Shown here: positions 1 to 64,000 of the stretch, piece after piece
Layout of the letters: each line of letters opens with the position of its first letter
Position numbering within the stretch: the stretch's first letter is position 1
Assembly (NCBI GenBank): GCA_017553325.1
Contig: JAFZMH010000004.1
Location: 31,138-95,137, forward strand
DNA: 64,000 bases
Source of the DNA: Clostridia bacterium
Lineage (GTDB): Bacteria; Bacillota; Clostridia; Christensenellales; CAG-917
Reading direction: 5' to 3'
Made by a program: the position numbers and the translations under genes
The notes under the pieces: model-generated
Database searches by the model: none
What the model saw: only the letters and a program-made list of their open reading frames with translations
Told to the model about the DNA's origin: nothing

Positions 1-10
1 TTGTTTTTCA

Positions 11-1315
11 TCAACCGTAAATGAGTTTTTCGACTTTGTGCGCCCAAGCGTCGATTGCCTTTTCGTCGTAGACTTTCGGAATGTTCCTGCCAAGGCGCGC
101 GACCTTCTTTGTCTTTGACAACATCCCCGCCATTTTGAGGAGAAGCGGAAGTCTCGTTATGCCCCTCGTCGCCTTGACGAGCAGGTCGCCGAATGACAGT
201 ATAATTAGATGTCCCGTCGCCGCGTCCGCCATATTCTTTTCGTCCACGACCTTTTTGCCGAACAACCAGTCGATGTCGGCGGGTTTTGCGCCGAGCAACC
301 AGCGTTTCAAGATGTCGACGCCGAGGTGCTCCGCCCCGCGTTTTTCAAAATAGGTGACCTCGTATTCCCAAAGGTCTTCTTTCTTTACGGATTGTTTTTT
401 GAGTATGACGTCGGCAAGTTCAACCCCCGCCTTCATCGAGTTTTCTATGCCGCTTCCAATCATGGGTATCGTCATAAACGCCGAGTCGCCGATTGCCACG
501 TAGCCGTCCCCGACCATGCGAAGAAGCGGAAAACGAATGGGGATGATACACTCGATTCCACCGCGTACGACCTCGTCGCCAATTATCGGGTTCGAGGCTT
601 TAAGTGCCTGATACGCGCGTTTAAACGTCTCTTTTGACAATTTGCCCTGTCTTCCTATGAGCACGTTCACCGTGCCCGCGGGGTCGAGAATACTCCACGA
701 AATACCGTCCTCTCCCAAGTGTTTGAGGTACGCCCTGTTGGTAGATTTCGGCTCCTCTACGCCCGTCGCTTTCTTGTGGAAGGCGCGGTATGCGACGAAG
801 ATTTCCGTTCCGTCCGGCTCGGGGGTTATCTTCCATTCCTTTGGCAATGACGCTCTGAATTTTGAAAGCGCGCCCGAGTTGTCCACGACGAGGTCGGCAT
901 AGACCTTCTCCCCTTTTACGACAACGCCTTTGACCTTTCCGTCCTCGATTATCAAGGAGTCGACGGGGGTTTCGAAATGGAAGTTCACGACGTCCTTTGC
1001 CCTGTCTGCGTACTGCTGAGCGAGCAATCTGCGCTCCGTCGACCAGTCGAGAACGTCTTCGGGCAGATTGAGCGTCGTCTCACTGCTCTCGCTGGGCGGT
1101 ATAAACGTCCAGTTGCGCTTGGTAAAATGAGTCCCTTCCTTGGGAGCGGGTAAGCCGTATGCTTCCCACGCGTCGGGATTGATGTCGTCGTGCCAGTCGT
1201 ACGACAGATTTTCGTAGGCGTTTTTTTCAAACACCTCGCACTCCACCCCGCCTCTTGCGAGCCTCTCCGACGCCACGAGCGCCGCGTTGCCTGCGCCGAT
1301 AAATACAATCTTCAT
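11..1315 (-). CDS. FAD-dependent oxidoreductase, geranylgeranyl-reductase-like
   Basis: A 434-residue flavoprotein. The N-terminus is a Rossmann dinucleotide fold (KIVFIGAGNAAL; the third glycine of GxGxxG is Ala), followed by a central region ending in VVDNSGA and the late FAD motif AIGDSAF near residue 280, then GSGIENSMKAG. This layout is typical of the geranylgeranyl reductase / FixC / p-hydroxybenzoate hydroxylase superfamily, which reduces or hydroxylates lipid-like or aromatic substrates. The substrate cannot be read from the sequence. I start it at the ATG at 1315, which has GGGTGGAG just upstream, rather than at an earlier in-frame codon. It is complete, with its TGA at 11-13. A hairpin at 1383-1407 separates it from the SPFH/NfeD pair, so it is probably transcribed alone. 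Family confident, function open. Confidence 0.75.
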   Translation of the reverse strand: MKIVFIGAGNAALVASERLARGGVECEVFEKNAYENLSYDWHDDINPDAWEAYGLPAPKEGTHFTKRNWTFIPPSESSETTLNLPEDVLDWSTERRLLAQQYADRAKDVVNFHFETPVDSLIIEDGKVKGVVVKGEKVYADLVVDNSGALSKFRASLPKEWKITPEPDGTEIFVAYRAFHKKATGVEEPKSTNRAYLKHLGEDGISWSILDPAGTVNVLIGRQGKLSKETFKRAYQALKASNPIIGDEVVRGGIECIIPIRFPLLRMVGDGYVAIGDSAFMTIPMIGSGIENSMKAGVELADVILKKQSVKKEDLWEYEVTYFEKRGAEHLGVDILKRWLLGAKPADIDWLFGKKVVDEKNMADAATGHLIILSFGDLLVKATRGITRLPLLLKMAGMLSKTKKVARLGRNIPKVYDEKAIDAWAHKVEKLIYG

Positions 1316-1382
1316 AAAACTCCACCCTTTGCGGTTACTCCGCAACCTTTATACGACTATTTTAACCCCAAAATAAAAGAAT

Positions 1383-1407
1383 GGCAATCCCGAATTTCGA
1401 GATTGCC
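1383..1407 (-). terminator. Hairpin terminator after the SPFH gene
   Basis: GGCAATC (1383-1389) pairs with GATTGCC (1401-1407). On the minus strand it is followed by a T-rich run (ATTCTTTTATTTT), and on the plus strand by ATTTTTTT, so it could work in both directions. It lies 30 bases past the SPFH stop codon. Confidence 0.6.
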
Positions 1408-1436
1408 GTCATTTTTTTCGACAACTGCAAGATTTA

Positions 1437-2438
1437 TTATTTCGCAGCCTTCTTTGCTTCGGGTTTTGCTTCCGCTTTCGGTTTTTCGTCCGCCACGGTT
1501 TCCTTCAAAGACGCGAGGAGTCCCGTCACGTTTGCGAGGTCGCTCGGGACGACGATCTTTGTCGATTGTCCGTTTGAGAGTTGCTTCAAAGCGTCGAAAC
1601 CTTCGAGCGTCACGTACGCAGCGCTCGGAGTCGCTTCGTTGATGAGAGTGATTGCTCTCGCTCTGCCTTCGCCTTCCGCGATGAGCGCGGCTTTTTCCGC
1701 TTCCGCCTGCATTATGCGCGCCTGCTTTTCTGCGTCTGCCGCAAGAACTCTTGCTTCCTTGTCCGCTTCCGCACGGAGAATCTTGCTCTCTTTTTCGCCT
1801 TCCGCTCTAAGAATGCTCGATTTCTTTTCGCCTTCCGCCTTCAAGATTGCTTCACGTCTTTCACGCTCTGCACGCATCTGCTTTTCCATTGCCTCTTGAA
1901 TGTCCTTCGGGGGCAGGATGTTTTTGAGCTCGACACGATTGATTTTGATGCCCCACGGGTCCGTCGCTTCGTCGAGGATGATTCTCATCTTGCTGTTGAC
2001 GGTATCGCGCGAGGTCAAGGTCTCGTCAAGTTCAAGTTCGCCGACGATATTTCTCAAAGTCGTTGCGGTGAGGTTTTCAATCGCGTTGACGGGACGGTCT
2101 ACACCGTAGGTGTAGAGTTTCGGGTCGGTGACAGAGAAATAGACGACTGTGTCTATCTGCATCGTGACGTTATCCTTTGTGATAACGGGCTGCGGTTTGA
2201 AGTCCGCAACGATTTCTTTGAGGCTTATCGGCTTGCTCGTACGGTCGATAAACGGCGCGATGAGGTGGAAGCCCGTGTTCAAAGTCCTGTGATATTTGCC
2301 GAGTCTTTCCACGATGACCGCCGTCGATTGACGAACGACGCGCGCGCAAGACGCAATGATGATTGCCGCGAGTACAACGAGAACCGCAATGACGATTCCT
2401 GCAACCGCGCCTCCTGACAAACTGAGAATTACTGCCAT
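1437..2438 (-). CDS. SPFH/Band 7 (stomatin/prohibitin-like) membrane protein
   Basis: 333 residues. There is one N-terminal transmembrane helix at about residues 10-32, then the SPFH/Band 7 domain (about 35-215, with VVRQSTAVIVERLGKY and DRPVNAIENLT), then an Ala/Glu/Lys-rich heptad region (about 185-250) expected to form a coiled coil, and a low-complexity Lys/Ala/Glu tail. This is the stomatin/QmcA type, which forms large membrane-anchored oligomers linked to membrane microdomains and protease control. It follows the NfeD-like gene by about 50 bases; such SPFH-NfeD pairs are common and suggest one complex. The start has a strong AAGGAG. Confidence 0.88.
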   Translation of the reverse strand: MAVILSLSGGAVAGIVIAVLVVLAAIIIASCARVVRQSTAVIVERLGKYHRTLNTGFHLIAPFIDRTSKPISLKEIVADFKPQPVITKDNVTMQIDTVVYFSVTDPKLYTYGVDRPVNAIENLTATTLRNIVGELELDETLTSRDTVNSKMRIILDEATDPWGIKINRVELKNILPPKDIQEAMEKQMRAERERREAILKAEGEKKSSILRAEGEKESKILRAEADKEARVLAADAEKQARIMQAEAEKAALIAEGEGRARAITLINEATPSAAYVTLEGFDALKQLSNGQSTKIVVPSDLANVTGLLASLKETVADEKPKAEAKPEAKKAAK

Positions 2439-2489
2439 AATTTACTCCTTTTAAGGCTAAGCCTTAATCTTAATTATATTTTGTGCGGA

Positions 2490-2957
2490 TCAGTCGTTTT
2501 CTTCCCCTTCCGCGCAAGGAATTGCGATGAGCTTGTTGCCGTCGACATCGACGATTTCGACTATTTCGCCCTCTTTCAAGGTCTCGCCGTCTCTCGATTT
2601 GACGCTCCAAACGACGTCGCCGACTTTCGCTTGACCAAGGTCGTCAAAGTCGCTGGTCGCAATCATACGCACCTTCTTGCCCAAGAGCGAATCGACGTTC
2701 GTCTTTAAGTCCTTGTTCCTCTTCATAAGTTTCGTGAGAGTGGGACGAAGCGAGAACAAAAGTATGACGGAGAGTACGCCGAATATGATGATAGTCCCCC
2801 AGAACGGGAGCCCAGGTATAAAGGAGAGCCCTATACAGACCGCAGCCGCAATCGCAAACCATATCGACACGAGTTGCGGTGTCATGACTTCAACTACTAC
2901 GGATGCGACGGTTATCGCCGCCCAAACGCAAACGATGATGATTGTCTCGGTTGCCAT
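2490..2957 (-). CDS. NfeD-like membrane protein
   Basis: 155 residues. Four hydrophobic segments lie in the first 85 residues, then a soluble C-terminal OB-fold-like domain (about 90-150; GKKVRMIATSDFDDLGQAKV, then VVWSVKSRDG and EIVEIVDVDGNKLIAI). This is the short NfeD form without the ClpP-like protease domain. It is the partner of the SPFH protein encoded immediately downstream and probably helps build its membrane assembly. AGGAGG lies 7 bases upstream of the ATG. Confidence 0.85.
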   Translation of the reverse strand: MATETIIIVCVWAAITVASVVVEVMTPQLVSIWFAIAAAVCIGLSFIPGLPFWGTIIIFGVLSVILLFSLRPTLTKLMKRNKDLKTNVDSLLGKKVRMIATSDFDDLGQAKVGDVVWSVKSRDGETLKEGEIVEIVDVDGNKLIAIPCAEGEEND

Positions 2958-3054
2958 AAACTACCTCCTGACAAATTTTCTTTCAATTTGATATTATACC
3001 ACATACTCCCCGCATTTGCAATAAAAATCGTACGCGCGCACGAAAAACAGCAAA

Positions 3055-3075
3055 AGTCCGTACTTAGTACGGACT
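3055..3075 (-). terminator. Terminator downstream of spoIVA
   Basis: A perfect 9-bp stem, AGTCCGTAC / GTACGGACT, with a TTA loop. On the minus strand it is followed by TTTTGCTGTTTT. It lies 71 bases past the spoIVA stop codon and upstream of nfeD. Confidence 0.75.
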
Positions 3076-3145
3076 GTTTTCTCCTTTGCAAACGGTGGTA
3101 TAAACGTTTTGAACGGTTTTGACCTGCCTGCGATGAGGCTTTTCG

Positions 3146-4624
3146 TCAGAGCAAAATGCAAATCACTCCGCCCTTGCCCTCGTTGACTATTCTACCCATC
3201 GTCTTGCGCATTTTCTGCTCTGCGTCGACGGGGATGTTTTGAATTTTGTTGTTAATCCCGTCCGCGACAAGGCTGGAAAGCGTTCTGCCGAAGATGTTCG
3301 TGTCCCAAATCGCCTGCTTGTCGCTCTCGAAATCTGCGAGCATACCGTCCACGAGTTCTTTGCTCTGCTGTTCGCTGCCGACGATGGGGCTGACTTCCGT
3401 CTCGACGTCCACGCGCATGACGTGCAAGGACGGCGCGCTGGCTCTCAGTTTGACGCCGTACTGCCCTCCCTGACGCAAGATTTCCGGCTCTTTGAGTTCG
3501 ATTTCGCCCATAGTGGGAAGCACTACGCCGTAGCCTATGCTGTCCACCTGTTCGAGAGCGCTTCTCAACTTGTCGGTCTTTTCCTTGTCCTTGGCGAGGG
3601 TGCGCATACTGTTCAAGAGGTCGTATTCGTCCTCAAGGTCCATACCGCACTCGCGACTCAAGACCTTGTAGAACACTTCGGCTTTCGGGGTGAGCGCGAC
3701 GGACAGTTTGCCCGTGCCCGCGTCGATATTCACCGCTGTAGGCTCTTCCCAGTACTCCGCGCCTTCAAAGAATGCGTCAATCTTTTCGTAGTCCCTCATC
3801 TTGACGATTTGACCGCCCATATTTCTCACCGCAACGAGGAGTTCCTTGACTACTTCGTCGTCGAGCCCCAAGGATTGAACCCAGCGCGGGAGGTCGAAAT
3901 CTACGAGTTTTACTGCAAATTCCAAAAGTATGCTCTCAAATATCTCGCTTATGTCGCTCTCGCTCAAATTCAAAGCGTTTTTCAAGAGCACGGGCGAGGA
4001 ATACTTCTCTTCGAGTTCATCACGCAAATTCTTTGCGCTCTCGCTGTTTGCGTCCGCCACGTTGAGCACTATGACGAAGGGCTTTCCGCACTCTTTGAGT
4101 TCGGCAATCGCACGCTCCTCTGCCGGGACGTATTCCTCTCTCGGTATACCGGAAAAACTTCCGTCCGTCGTGACGGCAAGCGCAATCGTACTGTGCTCTT
4201 TTATCACTTTTTCCGTGCCGATTTCAGCCGCTTTCGAAAACGGAATCATATCTTCGTCCCAAGGCGTGGAGACCATTCTCTCCTTGCCGTCCTCCTCTGC
4301 GCCGAGCGCTCCTGAGACGACGTAGCCGACACAATCAATCAGCCGCATATTGACTGCGATATTGTCTGAAATCGGCACTCTAACCGCTTCGTTTGGTACG
4401 AAACGCGGTTGGGTTGTCATAATTGTTTTGCCATCGGCGGACTGCGGAATCTCGTCGATGGCGCGGGCGCGCTCGTCGGGGTTCTCGATGCCGTCGACAA
4501 CGAATTGCTCCATAACCTGCTTCAAAATCGTAGATTTGCCCGTACGCACGGGACCGACTACGCCGACGTAAATGTCGCCGCCGGTGCGCGAAGCGATATC
4601 TCGGTAAAGGTCAAACTTGTCCAT
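3146..4624 (-). CDS. spoIVA: Stage IV sporulation protein A
   Basis: 492 residues, the same length as the Bacillus subtilis protein. SpoIVA is an ATPase that polymerises on the outer forespore membrane and forms the base layer of the spore coat. The N-terminus carries the Walker A motif GPVRTGKST (residues 24-32, Lys30), and the C-terminus ends in the hydrophobic GGVICILL, which in the family is needed for targeting. The start was set at the ATG at 4624 because GGAGGAG lies just upstream; the earlier in-frame codon at 4639 would overlap that site and add residues absent from the family. It lies downstream of der, as in other Firmicutes, and is followed by its own terminator. It shows that this organism forms endospores or recently did. 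Confidence 0.97.
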   Translation of the reverse strand: MDKFDLYRDIASRTGGDIYVGVVGPVRTGKSTILKQVMEQFVVDGIENPDERARAIDEIPQSADGKTIMTTQPRFVPNEAVRVPISDNIAVNMRLIDCVGYVVSGALGAEEDGKERMVSTPWDEDMIPFSKAAEIGTEKVIKEHSTIALAVTTDGSFSGIPREEYVPAEERAIAELKECGKPFVIVLNVADANSESAKNLRDELEEKYSSPVLLKNALNLSESDISEIFESILLEFAVKLVDFDLPRWVQSLGLDDEVVKELLVAVRNMGGQIVKMRDYEKIDAFFEGAEYWEEPTAVNIDAGTGKLSVALTPKAEVFYKVLSRECGMDLEDEYDLLNSMRTLAKDKEKTDKLRSALEQVDSIGYGVVLPTMGEIELKEPEILRQGGQYGVKLRASAPSLHVMRVDVETEVSPIVGSEQQSKELVDGMLADFESDKQAIWDTNIFGRTLSSLVADGINNKIQNIPVDAEQKMRKTMGRIVNEGKGGVICILL

Positions 4625-4713
4625 AAACTCCTCCAACATTGACTATCAAACCCTATGCCGACGCCTCGTCAAATATGACTTAACGTTTCAAAAACGCCGT
4701 TGCCCGCAAAAAA

Positions 4714-4741
4714 AGCCCTCTCGCCACACCGCGAAAGGGCT
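4714..4741 (-). terminator. Terminator downstream of the aspartate aminotransferase
   Basis: An 11-bp stem with one mismatch (AGCCCTTTCGC / GCGAGAGGGCT on the minus strand) followed by a run of seven T. It lies about 25 bases past the aminotransferase stop. Confidence 0.8.
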
Positions 4742-4764
4742 CAACAATAATTAAATTTGTTTAA

Positions 4765-6039
4765 TTACTTTTTCTTGCTCAAGACCAACTCTATTCTTGC
4801 AATCTTTATCGCGGTGATGAGCACTTCGAGCGCCATATCCAAGTCTTCGAGAGACGGAACGCTCGGCGCGATTCTTATATTGCTGTTGTTGTCGTCGATG
4901 TGATACGGGAAAGCCGAACCTGCGGGCGTGAATATCACGCCGACTGTCTTTGCGAGTTCGACGATACGCTTTGCGCAGTGTCTCACGTCCAAGGATACAA
5001 AGTATCCTCCGCGCGGTCTCGTCCACCTGACGTACTCGTCGCCTGCAAATTCCGCCGTCAAACGCGCGTCAACGAGCTCGAATTTCGGACGCACGATGTC
5101 CGCGTGTTCCGCCATAATGCGCTTGATGTTGTCGACGTTCTTCAAAAACGCGACGTGGAGCGCCTGATTGACCTTGTTCGGGCAGATTTGACGAATTGAG
5201 AGATGTCTTGAAAACTCCACCACGTTCTCTTCGCTCGCGCCCATACACGCAATACCCGAGCCTGCGAAAGTGATTTTCGAGGTCGAAGCAAACGTCAAAA
5301 TTCTATCGAAGGTACCTGCCTTTCTCGCGACGTCGAAAATGTTTTTCAACTTGTCGTTGTTGTCGTAAAAACCGTGAATGACGTAGGCGTTGTCCCAGAA
5401 AATTCTGAAATCGTTTGCCGCCGTCTTCATGGTGGCGAGTCTCTCCACCGTTTTGTCTCCGTAGACGATGCCCGTCGGGTTGGAATACTTCGGGACGCAC
5501 CAAATGCCCTTTATGCTCTCGTCGTCGACCACCAAACTCTCCACCGTGTCCATATCCGGACCGTCGTCAAGCATCGGGACGGTTATCATCTCGATTCCAA
5601 ACTCTTCGCAGATTGCGAAGTGTCTGTCGTAGCCCGGGGCGGGACAGATGAATTTGACCTTTGGAAGTTTGCCCCAAGGAGTATTGCCTCTCAAACCGAA
5701 TTGCATTGCGAATTGTATCGCCGTATACATAAAGTCCAGGCTCGAACCGTCGCCGACCAACACGTTTTCCGCTCTCAGTCCCAACAGGTCGCCGAAAAGT
5801 TCTCTCGCCTGTCTCAGTCCGCCGAGTCCGCCGTAGTTTCTGGCGTCTCCGCCCGAGAGTTCGTAGTTGACAACCGCCGCCTCTTCAAGCATAGGCATCG
5901 CAATCTCCAATTGCTCCTTTGCGGGACGACCGCGAGACATATCTATAGATATGCCTCTCTTGCCGATTTTGGAGAGTTTTTTCTGCTCGGTTTTGAGCAT
6001 CTCTTCAAGTTCTTCCTTTGAAAAACCGATATAATCCAT
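4765..6039 (-). CDS. PLP-dependent aspartate aminotransferase, class Ic
   Basis: 424 residues. It resembles the class Ic aspartate aminotransferases (the Corynebacterium glutamicum AspT type) along its whole length: ISIDMSRGRPA near 30, DARNYGGLGG at 65-74, CPAPGYDRH at 132-140, PKYSNPTG at 183-190, WDNAYVIHG at 215-223 and the PLP lysine in STSKITFAG (Lys255). It should transfer an amino group between aspartate and 2-oxoglutarate, although other acidic or aromatic donors cannot be excluded. AAGGAG precedes the start. It sits 86 bases after der with no terminator between them, so it may be read through from der. It occupies the place where gpsA is often found between der and spoIVA. Confidence 0.88.
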   Translation of the reverse strand: MDYIGFSKEELEEMLKTEQKKLSKIGKRGISIDMSRGRPAKEQLEIAMPMLEEAAVVNYELSGGDARNYGGLGGLRQARELFGDLLGLRAENVLVGDGSSLDFMYTAIQFAMQFGLRGNTPWGKLPKVKFICPAPGYDRHFAICEEFGIEMITVPMLDDGPDMDTVESLVVDDESIKGIWCVPKYSNPTGIVYGDKTVERLATMKTAANDFRIFWDNAYVIHGFYDNNDKLKNIFDVARKAGTFDRILTFASTSKITFAGSGIACMGASEENVVEFSRHLSIRQICPNKVNQALHVAFLKNVDNIKRIMAEHADIVRPKFELVDARLTAEFAGDEYVRWTRPRGGYFVSLDVRHCAKRIVELAKTVGVIFTPAGSAFPYHIDDNNSNIRIAPSVPSLEDLDMALEVLITAIKIARIELVLSKKK

Positions 6040-6125
6040 ATTTGCTCCTTAATTCGCGCGTCCAAGCGTCGGCGCGGAATGGAAAACTATTCTCTTGTAT
6101 TATATTGCTTGCGGAAAAGAAAACG

Positions 6126-7442
6126 TTATCTTTCTTCTCCGCCGTTTTCTCTTACGAGAAGGCGTATGGGCGTACCCGAAAAATCGAAACTGCGACGCAT
6201 AGCGTTTTCGAGATAGCGCTTATAGCTGAAATGCATAATCTTCGGGTCGTTGACCTTGAGCACGAAGGTCGGCGGTGCGACGGCAACCTGAGTGACGAAG
6301 AATATTTTGAGTTTTTTGCCGAGATACGACGGCGGTTCGCTTATTCTTATCGCGTCCCCGATGACCTCGTTGAGAAGTCCCGTCGTTATTCTGCGGCGGC
6401 TGTTCTCCACCACCTTTTTGCAGAGAGGAAGCAGATTGTCGATGCGCTTTCCGCTCTTTGCGGAGACGTATGCCGACTCAAAGTAGTCCATATATTTCAA
6501 ATCCTCTTTGAGTTTGCCCTCAAAAGTGTTTATCGTGTTCGTGTCCTTTGTGATGAGGTCCCACTTGTTCATTACGACGATAGAGGGTTTGCCCTCTTCG
6601 TGCACGAACCCCGCAATCTTGACGTCCTGCTCTGTGAGTCCCTCGTTTGCGTCGCAAACGATGAGCACTACGTCCGCGCGTCTTACAGCCAAAATACTGC
6701 GAACGACGGAGTATCTTTCAAGCTCCTCCGTGACGGCTTTCTTCTTGCGCATACCCGCGGTGTCGATGATGAGATATTTGTCTCCCCCTATATCGAGCGG
6801 AGTGTCGATTGCGTCTCTAGTCGTACCCGCTATGTCGCTGACTATGCTCCTGTCGTAGCCGAGCAGTCTGTTTGCAATCGAGCTCTTGCCCGCGTTCGGC
6901 TTGCCGACGATTGCGATTTTTATGCGTTCGCTGTCCTCTTCGACGGGGTGAGCCTCGATGACTTCGCACACGGCGTCCAAGAGGTCGCCGAGCCCCTTGC
7001 CCTGCTCCGCGCTGACGGGATACGGGTCGCCGAACCCGAGCGCGTAAAAGTCGTAAAGGGTGTCCGTCTCGTTGTTGTCAATCTTGTTCACGGCAAGAAT
7101 TACCGGCAAATTCGACTTGCGAAGGAAAGCGCACACGAGGTTGTCGTCCGTCGTGAGTCCCGTCTTGCCGTCCACGACGTAGACGATTGCGTTTGCCGTA
7201 TCGACGGCTATCTCAGCCTGCTCGCGAATATGCGACCACATCTCGTCCTCGCTCTTGAGTTCGAGTCCGCCCGTGTCGATAAGGGTGAAGGAATGCCCGC
7301 ACCATTCGCAGTCCGCATATATTCTGTCTCTCGTGACGCCGGGGGTGTCTTCGACAATGGAAATTCTCTCGCCCACAAGGCGATTGAACAGCGTCGATTT
7401 GCCCACGTTCGGGCGTCCTACAATTGCAACCAAAGGTTTCAT
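6126..7442 (-). CDS. der: Ribosome biogenesis GTPase Der (EngA)
   Basis: 438 residues with two tandem GTPase domains and a C-terminal KH-like domain, the layout unique to Der. P-loops are GRPNVGKST (9-17) and GKPNAGKSS (180-188). The first domain also shows DTGG (56-59) and NKID (119-122), and the second has NKWD. Der binds the 50S subunit and is needed for its late assembly. AGGTGAT precedes the start. Upstream lies the DUF512 radical SAM gene, a common clostridial neighbour of der, here separated from it by a small TfoX-N gene. Confidence 0.97.
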   Translation of the reverse strand: MKPLVAIVGRPNVGKSTLFNRLVGERISIVEDTPGVTRDRIYADCEWCGHSFTLIDTGGLELKSEDEMWSHIREQAEIAVDTANAIVYVVDGKTGLTTDDNLVCAFLRKSNLPVILAVNKIDNNETDTLYDFYALGFGDPYPVSAEQGKGLGDLLDAVCEVIEAHPVEEDSERIKIAIVGKPNAGKSSIANRLLGYDRSIVSDIAGTTRDAIDTPLDIGGDKYLIIDTAGMRKKKAVTEELERYSVVRSILAVRRADVVLIVCDANEGLTEQDVKIAGFVHEEGKPSIVVMNKWDLITKDTNTINTFEGKLKEDLKYMDYFESAYVSAKSGKRIDNLLPLCKKVVENSRRRITTGLLNEVIGDAIRISEPPSYLGKKLKIFFVTQVAVAPPTFVLKVNDPKIMHFSYKRYLENAMRRSFDFSGTPIRLLVRENGGEER

Positions 7443-7511
7443 ATATCACCTGAATCGATTTCGCGTCTTGTGATTATATTTGCAAAACGCAAAGTTTATC
7501 GTTGTGTTTTT

Positions 7512-7546
7512 GAGCGTTAAACCGCTTGTATTGCAATTTAACGCTC
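7512..7546. repeat. Inverted repeat between der and the TfoX-N gene
   Basis: GAGCGTTAAA (7512-7521) and TTTAACGCTC (7537-7546) can form a 10-bp stem with a 15-base loop. Neither strand has a T run after it, so I do not call it an intrinsic terminator; it may be a processing or stabilising hairpin in an operon transcript. Confidence 0.45.
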
Positions 7547-7552
7547 TCACGT

Positions 7553-7849
7553 CTATTTCTTGTTATTGAGGTCGAAGCACACTTTGAGCACCACGTCTTT
7601 GACCTCTTCCGCATCGTCTGTTTCAACGACGAGCATAGGCTTTGCGCCGTCGTACGGAAGTTCCTCTCTCATAGCAAGGCAAGCGAGCGATGGCGTCTTT
7701 TTCACGAGGAATCTGTCGTCGTAAACACCGCCGAACAGCACTCCGTCCTTGTAGAGCAAAAACTCTCCCATCATATTTTTGTGGGATATGCCGTCCACTT
7801 CTCTTAACAAGTCAAGAATATAAATCAAATATTCTTTTGAACTCGCCAT
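7553..7849 (-). CDS. TfoX N-terminal domain protein
   Basis: 98 residues matching the stand-alone TfoX-N domain: an N-terminal helix, then ISHKNMMGEFLLYKDGVLFGGVYDDRFLVKK (quoted in parts: KNMMGEFLLYKDG, LFGGVYDDRFLVK), and a C-terminal helix. In gamma-proteobacteria TfoX controls competence, but single-domain copies in Firmicutes have no agreed role. Its ATG overlaps the stop of the upstream radical SAM gene by one base (TAATG), which points to translational coupling. Confidence 0.7.
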   Translation of the reverse strand: MASSKEYLIYILDLLREVDGISHKNMMGEFLLYKDGVLFGGVYDDRFLVKKTPSLACLAMREELPYDGAKPMLVVETDDAEEVKDVVLKVCFDLNNKK

Positions 7850-9126
7850 TATGCCTTTACTCCTTCGAGAAAATTCTTGACTGTACTAATCATATTGCTA
7901 CCGTCGTGCGCAACAGGTATAATCGGAGCACCAAGTTTTTCTTGCAACTCTCCAACCCTGACGTTGTCGAGGAAGGTGTCGGAAAACTCACGAAGCATAT
8001 TGTCGGGCAGTATCACGAGGTCGGAGCCTTTGACGTCCACCTGTTTCAATATATCGCTTGCGGTAACAAGTCCCGCAACGGTCACGCTGTGCCCGAAAAA
8101 ATCGTTTACAACAGCGTGCACGACAGAGTGCGTCCCGAGTTTTGCGTCAAGTCGCTTTGCGTATTCTTTGAGATACGGCGCGAAAGACACGCCGGTTATC
8201 ATATCCACTCTGCCGCCGAGATTGCAGTCTTCAGTCTCTTCGAGTTCGTATTCAAAGTTATCTTTGAATTCTGCAAGCAGTCCCACGCCGTTTTCGATTT
8301 GGTCGTAGGTGCCGTAATACTTGCCGCCCTTGACGTCCACGTTCGCCTTTACGTAGTACTCGTCGCTGCACCAGCAAAAACCGCCGAATTCGACGTGGAG
8401 TTTTTCCACCATTTTGATAGTCTCGCGGGCATTTTGCTCGTTTACGCAGTTTAGGTCGCTGAGCCCGTTTCTGTGTCCCGTAAGTCCGACGGGCACGACA
8501 GCCACCGTTTCGACGCCCTTTATCGTGTGCAGTCCGCGAATACTGTCTTCAAGCACCTTGCCGTCGTTTATACCCGGTACGACGACGAGCTGGGTGTGCA
8601 TGACTATTCCGTGCTCGCCGAGATACCTCATTTGGTCTATGAGTTTGACGGTGTTCGGGTTTTTGAGCATATACTTGCGAATTTCGTCGTCATAGGCGTG
8701 AACGGAGATGTAGAGCGGGCTGAGTTTCAACCTCACGATACGCTCTATGTCCTCGTCCGTGACGTTGGTCATGGTGACGTAGCTTCCGCACATAAAACTG
8801 TAGCGATAGTCGTCGTCTTTGACGTACAAACTCTCGCGCATATTCTTTGGCAACTGGTCGACGAAACAGAATATGCAGTGGTTTTTGCATACCGCAGGTT
8901 TCATCTCGTAGTCGAAATCAAGCTCCAAACTCTCACCGAGTTTCTTGTTTACAAGAATACGTTTTCTCTTCCCTGCGCGAACGACTTCCGCTTCAAATCT
9001 CTGCTCGTTGTCGTAAAAGAGATAGTCAAGGTCGTCTTGAACCTTGTACCCGCCCAGCATAACGAGGTCGTCCTCGACCTTGAAGCCTTGTCTCTTTCCG
9101 ATTTTTCCGACTGCTTTGATTATCAT
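7849..9126 (-). CDS. DUF512 radical SAM protein (PDZ-like N-terminus)
   Basis: 425 residues. The order is an N-terminal PDZ-like segment (about 1-60), a radical SAM core whose iron-sulfur cysteines are in CKNHCIFCF (a CxxxCxxC signature near residue 84), and a C-terminal DUF512 domain ending in PDNMLRE...FLDNV. The family is widespread in Clostridia next to der; its reaction is not known. A weak Shine-Dalgarno lies upstream. It begins 31 bases after the glycosyltransferase gene and overlaps the TfoX-N gene, so these genes probably form one transcript. Confidence 0.82.
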   Translation of the reverse strand: MIIKAVGKIGKRQGFKVEDDLVMLGGYKVQDDLDYLFYDNEQRFEAEVVRAGKRKRILVNKKLGESLELDFDYEMKPAVCKNHCIFCFVDQLPKNMRESLYVKDDDYRYSFMCGSYVTMTNVTDEDIERIVRLKLSPLYISVHAYDDEIRKYMLKNPNTVKLIDQMRYLGEHGIVMHTQLVVVPGINDGKVLEDSIRGLHTIKGVETVAVVPVGLTGHRNGLSDLNCVNEQNARETIKMVEKLHVEFGGFCWCSDEYYVKANVDVKGGKYYGTYDQIENGVGLLAEFKDNFEYELEETEDCNLGGRVDMITGVSFAPYLKEYAKRLDAKLGTHSVVHAVVNDFFGHSVTVAGLVTASDILKQVDVKGSDLVILPDNMLREFSDTFLDNVRVGELQEKLGAPIIPVAHDGSNMISTVKNFLEGVKA

Positions 9127-9157
9127 TCGTTCTTTTATACTTTTGATTGATTTTCAA

Positions 9158-10270
9158 TCAAATTCCTATATAGGAAACAAGGAAATTACAGATATTGTCG
9201 ACGGAGTTAAACTCCACCCACTTGGCGCCGTTTTCTGCTATCACGTCTGCGGCGTCCGTCTGCAAAAGCTTGTACATCTGCCCCACAACCTCGATATTCT
9301 CCTTCGCAGGAAGGCATAGCTCGCGCGAGACGAGATAGTCGACGTCGCCCTTCTCTCTCTCGTCGTTGCCGAGCACGATTGAAGGTATGCCGAGCTTGAA
9401 GCACTTGTAGATAACGGACGGGTCGTAGCGGGTGACCGCTATGTCGCAAACGGATATGTACTCGTCGATTTTGTCCTCGCTTTGGACGAAAACGACCTTC
9501 ATATTCTGCACTCTGACCGCCATAGCGTTGAGCGTCTGACGGAATCTTTGATCCGCGCACACTACGACGAGATTTATGATGTTGCCTTGGTCGAGCATAA
9601 GCTCGAAAAGTTCCTGCAAGCGGTTTTTGTTTTGCTTTTCACGCTTCAAACCGCTGTCTATGTTCAAAAGAACTGTCTTCGCCTTGAAAAAACCGAGTTC
9701 CTGCTTCAACGCCAAAATATCCTCTTTCGACTTTTTTTCGACGTCGTAAGGAAGCCCCATCGTCATAACGTCCTTCGACCTTACGCCCTCTCTCACCAAA
9801 TCGGCTTTTACGTCCGCGTTTTCGACGAGCACGACGCTCGTCTCATCGTCGGGAACTCGCTTGCCGAGCGTAAAAGACGTGAGCATATAAAGAATTTGCG
9901 TGGAAAACCTCGCGCGCCTCTTTGCCTCTATCGCGGAATGATGCGCATAGGGCGTCATACAGAGAATATACTCCGGACGGTAGCGTTTTACGAGGTTGTT
10001 GATACGGTTGACGCGCTTTGACAAGGTCTTGAATTTGAATTTGTCGCGAAGCACGCCCTTGTCCTTCTTTTCGCGGAGATATTGATATTCCGCTCCGCTG
10101 TCCAAAATTCTGTCGAGAGTGGACGCGCGCTTGACCGAGCCGTATTTGTCATCGCTGACAATGACCGCGTTGTGCGAGCCTATTTTCCTGATGCCGTCGG
10201 CGACGGTCTTGCTTGCCCCGCCGATTTCGTCTCCGGACGTAAGTATCAAAATTATCGGTTTTCTGTTCAT
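9158..10270 (-). CDS. GT-B glycosyltransferase, MurG/UgtP-like
   Basis: 370 residues with a two-domain GT-B look. The N-terminal half starts ILILTSGDEIGGASK and has the long basic region seen in diacylglycerol glucosyltransferases (RPEYILCMTPYAHHSAI). The C-terminal half has a nucleotide-sugar-binding pattern ending in SVCDIAVTRYDPSVIYKC and GIPSIVLGNDE. This resembles MurG and UgtP / MGDG synthase (GT28), so a membrane lipid or cell-wall intermediate is a likely acceptor, but the usual motifs are weak. GGGAG precedes the ATG, and the gene follows the RNase J gene by 27 bases. Confidence 0.6.
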   Translation of the reverse strand: MNRKPIILILTSGDEIGGASKTVADGIRKIGSHNAVIVSDDKYGSVKRASTLDRILDSGAEYQYLREKKDKGVLRDKFKFKTLSKRVNRINNLVKRYRPEYILCMTPYAHHSAIEAKRRARFSTQILYMLTSFTLGKRVPDDETSVVLVENADVKADLVREGVRSKDVMTMGLPYDVEKKSKEDILALKQELGFFKAKTVLLNIDSGLKREKQNKNRLQELFELMLDQGNIINLVVVCADQRFRQTLNAMAVRVQNMKVVFVQSEDKIDEYISVCDIAVTRYDPSVIYKCFKLGIPSIVLGNDEREKGDVDYLVSRELCLPAKENIEVVGQMYKLLQTDAADVIAENGAKWVEFNSVDNICNFLVSYIGI

Positions 10271-10297
10271 AACAGTCTCCCAAACAAACTTTCGTTA

Positions 10298-11944
10298 TCA
10301 GTTTTCGACAATCACCGGAATGATTATCGGGAATTTTCTATCGCGCGCAAACAGCTTGCGCACTCCGCGCTTGACGTTCTTGGCGACGTCGTTGACGTCG
10401 GAACCGTCGAAATCGGTGCCTGCGACGCTGTCGTAGACGCTTGAAATTATCGCTTCTCGCAAGTCGGAGGAAAGTCCAACGCCTTTTGCGACCACGTCGA
10501 CGTCGCTTTCAACGGTGCCCGTGTCCATATTCACGGCGCAAATCACCATAAGCATGCCGTACTCGGCAAGAGAACGGCGTTCTTCGACGACTCTTTCGCC
10601 GTCCTCGAGCGCCACTCCGTCCACGTAGACGTTTCCGCTCGGCACGGTCGCGTGTCTCACGACGCCTCGTTCGCTGACTCCAAAGGAGTCACCTATCTCC
10701 GCGACGACGATATTTCTTTTTTGAATACCCATAGACTCCGCAATCTGCGCGTGCTTGAATTGATGTCTGAATTCGCCGTGCACGGGGAAGAAATATTTCG
10801 GATGCACGAGAGAAAGCATAAGTTTGAGTTCCTCTGAGTAGGCGTGCCCCGAGACGTGAATGTCGTTCATCGCGTCGTATAGTACGTTCGCTCCTTTTTT
10901 GAAGAGGTCGTTGATGACGTCGTAGACGGCTTTTTCGTTGCCGGGAATGGGACTCGACGAGAGCACGACCAAATCGTCCTCCCCGAGATTTATCTTGTTA
11001 AACTCTCCTTGTGAGAGTTTTTTGAGCGCGGAAAGAGGTTCCCCCTGCGAACCCGTAGCAAGAATAACCGTCTCACCCGGGAGCAGTTTCCCCGCCTTTT
11101 CTACTATGGTGTTCGACGGAATTTCAAGTTGTCCGCAGTTGGACGCGACGTCCACAATCGACTTCATACTCTTGCCCGCAAGCACCACCTTGCGCCCGAA
11201 TTTCTTTGCGAGCCACAAAACTTGCTGTATGCGGTAGTTGGAGGAAGCGAAGCACGCCACGACGAGACGCTTGTCCCTGTTCGTCGCAAAAATATTTTCG
11301 AGGGTGTTTCCGACGACCTTTTCGCTCGTCGAACTTCCTTCGCGCTCCACGTTCGTAGATTCGCCGAGCATCGCAAGCACGCCCGCCTTTCCGATCTGCG
11401 CTATGCGCTTCGTGTTCGTCTTTTTTCTGTCGATGGGGGTATTGTCCATCTTGTAGTCGCCCGTGATGAAAACCCGTCCCGCGGGAGTTGAAATCGAGAG
11501 CGCGCAAGCGCCGGACATAGAGTGACAAACTTTGATGAACTCAACGGAGAAACAACCGAGATTTACGGTGTCTCCCTCGGCAATCACGCAAAGCTTGCAT
11601 TTTCTTGCGTCGTCTTCGAGTTTGCGCTTCAAAAGTCCTATCGTGAGCGCGGTGCCGTAGATGGGAACGCCTCTCAACTCGTCAACATAGTACGGAATTG
11701 CGCCGATATGGTCCTCGTGTCCGTGAGTAAGCAAAACCCCGCGGAGTTTTTTGACGTTCTCCTTGACGTAGGTGATGTCGGGAATGATTGCGTCAATGCC
11801 GGGTATCTCGTTATTGGGAAACGATACGCCGAAATCAACGATAATCATATCGTCGCCACATTCAAGCACGTTCATATTTTTTCCTATCTCGCCTACGCCG
11901 CCGAGAAAGGAAATCTTGATTTGAGAATTTTTGCTTTTTGTCAT
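10298..11944 (-). CDS. rnj: Ribonuclease J
   Basis: 548 residues. A metallo-beta-lactamase fold with the zinc motif HGHEDH (74-79) is joined to a beta-CASP domain and a C-terminal domain of RNase J type. RNase J has 5' exonuclease and endonuclease activity and drives mRNA turnover and rRNA maturation in Firmicutes. I set the start at the ATG at 11944 (MTKSKNSQIKISFLGG), matching the usual N-terminus, instead of a GTG 42 bases earlier; neither has a clear Shine-Dalgarno. The 350 bases upstream carry two possible promoters and repeated palindromes, which may reflect the autoregulation common for RNases (inference). Confidence 0.95.
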   Translation of the reverse strand: MTKSKNSQIKISFLGGVGEIGKNMNVLECGDDMIIVDFGVSFPNNEIPGIDAIIPDITYVKENVKKLRGVLLTHGHEDHIGAIPYYVDELRGVPIYGTALTIGLLKRKLEDDARKCKLCVIAEGDTVNLGCFSVEFIKVCHSMSGACALSISTPAGRVFITGDYKMDNTPIDRKKTNTKRIAQIGKAGVLAMLGESTNVEREGSSTSEKVVGNTLENIFATNRDKRLVVACFASSNYRIQQVLWLAKKFGRKVVLAGKSMKSIVDVASNCGQLEIPSNTIVEKAGKLLPGETVILATGSQGEPLSALKKLSQGEFNKINLGEDDLVVLSSSPIPGNEKAVYDVINDLFKKGANVLYDAMNDIHVSGHAYSEELKLMLSLVHPKYFFPVHGEFRHQFKHAQIAESMGIQKRNIVVAEIGDSFGVSERGVVRHATVPSGNVYVDGVALEDGERVVEERRSLAEYGMLMVICAVNMDTGTVESDVDVVAKGVGLSSDLREAIISSVYDSVAGTDFDGSDVNDVAKNVKRGVRKLFARDRKFPIIIPVIVEN

Positions 11945-12088
11945 ATAACAAATTTTCGATGATTTATCGTGTATGCGCCGGCGCACACCATAGATTATTA
12001 TAATACATTATTTTGAAAATTAATGCAACAAAAACAAACTCTAAAATCGACGCGGATTTGCAAAACGCATCGCGTGCAATGCAAGATA

Positions 12089-12101
12089 ACACTTATCGTG
12101 T
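12089..12101. repeat. ACAC-N5-GTGT palindrome, copy 1
   Basis: ACACTTATCGTGT followed by TTTATA; an imperfect operator-like palindrome inside the putative RNase J leader. Confidence 0.5.
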
Positions 12102-12122
12102 TTTATACATATATAAACAAAT

Positions 12123-12135
12123 ACACCTATCGTGT
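12123..12135. repeat. ACAC-N5-GTGT palindrome, copy 2
   Basis: ACACCTATCGTGT followed by TTTGAA, 34 bases from copy 1 and differing at one position of the core. Confidence 0.5.
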
Positions 12136-12274
12136 TTTGAAAACTGCGAAATTTGCCGTATATCTCTTGAAATCAGTCTAAAAAACAGCCGAAACGCTTG
12201 AAAATCGCAGAGAATACCACGATTATAGCATAAACGGACAAATTTGACGGAATATGTGTGAAAACGTCGAAAAT

Positions 12275-12287
12275 ACACGAATTGTGT
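12275..12287. repeat. ACAC-N5-GTGT palindrome, copy 3
   Basis: ACACGAATTGTGT followed by TTTATA, just past the stop codon of the YtxC-like gene and about 50 bases upstream of the TGCTATAAT element. Confidence 0.4.
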
Positions 12288-12294
12288 TTTATAT

Positions 12295-13005
12295 TCAGTT
12301 TTCTATTACCCTCGCAATCTTTCTCAAAGGAACGGAAAGCGACTTTGGGAGTTTGAAGTTTTCGACGACGATTTCGCTCGGGTGATTTTCGACTATCGAA
12401 CTCAACAGGTTGAATTCGTCGTCGTCAAACACGTCGAGAACCTCTATTATTCTGTGCTCAGTGACGTTTTTGACGTTGTCCTTGTCAATGATTATCTTGG
12501 ACTTTTTGGCGTCGCTACCCGTAATAAACGACGACACGTCGTAGACGTCGTCCTCTCCGTCCGCGCCGTCGAGCAAGCGCGCGGACACCGTCGCGAGTTC
12601 CTGCCACTCGTCCTTTAATGCGCGCAAACGAAAGTTTACGAGCCCGTCTAAATTGTAGTCCAACGCATTTGAGAATACTTTTCTTACAATCGTGCGTTCA
12701 AAATCTTTGTCAAAGTGCGCAAGTGAACATATTAGCACGCATTTTGCCTGCGACATGGGCTCCCCGCCGAGTTTTTCGCAAAAGAAACGAATCTTCATAA
12801 ACGTCAAAATGACGGTCTCGACTATCTCCTCAATCTTTTCTTCGACCTCGTCCTGTTTTTCGCAGACGGAAGCAAGATATATCCACACTCTGTCCTGCGA
12901 CTCCTCAACCGCAAACGATACGTCTTTCATCCCACTGAGTTTGCCGAGTATAAACTCGATTTCTCTGTCATACTTCTTGTCGAGACTTATCTCATTTGAC
13001 CACAT
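12295..13005 (-). CDS. YtxC-like putative sporulation protein
   Basis: 236 residues, soluble, mostly helical and acidic. The segment ALDYNLDGLVNFRLRALKDEW resembles the conserved core (LDGFxNFRL) of the YtxC family, uncharacterised proteins found in spore formers. The start is the ATG at 13005, with GAGGTAG 8 bases upstream. It is divergent from the GH3 gene. The family call rests on that one motif and the overall size, so it is moderate. Confidence 0.55.
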   Translation of the reverse strand: MWSNEISLDKKYDREIEFILGKLSGMKDVSFAVEESQDRVWIYLASVCEKQDEVEEKIEEIVETVILTFMKIRFFCEKLGGEPMSQAKCVLICSLAHFDKDFERTIVRKVFSNALDYNLDGLVNFRLRALKDEWQELATVSARLLDGADGEDDVYDVSSFITGSDAKKSKIIIDKDNVKNVTEHRIIEVLDVFDDDEFNLLSSIVENHPSEIVVENFKLPKSLSVPLRKIARVIEN

Positions 13006-13071
13006 CAACCAAACTACCTCGAAAATAGTATATTCAATTTGACGTTTTTTAAAACCGAGTGTTTTTGCCTA

Positions 13072-13100
13072 TTGATTATATCTATTCGGTATGATATAAT
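13072..13100 (+). promoter_or_regulatory. Sigma-A promoter of the GH3 gene
   Basis: TTGATT (13072-13077), a 17-base spacer, then TATAAT (13095-13100) preceded by TGA, giving an extended -10. It leaves a leader of about 68 nt before the GH3 start. Confidence 0.75.
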
Positions 13101-13174
13101 AATTTATAGCGTATAACTCAATTTTTACATAAATTACATTTAATTTTACATTTTGTATACGCGCGGAGGAAATT

Positions 13175-15628
13175 ATGGCAGAACAAACCTATCAAGAAAT
13201 TCTCGCAAGTTTGACCCTTGAAGAAAAGGCGTCGCTTTGCTCGGGACTTACAAACTGGCTCACAAAGCCGATAGAAGAAAAAGGCGTCCCCTCGGTTTGG
13301 GTTTCCGACGGTCCGAGCGGACTGAGAAAGGAAAAAGTGCTCGAAGGCAAGACGAACATCATGCAAGAGCCTGAACCCGCAACCTGTTTCCCGGGAGCGG
13401 CGGCAACCGCGTCTAGCTGGGACGAAAACCTCGTCGAAGAGGTCGGCTCCGCAATCGCTCGCGAAGCGAAGGCGCTCAAAGTCTGTACGGTGCTGGGCCC
13501 CGGCGTCAACATCAAGCGCAGTCCTCTGTGCGGCAGAAACTTCGAATATTTCTCGGAAGACCCGTATCTTGCGGGCCGCATGGGCGCAGGCTGGGTGCAC
13601 GGCGTTCAAAAGGAAAACGTCGGCACGTCCTTGAAACACTTCGTCGCAAACAACCAAGAACATATCAGAATGAGCATTAGTTCTATCGTCGACGAGCGCG
13701 CGCTCAGAGAAATCTATATGCCCGCGTTTGAATATATCGTCAAGACGGAACAACCGACGACGGTCATGTGCTCCTACAACCAACTCAACGAGATATTCCT
13801 CTCCGACAACAAGCGTATGCTCACCGACGTCCTCCGCGACGAATGGGGGTTTGAAGGCATAGTTGTCAGCGACTGGGGCGCGGTCAACGACAGAGTTCAA
13901 GGCATAAGAGCAGGTTTGGACCTCGAAATGCCGGGCAACAACGGGCTCAACGACAGACATATCGTCGCGGCAGTCAAAAACGGCACTCTGAAAGAGGAAG
14001 AACTCGACAGAGTCGTCCTCCGCATGATAAAATTCGCAATCGAAAACAAGGCGCGTGAAGTCGAAGACTTCAAAGTCGACCTCGACGCAAACCACGAGAT
14101 TGCAAGAAAGGCATCTGCAAACTCCGCCGTACTCCTCAAAAACGTCGACAAGGCTCTTCCTTTGAAAAAGGAAGAGAAAATCGCGGTCATCGGTCAAATG
14201 GCAAAGCACGCGCGCTTCCAAGGCGCGGGTTCAAGCCATATCGGTTGCACGAAGATTACGGCGTTTACAGATATGCTCGACGCTCAAAATCAGCCGTATG
14301 AATATGCTGACGGCTACACTTTGAAGGGCGACGGCATGAGCAAAAAACTCTTGAAGGAAGCCATCGAACTCGCAAAAGGCAAGGACAAAGTCCTCCTGTT
14401 TATCGGTCTCACGGACGCATACGAATCTGAAGGCTACGACAGAACGCATTTGAATCTTCCCGAGTCACACAACGTGCTTGCAAACGAACTCTTGAAGGTC
14501 AACCCCAACGTCATCGTCGTCCTCTCCGTCGGCGCGCCCGTCAAACTCGGCGAATGGGAAAAGGACGTCAAGGCGATTCTCAATATGTACATCGGCGGAC
14601 AGGCTGTCGGCGAAGCGACCTACGACTTGCTTTACGGCGCGGTCAATCCGTCCGGCAAACTTGCGGAGACCTTCCCATTCCACAACCACGACAACGTCGT
14701 CGCAAACTATTTCTCAATGGGACCGAAGACGGTCGAATACAGAGAGAGCGTCTACGTCGGCTATCGTTATTTCGACAAGGTCAACAAGCCTGTCAGATAC
14801 CCGTTCGGCTATGGTCTCAGCTATACGACTTTCGAGTATAGCGGTTTGAAACTTTCGGCAAAGAAAATCAAAGAAACCGACAGTCTAACCGTGTCTTTCA
14901 AGGTCAAAAACACCGGCGACGTAGCAGGCGCGGAAGTTGCTCAGCTCTACGTAGCGGACGTCGAATCGACCTTGTTCCGCCCCGTAAAAGAACTCAAAGG
15001 CTTCAAGAAAGTATTCCTTGAACCGGGCGAAGAAAAAGAAGTCAAACTCACCCTTGACAGCCGTGCGTTCGCCTACTACAACGTGCTCATAAAAGATTGG
15101 CACGTCGAGAGCGGCGATTTCAAGATTTTGGTCGGCGCGTCGTCAAGAGATATAAAACTCGAAGACACCGTGTACGTCGAGTCCGCAAACCCGAGCGCGC
15201 CAATTCCCGACTATACGAAGTCCGCTCCGTACTACTACGAACTCACGGGCGAAGAGACGGAAATTCCGAAAGAGCAATTTGAAGTCCTCTACGGCGCGGA
15301 ACTCCCCGTCAACGAGAAGTTCAAAAAGGGCGAACTCACAAAGAACTCCTCAATCGCTCAATGCGCGGTCTCCCCGTGGGGCAGATTTATCTATCGTGCG
15401 GCCATGCTCGGCGCAAAAATAATCGCAAAGAACGCCGAGAACCCCGAGATGATAATCGAGTCCGTCCGAGACATTCCTCTCCGCTACACCTCAACGATGA
15501 CGGGCGGTATCGTCAGCGAATATTCGCTCCAAGGTCTCGTCAAGATGGTCAACGGCAAGCGCGGCGGTTTCTGCCAACTTTTGCGCGGTTTCCGCAAGAA
15601 ATACAAAGCGATTATCATCGAAGAATAA
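13175..15628 (+). CDS. Glycoside hydrolase family 3 beta-glucosidase
   Basis: 817 residues. An N-terminal GH3 barrel holds the nucleophile in VVSDWGA (Asp233), the second alpha/beta domain has the likely acid/base glutamate in YESEGYDR (Glu419), and a fibronectin-III-like domain follows (about 570-670). About 140 residues follow the Fn3 domain, ending in GGIVSEYSLQGLVKMVNGK, a tail seen in several Firmicutes enzymes. There is no signal peptide, so it should act in the cytoplasm on imported beta-glucosides; the exact sugar cannot be read. GGAGG lies 5 bases before the ATG, a strong promoter is upstream and a terminator follows, so it is a single-gene unit. Confidence 0.92.
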   Translation: MAEQTYQEILASLTLEEKASLCSGLTNWLTKPIEEKGVPSVWVSDGPSGLRKEKVLEGKTNIMQEPEPATCFPGAAATASSWDENLVEEVGSAIAREAKALKVCTVLGPGVNIKRSPLCGRNFEYFSEDPYLAGRMGAGWVHGVQKENVGTSLKHFVANNQEHIRMSISSIVDERALREIYMPAFEYIVKTEQPTTVMCSYNQLNEIFLSDNKRMLTDVLRDEWGFEGIVVSDWGAVNDRVQGIRAGLDLEMPGNNGLNDRHIVAAVKNGTLKEEELDRVVLRMIKFAIENKAREVEDFKVDLDANHEIARKASANSAVLLKNVDKALPLKKEEKIAVIGQMAKHARFQGAGSSHIGCTKITAFTDMLDAQNQPYEYADGYTLKGDGMSKKLLKEAIELAKGKDKVLLFIGLTDAYESEGYDRTHLNLPESHNVLANELLKVNPNVIVVLSVGAPVKLGEWEKDVKAILNMYIGGQAVGEATYDLLYGAVNPSGKLAETFPFHNHDNVVANYFSMGPKTVEYRESVYVGYRYFDKVNKPVRYPFGYGLSYTTFEYSGLKLSAKKIKETDSLTVSFKVKNTGDVAGAEVAQLYVADVESTLFRPVKELKGFKKVFLEPGEEKEVKLTLDSRAFAYYNVLIKDWHVESGDFKILVGASSRDIKLEDTVYVESANPSAPIPDYTKSAPYYYELTGEETEIPKEQFEVLYGAELPVNEKFKKGELTKNSSIAQCAVSPWGRFIYRAAMLGAKIIAKNAENPEMIIESVRDIPLRYTSTMTGGIVSEYSLQGLVKMVNGKRGGFCQLLRGFRKKYKAIIIEE

Positions 15629-15642
15629 TCGAAATTCCAATC

Positions 15643-15674
15643 AAAAAACTCCGCTCGATTGAGCGGAGTTTTTT
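15643..15674. terminator. Bidirectional terminator between GH3 and GDPD genes
   Basis: A 14-bp stem, AAAAAACTCCGCTC / GAGCGGAGTTTTTT, with a GATT loop. The A run and T run make it a good terminator for both converging genes. Confidence 0.88.
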
Positions 15675-15691
15675 ATAGCCAAAATATTGCG

Positions 15692-16801
15692 TCAATTCGT
15701 GCGACCAAGCGCCTCGTACGCCATTGCGGGGTTGTCGGTCATAATGCAATCTGCGCCGTTAGATTGCAGTTTTTTGACGGTTTCGGCGTCGTTTATCGTC
15801 CAGTATTGCACCGCTATTCCGTAGGTGTGCGCATAGTCGATAAACGCCTGCGTCGAAAAGTCGAAGAACCCGTTAAGTCCAGTCGGTATTTGAAGCACTC
15901 TGAAACCGAGTTTGTCGACGTTTAGCTTCGTGCCCCAAAGGAATGAATAGTAGAAGTTTACGACCTCCACGATGCCCGCTGAGCGCGTCACTTTGCCCTT
16001 GTACTCCTTGTCGATATAATCCGTAATGTCGCCGTTGAACGTGCCGACTATCGTGCGGTCAAGGATGCCGTGCGCAACCATAGACTCATAGAGAATGTCC
16101 ATACTCTTTCTGCCGCGCTCGCCCTTGTCCTTGATTTCGATGACGTAGTGCATACCGCCGTCCTTTCTCGCCTCGTTCTCGATGTAGTCCAAGATTTCTT
16201 CCAGCGGGAATATGCCGATTTCTTTCTGAGCGATTTCCGCGGGAGTCATATCGCGTCTATACACGTATTCGTCCGTCTCGGGGTCCTTGAAATTGTAGCC
16301 AAAATTGACGGTTTTGAGTTCGTCAAGCGTGAGGTCGCATATCTTTACGCCCTTGAAAAAGAGTTGTTCGCCGTTTGAAGTCCTCGCGAGTTCGTGGTCG
16401 TGCAAAAGGACGAGTTTATTGTCCTTGGTCAGGTGCACGTCAAACTCCAAAACGTCAACCGTATAGTCTGCTTCCATGCAGAGGCGGAACGCGGACTTGG
16501 TCTCCTCGGGAGCGAGGTCTCCGCCCGCTCTGTGCGCCGAAAGGTACAAACCGCCTGGGTTGTCGAAAGTGATGTATTGATTGTCGCCGCCATACGCCTC
16601 GACGTGCGAGGTTCTTGCGCCCGCGCTCGTCAACGGCAATACGATTATGTTGAGAACGAAGACGAGAATAAGCAACCCGAGCGGTATCCATACCGCAAGT
16701 TTAATCTTGTTGCGCTTTTTGATTTTCTCTCCGACCTCTGCGCCGTCCAGCGTCATAACCTCGACGCCCTCTATTTCTTTTTTGTGAAAGAGTTTGCTCA
16801 T
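15692..16801 (-). CDS. Membrane-anchored glycerophosphodiester phosphodiesterase family protein
   Basis: 369 residues. A short cytoplasmic N-terminus and a transmembrane helix (about 35-57) precede an extracellular GDPD TIM barrel (about 85-365). Family residues are visible: HRAGGD (90-95), APEET (98-102), LEFDVHLTKD (119-128), LLHDHEL (133-139), IEIKDKG, and the C-terminal MTDNPAMAYEAL. These enzymes split glycerophosphodiesters to glycerol-3-phosphate and an alcohol; membrane-anchored forms may act on lipoteichoic acid or lipid headgroups. The start is the ATG at 16801, with AGGGGG 7 bases upstream. Confidence 0.88.
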   Translation of the reverse strand: MSKLFHKKEIEGVEVMTLDGAEVGEKIKKRNKIKLAVWIPLGLLILVFVLNIIVLPLTSAGARTSHVEAYGGDNQYITFDNPGGLYLSAHRAGGDLAPEETKSAFRLCMEADYTVDVLEFDVHLTKDNKLVLLHDHELARTSNGEQLFFKGVKICDLTLDELKTVNFGYNFKDPETDEYVYRRDMTPAEIAQKEIGIFPLEEILDYIENEARKDGGMHYVIEIKDKGERGRKSMDILYESMVAHGILDRTIVGTFNGDITDYIDKEYKGKVTRSAGIVEVVNFYYSFLWGTKLNVDKLGFRVLQIPTGLNGFFDFSTQAFIDYAHTYGIAVQYWTINDAETVKKLQSNGADCIMTDNPAMAYEALGRTN

Positions 16802-16922
16802 AAGCACGCCCCCTATATTTCATAAAATCATTGTACCACCATTTTCCGCCCGCGTAAATAGGCAATTTTGACAAATTATCTTTGCCGAACATTTTGCCGA
16901 TTTATTCCGTTTTTGGCAACAA

Positions 16923-16946
16923 AAAACGCGGTATAAACCGCGTTTT
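16923..16946. terminator. Terminator downstream of the alpha/beta hydrolase
   Basis: A perfect 10-bp stem AAAACGCGGT / ACCGCGTTTT with a 4-base loop and A and T runs on the two sides; it ends just before the hydrolase stop. Confidence 0.82.
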
Positions 16947-16951
16947 CGTTT

Positions 16952-17845
16952 TTATTTGCAATATTTATCGACAAATGCGAGTATCGGCTCGAAATAGTCG
17001 TCGCCCGCAAGTTGCGCCCCTCCGTGCCCGCAGGTTTCGACGAGAAGCAGTTGCTTGTCCGTCGGACACTTTGCATACAGTTCTTCCGCCGCAGAATACG
17101 GGATAAAGGTGTCCGCCTTGCCGTGCACGAAAAACACGGGACATTTTGCTTTTTGAATGCTCTCAATCGGCGACCTAGAGGAAAAATCGAAGCCGAATTT
17201 CTTTATTGCCAGACGTTCCGCGGCATTTATGCCGCGTCTTGGCACGAAATGTACGAAAAATTTCGTCAAATATTCAAACTCCCAGCGCATAGACACGTAG
17301 GCGCAGTCCTCGACGATTACCTTTACGTCCGGCAAATCGAGCGCGGAACACATACACACGGTTGCTCCGCCCAGCGACGTGCCTATAAGCACGATGTTTC
17401 CGTTTGGGACGCGCTTTGACACGAGCGACACCCAACGCGCGATATCTTCGCTCTCACGCACTCCGTACGTGAGATATTTGCCCTCGCTCTCCCCGCACGC
17501 GCGGTTGTCGGATATGAGGACGTTGTAGCCGTGCTCGAAAAATCTGCACGCCTGCACGACGCAGTCCGTCCACGCCTTTGAATTGAACCCGTGCACGATA
17601 ACAGCCGTGTTTTTGCTTTCTGCGTCGAAATACCAGCCCTTAAGCTTGAGCCCGTCCGCGGTTTCCATTTCAAGTTCTTCGTGCGGAATTGCCTGCAAAC
17701 GCTCCCTATGCTCCTTAATCAGGTCGACGAGCTCGGGAAACCTGTCCCCCATAAGTTTCCTCGAAAAATACGAGTCGGGTTTGAATTTGCCTGCAATCGG
17801 ACGCCTTTTGAACGCCATATCAAAGAATAAATACCCAAAACACAT
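16952..17845 (-). CDS. Alpha/beta hydrolase
   Basis: 297 residues with a full alpha/beta-hydrolase triad: nucleophile Ser157 in GTSLGG, Asp245 in HGKADTF, His274 in CGHGG; the oxyanion motif is VHGFNSK (84-90). It belongs to the group often annotated as serine aminopeptidase S33 / BAAT-like hydrolases in Firmicutes. The N-terminus (CFGYLFFD) is too short for a clear signal peptide. GAGGTGG precedes the ATG at 17845. A terminator separates it from the GDPD gene. The substrate is unknown. Confidence 0.85.
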   Translation of the reverse strand: MCFGYLFFDMAFKRRPIAGKFKPDSYFSRKLMGDRFPELVDLIKEHRERLQAIPHEELEMETADGLKLKGWYFDAESKNTAVIVHGFNSKAWTDCVVQACRFFEHGYNVLISDNRACGESEGKYLTYGVRESEDIARWVSLVSKRVPNGNIVLIGTSLGGATVCMCSALDLPDVKVIVEDCAYVSMRWEFEYLTKFFVHFVPRRGINAAERLAIKKFGFDFSSRSPIESIQKAKCPVFFVHGKADTFIPYSAAEELYAKCPTDKQLLLVETCGHGGAQLAGDDYFEPILAFVDKYCK

Positions 17846-17937
17846 ATTCCACCTCTCATCTTTTGTGAGAATATTTTAGCACACGCGCCATCCAAAAATC
17901 AATAGCATATTCAACGCCACAAAAAACTCATAAACAA

Positions 17938-17966
17938 TTGACATTGCGCGGGCGCTATGCTATCAT
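17938..17966 (+). promoter_or_regulatory. Promoter of tRNA-Thr
   Basis: TTGACA (17938-17943), 17-base spacer, TATCAT (17961-17966) with TGC directly before it. It lies 20 bases upstream of the tRNA. Confidence 0.85.
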
Positions 17967-17986
17967 ATTCAAGCAATTTGAGATTT

Positions 17987-18062
17987 GCTGATGTGGCACA
18001 GGAGGTAGCGCAATACCTTGGTAAGGTATAGGTCGCGGGTTCGAGTCCCGCCATCAGCTCCA
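17987..18062 (+). tRNA. tRNA-Thr (anticodon GGT)
   Basis: A full cloverleaf: acceptor GCTGATG / CATCAGC, anticodon stem ATACC / GGTAT around loop TTGGTAA (anticodon GGT), T-arm GCGGG TTCGAGT CCCGC. The 3' CCA is encoded (18060-18062). Confidence 0.96.
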
Positions 18063-18067
18063 AACAA

Positions 18068-18090
18068 AAGAAACCCTTATTGGGTTTCTT
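18068..18090 (+). terminator. Terminator of tRNA-Thr
   Basis: A 9-bp stem AAGAAACCC / GGGTTTCTT with a TTATT loop, followed by eight T. Confidence 0.88.
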
Positions 18091-18105
18091 TTTTTTGTTC
18101 CGTTT

Positions 18106-18178
18106 GAATCCCTCCGCTTCAGTCAAAGAAAAAGCAACCCATTTTTGGGCTGCTTGTTTGGCGGAAGTGGAGGGATTC
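18106..18178. repeat. Inverted tRNA-Ser-tail repeat around a hairpin
   Basis: GAATCCCTCCGCTTC (18106-18120) is the reverse complement, with one mismatch, of the tRNA-Ser tail copy at 18164-18178. Between them lies a terminator-like hairpin AGCAACCC / GGGCTGCT (18133-18154) with a T run on the minus strand. The same nested arrangement occurs behind tRNA-Arg. Confidence 0.6.
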
Positions 18179-18179
18179 G
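18159..18179 (-). repeat. Duplicated 3' end of tRNA-Ser
   Basis: These 21 bases are identical to the last 21 bases (including CCA) of the tRNA-Ser gene at 18319-18339. The rest of a tRNA is absent. Between the copies lie 139 bases with a 9-bp hairpin (18258-18277). Confidence 0.85.
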
Positions 18180-18257
18180 TTCAATAGCGAGGCGTGCGAA
18201 ATAATTCGCAAAGGCACGCGTCAGCCCCGTGAAGGGGGTTCGCTGTGCAGGGCACAG

Positions 18258-18277
18258 ACTTGTCATTTATGACAAGT
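18258..18277. repeat. Perfect hairpin in the tRNA-Ser repeat unit
   Basis: ACTTGTCAT / ATGACAAGT with a 2-base loop, located in the spacer between the tRNA-Ser tail copies. No T run follows. Confidence 0.5.
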
Positions 18278-18299
18278 TGTTCCCTCGCTTCCGTAAAAA

Positions 18300-18319
18300 A
18301 ACAGCCCCTTAGGGCTGTT
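18300..18319 (-). terminator. Terminator of tRNA-Ser
   Basis: On the minus strand AACAGCCC / GGGCTGTT forms an 8-bp stem directly after the tRNA and is followed by seven T. Confidence 0.85.
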
Positions 18320-18407
18320 GGCGGAAGTGGAGGGATTCGAACCCCCGTGGGCTTTCACCCAAACGGTTTTCAAGACCGCCTCGTTGTGACCGCTTCGATA
18401 CACTTCC
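18319..18407 (-). tRNA. tRNA-Ser (anticodon TGA)
   Basis: A class II tRNA: acceptor GGAAGTG / CACTTCC, anticodon loop CTTGAAA (TGA), a long variable arm (TTTGGGTGAAAGCCCACG) and T-arm GGGGG TTCGAAT CCCTC. The CCA is encoded (18321-18319). It converges with tRNA-Thr. Confidence 0.96.
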
Positions 18408-18428
18408 ATGTATTTGAAATGCTCATTT

Positions 18429-18457
18429 AGTATATCAATACTTTTTCAAAGTGTCAA
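18429..18457 (-). promoter_or_regulatory. Promoter of tRNA-Ser
   Basis: On the minus strand TTGACA (18457-18452), 17-base spacer, TATACT (18434-18429) preceded by TGA. About 21 bases upstream of the tRNA. Confidence 0.85.
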
Positions 18458-18510
18458 CGTTTGGCGCTCAATTTGATTTTTTTGTTTGACCGAAAAAACT
18501 CGAATTGTGA

Positions 18511-19239
18511 TTAGGCGTGCATTTGGGCTTTCGTGATGTCGCCGTCGCTGCAGTGGACGGTATAGTCGCCGGTGTTGCTGTCCCAGCTTGAGGCTCGCGT
18601 CATATCGTTGAGCCACTCATCCCTAGTGCCGCCGTAGACTATGCTTGTAAGGTTGAAGCAACCCATCAAGGCGCCTGCGCCGAAATTGACGACGCGTCCC
18701 GCTTCTATGACGATTTCTTGAAGGCTTCTGCACCCTGCGAGCGCATAGTCGCCCACGTTGACCGCAGCGTTTGAATAGACCGTGGCGTCGTTTGTGCCGT
18801 AGCCGGAATATGCAAAGACGACTTTGTGGAGATTGACGAGGTTCATAAACGCGCAGGTTTCGATTGTGGTGATCCTGCAAGAGATATAAATAGTCTCCGG
18901 CAAGCTCTTTTTTGTGTCGGAGTCAAAGACGGTATTGCTGATTTTTATGACGTAGTTGTTGTTGTCGACGGTTGGGAAAATAACGTCGCCGAGGTTGGTG
19001 CCGGAATAACTCCTGACTACTCTGCCGTCTATGCCCTGCCCGTTGCTTGACGTGACGTCGGCGCAGACAAAATACTTTGCCCAAGAGTTCCAATCGGTGG
19101 TATCGACGACGGGGCCGTATTCGGTGGACGTACCGCTGGTGCTGTCCCAAATTGCCGCGGTTAAACCGATCCCGATTGACATAACCGAGAACAGCACTAC
19201 CATCATTATGATTAAACTTGCCTTTATACGTCTTGTCAT
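18511..19239 (-). CDS. Exported SipW/TasA-type protein with an LRR_5 segment
   Basis: 242 residues. The N-terminal hydrophobic helix (about 6-30) ends in GLTAAIWDST, like the cleavage region of SipW-dependent proteins (TasA, camelysin), followed by a segment of short BspA-type leucine-rich repeats (FMNLVNLHKVVF, LAGCRSLQEIVI, LMGCFNLTSIVY). The last 35 residues (GGTRDEW...NTGDYTVHC then DGDI) match the C-terminal end of the large BspA-like lipoprotein at 58662-62105. The start is the ATG at 19239, 10 bases after the stop of the upstream gene and without a clear Shine-Dalgarno, so it probably relies on coupling. It is the last gene of the three-gene set behind the giant protein. Function unknown; surface matrix or adhesion is plausible. 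Confidence 0.7.
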   Translation of the reverse strand: MTRRIKASLIIMMVVLFSVMSIGIGLTAAIWDSTSGTSTEYGPVVDTTDWNSWAKYFVCADVTSSNGQGIDGRVVRSYSGTNLGDVIFPTVDNNNYVIKISNTVFDSDTKKSLPETIYISCRITTIETCAFMNLVNLHKVVFAYSGYGTNDATVYSNAAVNVGDYALAGCRSLQEIVIEAGRVVNFGAGALMGCFNLTSIVYGGTRDEWLNDMTRASSWDSNTGDYTVHCSDGDITKAQMHA

Positions 19240-19249
19240 AGTTTTTTCG

Positions 19250-20107
19250 TTATACCACAAGCGGGTCGATTGCGGTCAAGAAATCAGGCCTTTCAATCGT
19301 CTGAATGTTGACGCCGAAACTTATCGTCTTGTAAATCGTTGCGGGGTTGAGGAGTTCGTCAACCTTGTCGTAGCTGATGTCGACTCTCACGTAATACGTA
19401 GCGTCCGGCGGGAGCAATAAGTAGAGCGATTTATTGCTCAAATCGGACACGAAATACAAACTGTTGTCGTTGGGATTAAGTCCCGTAAACGTGATGGTGT
19501 TTCCCGACTTCGAAGCGGTGGCGGACGTCGCAACGACGCTTGATACGTAGGCGCCTGTGTTTTGGTCCGTCGTGATGCTCGAAAGCACCGTGAACGTGAT
19601 GTAGAACTCGTCGAGATAATTCACGGAATCGAGAACGGGCGTGACCGTCTCGCCTACCGTCGTTTCTCCAATCTTGATTTTTGCGGTGTCAATAAAAATT
19701 CTGACAGCTTTTTTGCCATCCGCGACGCCCTCGTCTGCGGTTCCGCCATAACTGAACGGGAAATATATCGATGCTTTGGTCGCCGCGGTCTGTATGCCTG
19801 CGCCTGCGTTTGCGGTGTACAAAGTCGCTCCCGTGCCTATCGCCGCGTTAGTGCTGTCGAGCAACCAACCGTTCACCGCTTTTGCTGGTATCAAATCGGC
19901 GGTTCCCGCATTGAGGCGGTTTGCCGACGTAAGGTTTATCGTCGCGACGCCTGCCGGACGATTTGACGAAATCTTGAGTTGTTCTTTGTTTGCCGTTTCG
20001 ACGTGCTTGACGTCGCCAAACCACGCGGCTGAGACGCCGACTATCGTGACGATGAGCGCAAGCACCATGATTGCAGAGGAAATAATAATTGCGGATTTAG
20101 TTTTCAT
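19250..20107 (-). CDS. Exported SipW/TasA-type protein, unknown function
   Basis: 285 residues. The N-terminal helix (about 5-28) ends in VGVSAAWFGDVKHVETAN, the AWF pattern seen after the signal of TasA/camelysin-like proteins processed by SipW. The rest is a Thr/Ser/Ala-rich beta-type sequence with no cysteines and no recognised domain. It begins 11 bases after the stop of the preceding gene and is followed after 10 bases by the next, so the three are one transcript. The signal-peptide type is inferred from the motif; no SipW peptidase gene lies in this window. Confidence 0.65.
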   Translation of the reverse strand: MKTKSAIIISSAIMVLALIVTIVGVSAAWFGDVKHVETANKEQLKISSNRPAGVATINLTSANRLNAGTADLIPAKAVNGWLLDSTNAAIGTGATLYTANAGAGIQTAATKASIYFPFSYGGTADEGVADGKKAVRIFIDTAKIKIGETTVGETVTPVLDSVNYLDEFYITFTVLSSITTDQNTGAYVSSVVATSATASKSGNTITFTGLNPNDNSLYFVSDLSNKSLYLLLPPDATYYVRVDISYDKVDELLNPATIYKTISFGVNIQTIERPDFLTAIDPLVV

Positions 20108-20118
20108 ATATTACCTCC

Positions 20119-21132
20119 TCAGTCTCGACCATAAATATTTGACACGTTGATTTCCGCAATAAAGTAGAAATTCGCGCCGGTATACGCCGTAGACGAATAA
20201 TACATCTTGTCATGCGTCACTTGGTCGTAAATTTTGGGGAGTTCCTCCGAAGCATAAACTCCTCCGTTGTTGCCACTTATTGCATAAGGTCTATCGATAT
20301 CCGCCTTGAAAAACTGCATCCAATAGAGTTCTTCAGGGGCGAAAACGATATACAAATCGTAGGGATGATTTGCACCGAGTCCGTTCTTTTCCGCAGAGAA
20401 GTTTTTGATGCCTTCAGGACGGCGATTAAGGATGGAATAGGTGTTCGGATTGATGTCGTCTTCATTTTCGAGATTGTCGTTTCTGTCGTTGACGTCAACC
20501 ACGTAGTTGTAACCGTCCGCGTCGTGAGCAAAGTCAAGTTTTCCGTACGGCGTATAGTATGAGGTGTGATAATCGTCGATGTCCGCACCACTCTCAACAA
20601 AGAACCACGTGAAAGCATACGGAATATCCGACGTTTCATACTCTCTCACGGGATGCACGTTCGTGTTGTTGGTGGACTCTTCTCCGTAGATTGCAAGGTC
20701 GAAATACATCAATTCTTCCGAATCGTATTGAGCAATTTGCACGATTTTGAAACTCATCGCCATATCGACGCTCGTCCCGTCCGTGGAAAAACCGATTTCA
20801 GTTTTGAAAGAGTAGGCGTAGTCACGGGCGTAATCAGCAGAATAACTGTTCGTCACCTTTTGATACGGCGAACGCAAATAACCGTACTCGTCGAGAGCCT
20901 TCTGTCCGTTGTACCACTTTGACTCGTCATTGTCGATCGCGCCAACGGAAAAATCGAGGATGAAAACGTCCTTCGTCGTGAGGTTTATCGTCCTGATTTC
21001 CGAAGTTGCGGTCTGAGTAAACCACGCAAAAGACATACTCACCATTATAAGCGAGGCAATCATGATGAAAATGGGGATAGCGATTCCCATAATCAACTTG
21101 AGTCTTGAAATGTTGCGTGTTTGTTCAGCCAT
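20119..21132 (-). CDS. Exported SipW/TasA-type protein, unknown function
   Basis: 337 residues. The N-terminal helix (about 13-38) ends in SMSFAWFTQTATSEI, again the AWF signature. The mature part is rich in Tyr, Asp and Asn, acidic, cysteine-free, and unlike any domain I recognise. AGAGG lies before the ATG. It is the first of three co-directional genes and starts 182 bases after the end of the giant surface protein gene; a palindrome lies about 55 bases upstream of its start. Proteins of this type form surface fibres or matrix in Bacillus, but that role is not shown here. Confidence 0.65.
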   Translation of the reverse strand: MAEQTRNISRLKLIMGIAIPIFIMIASLIMVSMSFAWFTQTATSEIRTINLTTKDVFILDFSVGAIDNDESKWYNGQKALDEYGYLRSPYQKVTNSYSADYARDYAYSFKTEIGFSTDGTSVDMAMSFKIVQIAQYDSEELMYFDLAIYGEESTNNTNVHPVREYETSDIPYAFTWFFVESGADIDDYHTSYYTPYGKLDFAHDADGYNYVVDVNDRNDNLENEDDINPNTYSILNRRPEGIKNFSAEKNGLGANHPYDLYIVFAPEELYWMQFFKADIDRPYAISGNNGGVYASEELPKIYDQVTHDKMYYSSTAYTGANFYFIAEINVSNIYGRD

Positions 21133-21185
21133 TTTTCCTCTATTTAGACTTATCGTCTATAATATATACAATTTTGCCCCATCAT

Positions 21186-21204
21186 TTTATTGTATTACAA
21201 TAAA
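21186..21204. promoter_or_regulatory. Perfect 19-bp palindrome upstream of the SipW-type trio
   Basis: TTTATTGTA-T-TACAATAAA, in the gap between the giant gene and the first trio gene. Perfect dyads of this length suit a dimeric regulator. I see no well-spaced -35/-10 pair next to it. Confidence 0.45.
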
Positions 21205-21230
21205 AGATTTTTGCCGTACTTTTTCACCCT

Positions 21231-21262
21231 CTCGGGACGGAGGAGTTTTTTCTCGTCCCGAG
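21231..21262. repeat. Hairpin between the giant gene and the trio
   Basis: CTCGGGACG / CGTCCCGAG with a 14-base loop and no T run on either strand. On the minus-strand RNA the loop contains ACTCCTC, which could pair with the GAGGA in front of the first trio gene. More likely a processing or regulatory hairpin than a terminator. Confidence 0.45.
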
Positions 21263-21314
21263 GAATGAAACGTGAATTGATTTAAATCGTTTTTTCGGCA
21301 TTCTAACCGATTAT

Positions 21315-24300
21315 TTATGCCGAAGTGACTATCACCGCCGACTGCCCCGTGGAGAGCGCGTGGTTTGCAAGTTCGACCTCGAACATCTGCGCCGTCGCGG
21401 AGTTGATGAGGTTGATCTTGAGCCCTGCCGACGCGGTGTTCACCGTGCCGTAGAAGGCGCCCGCATACGGTGACGTCGAGTAGTTGGTGTACATATCAAC
21501 GTTGTTTGCAAGCGTGAACGTTGCAAAGCGGAACTCTCTCAAGTACGCCACGTGTTGCTGGTTTTTGATGATAATCGGGCTCGCCGACGTGCCGAGCGCA
21601 GAGCCTACGAGATAAGAATCGGCGATTCTGTAAACCGTGATTTGCGCCTGACCCGAGCCGTGTGTGGTCGTGCTCTTTTCATAGCGCAAGACGTAGACCT
21701 TGATGAGGTCGACGAGTCTCGGGCTCTCGTGGAGCGTGGTCGCAGACAACGGGAGATCGTCGAGCACGTCGTAGATTCCTCTTGACACTCCGCCGCCGCC
21801 GAGGTACTTGTACGGGTCGTTTCCGCCCGCGGACACGTAAGCAGTCGTTGATCCCGCGATGAGATCGCTATAGCTCACGCCTGCCGCGTTGCTGAGGTTG
21901 CCGACCTTCTTGTTGACCGCCTGTTGCGTATACATATTGACGACGGAGTCTGTGACGTAGGTGTTCGACTTGCCGTCCGCAGTCGCGAGTACGCTCGAGT
22001 TTGCTGACGTGCCGATGAGGCCGCCGATATAACCGCTTGCGCCCGCCGAGAAGATACCCGTCAAGGATACGACGTTCTTGACCGTGCAGGTCGTGCCAGC
22101 ATAGTTGCCGACGATACCGCCTGCATTTACAGTCGAGCCGTTGACGTAGATATTGCCGAGCGCGATTGCGCCGTATACGACGTCTATCGGAGTCGAGATG
22201 CCAGTGTCGACAAACTTGCCGACGATGCCGCCCACGTTGACCGTGGAGTACGGAGCGTATACGTTGATAGTGCCGTGGAACGAACCGTTATTGAGCGTCG
22301 ATCTTTGATTGTCAAGACCGATGATACCGCCGACGTTGATCGTATCGCCAGTATTGTTGCCGTCCGTGAAGGAGATGCTCCAGTCGCGGAGGTTGACTTC
22401 TTTGACTTGACCATAGCCGCTGAACGTGTTGTTCTCGTCGATTTCGACCTCGCCGTAGCCGACAGATTCAAACATACCGACGTTGTAAGTCGCTTGACTC
22501 GGCGAAGTTGCAAAGCCTATCACGTTGACGTTGGTGATTGAATAGCCGCCGCCGTCGTAGATACCGATAAACGGAGCGCCGCTGTGGTTGGTGAACATCG
22601 CGCCCACAACCGTCACCGCGTTGCCTACCGTCGTCGGCAAGAAGTTGGTGAGATGAGCCGACCAGTCTTGCCATTGACCTGCGAGAATTCTGATATCACC
22701 TTCCGTAAGCACACCCGAGATGTCCTTTACTTGGATGAACTTGGAATACGCGGTTCTATCAACGAGCTTGTGCGCCCAGTAGCCCCATTCGCCAAACGTC
22801 TCTTCGTATTCGAGAGTTGCGTTCGGAACGGTGTTGTTGGGTTTGTTGGCATTGTACTCCGCAATCTTCTCGTTGAAGTACGCTTCCCAAGACTGATAAC
22901 CCGACGGTGGGTTGTTGTTCTCATATTCGGATGCGGTTGCAAGCGACGTCCAGACGTTTTCAGTCGGAGCAGAGTTCACGTCTCCACCCGTTCCGGTGGT
23001 CGCCACAAAGTTCATTGAATAATAGTAAGTCGCAAGCATGAGACCTGCCATTGAGTTTATCTTGAAATAGCCTTGATATTCGCCCTCTTCAATCGATACG
23101 AAGTAGCCGATTATGAGCGTCGGTTGCTTGCGGAGATTGTAGTTGAGTTCCTTGCCCTTGTTGGTGGAATCTTTGAGCACCGCGCCGAGTTCCGCACTGT
23201 CTGCTCTACCCGTCTTCGTGGTGTAGTTTCTATACTCCTTGCCCCCTTCGACGACGCTGGCAGGAGGATCCGTATCCACACCGCTCTGATAACGCCAGCC
23301 GTTGGCAACCGAAATCGTGACGCTTGCGTCGATGATTTGATTTGACGTACCTGCGATGGCAAGCCATGTCGTGTTGAACGTGTTGTCTGCGTTCGCGTAG
23401 CTCTGCATCGTATTCGAATACGCAACGGTGGTGATTGAGAGTCGTTCGATTGCGATATCGATAGTGCCTACGCCCGACTGTCCGTTGCCCGTTGCATTTG
23501 TCGAATCGTCGCTGTCGAAGAGGTCGAACGTCGTACCCTTGCCCGAGATGAAGCCCGAAATGCCGTAGGTATAGTTGTTTTCGACCACGCCGTTGCCGGA
23601 AACGACAAAGTGCAGTTTCTTGTGATAGTTGCCGCCGAGCGCATAGTTGTTTCCGCCCGTGGAGTAGACGCCGTTTACGTATGCGTCGTAAGTGCTTCTG
23701 CCCGACGCAGATTCCGCAAAGGTCGCCGTAATCGTGATGGCGTCACCGCTGACTACGCCGCTGTCGACGCCTCCCGCTTCAACCGAGAAACCACGACCCG
23801 AGCGATAGTTGTTGCTGGTTGCTTGACCGCTCGACCACGTTGCGAACGTGGCGTTGCCGTCGTAGACTTTGTAGGCTTTGCCACTCCTCATGTTGAGATC
23901 GATTGTAACCGGTCTTGGGTTGATCATGCCGATATAACCCGATACCCAATCATCCATATCATACGGATTTTCCGCTTCAAGGTCGATTGCAAACGCAAAG
24001 TTCGAGTCGCTGATCGTAACCTTGTATCTCATCATCTTGGAGGTCGGGCTGCCGTTATACCAAGCGACGTTGTAGTCGTCTGCGGTATTTGCGTCGTTGC
24101 GGTAGCTGCCGTTGGACAAAGTGACGTCTTCATCGGAGATTTCATCTCCCTCAAAGCCAACAGGATAACCGAACGTGATTGTCGGATATCTTCCGGAAGG
24201 TGCAGTTGCGGAGCGGTTATATACCTTTGTTATGGTCGATTGCTGAGGCGCAAGCGAGACGGTGATGATGGCAGGAATAATCTCGAAGTCCGCATCGAGT

Positions 24301-27300
24301 TCCTCTCCGCCAAGCGTAAACGTATAGTTGGACGTGTACGCGTGACCAATCACGTTTCCGCCCTCAACGGAGAACCCTACCACTCTTGCAGTGTATTCGC
24401 CGACAGAACTGCCGTCCTTGTTTTCGGCGTCGTCACGGCTGATATGGAGCACGATAAACTCGCCTGATTCGCCTTGAGGCGGTTGCGGATAGATGCCGTT
24501 GAATCTCTCTTTGAACAAATCGTTTTCGCTGTCGTACGTTGTGTTCAACCTGTTTCTTGTCACAGAGCCGCCAAGCACGATACTCGTAATCGTCGGGCTC
24601 TGCGCCGCGCCGCTGTAGTTGTAATGATTACTGTTCGTCCAACCGTTGGATGACGGAACCGTAATTGCAAGCGGAGCAATCGTCCAGCTTGCCGACTTCG
24701 TCGACGACGAGGACAACGAATAGTTGGAAGCATACGTGCCGGAGAGGCAGGATATTGAAACAGAGTGTACGGTGAGACTCTCCGGATTGCTTGCGTCTAC
24801 GGTGCGAGTGAGTGTATAATTCGCGGCATTGTACGCACCGGTGACGTTTGTCGGCGTCACGACGACGCCTCTCGCGCCTTGCAAAGTATCGCCGGTTTCA
24901 AGTCCCGTGACTGTTACTTTTTCAACGCCCTTGTAATTGCCGTTGTAGGTGTAATTTTGACGCACATTGTCTCCTGCAGTGTAAGTCTCGGCTCCGGAAT
25001 CGCCCGTACCCGTGAACGTCGCGGTGATTTCTTTCTTTGTGACGGTGAATTCCGCCGAAGCATTTCCGCTGAACGTGTAGTTGTCAAGCGCGCTGTCGCC
25101 CGAATCGTTATACTTGATGCCGCCGATTGTGATGCTGTATTTGCCGACGTCTCTCATCTTTCTGCGGTTTTGGTCGTTATCGCCTGAAATATCCGTGTAG
25201 TTGACGGTGACGGCGAGCGTATCGGTACCGTACGTGAAGGTGAAATTGCCGTCGCTCAAATTGTGGTTCGTGCCCGCGCAAGTCACGGTGACTCCCGGCG
25301 AATACGTCGCGTTCTTGTATACTCCGCTTCCGCCGGTGACGGACACAAGTTGAACAGGTCGCTTGGTTATCTCCCAAGTGATTGCTCCCGGGAGCGGCGT
25401 CAACGAATAGTTCGTTGACGTGAAACCTGCAAAGGTCAACGTATACGTGCCGACCTTCTTGCAGTTCTGCACCGAAATCTTGGCGGTTCCGTTTGCGCTG
25501 CCCGTGACCGGCGACGTGACGTATTCAACCACGGTTTGATTGTCGAAATTGGTGTAGGTGCAAGACACGCTCATGTTGAGATAGTTGGTTGAACCGCTCG
25601 TGCAGCCTACGCTATCGCCCGACAGCAAGCCGGAAATATCTATCTTGTCCACGCCTCTGTCGCCCGTGGTATACACGTATTCGTGTTGCGCGTTTCCGCC
25701 CGACTTCCAAGTATACGACAAGCTCAACGCCTTCTTGGTGATTGTATAATCCAATCTCGTGACAGTATGTTCAGTATGATAACTTCCGTTTGTGAACGTG
25801 ATTGCTATGTTGGAGTCGCCGTTGCCGTAGATGAAGAAATAATACGAGCCTGCGTTGACGCCGTCTTTGATTTGACCGTTCGAATACGTACCTGTGTTTA
25901 ACGTGACGGTCAACACGTTGTTGACGGGTGTGCCCGAAATCTCAATCTCGGGGCATTCCGCCTTCGGCGCTCTATTGTCGCCCGTATCTTGCGTATTTCC
26001 GCTGGAAAGCCTGTATATATCGAAATACTCGTTGACCGTATCCGCGAAGTATTTCAAGGATTTGGTGGCGGTAAACGTCACTGTCACGGAACCGACTGCC
26101 TTGTTATATTCTTTGGTCCGTTGTTGCGCGGTAGTAGTCGTCCACGTGACCGAAATTGCGTTGTCGCTGATGCCGTACAGTTTGAGCCTATAACCCGTGC
26201 TATACGCTGTCAAACCTGTGGTGTTGAGTTGATAGTTGCCGTCCGCGGTTTCGGTGTTCTCGACATACAGATAGTAATCGCCGTAATTCTTGAAACCGTT
26301 GACGTCGATACCGTTGTGAAGCGGACCGTCAATAGTCGTCACGTGCATCTCCGTGAACGTAAACGGAGCAACGTTCGTAATCGCACTGGCGCTTGTGTGA
26401 GCTATCGAAGTCGACACGGTTGTGTGAGCGTTGTCAAGTTTATCCCACAAAATCGCCAAACCAAAGTCGTCAATGCCGTGTACCACGTCGTTGGAATCTT
26501 TGTAGAACAAATCGTCCTCGCTCTTCCATTGCGCCGAACTGGTAAGGTCCGTACCGCTTCCGATATAGAATTGGTTGCTATAGCTGTCGCCGTCGTAATC
26601 GTGTTGTCCTGCCTCGGTATATCCGTTGATGGACAAGACTCTCTTGTTGACCGTCGCCGAGCCGTTTGCGGGAGTCGGAGCCTTATAGTTGGTCTTGACG
26701 TTGTTGCCGGAAATTCCTTGCGGGGTTTGCGTGTCCGTCGTGACGGTCACGGAATACTGACCCGCATTCTTAAAGTGGAATACGAGGATGTAGGTCCTGA
26801 TCTTGTTGTCATAATGATACTCAGAACTCACCGTCGTCGAGAGTTGATCGCGAGCATGAGAAAGCGGGTCGAACGTATGATCGACGTTGACTACCGTATT
26901 TGCAGTGACGGCACCCGTCGACGTGTTGGCAAGACCTCTGACCTCTGCGGAAACCGGTTCCGTACTGTACGAAGAACCGTAAGTGACGTAGAAATACGAC
27001 TCGTTGTCGTCAAGGTTGGCATTCGTCAAGCATCTTGTATTGAAATAGACGGGTGAACCGTAATCAACGTTGTCCTTCTTGACCACGAACTTGAAGTTCA
27101 AATAATGCGTATAGTCTTCGTTGTCAAGCGGAGAAATGTTGGTCAACGTGACTTTGATGCTGTTCGCCATCGTAGACGGAGCAATACCGTCGCCCTCGTA
27201 TCCGTTGGTCGCGCCGTACGTGCCGTTTGTTCCCGCAAAGTGAGTCTTGATATCGCGCGTCTTGATTTGCCAAGACATAGACGTGATATAACCGACCTTG

Positions 27301-30300
27301 AATATGCTGGCGGTTCCCGTCGGCGAATAGTAGATGTCAATACTCGTCGTATAGTTGCCCGCGTTCGTAGGATACGCCTGCGAAGCGTTGTAGAGATAGG
27401 TGTATTGTTCGCTCAACGCCTTAGCCTGAGTCTCGTTTTCGCTGAACGGCATATCGACGGAAATAGGAGCGTATCTCGGCGCGCCGTTGTAGACGAGCGC
27501 CTTGCCCGCGTTGACAACGCGATAGTAGACCGCGACGTTTTGGACTGCCGTGGACGTCTTGTCAATCTTTACGAAGAGACGTACAGGACTGCCTGCGACC
27601 CAAACTTTTTCAAGTCCGGTACCCGACGCTTCGGCGTAGAGATAATAACCGCTCACCGAAGGTGCGTCCGCATAGGCGTGCAGATAGTCGCCGTTCGTGC
27701 CCGACGTGATGTCGCCGTTGCTGGAATAAGTTCCGCTGTAAACGATTGCCGAACTGGTGACGGCGCCCCAAGAACTGCCCCAACCCGCTTCGTCGTCGGA
27801 GTAGCATTGCGCGATGTATTTCCAGAAGGAGAGGTTGCCGTTTCTGAACTTGTAGGTGTTGCCGTCCTTCCAGAACTCACCGTTTGCGGCTTCCGTGTAT
27901 GACGAGCCGTTGTAGGTATAGTAATTGCCCTCGTAGTTGTTCGGCTCCACTTCGGAATTGTAAGTGGTGTTGACTTGGAATCTCGAATCGTAGGAGTAGA
28001 CGAAATACCAGCCGGTATTTTCAGTACCTGTCGAGAACGCCTTGAAACTGCCATTCTCATAGTCGTAATAGGTGTAGTTGCCATCCTCTGTTTCGACGTT
28101 ATGCGGTTGCACCGTGAACCCGTCGGGTATGTCGCCTGCTCTCGTCACGGTCAAATACGTATTCCACGTGACGCCCTCGGTGATCGTGCTCTTCCAATCG
28201 TGAGGCGTTGCATGGTTCTCAAAGAAGCTTTGATCCATGGTCGTGCCGTCAAGTGTTATTGATCTCCTCTTACCCAAATCGGTGATAGAGTCAATGTCAA
28301 GTTCGGCAAGTTCATCGTTGTTGTATGCCTTTACCCAGTAGCTCGTGCTTGCGTCAGTCTCGTGTCCGTCAGCCAAATTCGCCTTGCCGACGATACCGCC
28401 GTAATAGACGGTTGCGGCAGTCGAATGATAGTAGACGCCTTTGGTCGGAGTGACAGTGACGTTGAAGCTGTTCAAGATGACCGCGTCGTTGCCGTTTATG
28501 TTGCCGACGATACCGCCGACGTTGTCGTAGCCTTCGACCTTCGTGTCGTAGGCAAGCATGTTGGTGATCTCGACGTTTGCGGCTTGAATGAGACCGACGG
28601 TACCGCCGACGTTCACAACGTTTGAAGCCGTGACGTCACCCGCTACGTAGAAGGTGTTGCCGTCGCCCCAAGTCGTCTGCGCGCTGATGATACCGATAAC
28701 GCCGCCGACGCCGCCGACGTCTGAACCCGCGCCGCCCGTGACCGAGAGGTTGAGGGTTTGCGTGGTTGACGAATACTCGGCGTGAATGTGCGAATAGCTT
28801 ACCGCGAAGTTGGCAGGTGCGGCGCCAAACGCGTCGTTGACCCAACCTATATAACCGATTGCGCCGCCGATTGCCATCTTGTTCGTGGCTGACGAACTTG
28901 ACTTGACGGTGCCGCCGTTCAAGAAGTTTGCATAGCTCACGTTGTTTGCGAGGATGCCGATTGCGCCACCGACGTATTTGTTGCCGTCAACGGCACCCGT
29001 ATTCTTGAAGATGACTCTGTTTTGCGCCGTGCCTGTGATGTTGCCGAGCGCAAGCGCGCCGATTGAACCGCCGACGTACTTGTCGCCGTCCACGTTGCCG
29101 CTGTTTTCAAGCGTAGCGCCCGAAATGGTGAACGCGCCTTGGTTGAGTCCGATGAGACCACCTGCGTAGTCTTTTCTCGAATTGATTGTGACGGTCCTAT
29201 TGTTGCCGGAACCGGTTATCGACACGGTACCGGAAACGACTTGACCTTCGTTTTTGATATTGCCCTTGTAGATTGCAATACCGCCGCCGTTTGCGGACAC
29301 GCCCTTATTCGCGCCAACGATACCGCCGACGTAGCCGTTCGACGCAGTGATTATTGTCGGCTCGCAAGTTTTGGTGGTGGTGCTGTTGCCGACAGTCAAC
29401 GTGAACGACAGCGCGTCGTCAATCGTGATGTTGAGCGAACCGTTGTACGGTTTGCCGCCGTATGAAGACGGACCTATGTCGAGTTTGGCTGATTGACCGA
29501 TATAGCCGATGAAGCCGCCGACGTATTGTTTTGCTTGAATGTTACCGCCGATTTGAATGTTGACGTTGTCGGGAAGAATCGTACATCTGCCCGTTGCGGT
29601 GCCGATAAAGCCGCCGACGTTGACGCCGTTGGTCGCGGTAATCGTAGGAGCGGCATAGAAGTTTCCGCTGAACGCCGCGTTTGCAACCTGACCGACCGCG
29701 CCGCCGATGTTTTGAACATTCGTGAGAGAAGCCGTGTCTATGGTGCCCACGATATAGATGGTTGAACCCGTCATGAACTGAGCGCCTTCGCCGAAGTAGC
29801 CGACGACGCCGCCAACCGATTCAACGTAACCGCTATTGCTCGTCGCAGTCGTTGCGGTAATCTTGCCCGCAAAGAGCAACGAACCTTTCAAAAGGATATT
29901 CGGGGTTTCTCCGCCCGCGTCCGACTTGCTCGGCGTATAGCCGATGAGACCGCCGATTGCGGTGCCGTAATTCGAACTGTTGGTGACCGTACTACCCCAC
30001 GTTGCACGCTTAATCTCAGTCTCGCCGAACACTTTGGTGTCCTCGATTGTGAGGTGTCTGCCCGCCACGCCGATGACGCCGCCGATTGAGTGTTCGCCCT
30101 TGATGGTTACGGACGCCGTGTTTTGCGGAGTCAACTGGCTCGTGCCGACGCTACAACTCGAGATATTGAGCGAAACGAGGTTGTCCTGCGCGCCGATAAT
30201 ACCGCCCGCCTTTGTACCGCAGGCGTCGTCAGTCTTGCCTGCGGTCGTTTGAATCGTTGCCTTTGAGACTTTGCATCCTGTGATATTGACGGTCGTATTT

Positions 30301-33300
30301 CCGCTTTCGGTGTTTTGAGTGGACGTAGCGTAGCCGACAATACCGCCCACGCTGTTCTTGAAGGTGTTAATGGTTGCGTTTTTGACTTCGCAATTAATGA
30401 AGTTGATCTCTGCGCCCGTGACGTTTTGCGCCGTACCGTTCTTGTCGTAGCCTGCGGTGTCTGCAACGCCAGCGATACCACCGACGTAGCCTGACGGGTT
30501 ATAGCCCGAGGCGTTGGCTACTACCGTGAGTGCATTGCTGTCGTCATAGCCTGCGGAGCAACCTTCAAGCTTGGTGCCTGCGCCCGCCCTGCCGACGATA
30601 CCGCCGACGGACACGACGTGCGACGAATTGGTTGAGTTCGTGTACGCTTTGATTGAGCCGGAAACCGCAAGGTTCTTGATCGTCGCGTTCGAGACCTTGG
30701 TGAACAAGCCGACGTCCATGCCGGTTGTCCCGCCGATTTGAATGTTGACGCCTTTCACGAGTCCGCCGTGAGCGTTGAGAGTGCCCATGAACAGAGTCTT
30801 GTGCCCAACGTAGCTTATCGGCCATAAGCGACTCGTTTCGATGGTCGCGCCGCTTGACATCGAGGTTGCGGTGTCACTGTTGTAATAGTAGTTTTTATTC
30901 TGCCAAGCCGTACGTTTATTATTGTACGATTTACTGTCGCCTGCCACTAAATCGCCTTGCGATATAACCGCGCCTTTCTCAAACAGGAAGTAGCTCTTGC
31001 CCGTCACGTAAGACGAACCTGTTGGTGTCGTTATGCCTTTGTAAGCATTACCAATATATACATTATTTTCATTATATTTATAATCATCATTTGCATCTAC
31101 AGGAAGATTTATACCGAGAACCGTCTCGTTTTTGACGTTGTTGCTCTCGCCTTGGACGTCGCCGGTTGCTGAAGAGTTTGCAAAATCTACATAGATTTTG
31201 TTGAAATCATAATAACAACTGCCCACCGACGCGGACGTCAAAGCCGTCATGCCCATAAGGTGTATGCCGTCTCGAATTATGTACGGTGAATACTGTCCGC
31301 CTGCCTGTTGAGGCACGAACTCTTGATACATGTTCCTGCCGTAAGAAGTCGATAGCATCGACATACTCTTCTTCGTGCCCAAAGTGAAGATTGCAAGTTG
31401 AGGCAAGCATCCGTAGATGTAAACCCAACCGTTGAGAGTGCCCGCTTTAAAACTGGAATTATACTGTGGGGAGAATTCGTTGGACGTATTCTTGATGCTG
31501 TTGCCGTTTGAATCTATGAGAGTTGCCGCACTCGACGCAGTCACGTGACCGGAAGCACTGCCCTTACCAGTGACTTGTCCTCCTGCAATCCAGTTGCCAT
31601 CGGGAGCGATTGCTCCGTCGCTTCTCATAAGTGCAGTCATATCGGCAAGCGAGCAAATACGTCCGCTTGACATTTGATCCGTATTGTCATAAGTGCCGAG
31701 GTTGGAATATTTCTTTCCGCTTTCTCTCTTTGCATTGTAATAGCAGTTCGGAGCGGAATAGCAGTTTGTGATTGTGAGGGCGGCGTTTATCTCACTTGAA
31801 TAGTCTGCCCAATCGATAAAGCCCATGATTGAGCCACCCATTTTGAGAGCGTTGTCAGGCCAAGTACTGACCGCGGCGCATCTTCTTGTTGCCGGAGCTT
31901 GAATCAAGCCCGTATTATAACATTCCGTAATAGTTATTGTTCTATAACTACCATTTGAACCTGCAGGTTGCGCGTGCGCTACTATACCGCCGACACGCAC
32001 AACCCAGAGACCTGCATAGCCGTCGCCGCCGTGAGCGATAACGTCCGCAGTGTTGTAGCAATAGGCGATTTTGCCAGAGCCGAACACACCGACTATACCG
32101 CCTGCCATAGAGCCTGAAGTACGGTTGACGCCGTTGGTCATCCAACCTTGGATGCACTTGTTGCTGTCACCGCCCGTTTGAACCAAGCCCTTGTTGTAGC
32201 AATATGCGATTGTTGAATCGACGCCGCAGTCGGTCTGGTCGGGGTTGCCACCGAACCAACTTTTGAGCGGTTTATAAGTGCCGACGCTTCCGACTAGTCC
32301 ACCCGCAATACTGCCGTATGCGGTGATCGTCGCTTCGTTGTAGCAACCATACATATTGAGTGCCGCGCTTGAACCCGCCGTCTTGCCGACGATACCGCCG
32401 ACGTAGTTAAGGCAGTTGTAGGTGCCCTTTTGTTCGTATGCGCAGTATGACCAAAGGTACTGTGCAACGACCGTGACGTTGGATGCTTCGTTTGCGTCCG
32501 TATTGTAGCCGGAATCTCCGGTGATAGCGCCCGTGTTGGCGCAGTTGTAGATGTTGAGAGTCTTTGTAGACCTTCCGACGATACCGCCGAGGTTTTGCGG
32601 ACCGCGCACAGTGCCGTCGTTTCTGCAGCTGTCAAGAACAGTATTGCCCTTGACGTTGCCGATGAAACCACCAGTACCGCCGTCAAAGTCAAGCACTGCG
32701 TCGCCTACGTTCGGTTGATCCGAATCGGAATACGCTCCGGCTGCTTCGTAAGAACGCATTGCACCCTTGTTGATGCAGTCGATGATGGTAACCGTGAGTC
32801 CATCGCTGACGAAACCGACGAAACCGCCGACGTTTCTATAGCCTGTGACGGCAGCCGAGTTTGTGCAGTTGACAAACTTGACGCTGCCAAACGGCTTGCC
32901 AACGAAACCTGCAACGTCCCAGCCGTTCGATTGACCTGCCGAAACCGTGTGATTGCCGGATTCGCTGTCAGTATCACCTGTGGATTCAGACGTAACGGTT
33001 TTGATTGTTCCACTGACTGTCAAATTCTTGAAAGTCGCACCCGCAGCGTTCGGGAAAAGGCTGAGGCGCGCGCCACTTGAACCTCCAACCGATGCATTCA
33101 CCTCAATAGTATGTCCGTCGCCATCAAAGGTGCCACGGAAATTTATAGTATGATTATCCTTGGTTTGTCCATCGGTGGTATAGTCGCCTGCGAGTTCAGA
33201 TGAAGAGACCTTGTTGGATCCCGTCAAATTGGTTGTGAGTTTGACGTATTTGCCTTCATAACTTGTTCCGCCCCTAACCGCTTGTGCAAACGAGGTCCAT

Positions 33301-36300
33301 TGCCCCTTGGTTGAGATGATATAAGGCGTTTCCTGAGAACCGATGTCGAAATCTTTGTTGTACTCGCCGATTTTGAAGCCCGAGTTTTTGATATACGTAA
33401 TACCTTCGGCATGGGAGATATAACCGTTGTTAATAGTTTCGTTTCCCGTCTTATTGTCATAGTACGCCTTATCTGCGGTCGCCTTGTAGGCCGCATCGTT
33501 TGCCGGCGCAATATAGTGGTCCGTGAGGTTTTTCTTTGCGGCGGTACTGTTGTTCGTACCCGAGAATGGCGGAACGTTTTTGAACGTGATAGGCTGAATT
33601 GCTATGCTGAACGATTTCTTGCTCATAGCCAGCTTGAGGTAAACCACGTTGTTAGTGGAATCCTTTGCCGCGAATTCGTCGATACTGTAGGTTTCTTCGT
33701 TGCCGGTCGCGTTGTAGATGACGAGTTGATGACATGTTAACGACGCGAAATTTGGCAAACCGCAGGCAACGGAGATATAACCTGCTCCGCCCGCGAGTTC
33801 CTTCGTCACCTCTTGCTTGTTGGCGGCAACGGACCCCATGAGACCGACCATCTGCGCGACCTCTTCAAACGTCGGGACGAAATTGTACACGAGGTTGCTT
33901 GCTCCGCCGGAGCTGTAGCCGGATATAATGATGACGCCCCTGCCTCTCGACTCGTCGATATAGTCGGTGTAAGGCATGGCTGTCGTACCTTTCTTTTGTT
34001 CCTCCGTAGCGTTGTTTACGGGGTCGACGTACGCCTTGTGATAGATTGCCCAAGAATCGGTGATCGTACCGCCGTTCTTGCTTCCGACGACGCCGCTCTT
34101 TGTGGCTTGAGCGGAAACGTCTTTGAAGGTCATGCCGAGACCGACGGAGTTTTTGAGCAAACCGCCCGTCATAAATCCGACGAGACCGCCGACGTTGGTC
34201 GTGCCGACGACGTGGCTGTAGGAGTACGGAGTATTTACGTTTCTTGTAATCGTTGCGAAGAAGCTGTTGTTGATTTCGGTGTTGCCTTCCAGCCTGCCGA
34301 CGAGACCGCCGACGTTTTGGACGCCCCAAACGCCGCAGTCGCCGTAGCTATCGCCCGTATTTGCACCGCTTGCGAAGACGCGGGTCATCGTACTGGTGTT
34401 CTGCGCGCCGGTGATTGCGCCGACGAGACCGCCGACGTTTCTGCCGTACGTACCGGACGAACCGCTGGCTTTGATTTTGCTGTCGTTGGTGCCGCTGTAG
34501 ACTGCGATATCACCCGAGAGCGTCGTATATGCGCCCGGGAGTTGCGCGTTTTCAAATTCGATACGCGCGCCAAACGCAGAGGTATCGTCCGCCGCCACGC
34601 AGCCGATTAGACCGCCGACGTAGTTTTTGCCCGAAATATTCTGTTCGTTTTGCGCCGTGCCGAAGAGTGCGTTCGTCGCATTGTACGTCGGGTTGAAGAG
34701 GACGGTGTTGCCGTCTGCCTTCGGATAGTACGGAGATTCGGCGGCGCGGTCCGAAGCCAAGACGCCGCTCGGCAAAACAACGTGAGAGCCGATGTCCGCG
34801 TTTATGCTTTGAGAGTCGACGCCCATAAAGCCGATGAGACCACCGACGAAGTTTCCGGTCGCGGTGATAGAGCCCGTACTCTCGCTGTATTTGGTGTTGA
34901 ATTTTACGGTGTTGCCGAATATCGTCGAGTCTGACGACAGATATGAGCCTGCCTTCGGGGTGACGAAACCGACGATACCGCCGACGTAGTTGCCGACGCC
35001 GGAGACCGTAGTCCAAGCAGTTGCCGAGAAATAGCCGCCGGGCATTACGCTGACGATGTTGGCGTTTTCACCGAGTATGCCGACGAGACCGCCCCAATAG
35101 TTGACGGTTGCCGAAGAGTTGAATACACCGCCCTTGTTTTGGCTGTTGACAGTGTCCTTCGTGTTGACCTTGAAATAGTAGCCCGTGTCGATGTTTGATT
35201 CGAGCGCGATTGCGACCTTGGCGGCATAGCCGACCAAACCGCCGACGACGCTGCCCGAAGCGCCGTTGTTCATAACGCAGGCGTAGACGTTGGTGTAGCC
35301 GTTTGACGCGCCTATCTTTATCATGCTGTCGTTGGCAGTGTTGCCGTCGTTGTTTTCATAGCCTGTGCCCACGACGTAGCCGAACAAACTGCCGACGTAG
35401 TTTTTGCCTTTGATATACGTTCTGTTTGAAGGCAAGTCTGCCGCTGTTGACGGAGACGCGCCGTTGTAGCGCAGAATCGGCGTGAAGTTGATGGCCTTTG
35501 TCGTCTCGAACTTGCCGACGTATCCACCGACGTAGCTGACGCCGCTGACGTTTGTATTGACTCTTGAAGCGTTGGTGATTTCGTTCTGTCCGCCGCTTGC
35601 GAGCATACCCGCGAGACCGCCGACGTAGCTTGAACCGACGATACTCCAAGTACTGCTACCGGACGGAGCGATAAACTTGACGCCGTCGAGTGTGACGTAC
35701 TTGCCGTAGCCGATGATACCGCCGACGTAGTTTTTGCCCTCCGCGGTCACGGTTGACGCGCCCGAAAGCTTGATGTTTTTGATTGTAAACAACTTGCTGC
35801 CCGACGAGTATTGTCCGACGAGACCGCCGACGTATGCGCCGTCTGAGGACACTTGAAGTCCCGATATGGTTATTTCGTTATTATCGCCGAGCGTCTGCAC
35901 GTAGCTGGAACTCAATATGCCGAAGAACCCGCCCGTGTAGTTTCCAGTGCCACCCGTGACGTGCAAATTGTTCGCGACTTTGAGCCCCGTGAAATGGTTT
36001 GCGGCGGCAGGCTGATAATAGCCTACGATACCGCCCGTCCAAGTGTCGGAGCCACCCGTGACGTTGCCGTTGTTTATGTTGTATTGATTGCCGTTAAGCT
36101 TGATTGAAGCGGTGGCTCTGCCGACGAGACCGCCGACGGCTTTGTTGCCCTCGACCGTGCCGTCGTTGACTACGCCGACCATAGAGCCCACGGCATAGCC
36201 CAAAATTCCGCCTACGTTCTCGTTGCCGGAGACCGCGCCGTAATTACGCACGAGAATGGTATTGCTCGTGCCGGAAATATTGACCGCGCCGTAGCCCACA

Positions 36301-39300
36301 ACGCCGCCCACGTAATCGTGACCGGTGACGTTGACGCGGTTTATCACGTCGTAAATTCTGGTGTTGTTTGCCGCATAACCGACGAGAGAGCCGACGTAGT
36401 CGCTCGTGCCCGTCATATTTATCGAACCGCTCGTGGCGGGTTTCAATTCGAAGTTGAATAGAGTCGCCCCGCTCGTATAGCCGAACAAGCCGACGTAGTT
36501 CATATCCGCGCCCTGCAGATTGAGTTTTATTCTGTCATAGCTGCCGCTCTTGTTTCCGTTGAACCAGCCCGCGAAATAGTGGTTGCTGTCTCTGCCGATA
36601 GGCACGAAGCCGGTGTCTAAATTCGCCACCAACGTAGGCAGCGTGTTGCCGAGTTCGTCCGAGAATTTGAAATAGCCGTTTTGATAGGAAGTCGCCGTGA
36701 TGCTGGGAGCCACGTTATCGTTCAAAGACGTAAGGCTGTTCCAGGCGTCTGCGCCGTTTACGATTGCGCTGAGACGGAGGAGATGCTCGTAGGTCTCGAT
36801 GATGAACGGGTTGTTTGAAGTGCCCCAATCGTAGTTCTTCGTGCCTTCTTGAGATTTCAGGAAGTCTCCGCCGAAGTCACTGCGCATTACGGTGTATCTG
36901 ACGTACACCGAACCCGCGTAGTTGCCTCTACCCGTAAGCTTGACTGTGACGTCTTTGCTTCCGACGGTATCGCCTGCTTGCAAGACCATATTGCCCAATT
37001 TTAATTCAGGCTTGAAGCCCTTGAGTCCCATATCAACGTCGTTTTCAGTCACGGTTTCAATATAGAAATCGTTGTTCATATCGGACGTGCGCTTATAAAA
37101 CTGACTTGGCATTACTAACGCGGATTTCGTTACGCCTTCATAAAGATGATACAACCCAGGGGTGTTTTCATCTTCATAATAGAATTCGAAATTTCTTCCC
37201 TCAATAGTGGTATCGTCATATATATCCCCGATGACCGACATCGAGCTATACGTGTTCGTACTCGCCGTCAAAGCATAGACGCTTGAAGAACTGTCGTATC
37301 TGAAATACAGTTTGAAATAGTCCGGGCACTCGCTTGCGATATAGACGAGCGCGGGGCTTGCGGATTGCGCTTGGTTTGCGGTTGCATAGACGGACGAATA
37401 ATTGAGAGACCAGTCGTTGTTGTTTTGATACCATGACTGAACGTCCTTTGCTTTTCCGCTGTTGGTGACCTGCGTCGCCTCGTTTGAATAGCCGAACGCA
37501 AACATACTCGCGTTCGTTGTGAGCGAACGCGCGGCGATTGTAAAGGAGAACGTGATAGAATTGACCTCGCTTCCGCTCACGCCGTATTTGAGCGCGTAGT
37601 TGGTCGTGTCGTTGAGTTCTATCTTAAAGGTGTAGTTGCCGGCGTTGGTTGCCTTGAAGGAGCCGGAGCTGAATTTTACGGCAGGGTCGCCGTAATAGGT
37701 GTTGTTTATCTTGAACGGCGTTGCGCCGAACACGGCGTTTTGAATGGTCGCGTTGGACGTGAGGTCCGCATACGTGTCCGTATTATTATTGTATTTCACG
37801 TACACGTGCGAAAGCCCTTGCGCGATACCTTTATATTTGAAGTTGGTGTTGTTTTGAGTCGTAAGTCCCGTCGCCTCGCTCTCGTATGCCATCCAAAGGT
37901 TGGACACCGTGAAAACACGCTTGGTAATCGTAAAGTTGGCTTGCGCGACCACGCCGATCTTTTCGCCGTTTAGGTATACGACAGCCGAATGCGTGTACGA
38001 ACCCGCGGCGGTTGGCATCGGAGTCGCCGAGTCGTCGAGCCAGTGGTCCGCATATTCAATCGTCGTCTCATAATAGTCGTTCGGATCCTGCGAGCCGTCC
38101 GGACCGCTTATCTTCATAAAGTAGCGCACCGTTCCCGTATAGCTCGGCGATACAGGCAGTTCTCTGAACACGCCCGTTGCCGTATAGCTTGCTCCGCCGT
38201 AGGTCTCCACAACCGAGTACGGAGCGGAAATCGGAACGGTCACCGCAATTCCCTGCGGAGCGTTGTTGTACTCCGCCGTCGTGAAACCGTTGGTGGTGAT
38301 TGCCTGATCCGATACGTAGAGGGTTGCGCCCAAGTTGCCGAGCGACGCTTCGTAAAGCACGGTGACGCCGTCTGCGTCGTCATAATCTTTGAGGACGGAG
38401 GTCGGCGTAAAGTAGTTGTTGTTGACGTTTGTCGTCGCGCTCGTGCGAGAGGAGAAATAGTGCCCCGACGCTTTGGCTATCTTGACCGCAAAGCCGTCGA
38501 TGTTGTACAAAGGCTCATTGGCCGGATTGGCGTTTGCTGCGCTGAGCGTGGCGGTATTCGGCCAAGTTGTAGGACTTGGGCTGCTTCCCGAGGAGGTGTA
38601 CGGAATGAGGTAAGCCGAATCAATGGACGGCAAAACCGCCGCCTTCGGGTTGTTGCCCGTCAGGTGACTTGCGTCTCTATAAATGCTCCAGCATCCGGTG
38701 GGAGTGTACGTCGTGTTCGCCGTACCGCTGAAACCTTGCGCTACGTTGTTGATTGCAAAACAGGACGTGAAGACGTTCGCGGGGTTCGAGGTGTTGGTGC
38801 CGAGAATCGCGCCCGTAGAACCGGATGCACCTGTGACCGTCGATTTGTCGTTTACGCAGTATTGCACTGTGGAACTGGTCACCGCCAAGTTGCCGATGAT
38901 ACCGCCGACGTTCGCCACTCCGCTTTGACCTATCGTCCCCGTTGTGATGTAGCAATGGTTGACGTTGATGCCTGCCGTTGCCGTACGCCCCAAGATACCG
39001 CCCGAGTTTGTCGCCGTTTTGACGTTTGCGGTGTTGGTGCAACCTTTGATCGTGCCCGCCCATACGCCTGCGATACCGCCCGCGTCTTGACCGGTGCCCG
39101 TCACGTTGCCTTGGTTGCTGCAACCCAAGATTGTGGATGTGCCCGAAGAGATATTTCCGACGATACCGCCGAGTTGACTTGCGCCGGTCACGGTTCCCGC
39201 GCTGTAGTTTGTACAACGCGAAATAGTCGCGAGGGTATAGCCTGCGATGCCGCCGACGTTGACCGCTCCGCTCTTGCCGATTGCGCCTTTGTTCGTACAA

Positions 39301-41495
39301 CCTGAAATCGTCGAACTTGACACAGTGTACGCACCTATGATGCCACCGACTTTTGTATCGCCTATGACCTGACCTTCGTTTTCGCACCCTGCAATCGTTG
39401 CAAGATTGTTTGAGATACCGCCTGCGATACCGCCGACCTCGTCAACGCCCGTGACTGTACCGTAGTTTTTGTTTGTACCCGCAAAGGAAGCGGAGGTGCC
39501 CGTCATATAGCCGACGATGCCGCCCACTTGTTGTTTTCGCCCGGTGACTGCGCCGTGATTTTCGCAGTTTTTGATTTCGTTTTTGCTATAAGCAACGATA
39601 CCGCCCGTTTCATCATAACTGCCTGACGAATAGTTGGATTTGACTTCGCCGTGGTTTTGGCACCCTTCAAGCTTGCCCGTCGTGTATGCGACTATACCGC
39701 CGACTCTGAGTCCCGCGCAAGTCACGTTTGCATAGTTGTAGCAGTTTTTGATGTTGCCGCCATCCGAATAGCCCACAAGACCGCCGACGTATGCGTTGCC
39801 CTCGACCTTCGACTTTGGACTGTCCGAAGAAGCGCCCTTGTTGCACCCTTCCATCGAACCGCCGTTCATATAGGCGACAATGCCGCCGGTATACTTTGTG
39901 TCGGCAGCGCTTGTCGACGTCACGTTGCCCGCGATCGTGAGATTTTTGATCTTCGTTCCGTTTGTATAGCCAAACAAGCCGACGTATGGCAAATTTCTTG
40001 AAATGCTGAGCGTTATCGTCTTGTTGTTGCCGTCAAACTCCGCCGCCTTAAACTGTTTCGACGCCCCCGCTTCACCTATCGGGTTGAACAAATTGCTCGA
40101 GACGGTGATGTTTGTCCCCGTCACCTTGAAATAGCATCCTTCAAAAGTGGTTGAGTTTGCAAAAGTATTCGTCGTTGAATTGTCAAAAGAGTGTCCGTTG
40201 ACACTATCGAAAGATTCACCTGTGTTGATAATGGTGTAAATGTTGATGAGATGTTGCTCGGTCTCTATGAGGAACGGGTTGCTCGAACTACCCCACGTAC
40301 CGTCCGTTTTGCTTCCGCCGCAACCGAAGTCGCTCTGTTTCCAAACCGCGTACAGTGTCACCGCAAACGCATCGTTATCGCTTGACAATTTGTATGGAGC
40401 GGAATGCGTCGCGCTTGTCGCATAAACTTTGCCGAGCGTATATGCTGAATCGGAAACTTGTGCAGTAGAGGTTTCAGACCAACCGACAAGAGTGTATGAA
40501 CCGTCGCTCACCGTATAACCGGAAGCCGCAATCGTAAATGACTCGTTGTAATAAATGGTTTGAACGCCGTTCGTCGCAATCGTACCGTTGACGGTTTTGC
40601 CGGAAGGTGCGTTCTTGTTGTAGGTTATCGTACCTTTGTTTGCAACCCAGTAAGCATAGACTGTCGGGCTCTCGTTCTTTATCCATCTGCCGGAACTGTC
40701 AATATACGCTGTCCCTTTGTTTGGCGTGCCATCCGCATTGAAAACCTTTGTGCCGGAACCGCTCGTGCCGGTATAGTAGCCTTTGAGAGTATAGCCGGTT
40801 TTATAAGAACGGCTAATGTTGCTGACGGCACTACCGCCGGTCACACCCAAACTCGTCGAACCCTCCGAAGTCGGGCTTTGATTGTTGATTGTAATCGTGT
40901 ATGTCTTTGCTTGGAATTCAATTCGAATATTGCGGACGTCGCTCCATGCAGTCGAGCTACCACCTGATGAGCAGTAGAAATAGAAAGTGCTGACCGTATT
41001 GTTGTCATACCAGCCGGAAGTATAATCTTTGTTATCGGTATCAAGGGTGTGGGACTGAGACAACATCTGCGTACCGCTGTTGTTGTTCTGCTTTACGGTA
41101 AACGTGAACGTGTACTTTTTGCTCTTTGATTCAACGTGGTGGAATAACCTGAATCGGACGACGCCCTTTTCGATGAATGTCTTCAAATCGCCGGTTGCAC
41201 TCAAGGTTCTGTTTCTGTTGTCGGAAGCACCGAATAAAGTACCAAAGTCAACCTTGTCCCAAACGTTATAGCTTGTGATACCGCTATCAAACGAACTTAC
41301 ACCTTCATCCCAGGAACCGGCTGCGTCTGCAACGTCTGCTTCGATTTGTCCGTTTTCAATCGCATTTTCTTCGACGACAAAAGAGGCGGAGAGGACCCCT
41401 GCGAAGACGAAAACAAAAAGTAAGGAAAGCAGGAGGACGTTTGCCCCCAGTCGTAAGAATTTGTTGTTCCTTTGCGTTGTGTTCGTCTTTTTCAT
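21315..41495 (-). CDS. Giant repeat-rich surface protein (GLUG, InlB-B and MBG-like repeats)
   Basis: 6726 residues in one uninterrupted frame of 20,181 bases. A signal helix (about 16-37) is followed by InlB-B-like repeats (about 200-390; GYTLKGYYTG, VTLYAVW), then five blocks of GLUG-type repeats with dozens of GG(I/L/V)(V/I)G motifs (about 500-890, 1600-2470, 2800-3170, 3590-4380, 6250-6510). These alternate with MBG/YDG-like immunoglobulin-type repeats (about 1090-1500 and 4650-6030). Several GLUG blocks open with a pattern like WGTSNNPFIIETYEHL. Such proteins are exported adhesins or matrix proteins. There is no LPxTG, SLH, choline-binding or other C-terminal anchor; the last 75 residues look like the opening of one more GLUG block. 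AGGAG precedes the ATG. Cysteines are rare. Confidence 0.9.
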   Translation of the reverse strand: MKKTNTTQRNNKFLRLGANVLLLSLLFVFVFAGVLSASFVVEENAIENGQIEADVADAAGSWDEGVSSFDSGITSYNVWDKVDFGTLFGASDNRNRTLSATGDLKTFIEKGVVRFRLFHHVESKSKKYTFTFTVKQNNNSGTQMLSQSHTLDTDNKDYTSGWYDNNTVSTFYFYCSSGGSSTAWSDVRNIRIEFQAKTYTITINNQSPTSEGSTSLGVTGGSAVSNISRSYKTGYTLKGYYTGTSGSGTKVFNADGTPNKGTAYIDSSGRWIKNESPTVYAYWVANKGTITYNKNAPSGKTVNGTIATNGVQTIYYNESFTIAASGYTVSDGSYTLVGWSETSTAQVSDSAYTLGKVYATSATHSAPYKLSSDNDAFAVTLYAVWKQSDFGCGGSKTDGTWGSSSNPFLIETEQHLINIYTIINTGESFDSVNGHSFDNSTTNTFANSTTFEGCYFKVTGTNITVSSNLFNPIGEAGASKQFKAAEFDGNNKTITLSISRNLPYVGLFGYTNGTKIKNLTIAGNVTSTSAADTKYTGGIVAYMNGGSMEGCNKGASSDSPKSKVEGNAYVGGLVGYSDGGNIKNCYNYANVTCAGLRVGGIVAYTTGKLEGCQNHGEVKSNYSSGSYDETGGIVAYSKNEIKNCENHGAVTGRKQQVGGIVGYMTGTSASFAGTNKNYGTVTGVDEVGGIAGGISNNLATIAGCENEGQVIGDTKVGGIIGAYTVSSSTISGCTNKGAIGKSGAVNVGGIAGYTLATISRCTNYSAGTVTGASQLGGIVGNISSGTSTILGCSNQGNVTGTGQDAGGIAGVWAGTIKGCTNTANVKTATNSGGILGRTATAGINVNHCYITTGTIGQSGVANVGGIIGNLAVTSSTVQYCVNDKSTVTGASGSTGAILGTNTSNPANVFTSCFAINNVAQGFSGTANTTYTPTGCWSIYRDASHLTGNNPKAAVLPSIDSAYLIPYTSSGSSPSPTTWPNTATLSAANANPANEPLYNIDGFAVKIAKASGHYFSSRTSATTNVNNNYFTPTSVLKDYDDADGVTVLYEASLGNLGATLYVSDQAITTNGFTTAEYNNAPQGIAVTVPISAPYSVVETYGGASYTATGVFRELPVSPSYTGTVRYFMKISGPDGSQDPNDYYETTIEYADHWLDDSATPMPTAAGSYTHSAVVYLNGEKIGVVAQANFTITKRVFTVSNLWMAYESEATGLTTQNNTNFKYKGIAQGLSHVYVKYNNNTDTYADLTSNATIQNAVFGATPFKINNTYYGDPAVKFSSGSFKATNAGNYTFKIELNDTTNYALKYGVSGSEVNSITFSFTIAARSLTTNASMFAFGYSNEATQVTNSGKAKDVQSWYQNNNDWSLNYSSVYATANQAQSASPALVYIASECPDYFKLYFRYDSSSSVYALTASTNTYSSMSVIGDIYDDTTIEGRNFEFYYEDENTPGLYHLYEGVTKSALVMPSQFYKRTSDMNNDFYIETVTENDVDMGLKGFKPELKLGNMVLQAGDTVGSKDVTVKLTGRGNYAGSVYVRYTVMRSDFGGDFLKSQEGTKNYDWGTSNNPFIIETYEHLLRLSAIVNGADAWNSLTSLNDNVAPSITATSYQNGYFKFSDELGNTLPTLVANLDTGFVPIGRDSNHYFAGWFNGNKSGSYDRIKLNLQGADMNYVGLFGYTSGATLFNFELKPATSGSINMTGTSDYVGSLVGYAANNTRIYDVINRVNVTGHDYVGGVVGYGAVNISGTSNTILVRNYGAVSGNENVGGILGYAVGSMVGVVNDGTVEGNKAVGGLVGRATASIKLNGNQYNINNGNVTGGSDTWTGGIVGYYQPAAANHFTGLKVANNLHVTGGTGNYTGGFFGILSSSYVQTLGDNNEITISGLQVSSDGAYVGGLVGQYSSGSKLFTIKNIKLSGASTVTAEGKNYVGGIIGYGKYVTLDGVKFIAPSGSSTWSIVGSSYVGGLAGMLASGGQNEITNASRVNTNVSGVSYVGGYVGKFETTKAINFTPILRYNGASPSTAADLPSNRTYIKGKNYVGSLFGYVVGTGYENNDGNTANDSMIKIGASNGYTNVYACVMNNGASGSVVGGLVGYAAKVAIALESNIDTGYYFKVNTKDTVNSQNKGGVFNSSATVNYWGGLVGILGENANIVSVMPGGYFSATAWTTVSGVGNYVGGIVGFVTPKAGSYLSSDSTIFGNTVKFNTKYSESTGSITATGNFVGGLIGFMGVDSQSINADIGSHVVLPSGVLASDRAAESPYYPKADGNTVLFNPTYNATNALFGTAQNEQNISGKNYVGGLIGCVAADDTSAFGARIEFENAQLPGAYTTLSGDIAVYSGTNDSKIKASGSSGTYGRNVGGLVGAITGAQNTSTMTRVFASGANTGDSYGDCGVWGVQNVGGLVGRLEGNTEINNSFFATITRNVNTPYSYSHVVGTTNVGGLVGFMTGGLLKNSVGLGMTFKDVSAQATKSGVVGSKNGGTITDSWAIYHKAYVDPVNNATEEQKKGTTAMPYTDYIDESRGRGVIIISGYSSGGASNLVYNFVPTFEEVAQMVGLMGSVAANKQEVTKELAGGAGYISVACGLPNFASLTCHQLVIYNATGNEETYSIDEFAAKDSTNNVVYLKLAMSKKSFSIAIQPITFKNVPPFSGTNNSTAAKKNLTDHYIAPANDAAYKATADKAYYDNKTGNETINNGYISHAEGITYIKNSGFKIGEYNKDFDIGSQETPYIISTKGQWTSFAQAVRGGTSYEGKYVKLTTNLTGSNKVSSSELAGDYTTDGQTKDNHTINFRGTFDGDGHTIEVNASVGGSSGARLSLFPNAAGATFKNLTVSGTIKTVTSESTGDTDSESGNHTVSAGQSNGWDVAGFVGKPFGSVKFVNCTNSAAVTGYRNVGGFVGFVSDGLTVTIIDCINKGAMRSYEAAGAYSDSDQPNVGDAVLDFDGGTGGFIGNVKGNTVLDSCRNDGTVRGPQNLGGIVGRSTKTLNIYNCANTGAITGDSGYNTDANEASNVTVVAQYLWSYCAYEQKGTYNCLNYVGGIVGKTAGSSAALNMYGCYNEATITAYGSIAGGLVGSVGTYKPLKSWFGGNPDQTDCGVDSTIAYCYNKGLVQTGGDSNKCIQGWMTNGVNRTSGSMAGGIVGVFGSGKIAYCYNTADVIAHGGDGYAGLWVVRVGGIVAHAQPAGSNGSYRTITITECYNTGLIQAPATRRCAAVSTWPDNALKMGGSIMGFIDWADYSSEINAALTITNCYSAPNCYYNAKRESGKKYSNLGTYDNTDQMSSGRICSLADMTALMRSDGAIAPDGNWIAGGQVTGKGSASGHVTASSAATLIDSNGNSIKNTSNEFSPQYNSSFKAGTLNGWVYIYGCLPQLAIFTLGTKKSMSMLSTSYGRNMYQEFVPQQAGGQYSPYIIRDGIHLMGMTALTSASVGSCYYDFNKIYVDFANSSATGDVQGESNNVKNETVLGINLPVDANDDYKYNENNVYIGNAYKGITTPTGSSYVTGKSYFLFEKGAVISQGDLVAGDSKSYNNKRTAWQNKNYYYNSDTATSMSSGATIETSRLWPISYVGHKTLFMGTLNAHGGLVKGVNIQIGGTTGMDVGLFTKVSNATIKNLAVSGSIKAYTNSTNSSHVVSVGGIVGRAGAGTKLEGCSAGYDDSNALTVVANASGYNPSGYVGGIAGVADTAGYDKNGTAQNVTGAEINFINCEVKNATINTFKNSVGGIVGYATSTQNTESGNTTVNITGCKVSKATIQTTAGKTDDACGTKAGGIIGAQDNLVSLNISSCSVGTSQLTPQNTASVTIKGEHSIGGVIGVAGRHLTIEDTKVFGETEIKRATWGSTVTNSSNYGTAIGGLIGYTPSKSDAGGETPNILLKGSLLFAGKITATTATSNSGYVESVGGVVGYFGEGAQFMTGSTIYIVGTIDTASLTNVQNIGGAVGQVANAAFSGNFYAAPTITATNGVNVGGFIGTATGRCTILPDNVNIQIGGNIQAKQYVGGFIGYIGQSAKLDIGPSSYGGKPYNGSLNITIDDALSFTLTVGNSTTTKTCEPTIITASNGYVGGIVGANKGVSANGGGIAIYKGNIKNEGQVVSGTVSITGSGNNRTVTINSRKDYAGGLIGLNQGAFTISGATLENSGNVDGDKYVGGSIGALALGNITGTAQNRVIFKNTGAVDGNKYVGGAIGILANNVSYANFLNGGTVKSSSSATNKMAIGGAIGYIGWVNDAFGAAPANFAVSYSHIHAEYSSTTQTLNLSVTGGAGSDVGGVGGVIGIISAQTTWGDGNTFYVAGDVTASNVVNVGGTVGLIQAANVEITNMLAYDTKVEGYDNVGGIVGNINGNDAVILNSFNVTVTPTKGVYYHSTAATVYYGGIVGKANLADGHETDASTSYWVKAYNNDELAELDIDSITDLGKRRSITLDGTTMDQSFFENHATPHDWKSTITEGVTWNTYLTVTRAGDIPDGFTVQPHNVETEDGNYTYYDYENGSFKAFSTGTENTGWYFVYSYDSRFQVNTTYNSEVEPNNYEGNYYTYNGSSYTEAANGEFWKDGNTYKFRNGNLSFWKYIAQCYSDDEAGWGSSWGAVTSSAIVYSGTYSSNGDITSGTNGDYLHAYADAPSVSGYYLYAEASGTGLEKVWVAGSPVRLFVKIDKTSTAVQNVAVYYRVVNAGKALVYNGAPRYAPISVDMPFSENETQAKALSEQYTYLYNASQAYPTNAGNYTTSIDIYYSPTGTASIFKVGYITSMSWQIKTRDIKTHFAGTNGTYGATNGYEGDGIAPSTMANSIKVTLTNISPLDNEDYTHYLNFKFVVKKDNVDYGSPVYFNTRCLTNANLDDNESYFYVTYGSSYSTEPVSAEVRGLANTSTGAVTANTVVNVDHTFDPLSHARDQLSTTVSSEYHYDNKIRTYILVFHFKNAGQYSVTVTTDTQTPQGISGNNVKTNYKAPTPANGSATVNKRVLSINGYTEAGQHDYDGDSYSNQFYIGSGTDLTSSAQWKSEDDLFYKDSNDVVHGIDDFGLAILWDKLDNAHTTVSTSIAHTSASAITNVAPFTFTEMHVTTIDGPLHNGIDVNGFKNYGDYYLYVENTETADGNYQLNTTGLTAYSTGYRLKLYGISDNAISVTWTTTTAQQRTKEYNKAVGSVTVTFTATKSLKYFADTVNEYFDIYRLSSGNTQDTGDNRAPKAECPEIEISGTPVNNVLTVTLNTGTYSNGQIKDGVNAGSYYFFIYGNGDSNIAITFTNGSYHTEHTVTRLDYTITKKALSLSYTWKSGGNAQHEYVYTTGDRGVDKIDISGLLSGDSVGCTSGSTNYLNMSVSCTYTNFDNQTVVEYVTSPVTGSANGTAKISVQNCKKVGTYTLTFAGFTSTNYSLTPLPGAITWEITKRPVQLVSVTGGSGVYKNATYSPGVTVTCAGTNHNLSDGNFTFTYGTDTLAVTVNYTDISGDNDQNRRKMRDVGKYSITIGGIKYNDSGDSALDNYTFSGNASAEFTVTKKEITATFTGTGDSGAETYTAGDNVRQNYTYNGNYKGVEKVTVTGLETGDTLQGARGVVVTPTNVTGAYNAANYTLTRTVDASNPESLTVHSVSISCLSGTYASNYSLSSSSTKSASWTIAPLAITVPSSNGWTNSNHYNYSGAAQSPTITSIVLGGSVTRNRLNTTYDSENDLFKERFNGIYPQPPQGESGEFIVLHISRDDAENKDGSSVGEYTARVVGFSVEGGNVIGHAYTSNYTFTLGGEELDADFEIIPAIITVSLAPQQSTITKVYNRSATAPSGRYPTITFGYPVGFEGDEISDEDVTLSNGSYRNDANTADDYNVAWYNGSPTSKMMRYKVTISDSNFAFAIDLEAENPYDMDDWVSGYIGMINPRPVTIDLNMRSGKAYKVYDGNATFATWSSGQATSNNYRSGRGFSVEAGGVDSGVVSGDAITITATFAESASGRSTYDAYVNGVYSTGGNNYALGGNYHKKLHFVVSGNGVVENNYTYGISGFISGKGTTFDLFDSDDSTNATGNGQSGVGTIDIAIERLSITTVAYSNTMQSYANADNTFNTTWLAIAGTSNQIIDASVTISVANGWRYQSGVDTDPPASVVEGGKEYRNYTTKTGRADSAELGAVLKDSTNKGKELNYNLRKQPTLIIGYFVSIEEGEYQGYFKINSMAGLMLATYYYSMNFVATTGTGGDVNSAPTENVWTSLATASEYENNNPPSGYQSWEAYFNEKIAEYNANKPNNTVPNATLEYEETFGEWGYWAHKLVDRTAYSKFIQVKDISGVLTEGDIRILAGQWQDWSAHLTNFLPTTVGNAVTVVGAMFTNHSGAPFIGIYDGGGYSITNVNVIGFATSPSQATYNVGMFESVGYGEVEIDENNTFSGYGQVKEVNLRDWSISFTDGNNTGDTINVGGIIGLDNQRSTLNNGSFHGTINVYAPYSTVNVGGIVGKFVDTGISTPIDVVYGAIALGNIYVNGSTVNAGGIVGNYAGTTCTVKNVVSLTGIFSAGASGYIGGLIGTSANSSVLATADGKSNTYVTDSVVNMYTQQAVNKKVGNLSNAAGVSYSDLIAGSTTAYVSAGGNDPYKYLGGGGVSRGIYDVLDDLPLSATTLHESPRLVDLIKVYVLRYEKSTTTHGSGQAQITVYRIADSYLVGSALGTSASPIIIKNQQHVAYLREFRFATFTLANNVDMYTNYSTSPYAGAFYGTVNTASAGLKINLINSATAQMFEVELANHALSTGQSAVIVTSA

Positions 41496-41544
41496 TTTCG
41501 TTTTCTCCTGTTTGTCGTCGCACCCTCACGGGCAATGCGAACTT

Positions 41545-41581
41545 TATTTAATATTTTATATTAAATATACAAATAGAGCAA
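41545..41581 (-). promoter_or_regulatory. Putative promoter and operator of the giant gene
   Basis: On the minus strand TTGCTC (41581-41576), a 17-base spacer and TAAAAT (41558-41553). The -10 is overlapped by an inverted repeat TATTTAATAT / ATATTAAATA (41545-41567, 3-base centre). The region is very AT-rich, so chance is possible. Confidence 0.4.
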
Positions 41582-41690
41582 TCGTTTTATTGGAAAAATT
41601 ACAAAAAAAACAAAAAATTTTTACAAATTTTGCATTTAACCCGTTTAGAACGCCAAAATTTTATTCAAAACTTTTTTTATAAAATAAAAA

Positions 41691-41708
41691 AGCGAGCAAA
41701 AACTCGCT
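41691..41708 (-). terminator. Distal terminator of the spoIIE-PHP gene run
   Basis: AGCGAG / CTCGCT stem followed on the minus strand by TTTTTTATTTT, some 200 bases past the PHP gene. Confidence 0.7.
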
Positions 41709-41761
41709 AGGCTTCAATTCATTTTTCCGTTTATACTATCCCCTGTGCAACCCACAAAAAA

Positions 41762-41779
41762 ACAGGCGTAAGTGCCTGT
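41762..41779 (-). terminator. Proximal terminator of the spoIIE-PHP gene run
   Basis: ACAGGC / GCCTGT stem with a 6-base loop, followed on the minus strand by seven T. Confidence 0.75.
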
Positions 41780-41803
41780 CTTTTCAACTATAAATACAAT
41801 CTC

Positions 41804-41929
41804 AAAAACCACGATATTGTGATGAGTGACGCGAAAGATGCGCACGCGAGCACCAAAGTGTACAAAGCGTACACGGTGTGCGAGGGCACGCAAATCTGAC
41901 AAAGTCAATCGCGCAATAGTGCGGTTTTT
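41804..41929. mobile_element. MITE-like element, copy 1 (overlaps the PHP stop codon)
   Basis: 126 bases with imperfect terminal inverted repeats: AAACCACGATATTGTG (41806-41821) against AAACCGCACTATTGCG on the other strand (41912-41927), 12 of 16 matching. The inside is a large imperfect palindrome centred on GTGTAC / GTACAC. The interior aligns with copy 2 at 62227-62348 (shared GCGCAC, CGAGCAC, AAAGCGTA, TGCGAG, GCACGCAAA, CTGACAAAG). It codes for nothing. It overlaps the last codons and stop of the PHP gene. Confidence 0.7.
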
Positions 41930-42780
41930 GTCCGCGCGTCAAGCAAAAAGACAAAGTCTTTATCTTCGTCACCGTGAAAATCACTTCCGCCTGTTTGCAA
42001 AAGCCCATACTTCCTAGCGAGGGCGACAAGGTCCTGCCTATCTTTATCGGTGTGGGAGGGATAATTGACCTCAATACCATCCAACCCAAACTTCTTCAAC
42101 CCCTCGACAAGCATATCGAGCCTGCCGTCCAAGAGGTATTTTTTCGGGTGAGCAATCGAGGCGATACCGCCATACTCTTTGATAAGTTTTACGGCATCTA
42201 ACGGGCTCAAACGGCGGGTTTCGCAATACACCTTCCCACTCGTGCCGAGCCATTTGTCAAAGGCTTCCTGCACGTCTTTGACGTAGCCCTTTTGCACCAT
42301 ATCGCGCGCCATATTCATGCGCCCGACACCCTTTGCCGAAAAGTCTATATCCAGTTTGAAACCGTAGTGCGCGAGTTTCTCACCTATGCGCTTGTTGCGC
42401 TCTATGCGAAGGTTTTGCGCCGCGTCCAATGCGGACAAAAATTCGGGGTTTTCATACGGAATATTGTAGCCCAAAATGTGTATTTCGCACACGGCAAACG
42501 TCGAGAGTTCCACGCCGGGGACAAACTTTATGCCCACCTCTTCCGCGCGCTTCTTGCCTTCGGCAAGCCCTGCCACCGTGTCGTGGTCGGTGATCGCCAC
42601 AACGTCCAGCCCGCCCTTCTTTGCCCAGTCTACGACCTTTGTGGGCGTCATGGAACCGTCGCTCGCCGTCGTGTGCGTGTGAAGATCGGCCTTGAGCGGC
42701 GGCAATACGTTGCGGTTGGGACCTTCGCCGTGGTGCAAATTTGTTTTGAACGACTGCGTACCCTTCTTGTCAGGTCTCAT
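41905..42780 (-). CDS. PHP-domain metal-dependent phosphoesterase
   Basis: 291 residues. The PHP metal motifs are present: ADLHTHTTASDG (31-42), AITDHDT (62-68), VELSTF, and the late GGSDFHGD. This is the YciV/RNase AM-like branch, whose members hydrolyse 3',5'-nucleoside bisphosphates or degrade RNA 5' to 3'; the substrate is inferred. The chosen start at 42780 overlaps the end of rmuC by 11 bases and has GCGAGG before it. The final codons (ALLRD, stop) lie inside a MITE-like element, so the native C-terminus may have been replaced by the insertion. Confidence 0.85.
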   Translation of the reverse strand: MRPDKKGTQSFKTNLHHGEGPNRNVLPPLKADLHTHTTASDGSMTPTKVVDWAKKGGLDVVAITDHDTVAGLAEGKKRAEEVGIKFVPGVELSTFAVCEIHILGYNIPYENPEFLSALDAAQNLRIERNKRIGEKLAHYGFKLDIDFSAKGVGRMNMARDMVQKGYVKDVQEAFDKWLGTSGKVYCETRRLSPLDAVKLIKEYGGIASIAHPKKYLLDGRLDMLVEGLKKFGLDGIEVNYPSHTDKDRQDLVALARKYGLLQTGGSDFHGDEDKDFVFLLDARTKTALLRD

Positions 42781-44095
42781 CTGCCACCTCGCTTCCAAAA
42801 CCCGACAGATAGTCGCTCGCGGCAGGTTCGAGCATATCTTGCCCGTCCTCTTCTCCGCCCGAAAGCTTGCTCACCTTGTCAAGTTTTTGCCTTATCATAT
42901 CCGTGCGTTTTTCCGCGTCGCCGAGCGTCGTTTGAACACGGCTCAGGTTGTCGCCCGTCTTGCGAAGTAGCGTCGTAAACTTCTCGAAATCAGCGACGAA
43001 ACTGCGTAGCAGTTTGCTTATCTCCGCGCTGCGCTTTTCAATCGCCACGCTCTTGAAGCCCATTTGCAGGCTGTTCAGAAGCGCCGCAATCGTAGTCGGG
43101 CCGCAGATGACTATGCGATATTTGTTTTGCACGTCCTCAACGAGCCCCTCGCGCTTGATAATCTCCGCATACAACCCCTCGGTTGGGAGATACATAATCG
43201 CAAAGTCCGTCGTCTTGGGCGGTTTGACGTATTTGTCGCGTATGCTCATAGCCTCTTGCTTTACGCGGTTTGCAAGCGCCTTGACCGCCTGCTCTATGCC
43301 GTCCGCGTCCGCCGCTTCCGACGCTTCCACCAGTCGCGCGTAGTCCTCCATCGGGAATTTCGCGTCAATCGGCAACAGCACCTCGCCGTCGCCCTTCCCC
43401 GGCATACGTATGACGAAATCGACTGCGTCGTCGCTTCCGCGCGTCAGGCGCACTTGCTTGTCGTACTGCTCGCTCGTGAGTATTTGGCTGAGCAGGCTGT
43501 CGAGCGCAACCTCGCCCCAAGTGCCGCGGGTTTTGACGTTTTTGAAAATTTTATTGAGGTCGTTCACTCCGCTTTGCAAACTCTGCAATTCGCCGAAAGT
43601 GCGGTTTATCTCTTCGAGACGCTTGTTCACCATCTCGAAGGACTGGTTGAAACGTTTTTCCAGCGTTGACGACAACTTTTCGTCCACGGTTTCACGCATC
43701 TTTTCAAGTTGCGCTTGGTTGTCCGCCTTCACCTCCGCGAGGCTCTTGGCGTTTGCCTCGGCGACCTTTTTCAGGCTCTCCGCAACGTAAATCTTCATCT
43801 CGGACATGGCTTCACGCAAAGCTACGAGTTTTGCGTCCGTGTTCTGCGTAAACACGTCCACTCTTTTCGCAATCGCTTCCGTGCTCTGCGCCTGCGCGTT
43901 CAGCGCGCCCGTTGTCATCGCTCCGCTCATGCGTACGGCGGCGTCGACTTCCGATTTCAGACGCTCGTTTTCCGCGCGAACGTCCGCAAGGCTCACGCCT
44001 CCGCCCGCACGCTTTTTGAGCGCAATTATACCGACGACCACAGCCGCCAGTCCAACCGCTATGCTCAGCGCGAGCAGTATGTACACTCCTGTCAT
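42770..44095 (-). CDS. rmuC: RmuC-family DNA recombination protein
   Basis: 441 residues. One N-terminal transmembrane helix (about 3-25) is followed by a long heptad-rich coiled coil (about 35-180), then the RmuC nuclease-like core (about 190-390), including TRGTWGEVALDSLLSQIL, LPIDAKFPMEDYARL and the conserved PTEGLYAE. RmuC limits DNA inversions in E. coli, probably by cleaving recombination structures; the mechanism is not settled. AAGGGGAT precedes the ATG at 44095. It lies in the run spoIIE-tilS-hpt-cca-rmuC-PHP. Confidence 0.9.
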   Translation of the reverse strand: MTGVYILLALSIAVGLAAVVVGIIALKKRAGGGVSLADVRAENERLKSEVDAAVRMSGAMTTGALNAQAQSTEAIAKRVDVFTQNTDAKLVALREAMSEMKIYVAESLKKVAEANAKSLAEVKADNQAQLEKMRETVDEKLSSTLEKRFNQSFEMVNKRLEEINRTFGELQSLQSGVNDLNKIFKNVKTRGTWGEVALDSLLSQILTSEQYDKQVRLTRGSDDAVDFVIRMPGKGDGEVLLPIDAKFPMEDYARLVEASEAADADGIEQAVKALANRVKQEAMSIRDKYVKPPKTTDFAIMYLPTEGLYAEIIKREGLVEDVQNKYRIVICGPTTIAALLNSLQMGFKSVAIEKRSAEISKLLRSFVADFEKFTTLLRKTGDNLSRVQTTLGDAEKRTDMIRQKLDKVSKLSGGEEDGQDMLEPAASDYLSGFGSEVADET

Positions 44096-44115
44096 TTTTT
44101 TATATCCCCTTTCGT

Positions 44116-45474
44116 TTAATCCGACTTTGATTTTTCCGCGCACTTTTCGAGATAGGCAAGCGCCTTTTCCCTATCGTTGAGCGAGAGATTCAAAACCGTC
44201 TCTCGCCAAAGATTTTTGAGTATCTCCGCGCGCCGTTTCGGCTCTACGCCCAGCGCGACAAGGTCGTCGCCGTTCACCTTCAAGTCTTTTAGCCTCAGCG
44301 GAGTGCCGTCCGACTGAATCTCTTCCAGTACGTCCTTTAAACGGCTGTCGTGCGCCTCTCCGCCGGAAGCCTCGCTGTCCACGCGTTTGAACGCGCACAG
44401 GTCGGAAGCAATATCAATATGCTCCGCGCAGAACACGCGCAGTTTTTGCCACGACGTGTTGCCGTTTATGTCCACCATGTGCCAGCGCACGAGGTCGCAA
44501 ATCCTGTCCGTCTCCGCGTTTGAAAACTTCAACCGCTCAAGGATACCTCTCGCCATACGCGCGCCCACTTCGTCATGCCCGTGCATATTGCCGAATTTTG
44601 CCATACACTCCGCCTTGCCGACGTCGTGTAGGAGTGCGACCCAGCGAAGACGAGGAGGAGCAAGCTCGAAAGCCTTGACCGTGTGTTCAAACCCATCGTA
44701 CAAATGCCACTTCACAGGCTGTTGAAGCCCTTTGAGAGCCGCGACTTCCGGAAGCAACGTATCAAGCAAGCCAAGTTCGTCCAGCAACCGAAGCCCGACG
44801 AGATGTCCGTTTTTAAGACGCAAATCCGGGTGCTTCGTGTCCGCGACGAAAATCTTGTCCAGTTCGTCCCGCACTCTCTCGACTGCTATGTCTTTCACTC
44901 GCCACGCGTTTTCCTTTGCGACTGCAAGCGTATTCTCTTCGATTTCAAACCCGAGTTCCGCCGCGAACCTCACGAGCCTCAATACTCTGAGTCCGTCCGC
45001 TTCAAAGACGCGCCTCGGTTCGTCCGCGGTTCGAAGCACCTTGTTTTTTATGTCTTCGACTCCGCCGACAAGGTCGACGATCTCCCCCGTCAATACGTTT
45101 TGATAAACCGCATTGCAGGCAAAATCTCTCCTCAATGCGTCCAGTCTTTGATTGAGGGTAAACTCCACGCCCGTGGGAGCGTGGTCCCCCCTCGTTCTGT
45201 CATAACTGTCCGTCCTGAACGTGGTGTATTCCGCCTTGAAATCTCCGCTTGAAATTATCACGGTACCCATGCGAAGATTTTTGTCGGAAACCGCAAAATC
45301 GCTATTTGACAGCAGCGTTTTGACGGTGTAAACGTCGAGTTGTGAACATACGTCGGTATCGTACGAGTTGATGCCGAGCAGTCCGTCGCGCACGTATCCG
45401 CCCACCGCAAAGAGCGGCGCTTCAAGCGGAAATAGGCTCGCCAAACTCTTGAGTTTACCGTCTGAATCTCGCAT
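44116..45474 (-). CDS. cca: CCA-adding tRNA nucleotidyltransferase (HD-domain type)
   Basis: 452 residues. A class II nucleotidyltransferase head carries GGYVRD (25-30) and the metal-binding DTD (39-41), followed by the RRDFACNA region, neck and body domains (RRVFEADGLRVLRLVRF split around 154-170) and an HD domain with LLHDVGK (281-287). It restores or adds the 3' CCA of tRNAs. All three tRNAs in this window already encode CCA, so repair is the expected role for them. The start is 4 bases after the hpt stop and lacks a clear Shine-Dalgarno, which suggests coupling. It could instead be a poly(A) polymerase-like relative. Confidence 0.85.
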   Translation of the reverse strand: MRDSDGKLKSLASLFPLEAPLFAVGGYVRDGLLGINSYDTDVCSQLDVYTVKTLLSNSDFAVSDKNLRMGTVIISSGDFKAEYTTFRTDSYDRTRGDHAPTGVEFTLNQRLDALRRDFACNAVYQNVLTGEIVDLVGGVEDIKNKVLRTADEPRRVFEADGLRVLRLVRFAAELGFEIEENTLAVAKENAWRVKDIAVERVRDELDKIFVADTKHPDLRLKNGHLVGLRLLDELGLLDTLLPEVAALKGLQQPVKWHLYDGFEHTVKAFELAPPRLRWVALLHDVGKAECMAKFGNMHGHDEVGARMARGILERLKFSNAETDRICDLVRWHMVDINGNTSWQKLRVFCAEHIDIASDLCAFKRVDSEASGGEAHDSRLKDVLEEIQSDGTPLRLKDLKVNGDDLVALGVEPKRRAEILKNLWRETVLNLSLNDREKALAYLEKCAEKSKSD

Positions 45475-45478
45475 AATA

Positions 45479-46039
45479 TTACAACACTTTGTTCAAGTCG
45501 CCCATATAAACTTCGGGAGCAAGTACGCATACGTCGGGCAGGTTACGCATCTTTTGGTCGTAGTCAAGACCGTAGCCCACGACGTATTCGTTTTCGATTT
45601 CAAAACCGATATAGTCGCCCTTGAATTCCACCTTTCTCCTCGACGGTTTGTCAAGGAAGGAGCACACTTTGAGGCTCTTCGGGTTTCTTGCTTCCAGCAA
45701 TTTTTTGAGATAGTAGAGCGTCGTGCCCGTGTCGATTATGTCCTCGACGACGATGATGTTTTTGCCCGCAATCGGAGAGGACAAATCCTTTATCATCTTG
45801 ACTTCTCCGCTCGACGTCGTCCCCGCGCCGTAGCTCGAACACGCGATAAAGTCGATTTCCACGTCGCCCCTTATCTCGCGGACGAGATCGGCAAAAAACA
45901 GCGTCGCGCCCCTGAGCGTGCACACGAGCGTCAACGGCTCGCCTGCGTAGTCGCGGGTTATTTGCTCGCCGAGTTCCTTAACTCTCTTTGCGATTTGCTC
46001 TCTTGTGACGAGAATTTTTTTGATTTCTTTTCCGTACAT
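45479..46039 (-). CDS. hpt: Hypoxanthine phosphoribosyltransferase
   Basis: 186 residues. It has the PRPP-binding motif VVEDIIDTGTT (97-107) and the purine PRTase flexible-loop region SSYGAGTTSSGEV (68-80). It salvages hypoxanthine and guanine to IMP and GMP. The start is set at 46039 with AGGAG 9 bases upstream; the long open frame before it is antisense-like run-on across tilS. An extended -10, TGATATAAT (46064-46056), lies just upstream and may give it its own promoter. The order tilS-hpt is conserved in Firmicutes. Confidence 0.95.
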   Translation of the reverse strand: MYGKEIKKILVTREQIAKRVKELGEQITRDYAGEPLTLVCTLRGATLFFADLVREIRGDVEIDFIACSSYGAGTTSSGEVKMIKDLSSPIAGKNIIVVEDIIDTGTTLYYLKKLLEARNPKSLKVCSFLDKPSRRKVEFKGDYIGFEIENEYVVGYGLDYDQKMRNLPDVCVLAPEVYMGDLNKVL

Positions 46040-46104
46040 CTTTTGCTCCTGACTTATTATATCAAATTCACCGCACCGAAAACGGTACGAACTTTCCCAT
46101 ATTT

Positions 46105-47418
46105 TTACAAAACGGACAATTTCACCGTGCGTTTCGTCCCCTCGTCGACTTTGACCTTTGACGACACGTCCACCCCGAATACCGCGAATATCTCCTGCCC
46201 GCACGCCACGACCTTGAGCCCGTCGCGAAGTCGCAAAGCGACTTTCTTGTCCGTCAAAAAGTCCCCGAGACTCTTGCTCCCGCCGCCGAATTTGGCTATA
46301 CGGTCGCCATCTCTTCTCCCGCGTATGACGCAATTTTTTGGAAATTTATCGTAGTCCGCATAAAGCGCGTCTCCGCTTTTCAACTGCTCGGGAGCAACGT
46401 CTTCTGCCTCGCGCACGCTCACGCCGAGCGTCTCGTAGTCCTTGATTTCAAATGGAGTTTCCAAAATATACTCCGCTCTTTCCGTCGTCAAAACTATTCC
46501 GTTTGCGTCCCTGTGCGCCACAAGCCCGTGAGACAGATCTATGCGCTTGCCGGTCTCGCTATTTGCAAGTTCGACGACGGCGTTTTGATGTTTTTCCTCA
46601 ACGTCCTTGTCAACACCGAGAAGTTCCGCACCTTTTACGACGAGTCGTTTGAGCAGAAACGGATTTTCAAAATATTCGGACTTTATCAAGACTTCTCCAT
46701 CCTTGACTTCTAATTTCGGCAAAGTGCTTTCTATATACTCTTCCGTTTCACAAGCCGCTCTGGACAGCCTTGCAAAGGAGTTTTCGAGGTCGGGATAACG
46801 CTCTTTCAAACGCCTTAATTCCTCGCGCAAAAAGTTCCTCGAATACGAAGTGTCCGCATTGGTTTCGTCTTCGACGAAAGGCAGATTGTTTTTTGCGATA
46901 TACTCGTCTATATCTTCGCGTGAATACGAGAGCAAGGGGCGAACGTATCTTCCGTTCACCTCTCTCATCCCGACGAGCCCTTTCGTGCCCGTGCCACGGA
47001 GTATGCGCATCAAAATCGTCTCCGCCTGATCTCCCTTGTGATGAGCAAGCGCGACCACGTCGCAGAACCCGTCCGCCATCGCTCTTTCAAAGACTTGATA
47101 GCGCAAAACCCTCGCCGCCTGTTCGATGGTATAGCCGTTTTCGCTTGCAAACTTCGGCGCATCGACGGAGAAGGAATACAGTTTTATTCCGCGTTCTTTG
47201 CAAAACTCTTTGACGAACGCGCTGTCCTTCAAACTGTTTTCACCGCGAATGCCGTGCTCCACGTTCAAGGCGACGATATTCTCTCCCGCCTCTTTCAAGG
47301 CGTGGCAAAGCGCGACGGAATCGCGCCCGCCGGAGAGTGCAACGCCGACGATTCGCCCCGTTTCAAAAGGCGTACCGACGAGCATTTTATTCAAATTGAT
47401 TTGAATAACGTTTGCCAT
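46105..47418 (-). CDS. tilS: tRNA(Ile)-lysidine synthase
   Basis: 437 residues. The ATP-pyrophosphatase motif SGGRDS (29-34) is followed by the substrate regions NVEHGIRG and LAHHKGDQAET, and by TilS C-terminal domains. It converts C34 of tRNA-Ile(CAU) to lysidine, letting it read AUA. The start was placed at the ATG at 47418, which gives a normal N-terminus. A good promoter (TTGTTT, 17 bases, TATAAT) ends only 7 bases before it and there is no Shine-Dalgarno, so the mRNA may be leaderless. Confidence 0.93.
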   Translation of the reverse strand: MANVIQINLNKMLVGTPFETGRIVGVALSGGRDSVALCHALKEAGENIVALNVEHGIRGENSLKDSAFVKEFCKERGIKLYSFSVDAPKFASENGYTIEQAARVLRYQVFERAMADGFCDVVALAHHKGDQAETILMRILRGTGTKGLVGMREVNGRYVRPLLSYSREDIDEYIAKNNLPFVEDETNADTSYSRNFLREELRRLKERYPDLENSFARLSRAACETEEYIESTLPKLEVKDGEVLIKSEYFENPFLLKRLVVKGAELLGVDKDVEEKHQNAVVELANSETGKRIDLSHGLVAHRDANGIVLTTERAEYILETPFEIKDYETLGVSVREAEDVAPEQLKSGDALYADYDKFPKNCVIRGRRDGDRIAKFGGGSKSLGDFLTDKKVALRLRDGLKVVACGQEIFAVFGVDVSSKVKVDEGTKRTVKLSVL

Positions 47419-47425
47419 AAAAAAT

Positions 47426-47454
47426 ATTATAGCGCAAAACGGACAAAAAAACAA
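47426..47454 (-). promoter_or_regulatory. tilS: Promoter of tilS (apparently leaderless)
   Basis: On the minus strand TTGTTT (47454-47449), 17-base spacer, TATAAT (47431-47426). The ATG follows 7 bases later, so transcription would start at or next to it. Confidence 0.6.
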
Positions 47455-47508
47455 TACGCAAACGAAAGTTGTTTCAATTTGCGCCAAAAAACTTGAATAC
47501 TGCTGTTA

Positions 47509-49866
47509 TCAGGCGCAGAAAAGTCGCATTGTGAGAACGGTGCAATCGTCCTCCGCCCCGAGCTCTATGGCGCGTTTTAAAAGCTCGTTTGCAAGCGTTT
47601 GCGGGTTCTTCGTGTTCGCGTAGTCCACGACGTCGACGACGCCCTTTGCGTCGAGCGCGTCAAACACCCCGTCGCTCATCATAACGACTATATCTCCGTC
47701 GAAAAGTTGAAAGCGCAAAGTCGTGGGTTCGGGGGCGTCAACAATTCCTGCGGGAGGGGCGGAACAAGCCACCGCTTCGACGCTGTCACGCCTGACGATA
47801 AAAGAGGCGGCGGAGCCGAGTTTTATGACATCTAACCCGCCCGATTTCGTGTCGATGACGGAAATGTCAAGGCTTGAAAAGTTGTCGTCAAGGCTGATTT
47901 TCATAAGCCTGTTGACAAGGTTCAAAACTATGTCGTTGGAAAGCCCCGCGCGGTAAAAACTCTCAATCATATTTACGGCGTCAAGGCTCGCCTGTTTCGC
48001 CCTTTCACCGCTCCCCATACCGTCGCAAATCGCAAACAATCTCGCCGTTCGCGAGACGTTTTGCACCGTTCGCGTGTCCCCCGACACGTTTTCGCCCGAG
48101 CGTATGTGTTCGGCAATTCCATAGGCTATTTCGTAGACGGGCGCAGGCTCCAAATAGATTGATTTTTCGTTGCCCCTGTCCCCGACTTTGGCGATTTCAA
48201 GGCGCGTACGCAAGATTTTCGACACGATTTTTGGCAAAATCTGTTTTTCCGCGTCGCTTGCACGAACTATGAGCGCGACTTTCAAATCTCCGTCTCTACC
48301 CGACACCACGACGTCGCTTGCCACGACGTTATGGCGCAAAAGTTCAGTCTTTATACTCTCTACCTCGTCGCTCAAAAAGCTCACGGGCGCGCCGCATTCC
48401 TGCGCGAGCGAGTCCAAAACGAGGGCTACGCCTGCAAACTGCTCGCTGAGCAACGTCTTTTCGCCTGAAATGCCGTCCGCCTGTTCCGCCCGTTTTTTGT
48501 AGGCGTCCGCCGCGCTGTTTATCACGGTTGCAAGCGAGCGCATTTTGCTGCAATGCGAAGTGATAAACGTCGGCATATCGAGAATCGAGGTCTTTCCCCG
48601 CATGAGAGCCGCCGTCGTCATGGGCTCCAACATACTGCTCGTATCTTCGCCGAGCGCGGAAAAACAGCCGTCGCGGTCCTCGCATTTCGCGCAATAGTTT
48701 TTGGCGATCTCCTTCGCCAGCCGTTCGGGGGTGTAGGCGGTTTTTTGCGTAGCAATCTTTTCGAGGGTTTTGGACATCTCAAAAAAGACGTCGCTCGTAT
48801 GGTACAGTCTGTTTGCCATATCCCTGCCCCGACGATTGACTATGCTCGAATAGGCGCGTTTCGAGTCCTTTGCAAACACGATTTTCGCCTTCTTGACAAG
48901 CGACCTCGGCAGAGCAAGCGACGCGAGTGCGCCCGCGGATATGACGGACAGACTCTGCCACCCTGCGAGCGGATAACCTCTAAACAGCCAAAACACAGCC
49001 TCGACGGCAATCACCGCAAAGGCGGACGGAAGGCGAGAAAACGGCGAAAACGCCATTGCTGACGCGCCGATGACAGCCGCCCAACCGACAAACTCCAATT
49101 CTCCCGACCTAAGCGACGCGCCGACTCCCAAAAGTACGGACAGCACGAGCGTTGCGCCGTTTGGCAAAACTGCAGACAGGATTACCGCGCAAAAGCCGAA
49201 TATCAGCGGAAGAAGATAAAAGTCGTATACGTTTATTCCGCACAGGGCGTAGCCGAAGATTACGATTAAAAACCCTCCGCACATAATTTCGTCGAGCGTC
49301 GCCGTGCCAAACGTGCGCCGTACGAACCCCGCATACGCCACGATTGAAGCGCAGAAGGACACCACAACCGTTATTGCGGCGGACAAAACGACGAATATAT
49401 AGTCCCCGAAAAACAGTATTTCGCAGACTATATACGGCGTCAACCCTACGAGCGCGGAGAGCGCTATCATCCACACGGGGACGTTGCGTTTCAATTTGAA
49501 AAATAGCGCGTACGCGCACACGAGCACGAGCGCAGGCGCGAGCGCAAACAGCACCGTCTGCCAATTTAGGGTAAACACGAAACACGCGAGAACATATAGC
49601 GGAGCGACGAGCAAGATATTTCTCCTTGCATACACCAACCCGCAAAACAGTCCGAGCGCGAGCGCAAACCCGAATTTGTCGACGGACGCAAACAAAAACA
49701 ACAAAAGTCCCTCCGCCACAAACGGCAAAGCGAACTTTGGCGAAACCTTCAAACTGAAAGCGGGAAAGAATTTTCTCTCCGCGCGCAACGCAACGCTTCT
49801 CATACCGCCGATTATAATCTTTCCGTCCCGCAAATCTTTACCGCCCACTGCCAAATTTTGCCCCAT
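47509..49866 (-). CDS. spoIIE: Stage II sporulation protein E (membrane PP2C phosphatase)
   Basis: 785 residues. The N-terminal 330 residues hold about ten transmembrane helices, a central oligomerisation region follows (about 335-560), and a C-terminal PP2C phosphatase domain shows ICDGMGSGERAK near 615 and MMSDGVFDAL near 735. SpoIIE dephosphorylates SpoIIAA to activate sigma-F in the forespore and takes part in asymmetric division. The ATG at 49866 gives the usual length, although its Shine-Dalgarno is poor. tilS and hpt follow, as in Bacillus; ftsH, which comes next there, is absent here. I see no certain Spo0A box upstream. Confidence 0.95.
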   Translation of the reverse strand: MGQNLAVGGKDLRDGKIIIGGMRSVALRAERKFFPAFSLKVSPKFALPFVAEGLLLFLFASVDKFGFALALGLFCGLVYARRNILLVAPLYVLACFVFTLNWQTVLFALAPALVLVCAYALFFKLKRNVPVWMIALSALVGLTPYIVCEILFFGDYIFVVLSAAITVVVSFCASIVAYAGFVRRTFGTATLDEIMCGGFLIVIFGYALCGINVYDFYLLPLIFGFCAVILSAVLPNGATLVLSVLLGVGASLRSGELEFVGWAAVIGASAMAFSPFSRLPSAFAVIAVEAVFWLFRGYPLAGWQSLSVISAGALASLALPRSLVKKAKIVFAKDSKRAYSSIVNRRGRDMANRLYHTSDVFFEMSKTLEKIATQKTAYTPERLAKEIAKNYCAKCEDRDGCFSALGEDTSSMLEPMTTAALMRGKTSILDMPTFITSHCSKMRSLATVINSAADAYKKRAEQADGISGEKTLLSEQFAGVALVLDSLAQECGAPVSFLSDEVESIKTELLRHNVVASDVVVSGRDGDLKVALIVRASDAEKQILPKIVSKILRTRLEIAKVGDRGNEKSIYLEPAPVYEIAYGIAEHIRSGENVSGDTRTVQNVSRTARLFAICDGMGSGERAKQASLDAVNMIESFYRAGLSNDIVLNLVNRLMKISLDDNFSSLDISVIDTKSGGLDVIKLGSAASFIVRRDSVEAVACSAPPAGIVDAPEPTTLRFQLFDGDIVVMMSDGVFDALDAKGVVDVVDYANTKNPQTLANELLKRAIELGAEDDCTVLTMRLFCA

Positions 49867-49978
49867 TTTGTCCGTTTATGACTATTTCGTTGTTTTTAGC
49901 CACATCAATTTTTTGCAATATATTCTCCGCATATTTATTCAAATTGAAAAATTGGTAATAAATTTTTTTAATTTGTAG

Positions 49979-50007
49979 TTGACAATAGAAATTGATTGTG
50001 TTATTAT
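49979..50007 (+). promoter_or_regulatory. Promoter of the DUF2089 gene
   Basis: TTGACA (49979-49984), 17-base spacer, TATTAT (50002-50007), 29 bases upstream of the start codon. Confidence 0.8.
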
Positions 50008-50035
50008 AAATTCAGAAAACAACACGAGGTGCTTT

Positions 50036-50770
50036 ATGAAAAAATTTGCAACCTATTCTTGCCCTGTATGTCAAGCAAGATTGCACGTCGCAAGACTCGC
50101 CTGCCCCGAATGCAAAGCAGAGTTTCCAGTCTACGAAGAAGTGTCAAAATTTGAAATACTGACAGAAGAACAAAAAAACTTTCTCATCACTTTTCTGAAA
50201 TGTGAAGGAAGCATAAAGCAAGTCGGCGAAAAGCTGCAAATATCCTACCCCACCGTCAAAAAACGCTACGACGAACTTTTGACGGCACTCGGAATAAATG
50301 AAGAAAAACAAAACAAAATCGAGGAGAAAATCAATATGAGCGTATTCGAAAACTTGGACAAAACGAGCAACAAGCCGTCTGATATAATAAAAACAAAACT
50401 GTTTTATAATAACGGCGTGGCAATTATACCTCTGCAATCAGGCGACATGTGCAAAATATATGTTTCATCTGACGGCAAAGGCTTTTTAAGCGACAAATTG
50501 GGCACTCAAAAAATAGATTTCGAGGTGTTTGACATAGTCGTAGACTTTTTGAAAGAACAAGGCGGAAAAGCACCAAAGGGCATGGGGCGAGGCAAAGAAA
50601 AAGTCGGCGAGGGCAAATGCGGTCTTGACACCGTAGTCGGTGCAGTTGCGACGAGATATTATGGAAAACAAGTGGGTGAAGCAACTTTCGATCCCGTATT
50701 CGTGCTTGCTGCTATACTCGAATGGGCAGGCATTGCAAAAAACGGCTGGGGTTATATTCAACTCAAATAA
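50036..50770 (+). CDS. DUF2089-family zinc-ribbon protein
   Basis: 244 residues. An N-terminal zinc ribbon (Cys9, Cys12, Cys23, Cys26; SCPVCQ and ACPECK) is followed by a helix-turn-helix-like segment (about 55-90; EGSIKQVGEKLQISYPTVKK), a pattern typical of DUF2089 proteins, which are thought to be transcription regulators. The C-terminal half (about 120-244) contains a Gly/Lys-rich stretch (GKAPKGMGRGKEKVGEGK) and is less familiar. GAGGTG lies before the ATG. It has its own promoter and terminator. AT-richer than its neighbours. The target genes are unknown. Confidence 0.75.
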   Translation: MKKFATYSCPVCQARLHVARLACPECKAEFPVYEEVSKFEILTEEQKNFLITFLKCEGSIKQVGEKLQISYPTVKKRYDELLTALGINEEKQNKIEEKINMSVFENLDKTSNKPSDIIKTKLFYNNGVAIIPLQSGDMCKIYVSSDGKGFLSDKLGTQKIDFEVFDIVVDFLKEQGGKAPKGMGRGKEKVGEGKCGLDTVVGAVATRYYGKQVGEATFDPVFVLAAILEWAGIAKNGWGYIQLK

Positions 50771-50802
50771 TACTCATTTTACAATTTGATACCTTCACAA
50801 GA

Positions 50803-50829
50803 AAAATGGGTGCAAAGTGCACCCATTTT
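50803..50829. terminator. Terminator after the DUF2089 gene
   Basis: A 12-bp stem AAAATGGGTGCA / TGCACCCATTTT with a 3-base loop, followed by T. Confidence 0.88.
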
Positions 50830-51149
50830 TCACAACATTACATCCTATAATAATAAACGACCTCTTGCGAGGTGGTTGGCGTACCATAAGGGATTCGTTT
50901 AATAGCGAGTGAACAAATTTATTCGTATAAACGAGCGTCAGCCCTGACTCGTCAGGGGTGTAATAAGCAGACATCTAATTCTTGGACGGGATTCGCTCCG
51001 CTTGACCTATACTTATCACACGAACGGCACAGAAGAACACTATACTCGCACGATTGCGAAAGGTCTGCGCTATCACGCCGGGGCGAGCAAATAATTCACA
51101 GAATTGTTTGCTTTACGCCCGTTCGAATCCCTTAAATGGAAACAAAAAA

Positions 51150-51171
51150 ACACGAGCCGAAAGGTTCGTGT
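51150..51171 (-). terminator. Terminator in repeat unit 1 behind tRNA-Arg
   Basis: ACACGAGCC / GGTTCGTGT stem with a 4-base loop and seven T on the minus strand; almost identical to the one directly behind the tRNA. Confidence 0.75.
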
Positions 51172-51383
51172 TGTTTTGTTGGCGTACCATAAGGGATTCG
51201 TCTTACAGCGATTGCTACAAAGTCAATCGCGTGCAGCCTGACCATGGGCAGGGCGCGTGATATGCAGACTCCTTACTCAAGGACGGGATTCGCTCCGCTT
51301 CGCTATCACGCCGGGGCGGGCAAACAATTCACCGGATTGTTTGCTTTTCCGCCCGTTCGAATCCCTTAAATGGGAACAAAAAA

Positions 51384-51405
51384 ACACGAGCCGAAAGGTT
51401 CGTGT
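51384..51405 (-). terminator. Terminator of tRNA-Arg
   Basis: ACACGAGCC / GGTTCGTGT stem, 4-base loop, seven T on the minus strand, 9 bases past the tRNA. Confidence 0.85.
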
Positions 51406-51413
51406 TGTTTTGT

Positions 51414-51490
51414 TGGCGTACCATAAGGGATTCGAACCCCTGACCTTCTGGTCCGTAGCCAGACGCTCTATCCAGCTGGGCTAATGGTAC
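51414..51490 (-). tRNA. tRNA-Arg (anticodon ACG)
   Basis: Acceptor GTACCAT / ATGGTAC, anticodon stem TCTGG / CCAGA around CTACGGA (ACG, expected to be read as ICG), T-arm AGGGG TTCGAAT CCCTT. The CCA is encoded (51416-51414). Confidence 0.96.
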
Positions 51491-51508
51491 ATCCTTTTGA
51501 GCATAGAC

Positions 51509-51537
51509 ATTATAATTGCCTAAACGGCTTTTGTCAA
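51509..51537 (-). promoter_or_regulatory. Promoter of tRNA-Arg
   Basis: Consensus on the minus strand: TTGACA (51537-51532), 17-base spacer, TATAAT (51514-51509). Confidence 0.9.
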
Positions 51538-51596
51538 CTATTTGAAAAACAATGTTTACTGTTGATTTTAAATTTGTTTTTATCCCACCAAAACAC

Positions 51597-51625
51597 TTTA
51601 CTTTACTAAATTATTGTTGTAGAAT
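51597..51625 (+). promoter_or_regulatory. Promoter of the YerC-like gene
   Basis: TTTACT (51597-51602), 17-base spacer, TAGAAT (51620-51625), 30 bases before the start codon. Confidence 0.65.
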
Positions 51626-51655
51626 AGGCGCATACATCGCGTTTTGAGGATAGAA

Positions 51656-51925
51656 ATGGAACTCTACAAAGTTTTGAACAATTTGAAAAGCGAGGAAGAA
51701 CTCAAAATCTTTTTTGAGGACATTTGCACCCCGCAGGAAATCGCAAATATGAACCAAAGAATAGCCTGCGCGCGTATGCTCCAAAACGGCGAAACCTACA
51801 CGTCTATAATAGAAAAGACGGGCATTTCGTCCGCGACGCTCAGCCGTATTTCAAAGTGTATGCAACATTCAAACGGCGGTTTTTCCACGCTTATCAAACG
51901 CTATGATGAACAAAAAGATAAATAA
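51656..51925 (+). CDS. YerC/YecD-family TrpR-like regulator
   Basis: 89 residues. It matches the YerC/YecD family, which has the Trp-repressor helix-turn-helix fold: LFxDICTPQEI-like start (FFEDICTPQEIANMNQR) and the recognition helices ETYTSIIEKTGISSATLSR. These small proteins of Firmicutes bind DNA, but their ligand and targets are not established. The start is the ATG at 51656, with GAGGAT 6 bases upstream. It has its own promoter and a UUCG-loop terminator. Confidence 0.88.
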   Translation: MELYKVLNNLKSEEELKIFFEDICTPQEIANMNQRIACARMLQNGETYTSIIEKTGISSATLSRISKCMQHSNGGFSTLIKRYDEQKDK

Positions 51926-51963
51926 GTTTGCCACTGTTTAGTGACGACTTAGTGTTGTGGCTC

Positions 51964-51985
51964 TGCGGTGCCTTCGGGCACCGCA
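51964..51985 (+). terminator. Terminator of the YerC-like gene
   Basis: A perfect 9-bp stem TGCGGTGCC / GGCACCGCA with a TTCG tetraloop; only a short T-poor tail (AAGTTT) follows. Confidence 0.75.
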
Positions 51986-51993
51986 AAGTTTAA

Positions 51994-52018
51994 AAAAGCG
52001 GGTTAGATGCCCGCTTTT
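51994..52018. terminator. Bidirectional terminator before hypB1
   Basis: AAAAGCGGG / CCCGCTTTT stem with a 7-base loop; A and T runs suit both the YerC-like gene and the hyp operon coming from the other side. Confidence 0.78.
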
Positions 52019-52047
52019 ATCATTTATTGAGATTTTTGCTATGCCCG

Positions 52048-52725
52048 CTATTTTGACGCGATATACTCGTCTATTCTCTTTTGCAAAGAAGTTGCAAGCG
52101 CTTCGACACCTTCCCCCGTCAAGGCACAGACCTTGAAGATTTGAGCGTCTTTATTGCGCTTTTTGACGCCTGCTTCAAATGCGTCAAAGTCGAAATCAAA
52201 GACTTCAAGCGTATCGAGTTTTGTGACGGCGACCATATTTGCGACCTCAAACATCAAGGGATATTTGAGAGGTTTGTCGTCCCCTTCGGGGACGGATAAG
52301 AGCACAAGGTTCATATTTGCGCCCGTATCGAATTCCGCAGGGCACACGAGGTTGCCGATATTTTCAAGCACGATGAGGTCGAGCCCGTCCGTATCGAAGT
52401 TTTCAAGAGCGTCCTCAACCATTTGCGCCGTCAAGTGGCACGCTCCGCCCGTGTGTATTTGAAGCGTCTTCACGCCGAGCGACTTTGACACGGTCTCCGC
52501 GTCAACAGCGCTGTCTATGTCCGCCTCCAAAACGCCTATGCGGTATTTTTTTGCAAGAATCGGCAAAAGCGCGAGAAGAAGCGTGGTCTTTCCGCTGCCG
52601 GGGGACGCCATGACGTTCAGGAAAAACGTCTTTTTGCGCGCCAAACGCGCGCGGAGTTTGTCCGCGGTGTCGTCGTTGCGACGAATAATGTCTTCCTTGA
52701 CCTCAACTATGTCGAAATCGTGCAT
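52048..52725 (-). CDS. hypB: Nickel-incorporation GTPase HypB (copy 1)
   Basis: 225 residues. SIMIBI-class GTPase with P-loop SPGSGKTT (41-48), switch region EADIDSAVDAE, the G-domain metal site HTGGACHL (Cys-His), LENIGNLVCPAEFDTGA and TKLD. HypB with HypA inserts nickel into [NiFe]-hydrogenase; related pairs also serve urease or other nickel enzymes. There is no N-terminal His-rich stretch or CxxCGC nickel site. It is the last gene of the four-gene operon and starts directly after the hypA stop codon. Confidence 0.93.
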   Translation of the reverse strand: MHDFDIVEVKEDIIRRNDDTADKLRARLARKKTFFLNVMASPGSGKTTLLLALLPILAKKYRIGVLEADIDSAVDAETVSKSLGVKTLQIHTGGACHLTAQMVEDALENFDTDGLDLIVLENIGNLVCPAEFDTGANMNLVLLSVPEGDDKPLKYPLMFEVANMVAVTKLDTLEVFDFDFDAFEAGVKKRNKDAQIFKVCALTGEGVEALATSLQKRIDEYIASK

Positions 52726-53070
52726 CTATTCCACCTGAATATCTTTTATCGTCACTTCACTGCCCGTAATGAGATAGGTGTTTTTCGACCCGCATTTGGG
52801 GCAAGTTTTGCCGTGCTTCGTGGTGCTGTACGTCTCTCCGCAGTCCTTGCAATAGGTGACGGCGGCGAGTATTACCAAATTAAGCTCGCACTCTTGCATA
52901 AGCTCCGTTCTCTTTTTCGACCACTCGAAACAGTCCTTGAACAGTTCTGGGACGATAGTAGAAACCTCTCCCACCTCAAGGGTGAGAGAGATTACTTTTT
53001 GAACGTTATTCTCTTTTGCTACCGTCTCCACCTCTTTGATGACGTGGGAGACGACTCCGAGTTCATGCAT
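52726..53070 (-). CDS. hypA: Nickel metallochaperone HypA
   Basis: 114 residues. The N-terminal MHE nickel site (Met1, His2, Glu3) and the zinc site of Cys74, Cys77, Cys90 and Cys93 are present. HypA binds nickel and passes it to the target enzyme with HypB. Its ATG overlaps the end of the flavoprotein gene by 8 bases (ATGCATGA), so the genes are translationally coupled. No HypC, D, E or F gene and no hydrogenase structural gene is in the window. Confidence 0.94.
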   Translation of the reverse strand: MHELGVVSHVIKEVETVAKENNVQKVISLTLEVGEVSTIVPELFKDCFEWSKKRTELMQECELNLVILAAVTYCKDCGETYSTTKHGKTCPKCGSKNTYLITGSEVTIKDIQVE

Positions 53071-55993
53071 TTTCTACGCCGTTGCCCGTGTTCGGGTTCT
53101 CTTTGCAGAATTGTTTGTTGGCTTTCTTCCAGGCCTTGCGTTTTGCGCGCATCTCTTTTGCTTCCTTGCTGCCAGCGTTCGCCGCAATCTTGAACATACG
53201 CTTAAACGCGTATTTTGCAAGGCCGAGGACTTTGTCCTCTGCGACGCCCATATCAGAGCAATGCGGATGGTCTCTGTAGAGGTGAATTGCGTCAAATTCG
53301 CACTTCGTGGTGCAGATACCGCAACCGATGCACTTGTGCGGGTCGACAACGGAAGCACCGCAGGAGAGGCATCTCGACGTCTCAATCTTGACTTGCTCTT
53401 CGGTGAGAGTGAGGTGAGCGTCGCGGAAAGAGTTCTTGTGGTCGATTGTCTCGTCCATACCCTCTTCTTGTCTGCCTGCCGTATCGTATCCGTCGACCTT
53501 GATGTCCTCTTTGTCAAGCGGAGTGAAACCGCGTCTGTTGAATGCGATTGTCGGGTGCGCGTTCGGACGTACGTGACGATGGAGCGCGTCTGCGACTGCA
53601 TGACCTGCCGCGATTGCGTCGATGACGAACTTCGGCCCCGTGTAGACGTCGCCGCCGACGAAGATGTCCGGATCGTCCGTTTGATAGGTCATCTTGTCCG
53701 CCACCGGATAATTGCCGTGCCAGAACTTGACGCCCGTGCCCTCGAGGAGTTTGCCCCACTCGATTGCTTGACCGATTGCAAAGACGATCTTGTCCGCGTC
53801 CACGGTCATGGTGTCGTTTTCGTCATACTTCGGGTTGAACTTGCCGTCCTCGTCGAATGCGCTCAAGCACTTCTTGAAGACAATACCGCTCACTTCGCCC
53901 TTTTCGTTTACGAGGACTTCCTTCGGACCCCAGCCGTTGTTGATTGCAACGTCTTCTTCTTTGGCTTCGAGAACCTCGATATTGTTTGCTGGCATATGGT
54001 CCTTGTCCTCAAGGCAGAACATCGAGACGGATTTCGCACCGCAACGATGTGCGTTTCTCGCGCAGTCGATTGCGACGTTGCCGCCGCCTACCACTACGAC
54101 GTTTCCTGCGAACTTCTTGTTGCCGCTTTCAAAAGCGTTCTTCAAATATTCAACCGCAATCTCCGTGCCCTTTGCCGTATCGTTGGCAACGCCCGGACGA
54201 CGTCCGCCTTGGCAGCCGATTGCGACGTAGAATGCTTTGTAGCCTTGTTTTTTGAGTTCTTCAATCGTGACGTCCTTGCCGACCTCGACTCCGCACTTGA
54301 TTTCCGCGCCGAGAGCCTTGATGACTTCGATTTCGGCGTCGATGACGTCCTTTTCGAGTTTGTAGGTCGGGATACCGTAGGTGAGCATTCCGCCCGGACG
54401 CGCGTTCTTTTCGAACACGGTCACGCTGTAGCCCATAACGCCGAGATAGTAAGCCGCGGTGAGACCTGCGGGGCCTGCGCCGATGATTGCAATCTTCTCG
54501 TCAAACTTGCCGTAGACGGACGGGACGATCTTCTTTGGAATATATCTGTCCTTTTGTGCGATTTCTCTGTCCGCAACGAATTTCTTGACTGCGTCGATGC
54601 TGACCGCTTTGTCGATAGTACCACGGGTGCAGGCGTCCTCACAACGCTTGTTGCAGACGCGTCCGCAGACTGCCGGGAACGGGTTTTGAGTCTTGATGAG
54701 AGCGAGAGCCTCTTCGTACTTGCCCTCTTTTGCCTTTCTCAAATAACCTTGGACAGGAACGTGCGCGGGGCAAGCGACCTTGCAAGGCGCAGTACCCGTT
54801 GCGTATGTATCGGAAAGTCTTGCCGTATCTCTGTAGTTTTCATCCCAAGCATATTTGCCCCACTTGATTGCATCGGGAAGCGGAGCCTTCGGGTATTCGA
54901 CTTGACTGCCGTCCTTCTTGCAGAGTTTTTGTCCGAGTTTGACTGCGCCTGCCGGGCAGTTTTCAACGCAGAGACCGCAAGCCACGCAGTTTTCCGGAGT
55001 GACCTTTGCGGTGTATGCGGAGCGTGAAAGGTTTGGAGTGTTGAAGAGCATTGACGTACGAAGCGCGTTGCAGATCTTGACGTCGCAGTTGCAGATGTCG
55101 AAAATCTTGTTTTCGCCGTCGATGTTGGTGATTTGGTGGACGAAGCCGTTTTCTTCCGCTTTTTTGAAGATTTCAAGTGCTTCTTCCTTGGTGATATAGT
55201 GCGCTCTGCCCGTTTCGACGGCATAGTCTGCCATATCGCCGAGTTGGACGCACCAATCGTTGACGTCGTCGCCGCATCCGTCGCCCGTGACGGCACGCGA
55301 AGCACGGCAAGAGCAGATGCCCGCCGCGATGTGTCCGTCGTATTTTTTGAGCCAATAGGAAATCTTTTCCACGTTGATGGCTTCGTTGTTCATTTGGACT
55401 TCTTTTTCAACGGGTATGACGTGCATACCGACGCCGTCGCCGCCTTCCGGAATCATTTGCGTGATGCCGGCAAGAGGAATAAACGTCATTCTTTCAAAGA
55501 AGTTTGTGACCGCGGGGTTTCTTTCGATTCTGTCAAGAGACGAGTTGAAGAGTTCCGCAGAGCCCGGGACAAAGAAGCAAACGCGCCACTCGCGATATTT
55601 GATCTTCTCTTCTTCGCTCATAGTGCGAACGTCAAAGTCGTAGAGCGGACCGTCGTTGCCGTAGCGCTCGCCGTAGCCGTATTCCAAAATGCCGATGACG
55701 GACATTTGATCCAGCAATTTGACGAGATGAGCCGGTTCGATCTCTTTGTTCATTTTGATGAGCTCGTCGAGGTTGTAGAACTTTCTGAGTTTCATCTTGT
55801 TCGCGACGTCGCACATTTCGGGCGTCAACATCTCGCGAAGTCCCCAGTATTCCGGATCTTCGGTTGTGAGCCCCGTGATTTTGTGCAAGACAACGTCGGT
55901 GATCTTTTTGCCGAGCTTCAAATACTTTTTGCTATCGGCATCTTGCGCTTCTCCTTGGTGTACGGAGCGTGCGAGTTTCGATTGTTCAGGCAT
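53063..55993 (-). CDS. Multi-iron-sulfur NfnB/GltD-like flavoprotein oxidoreductase
   Basis: 976 residues. The N-terminal third (about 1-325) has cysteine clusters (ICSCRAS, DICNCDVKICN) and no domain I can name. A 4Fe-4S ferredoxin segment follows (CVACGLCVENCPAG, about 338-351), then a GltD/NfnB-type iron-sulfur domain (CKVACPAHVPVQGY... CGRVCNKRCEDAC), an FAD Rossmann fold (GAGPAGLTAAYYLG), an NAD(P) fold (VVGGGNVAIDCARNAH) and a C-terminal ferredoxin region (CLSCGA, CIGCGICTTKCEFDAI). This is the electron-transfer half of glutamate synthase/NfnAB-like enzymes without their large subunit. It should move electrons between NAD(P)H and ferredoxin or a hydrogenase partner (inference). AAGGAG precedes the start, 3 bases after hypB2. 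Confidence 0.82.
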   Translation of the reverse strand: MPEQSKLARSVHQGEAQDADSKKYLKLGKKITDVVLHKITGLTTEDPEYWGLREMLTPEMCDVANKMKLRKFYNLDELIKMNKEIEPAHLVKLLDQMSVIGILEYGYGERYGNDGPLYDFDVRTMSEEEKIKYREWRVCFFVPGSAELFNSSLDRIERNPAVTNFFERMTFIPLAGITQMIPEGGDGVGMHVIPVEKEVQMNNEAINVEKISYWLKKYDGHIAAGICSCRASRAVTGDGCGDDVNDWCVQLGDMADYAVETGRAHYITKEEALEIFKKAEENGFVHQITNIDGENKIFDICNCDVKICNALRTSMLFNTPNLSRSAYTAKVTPENCVACGLCVENCPAGAVKLGQKLCKKDGSQVEYPKAPLPDAIKWGKYAWDENYRDTARLSDTYATGTAPCKVACPAHVPVQGYLRKAKEGKYEEALALIKTQNPFPAVCGRVCNKRCEDACTRGTIDKAVSIDAVKKFVADREIAQKDRYIPKKIVPSVYGKFDEKIAIIGAGPAGLTAAYYLGVMGYSVTVFEKNARPGGMLTYGIPTYKLEKDVIDAEIEVIKALGAEIKCGVEVGKDVTIEELKKQGYKAFYVAIGCQGGRRPGVANDTAKGTEIAVEYLKNAFESGNKKFAGNVVVVGGGNVAIDCARNAHRCGAKSVSMFCLEDKDHMPANNIEVLEAKEEDVAINNGWGPKEVLVNEKGEVSGIVFKKCLSAFDEDGKFNPKYDENDTMTVDADKIVFAIGQAIEWGKLLEGTGVKFWHGNYPVADKMTYQTDDPDIFVGGDVYTGPKFVIDAIAAGHAVADALHRHVRPNAHPTIAFNRRGFTPLDKEDIKVDGYDTAGRQEEGMDETIDHKNSFRDAHLTLTEEQVKIETSRCLSCGASVVDPHKCIGCGICTTKCEFDAIHLYRDHPHCSDMGVAEDKVLGLAKYAFKRMFKIAANAGSKEAKEMRAKRKAWKKANKQFCKENPNTGNGVENA

Positions 55994-55996
55994 TTT

Positions 55997-56674
55997 TTAA
56001 TTCTCCTTCCATTTGTTTATCATATTTGTAAAGTAGGTGGTCAATGCGTCAATACCCTCGCCCGTACGATTGCTGATTGCAATAATCGTGGCATTAGGGT
56101 TGCGCATCCTGATATTTTCAACACATTTGTCAAAGTCAAACGTGAAAAACTTCACAGCGTCTATCTTGCTGATGACGACGAGGTCGCATTTTTCGAAGAT
56201 GAGCGGATATTTGAGAGGCTTGTCGTCCCCCTCGCTCGTCGAGAGTATCACGACGTCGAGGCAGGCGCCCGTATCGAACTCCGCCGGGCAAACGAGGTTG
56301 CCGACGTTCTCCAAAAACACGACGTCGAAGGACTTGCCGTCCACGGCATCGAGCCCCGTCTCCGTCATATAGGCGTCGAGATGGCACATCCCGCCCGTGT
56401 GGAGTTGAATGGACTCTACCCCCGTATTTTTGGCGATGGACCTTGCGTCCACGTCGCTGTCGATGTCCGCCTCCATAACCGCTACTTTATATGACGATTT
56501 CAAGCGGTTTATGAGAGAGGTGAGCGTGCTTGTCTTGCCCGCGCCCGGAGAGGACATAACGTTCACCAAAAACACGCCCTCTTTTTTGAGTTTCTCTCTC
56601 AACGCGTCAGCCTCAGCGTCGTTGTCTGCAAAGGCAGATTTTTCAAGCAGTATCGTGCGAACGTTATTTCCCAT
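55997..56674 (-). CDS. hypB: Nickel-incorporation GTPase HypB (copy 2)
   Basis: 225 residues and a clear paralogue of the HypB at 52048-52725: P-loop SPGAGKTS (42-49), EADIDSDVDAR, HTGGMCHL, LENVGNLVCPAEFDTGA and SKID. The start is the ATG at 56674; no Shine-Dalgarno is seen, and the promoter's TATAAT ends 8 bases before the ATG, so the transcript seems leaderless. It heads the operon hypB2-flavoprotein-hypA-hypB1. Two HypB copies in one operon suggest two roles or two nickel targets. Confidence 0.92.
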   Translation of the reverse strand: MGNNVRTILLEKSAFADNDAEADALREKLKKEGVFLVNVMSSPGAGKTSTLTSLINRLKSSYKVAVMEADIDSDVDARSIAKNTGVESIQLHTGGMCHLDAYMTETGLDAVDGKSFDVVFLENVGNLVCPAEFDTGACLDVVILSTSEGDDKPLKYPLIFEKCDLVVISKIDAVKFFTFDFDKCVENIRMRNPNATIIAISNRTGEGIDALTTYFTNMINKWKEN

Positions 56675-56682
56675 ACACAATA

Positions 56683-56711
56683 ATTATACTTTATAAATAC
56701 AATTTTGACAA
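56683..56711 (-). promoter_or_regulatory. Promoter of the hyp operon (apparently leaderless)
   Basis: On the minus strand TTGTCA (56711-56706), 17-base spacer, TATAAT (56688-56683); the ATG follows 8 bases later. Confidence 0.72.
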
Positions 56712-56793
56712 GGCTATTTTTCAAAAATCTAACCGCAAATATTGCCTATTTTTTATCGAATATTTTGGCATTTTTTGTTCGCAAACCGCCTGC

Positions 56794-56820
56794 GATTTTT
56801 GATACAAAACCGCAAAAATC
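56794..56820. repeat. Inverted repeat between the hyp and FAD oxidoreductase promoters
   Basis: GATTTTTG (56794-56801) and CAAAAATC (56813-56820) form an 8-bp stem; no T run to make it a terminator. It sits between two divergent promoters. Confidence 0.35.
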
Positions 56821-56850
56821 ATCCGCAAAAAAGTTTTTTAACAAAAGATA

Positions 56851-56879
56851 TTTACATTTTGGCTTGCAAGTTGTATTAT
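56851..56879 (+). promoter_or_regulatory. Promoter of the FAD oxidoreductase gene
   Basis: TTTACA (56851-56856), 17-base spacer, TATTAT (56874-56879), 48 bases before the start codon. Confidence 0.75.
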
Positions 56880-56927
56880 ATTTGGTGGAAAGTAATATAC
56901 TTTACAAACAAAAAATAGGAGATTATT

Positions 56928-58388
56928 ATGGCAAACTCAAAAGACAGAATTTGTATCATCGGTGGCGGTCCTGCAGGTCTTGCTTGCGGTATGTATCTCG
57001 AGAAAAAGGGTTATGAAAACTACACCATCTACGAAAAACTCAACAAAGTCGGCGGCAAAGCATGGTCCCCGAAACTCACAGTCACACACAACGGCGTGAC
57101 CGAAGAAAAGAGTTTTGAAACCGGCGCAATCATGGGTGCAATCACCTATCATGCCGTTTCCGAAATGGAAGAATTTGGTGGCTACTATCACAAGGGGCCG
57201 GACTTCAAGCCGGGCGAGCCGAATATGCGTCGTGAATTCCGCAAACTCGATGGCAGAATTGATGATTGGACCAACCCGAAGGTTGACTTCTCATTCAAAA
57301 AACTCGTTGGTCTTCTCAAGCTCAAAAAGCAAATGAAGAAACTCAACGAACTCATGCAAACCAAGTACGTCGGCTATGACTGCTACGGACACATCGGTGT
57401 TGCAAAGGGCGAATATTTTGGTATCTCCAAGGGCGTCGATGGACACTGCGGCGCGACAACCGAAAATTCTTTCCCGAACTACATCAAGGGCACAAACCCA
57501 AATCTTAAGGATTTGGCTCTCCCGTTCTCCGAGTTCTGCAAGCTCAACCACGTTGAAGAAGTGCAAAGAATTTGGATTGCTCCGTTCACATCCTTCGGCT
57601 ATGGCTACTTTGATGAAATCCCTGCTGCTCTCGTCATGAAATACCTTGACGTCACGACGGCACTTGAATTCGTCAAACTTCGCCTTTGGACATGGCAAGA
57701 CGGCACGCAACAAATCTACGAACACGTCAATGCAAAGCTCAAACACCCGGCAATTCTTCAAACCGAAGTTGTCAAGGTTGAGCGTCCGGACGGCAAAGTC
57801 CTCGTGACAACAAGAGACGCAAAGGGCAAAGAAAAGACAGAAGAATTTGACAAACTCATCGTCACCACCCCGCTCGACTACTTCAAGAACTATGCGGATG
57901 CAACCGATGAAGAAAAAGAACTCTTCTCCAAGATCGTCCACGAGAGATACATCGACTATATCGCAACATTCGAAGAAGGCAAGAGCCCGAACATCTCCGG
58001 CTACATGGTCGAAAACATGACTCCGGAAAGACTCGGCCACGCAATGGTCTACTACAACCGTTGGCAATGCCTTGACCGTGACTGCCCTGCAACCGTCTAT
58101 GCACTTGCAAACCACACAGGCGATCCGGACAAGGACTATGACGAAGTCCAAAAGACAATGGACGAAGATATGGCAAGAGTCGGCTTCCCAATCAAAGACA
58201 AACACTTTGCACAAGAAGTTTACTACTGCCCGCATGTCTCCTGCGAAGACTATGCAAACGGCTGGTATGATCGTCTTGAAGCACTCCAAGGCAACAAGAA
58301 CACCTTCTACGCAGGCGAAATCATCTCCTTCGGCGATATGGAAGATACCTGCGCCGCTTCCAAAGATATTGTTGGCCGCTTCTTTTAA
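56928..58388 (+). CDS. FAD/NAD(P)-dependent oxidoreductase, amine-oxidase-like fold
   Basis: 486 residues. The N-terminus has a standard FAD-binding Rossmann motif (ICIIGGGPAGLACGMYLE, 8-25) followed by the second-strand acid and GGKAWS pattern of the flavin amine oxidase / NAD_binding_8 group. The rest carries no motif that names a substrate. AGGAGATTATT precedes the ATG. Its codon choice is narrower (AAC, CTC, TTC, GCA preferred) than its neighbours, as in strongly expressed genes. A MITE-like element starts 3 bases after its stop codon. Confidence 0.75.
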   Translation: MANSKDRICIIGGGPAGLACGMYLEKKGYENYTIYEKLNKVGGKAWSPKLTVTHNGVTEEKSFETGAIMGAITYHAVSEMEEFGGYYHKGPDFKPGEPNMRREFRKLDGRIDDWTNPKVDFSFKKLVGLLKLKKQMKKLNELMQTKYVGYDCYGHIGVAKGEYFGISKGVDGHCGATTENSFPNYIKGTNPNLKDLALPFSEFCKLNHVEEVQRIWIAPFTSFGYGYFDEIPAALVMKYLDVTTALEFVKLRLWTWQDGTQQIYEHVNAKLKHPAILQTEVVKVERPDGKVLVTTRDAKGKEKTEEFDKLIVTTPLDYFKNYADATDEEKELFSKIVHERYIDYIATFEEGKSPNISGYMVENMTPERLGHAMVYYNRWQCLDRDCPATVYALANHTGDPDKDYDEVQKTMDEDMARVGFPIKDKHFAQEVYYCPHVSCEDYANGWYDRLEALQGNKNTFYAGEIISFGDMEDTCAASKDIVGRFF

Positions 58389-58391
58389 GAA

Positions 58392-58513
58392 AAACGGCAC
58401 AGTTTAGCGAATAGCTGTGTCAACTGCAACAAATACGCCCCGTCATGTACGTCAGTACATTAGGCGGGGCGATTTATTTTGTTTCCTAGCTCTTCATCTA
58501 AACTGAGCCGTTT
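58392..58513. mobile_element. MITE-like element, copy 3 (at the FAD oxidoreductase stop codon)
   Basis: 122 bases with terminal inverted repeats AAACGGCACAGTTTAG (58392-58407) and CTAAACTGAGCCGTTT (58498-58513), 15 of 16 matching. The inside is a palindrome around GCCCCG...ATGTAC / GTACAT...CGGGGC. Less similar in sequence to copies 1 and 2, but the same length, layout and position. May also act as a 3' hairpin. Confidence 0.65.
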
Positions 58514-58532
58514 CTAGAAATCCAATTAGGGC

Positions 58533-58568
58533 TTTTTCGCGCTCTTCATCAAAACTTTAGCGTTTAAG
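58533..58568. repeat. Decayed right end of a MITE-like element
   Basis: CGCTCTTCATCAAAACTTTAGCG closely matches the right end of copy 3 (AGCTCTTCATCTAAACTGAGCCG when compared base by base, quoted in parts). No matching left end is seen. Confidence 0.5.
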
Positions 58569-58614
58569 TGCGATTTTTAATATTATTATGCAGTTTTTGA
58601 TAATCTAACCAATT

Positions 58615-58642
58615 AAAAAGGCACTCAAACGAGTGCCTTTTT
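58615..58642. terminator. Terminator downstream of the BspA-like gene
   Basis: A perfect 12-bp stem AAAAAGGCACTC / GAGTGCCTTTTT with an AAAC loop. Confidence 0.88.
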
Positions 58643-58661
58643 AAATATCAATCTGGAGCGT

Positions 58662-61600
58662 TCACTCCCCTTTTGCTATATCTCCATCTGTGCAATGGAC
58701 CACATAGTTGCCTGTATTGTAATCCCAATTGTAACCTTTTAAAATTGCATTCCATTGTGCTTTTGTCCCTTCAAAAGTAATAGATCTCAAACTGCATTCA
58801 TAGAATGCACAATTTTCTATGCTTGTCACACTGTCGGGGATAACGACAGACGTCAGACCATTGCATCCTTCGAATGCATTATAGCCTATGCTTGTCACGC
58901 TGTTCGTAATGGTGATGGATGTCAAACCGGTGCAACCATAAAATGCATATTGGTATACCTCTGTTATATCATCTGGCAAAGTCAACTCTGTTGCGTTGCC
59001 GATGTAGTAAACGATTTTTTTGTCGGCGCCATCCGTATAAACCACGTAGCCATTGGCGTCAGTTGAAAGTTTGCTTCCGTCTTCTTCGGTGTATACATTC
59101 TTTGCACAATAGCCAACGCATCCGTTATCTTCGCTTCCCACAGTGATTGTAAGTGATGATTTGTTGTAAACTTCAATAATTCTATAGCAGCCATCGAATG
59201 CATAATTGCCTATGCTTGTCACGCTTTCAGGAATGGTGATGGATGTCAATCCGGTGCATATAAAGAATGCATAATCGCCTATGCTTGTCACACCATTACC
59301 GATTGTGACGGATGTCAATCCACTGCAATTTTTGAATGCATAATTACCTATGCTTGTCACACTGTCCGGAATGGTGATGGAGATCAAACCACATTCAGAA
59401 AATGCTCGTGCACCTATGCTTGTTATATTATTCGGCAATGTAATCGATTCCAATTTAGTACAATAATAGAATGTTTCATCCTCTATTATTGTCACTCCAT
59501 CAGGAATAGTGATAGAAGTCAAATTGAGACATACAGAGAATGCCATCTCACCTATACTTGTTACACTATTAGGAATAATAATAGATGCCAATTCAGTACA
59601 TTCCCAAAATGCCGAAGCGCCTATGCTTGTCACACTGTTTGGAATTGTTATTGATGCCAAACTACTGCATTTAGTAAATGCACGATTACCTATACTTATA
59701 ACATTATTGCCAATCGTGACAGATTCCAATTTACTGCAGCCATCAAACGCACAGTTGCCTATGCTTGTCACACTGTTTGGAATTATGACTGACGTCAAAA
59801 TACTACAGGACTGAAACGCCGATTCATCTATGTTTATAACGCTATCCGGAATTGTTATTGATGCCAAACTACTACAGGACATAAACGCACCAAGATCTAT
59901 GCTTGTTACAGTATTCGGGATTATGACAGACTCGAGAGCGCTACATCTAATAAATGAATAAGCCTTTATAGCGGTCACTCCATTAGGAATATCTATGCAA
60001 GTTAAACTGCTACAATTCTCGAATGCCGCGACACCTAAATATGTCACACTATCTGGAATTGTGATTGATGCCAAACTACTACAGGACTGAAACGCACGAT
60101 CATTTATAATTGTAATTCCATTTTGCATAATAACAATTGTCAAATTACTGCAACCCGAGAAAGCATCATGACCTATGTGCGTCAAACTGTTTGGCATTGC
60201 TACGCATGTCAGATCAACACATCCGCTGAATGCATATGCGGATATTCCTGTTACAGGCAAATCATTGTAGTTCGCAGGAATTATAATAACCGAGTCTGTT
60301 GCTGTTCCCATACCTGCAACACTATAGCTTATGCAATCATTATTCAAAACATATGCAAGCCCATCTGTTACAAAATGAATGGTTGCATTAATTAATGGCT
60401 CATTTTCTGGTCCAATTGAAACGTCTTCCCATTCTGATGCAGTGCCAAAATAATAAACATCCGTCAAATCGTTGCACCCTTCAAACAATCCGGATGAAAT
60501 AAGAATAATGCTGTTTGAAAATGTCACATGTTTCAAAGCTATGCATTCTCTAAATGCATAAAAGCCTATGTCACTTACACTGCTCGGAATTATTATTGAT
60601 GTTAATTCTTCACAATTAGAAAATGCATAATTGTCTATACTTGTTATGCTATTTGGTATTGTTATAGATTTTAATCCTTTGCTAGAATCAAATGCGTGGG
60701 CACCTATTGTTGTTACCCTATCATCAGTTGGTATAACACTCGTCCTACAACCACGCATAAGCGTCTTGTTTGCTCTGTCGATTAAGCAGTTTTGTTCGCT
60801 AAAATATTTTTCATTCCCTTCTTCAACGGTTATAGAAGTCAACGCCCCGCAATTAACAAATGCATAAGTACTAATATACCTAATATCTTTAGGAATGGTT
60901 AACGCTTCCAAAATCTGGCTATTAGCAATTGCAAAATAATAAATAATTTTGCAATTCTCATTAATTTCTAAATTCGCCAAATAATAATCCGTCATACCAA
61001 AAAGCACAACATAAGGATTCGTCTCATTGCCCAAATATTTCGCATTGTCATATATATTGTAAGTCAATTTGAAACAATTATCAAATGCTGATTCCCCTAT
61101 AAATTCAATGCTTTCTGGAATTGATATTGATATCATTTCGTCGCAATAATTGAATGCATCATCCCCTATGCTTATTACACCATTAGGAACAATGATTGAA
61201 GTAATTGCATGACAGAATCTAAATGCTCCGTTCCCTATGATTTTCACACTATCAGGAATTGTAATCGATTCCAAACTTTCGCAATAATTGAATGCATTTT
61301 CTCCTATTGTTGTTACTCTATTTGAAATTGTTATTGACGCCAATTTTTTGCATTCGGAAAAAGCACTTTGATTTATGATTGTCACACTGTTTGGCATAAT
61401 AACAGATAACAAATCACATTTTTCAAATGCAGATTCTCCTATACTTGTTACAGGCAATCCGTTGTATGACGAAGGAATTACAATGTTAACATCTGTCACT
61501 TCGCCAATACCTACAACTTTATAACCGTATCCACTATCATTCAAAACAAATTCAAGACCTTCGGTTTGATTTTCAATATAATATGGGTCTATCTCTCCGC

Positions 61601-62105
61601 ATCTTGTACACACTCCATCAGAATAATAATGTTTAAGAGCAGGAATCACTTGTTGTTTAACAATGATAGCATTGCACCTATCACAATGCTTGCCTTCGGT
61701 AAGTCCGGTTTCCGTGCAACTCGGTGCAACCGCCACATCTATGACTTCAACATGATCAAGTGCATTTATCGTTTCCTCAATATAATCCCCGCATCCGCAA
61801 GTTTTCCTGCGCAAACCCGGAGTTGTACAAGTTGCTTGAGTGATAATTATCCAATCTCCATAAGTATGAACGTGCCCCGACGGAGTTTCATCTCCCGGAG
61901 TCACACTCGGGTTGTCATCATCACCGGGGGTTACGTCACCACCGCTTGGGTTATCGTCACCTGGTGTCACGCTTGAGGTATCCCCTTGGTTGTCTCCATT
62001 GTTGTTGTCTCTTGACTGAAATAAATCGCAAGCGGAAAGAACACAAACCAAAATCACTGCCAAAACGATGGAAACGATAACAACTGATAACCGTCTGTAT
62101 TTCAT
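58662..62105 (-). CDS. BspA-like leucine-rich-repeat lipoprotein
   Basis: 1147 residues. A lipoprotein signal ends in VLSAC with Cys26, followed by an acidic Pro/Gly/Asp linker (about 33-77), two CxxC-containing modules (about 78-175; HTYGDW, RKTCGCGDY, TEGKHCDRCNAI), and then some forty BspA-type LRR_5 repeats of 22-23 residues (SVTSIGxxAFxxCxxLxSITIPD). The C-terminal cap (FEGTKAQWNAIL...NTGNYVVHCTDGDI) also occurs at the end of the small exported protein at 18511-19239. BspA-family proteins bind host matrix or other microbes in Treponema and Bacteroides; adhesion is inferred. The gene is markedly AT-richer than its neighbours. GGAG precedes the ATG at 62105; an earlier in-frame start would spoil the signal peptide. 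Confidence 0.88.
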   Translation of the reverse strand: MKYRRLSVVIVSIVLAVILVCVLSACDLFQSRDNNNGDNQGDTSSVTPGDDNPSGGDVTPGDDDNPSVTPGDETPSGHVHTYGDWIIITQATCTTPGLRRKTCGCGDYIEETINALDHVEVIDVAVAPSCTETGLTEGKHCDRCNAIIVKQQVIPALKHYYSDGVCTRCGEIDPYYIENQTEGLEFVLNDSGYGYKVVGIGEVTDVNIVIPSSYNGLPVTSIGESAFEKCDLLSVIMPNSVTIINQSAFSECKKLASITISNRVTTIGENAFNYCESLESITIPDSVKIIGNGAFRFCHAITSIIVPNGVISIGDDAFNYCDEMISISIPESIEFIGESAFDNCFKLTYNIYDNAKYLGNETNPYVVLFGMTDYYLANLEINENCKIIYYFAIANSQILEALTIPKDIRYISTYAFVNCGALTSITVEEGNEKYFSEQNCLIDRANKTLMRGCRTSVIPTDDRVTTIGAHAFDSSKGLKSITIPNSITSIDNYAFSNCEELTSIIIPSSVSDIGFYAFRECIALKHVTFSNSIILISSGLFEGCNDLTDVYYFGTASEWEDVSIGPENEPLINATIHFVTDGLAYVLNNDCISYSVAGMGTATDSVIIIPANYNDLPVTGISAYAFSGCVDLTCVAMPNSLTHIGHDAFSGCSNLTIVIMQNGITIINDRAFQSCSSLASITIPDSVTYLGVAAFENCSSLTCIDIPNGVTAIKAYSFIRCSALESVIIPNTVTSIDLGAFMSCSSLASITIPDSVINIDESAFQSCSILTSVIIPNSVTSIGNCAFDGCSKLESVTIGNNVISIGNRAFTKCSSLASITIPNSVTSIGASAFWECTELASIIIPNSVTSIGEMAFSVCLNLTSITIPDGVTIIEDETFYYCTKLESITLPNNITSIGARAFSECGLISITIPDSVTSIGNYAFKNCSGLTSVTIGNGVTSIGDYAFFICTGLTSITIPESVTSIGNYAFDGCYRIIEVYNKSSLTITVGSEDNGCVGYCAKNVYTEEDGSKLSTDANGYVVYTDGADKKIVYYIGNATELTLPDDITEVYQYAFYGCTGLTSITITNSVTSIGYNAFEGCNGLTSVVIPDSVTSIENCAFYECSLRSITFEGTKAQWNAILKGYNWDYNTGNYVVHCTDGDIAKGE

Positions 62106-62167
62106 AATAATCTCCAAAGTATTTATTAAGTTCATTCTACGATGAAAACCTTTAAAAGTCAATAATT

Positions 62168-62197
62168 AAAAACGACACTCAAAAGAGTGCCGTTTTT
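62168..62197. terminator. Terminator downstream of pckA
   Basis: AAAAACGACACTC / GAGTGCCGTTTTT stem with one mismatch and an AAAA loop. Its sequence resembles the terminator on the other side of the BspA-like gene. Confidence 0.75.
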
Positions 62198-62226
62198 TTG
62201 ATTATCCCTTTTATACTCTATTTGTA

Positions 62227-62348
62227 AAAACTGGGTTATTTGGATGAGATGCAAGGAAGGTGCGCACACGAGCACGAGCATACTAAAGCGTATGTGACTG
62301 CGAGCGCACGCAAAGCTGACAAAGCAGGTCGCCAAATAGCACAGTTTT
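62227..62348. mobile_element. MITE-like element, copy 2 (overlaps the pckA stop codon)
   Basis: 122 bases with terminal inverted repeats AAAACTGGGTTATTTGG (62227-62243) and CCAAATAGCACAGTTTT (62332-62348), 15 of 17 matching. The inside is a long imperfect palindrome centred on CATAC / GTATG and aligns with copy 1 at 41804-41929. Its edge includes the first two bases of the pckA stop codon. Confidence 0.72.
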
Positions 62349-63951
62349 AGAGCTGTGGACCAGCCTTGACAAGGGCTTTTCCGGCAGGATTAGAAGTATA
62401 CTTGTCGAAGTTTTTGATGAAGCGGCTTGCGAGGTCTTGCGCCTTGGCATCCCAGACGGATGGATCGGCGTAGGTGTCGCGCGGGTCGAGGATCTCGGTT
62501 GCAACGCCTTTGAGTTCGGTCGGAACTTCAAAGTTGAAATATGGAATCTTCTTGGTCGGAGCGCCGAGGATGTCGCCGTTGAGGATTGCGTCGATGATGC
62601 CACGCGTGTCCTTGATGGAGATACGCTTGCCGGTGCCGTTCCAACCCGTGTTGACAAGGTATGCCTTTGCACCGCTCTCTTTCATTCTCTTGACGAGTTC
62701 TTCCGCATATTTGGTTGGATGCAATTCAAGGAATGCTTGACCGAAGCAGGCGGAGAATGTCGGAGTCGGCTCCGTGATGCCACGCTCGGTGCCCGCAAGT
62801 TTGGCTGTGAAGCCGGAAAGGAAATAATACTGTGTTTGTTCAGGCGTCAAGATTGACACAGGCGGCAAGACGCCAAAGGCGTCTGCGGACAAGAATATGA
62901 CGTTCTTGGCTGCCGGTGCGGACGAAATCGGGCGCACGATCTTTTCAATATGGTTGATCGGATAGGACACACGCGTGTTCTCCGTGACGGACTTGTCCGC
63001 GAAGTCGATCTTGCCGTCCTTGTCGAGCGTGACGTTTTCAAGGAGTGCGTTGCGCTTGATGGCGTTGTAGATGTCCGGCTCGCTGTCTTTGTCGAGGTTG
63101 ATGACCTTTGCGTAGCAACCGCCCTCAAAGTTGAAGACGCCGTTGTCGTCCCAGCCGTGTTCGTCGTCGCCAATGAGCAATCTCTTCGGGTCCGTGGAGA
63201 GCGTAGTCTTGCCCGTGCCGGAGAGGCCGAAGAAGATAGCGGTGTTTTTGCCGTCCATATCCGTGTTTGCCGAGCAGTGCATAGACGCGATGCCTTTGAG
63301 AGGCAAATAGTAGTTCATCATGGAGAACATACCCTTCTTCATCTCGCCGCCGTACCACGTGTTGATGATGACTTGCTCGCGTGACGTGATGTTGAACACG
63401 ACCGCCGTCTCGCTGTTCAAGCCGAGTTCCTTGAAGTTCTCCACCTTCGCCTTGGAAGCGTTGTACACGACAAAGTCCGGCTCAAAGTGTTCGAGCTCTT
63501 CCGCCGTCGGCACGATAAACATATTCTTGATAAAGTGCGCTTGCCATGCGACTTCCATTATGAAGCGGACTGCCATACGCGTGTCCTTGTTTGCACCGCA
63601 GAAAGCGTCCACGACGAAAAGGCGTTTGCCGGAGAGTTCTTTGAGTGCGATGTCCTTCACCGCTCTCCACGTCTCCTCGCTTGCGGGATGGTTGTCGTTC
63701 TTGTAGCCGTCTGTCGTCCACCACACCGTGTCTTTGGAGTTTTCGTCCATGACGATAAACTTGTCCTTGGGCGAGCGTCCCGTATAGACGCCTGTCATGA
63801 CGTTGACTGCACCGAGCTCGCTCAGTTGCCCCTTGTCGTAGCCGGTGAGATTCGGGCTCATTTCCTCTTCAAAAAGGAACTCATAGGATGGGTTGTGAAC
63901 AATCTCTTTCACGCCTGTGATGCCGTATTTGCTCAAATCAATTTTTGCCAT
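62347..63951 (-). CDS. pckA: Phosphoenolpyruvate carboxykinase (ATP)
   Basis: 534 residues, the usual length. P-loop GLSGTGKTT (242-250), the metal/ATP motif GDDEHGWDD (261-269) and the PEP-binding region SPKDKFIV near 60 define the ATP-dependent family. It interconverts oxaloacetate and PEP with ATP; in gut anaerobes it often runs toward oxaloacetate for succinate fermentation, and in others for gluconeogenesis. The start at 63951 has GTGAGG 11 bases upstream; the promoter lies beyond the window. A MITE-like element touches its stop codon. Confidence 0.97.
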
Positions 63952-64000
63952 ATCTATTGCCTCACTAAATTATTTCAATATAAATTATGGAATAACCCCA

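Follow-up and report, generated by a model that had tools for sequence, protein, structure and literature searches.

Palindromic units ending in the tRNA 3′ end stand behind many tRNA genes of a clostridial family and may be mobile cassettes

Behind the tRNA-Arg(ACG) gene of a Clostridia bacterium, in the 64,000-nt stretch of DNA analysed here (the window), two tandem units were found on the minus strand: unit 1 of 234 bp (51180-51413) and unit 2 of 303 bp (50877-51179). Each runs from a terminator through an antisense copy of the T-arm and a core to an exact 21-nt tRNA end with CCA. The same order of tRNA, terminator, arms, core and tail copy, with the copies starting at C56, recurs behind other tRNA genes of this genome and its relatives. 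Many of the units are an inverted repeat of the 3′ third of the tRNA, from about nt 46, in which both T-loops are interrupted. Our favoured but tentative explanation is that the units are palindromic cassettes, mostly 130-300 bp long, derived from the 3′ end of the host tRNA, and that site-specific recombination likely places them, as a folded single strand, between T55 and C56 of the tRNA gene. Three other readings, given below with the evidence that bears on them, retain substantial weight.

The features of the Arg array are listed in Table 1. An initial annotation of the window had described three repeats in it, all of which were recovered: the last 21 nt of tRNA-Arg, CGAATCCCTTATGGTACGCCA, occur again exactly at the end of both units, the terminator of unit 1 recurs at the head of unit 2, and each unit holds a 14-nt copy antisense to the T-arm (GTTCGAATCCCTTA on the plus strand). 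A block of 89 nt comprising the antisense arm, the terminator and the start of the tail is 98% identical in the two units. The same annotation took the duplication to be recent, for which we found no support. The units differ in length and in their cores, which agree in 51 of the 63 aligned columns of the first stretch, unit 2 having some 70 extra bases, and the third tail is followed by another hairpin. Because of these differences in the cores and behind the last tail, the array cannot be put down simply to recent copying of a single unit; homogenisation is limited to the outer block. The hairpin behind the last tail is possibly the gene's own terminator from before any unit. On the tRNA strand both unit stretches fold far better than shuffled sequences (z −5.3 and −5.5). 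No ORF longer than 75 aa runs across the Arg units, and at the gathering threshold Rfam finds only tRNAs in the window. A group II intron, a riboswitch or another Rfam RNA was rejected as an identity, all ten sub-threshold matches lying far under the gathering scores.

Table 1. Coordinates of the features of the two arrays in the window
Feature	Position	Strand	Remark
Promoter-like site of tRNA-Arg, TTGACA-17-TATAAT	51509..51537	-	consensus match 12/12
tRNA-Arg(ACG) gene; nt C56-A76 = 51414-51434	51414..51490	-	ARAGORN and Rfam RF00005
Intrinsic terminator, head of unit 1	51377..51406	-	exact repeat of 51143-51172; T-run on - strand
Unit 1 antisense arm R'', 14 nt antisense to T-arm	51355..51368	-	inverted repeat
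Unit 1 type-C core GGGCGG..GGCGTGATAGCG..AAGCGGAG	51285..51354	-	54/62 identity with core behind tRNA-Asn of G010
Unit 1 decayed internal tail start CGAATCCC, within core	51285-51292	-	
Unit 1 L' arm GGTCAGG, copy of tRNA bases 51439-51445	51237..51243	-	7-nt exact match immediately 5' of X
Unit 1 insert X, type B, CTGCACGC-hairpin-GCTGTAAGA	51201..51236	-	motif recurs behind tRNA-Ala, G000 C4:13540
Unit 1 sense tail copy R', exact C56-A76	51180..51200	-	
Terminator, head of unit 2	51143..51172	-	repeat of 51377-51406
Unit 2 antisense arm R''	51121..51134	-	
Unit 2 type-C core and extra ~70-nt stretch; end GCGGAG/CGAATCCC at 50988-51001	50988..51120	-	
Unit 2 L' arm GAGTCAGGG; tRNA has GGTCAGGGG	50942..50950	-	read in sequence
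Unit 2 insert X, type A, CTGACGC-hairpin-GCTATTAAA	50898..50941	-	
Unit 2 sense tail copy R', exact C56-A76	50877..50897	-	
Different terminator-like hairpin behind last tail	50849..50873	-	
tRNA-Ser(TGA), host of second array	18319..18407	-	
Ser unit terminator	18295-18317	-	
Ser unit antisense arm R'' CGGAAGCGAGGGA, after terminator	18281..18293	-	
Ser unit spacer Y, two hairpins set in antisense T-loop	18243..18280	-	
Ser unit L'' CGAACCCCC 18234-18242, loop, L' CACGGGG 18225-18231	18225..18242	-	
Ser unit insert X, type A	18180..18224	-	
Ser unit sense tail copy, exact 21 nt	18159..18179	-	
Further terminator-like hairpin behind Ser tail copy	18129-18153	-	
Further antisense arm behind Ser tail copy	18102-18115	-	

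The window contains a second array, absent from the initial annotation, behind tRNA-Ser(TGA). It spans 18102-18318 and consists of one full unit and further elements beyond its tail.

BLAST of unit 1 against its own genome gave matches behind other tRNA genes. The survey covered 249 tRNA genes of 27 genomes, namely the own genome, 20 other members of its family and six genomes from other families of the order, which contributed one tRNA gene each. A Christensenella sp. MAG was the closest relative with a name among those found, which makes Christensenellales the probable order. The genes were picked by tRNA similarity or tRNA score, irrespective of units. Ungapped matches of each gene's own tail with a score of at least 13 were counted within 800 nt, with tRNA genes masked and at least 120 nt of downstream sequence required. 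A copy of the own tail was found downstream of 52 of the 249 genes, so the arrangement is not private to the window. The same test gave 7 hits in 996 trials with foreign tails (masked, score 13) and a single hit upstream of the 249 genes; in the own genome (G000) the copies lay downstream of 9 of 38 tRNA genes and upstream of none. No own-tail copy was found behind the single tRNA genes surveyed from the six other-family genomes. The hosts are tRNAs for 11 amino acids (Ala, Arg, Asn, Ile, Leu, Lys, Pro, Ser, Thr, Tyr and Val). Outside the own family, units were read behind tRNA-Thr of G291 and G215, and tRNA-Trp of G317 is followed by an arrangement that resembles a unit. In relatives, several draft contigs stop within tRNA-Arg or shortly past it (L088 1-60; the ends of L067, L072 and L075), which may be expected if such arrays break assemblies.

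The distance from C56 of the tRNA to the first copied C56 was 128-729 nt with a median of 192.5 nt and lay between 130 and 300 nt in 44 of the 52 cases; the longest distances can hold more than one unit. Unit bodies measured 97-366 nt in 48 of the 49 listed, the list leaving out three of over 420 nt, and many exceeded 142 nt. The match started exactly at C56 in 39 of the 52 copies and two bases earlier in one more. Among the 44 copies that begin with the tRNA's own base, the base preceding C56 was A in 30, G in 12 and T in 2, and the tRNA itself has T55.

The layout in many units, read from the terminator, is an antisense tail, two hairpins (Y), the antisense 5′ strand of the T-stem, a small loop, a sense copy of about nt 46-52, the hairpin insert X and C56-A76. 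Since the antisense arms and the sense copy of about nt 46-52 are present, such units amount to an inverted repeat that starts at about nt 46 of the tRNA. In many units the arms thus copy both halves of the T-arm, C56-76 in an outer stem (R) and about nt 46-52 in an inner stem (L), with X and Y at the places of the T-loops. The antisense tail arm near the terminator scored at least 8 against the own tail in 31 of 52 units, 2.3 being expected from foreign tRNAs. The antisense 5′ strand of the T-stem was also detected (Wilcoxon p = 9e-4), extending at least 3 nt beyond GAAC in 19 of 52 units and not at all in 20. The left arm L', directly before X, was tested in the 38 of 52 units that have an X anchor. 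At least 5 nt were identical to the own tRNA in 22 of these 38 (0.5 expected), and the mean of 4.79 compares with a maximum of 2.26 in 10,000 permutations. The 5-nt arm was missing in the other 16, among them several Arg units of genus g8.

Part of this layout could arise without a dedicated enzyme, if replication switched template at the terminator palindromes and made fold-back copies of the tRNA end, which recombination between tails would then multiply. A tail followed by a terminator and an antisense tail is the product expected of snap-back copying at a hairpin, and the tails and terminators are homogenised in the window array. Such copying leaves the constant C56 junction unexplained, however, as it does the X inserts and type-C cores that are common to different tRNAs and species, and we consider it decidedly unlikely as the source of the units. 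At Ser-TGA, Leu-TAG and Ala-GGC, as read in the sequence, the terminator of the unit differs from the outer one, which speaks for insertion and not for slippage.

Folding was compared between 45 of the 52 units and the first 60 qualifying control regions behind tRNA genes without units. The mean z of the units was −3.5 on either strand, and that of the controls −1.3 and −1.2 (p = 4e-7 and 7e-8). The inner hairpin of X was examined in 14 aligned sequences out of 26, with four base pairs selected by the analyst. All four pairs showed changes on both sides, 96% of the cells pair, and the covariation was 0.72 against 0.29 in shuffled alignments (reached in 0 of 500 shuffles). Two of the five covariation measures, the changed-pair count and the extra pair types, did not surpass the shuffles (130/500 and 461/500). 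Compensatory changes support the inner hairpin of X. The strand opposite to the tRNA folded better in 36 of 42 type A/B units (p = 2e-6) and in 23 of 26 X sequences (p = 6e-5); with DNA parameters the counts were 33 of 42 and 25 of 26. A lean towards the tRNA strand was seen in type C units (5 of 7, p = 0.11). In the tRNA terminators, G-U pairs made up 30 of 638 pairs on the sense strand against 11 of 601 on the opposite one, and the energies showed no strand difference (24 versus 24 of 52).

These folds bear on the possibility that the units are a functional RNA, a folded transcript which imitates the 3′ end of the tRNA and titrates the factors of tRNA processing or regulates them. The fold stability and the compensatory changes would suit such an RNA, and the annotation of E. 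coli rtT, discussed below, is that of an RNA obtained by processing of the tyrT transcript. Against it, an intrinsic terminator stands ahead of each unit core in the window, and in type A/B units the strand opposite to the tRNA gives the better fold; terminators, which are real sense RNA, are richer in G-U on the sense strand, though equal in energy. The presence of units also varies among species and among E. coli strains. We consider a functional RNA, too, decidedly unlikely. The initial annotation had offered three ideas for the tail copies, competition for tRNA-processing enzymes, small RNAs and footprints of recombination, and the last of these is the best supported.

Cores and inserts are shared between different tRNAs. 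The type-C core of the window Arg unit is identical in 54 of 62 positions to the core behind tRNA-Asn of G010, which in turn matches a core behind tRNA-Leu of another genus in 56 of 64. Type-C cores are thus common to Arg, Asn and Leu units, and the arms match each respective host tRNA. Gene conversion between standing units could be an alternative source of the shared cores. The X behind tRNA-Lys(ctt) of G002 and the X before an Ala-like tail in G018 agree in 61 of 64 positions, one difference being a compensatory pair; a copy of X in G015 resembles the G018 version.

When X was searched for by itself in eight genomes of the genus, 31 distinct copies were found at 31 loci (36 places). A tRNA gene on the same strand lay upstream within 1200 nt in 16 of them, and 13 of these 16 precede the tail of that tRNA. 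Several of the remaining 15 are at a contig end, and most precede a tRNA-tail-like sequence, as judged by eye. A loose pattern for X matched 40 of 297 sampled genomes of the order, including 20 of 22 of the own family. Since the reversed form of the pattern, used as a control, also gave about 35 matches overall, some of the matches beyond the own family are chance. A stricter pattern matched none of 391 genomes in a sample of the class; this absence beyond the order says little, because the pattern also misses G000 and G022 of the own family. Carriage by phages or plasmids was rejected, with no match in either. In viral contigs the X patterns gave 0 matches, together with 13 judged by eye to be chance, with no tRNA tail behind X, and the type-C motif gave 16 raw pattern matches.

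X was also seen inside dispersed palindromic repeats (of the ..GAATGACA type) in G221 (L258-L263) and G252 (L264-L265), with no tRNA gene in the stretches fetched; some of these copies share a ..CTTA/CG end. In G025 (L269 1548-4802), two units at tRNA-Arg(CCT) flank a 3-kb stretch with a protein similar to the candidate defence family PDC-S64, and the distal copy has about 20 nt of tRNA before X. In G032, G036 and, by eye, G035 (L251, L252, L255 and L267), a gene of the serine recombinase type runs right up to a unit whose tail is of the Leu type. The ends of these genes read like a tRNA tail (..GCACCA). The protein of L255 has resolvase, recombinase and zinc-ribbon domains, and the others were assigned by eye or from the serine recombinase search.

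X might accordingly be a very small insertion element, some 60 nt long, with a preference for TT/C at palindromes, the units being displaced 3′ halves of tRNAs from tRNA-integrating islands whose useless T-loops took up X. The dispersed repeats of G221 and G252, some with the ..CTTA/CG end, would fit such an element, as would the tRNA sequence retained before X in the distal copy that bounds the 3-kb stretch of G025 and in the Thr unit of G027, which has a left arm of 12 nt and no clear antisense tail arm. The serine recombinase-type genes that end immediately before units point in the same direction. An insertion element does not account, however, for the antisense arms, for the second insert Y or for small tandem units so alike in layout behind tRNAs of 11 kinds. 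The search of the own genome also gave no serine recombinase. We judge this reading unlikely.

In the own genome, 97% complete, a single tyrosine recombinase (PF00589) was found, an Xer-like protein of 361 aa encoded outside the window contig, whose best model is XerS, under the cut-off of that model. No integron integrase was found in it; the Xer-like protein scores 59.8 bits against the TIGR02249 cut-off of 265. The Xer-like gene (G000 C2:136658-137233, L087) adjoins, by eye, a gene like that of a sigma factor. G025, where units are present, likewise has one tyrosine recombinase. Three other candidates were rejected. Retargeting by a reverse transcriptase found no PF00078 in six genomes including the own; a Y1 transposase of the REP kind was found in 4 of 8 genomes and in none of G000, G025, G026 and G252; and a serine recombinase as general mover is missing from G000, PF00239 being present in 7 of 8 genomes.

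If the units are cassettes, the folded strand would present the two half-sites of the T-arm in its R and L stems, as the R and L boxes of an attC hairpin do. A tyrosine recombinase, of which the Xer-like protein is the only one found in the own genome, or another enzyme would join the folded unit to the T-arm. Insertion would rebuild the tRNA end, the former one staying behind. Arrays could grow and shrink through the same reaction or through ordinary recombination between tails, and no benefit to the host need be assumed. Several observations count against cassettes: no integron integrase and no R-box consensus were found, some units are without one arm, the lean of type C units is towards the tRNA strand, X occurs in the dispersed repeats of G221 and G252, and the one presence/absence pair comes from E. 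coli.

That pair belongs to rtT, to which the initial annotation had likened the units. To our knowledge, rtT has so far been a curiosity confined to a single locus of E. coli; it has reportedly been proposed as an RNA that regulates or titrates tRNA-processing factors. In both organisms tandem units stand behind a tRNA gene and each closes with its 3′ end and CCA. The E. coli tyrT and tyrV units also share an antisense tail arm (GGGGAAGGRT), and they contain GAACCTTCGA, antisense to nt 47-56 with one mismatch behind tyrV, and AAGGTTCGA, the sense copy of nt 49-58, whose third letter group is altered in one tyrV unit. Their closing stem is the same too, the fold having the tail in an outer R stem and the T-stem copy in an inner L hairpin. 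The E. coli tail copy has 19 nt (from about A58) and the present one 21 nt; E. coli units are by eye without a terminator between tail and arms, and their X sequence differs. Here 11 kinds of tRNA are hosts, and the E. coli comparison covers tyrT and tyrV only. The likeness lies in the build and does not extend to the family model. Since the Rfam RtT covariance model (RF00391) has no match in the window and four in the E. coli control, the window units are rtT-like and not rtT. E. coli rtT folds slightly better on the sense strand.

In the strains read (L349-L356) there were 0-3 rtT copies behind tyrT and 0-4 behind tyrV, for example 1+3 in MG1655, 3+4 in EA13, 0+1 in KOr024 and 0+3 in EC45. 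Strain Eco-15 has no rtT units, and its downstream gene is also different. The head of the tyrT unit was found in 1920 of 5426 genomes. In KOr024 the tail is followed by TCTCAAGTATTACC, and in MG1655 the order is tail, unit, tail and TCTCAAGCATTACC, so that a whole unit is present in one strain and cleanly absent from the other. Loss through homologous recombination between tails would give an identical picture.

No description of such units in this group was found in the literature, as far as titles and the openings of abstracts go and with subscription journals mostly outside the search. Repeats of the REP and MITE type are short, folded and dispersed palindromes. The units are likewise short and folded, and X occurs in the dispersed repeats of G221; they differ in having arms specific to the adjoining tRNA, and no Y1 transposase was found in the four genomes named above. 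Genomic islands at tRNA genes are marked at their ends, in the available part of the Islander definition, by a regenerated tRNA 3′ end and a displaced fragment (PMC4383910). The units show both marks, but they are palindromic, tandem and mostly 130-300 bp long, and those in the window carry no integrase gene.

The closest comparison is with the attC sites of integrons. The R boxes of attC have the consensus RYYYAAC / GTTRRRY. As far as the available part of PMC2727003 describes them, attC sites are 57-142 nt long and have the order R''-spacer-L''-loop-L'-spacer-R', a junction where R' begins, a weakly conserved sequence and a preference for the bottom strand. Set against that partial description, many but not all units have the R''-L''-L'-R' layout (22 of 38 anchored units with L', 31 of 52 with R''). 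The units share the place of the junction and the weak conservation, and the preferred folding of the strand opposite to the tRNA in 36 of 42 type A/B units resembles the bottom-strand preference. The R boxes of the units, in contrast, copy the tRNA T-arm, the tails reading C[GA]A.. without GTTRRRY or RYYYAAC boxes; no IntI was found, the payload is a terminator and not a gene, and the spacers hold hairpins. Because the R consensus and the integrase are missing, we do not call the units an integron; they are built like attC cassettes and may work like them.

The rtT type of build now stands behind many tRNA genes of a phylum distant from E. coli, and its arms match the respective tRNA to either side of a single position in the T-loop. 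It is possible, though less likely than not, that these units form a class of mobile mini-cassettes for which the T-arm of any tRNA gene is an attachment site, each palindrome carrying both T-arm halves with arms re-matched to every host. The class would be integron-like with the tRNA as its platform, and E. coli rtT would be one member. The arrays may also explain why several draft contigs of the relatives end at these tRNA genes. Folded-strand recombination, if true, would add a natural example of the attC principle, on a platform that is among the most conserved short sequences of tRNA genes.
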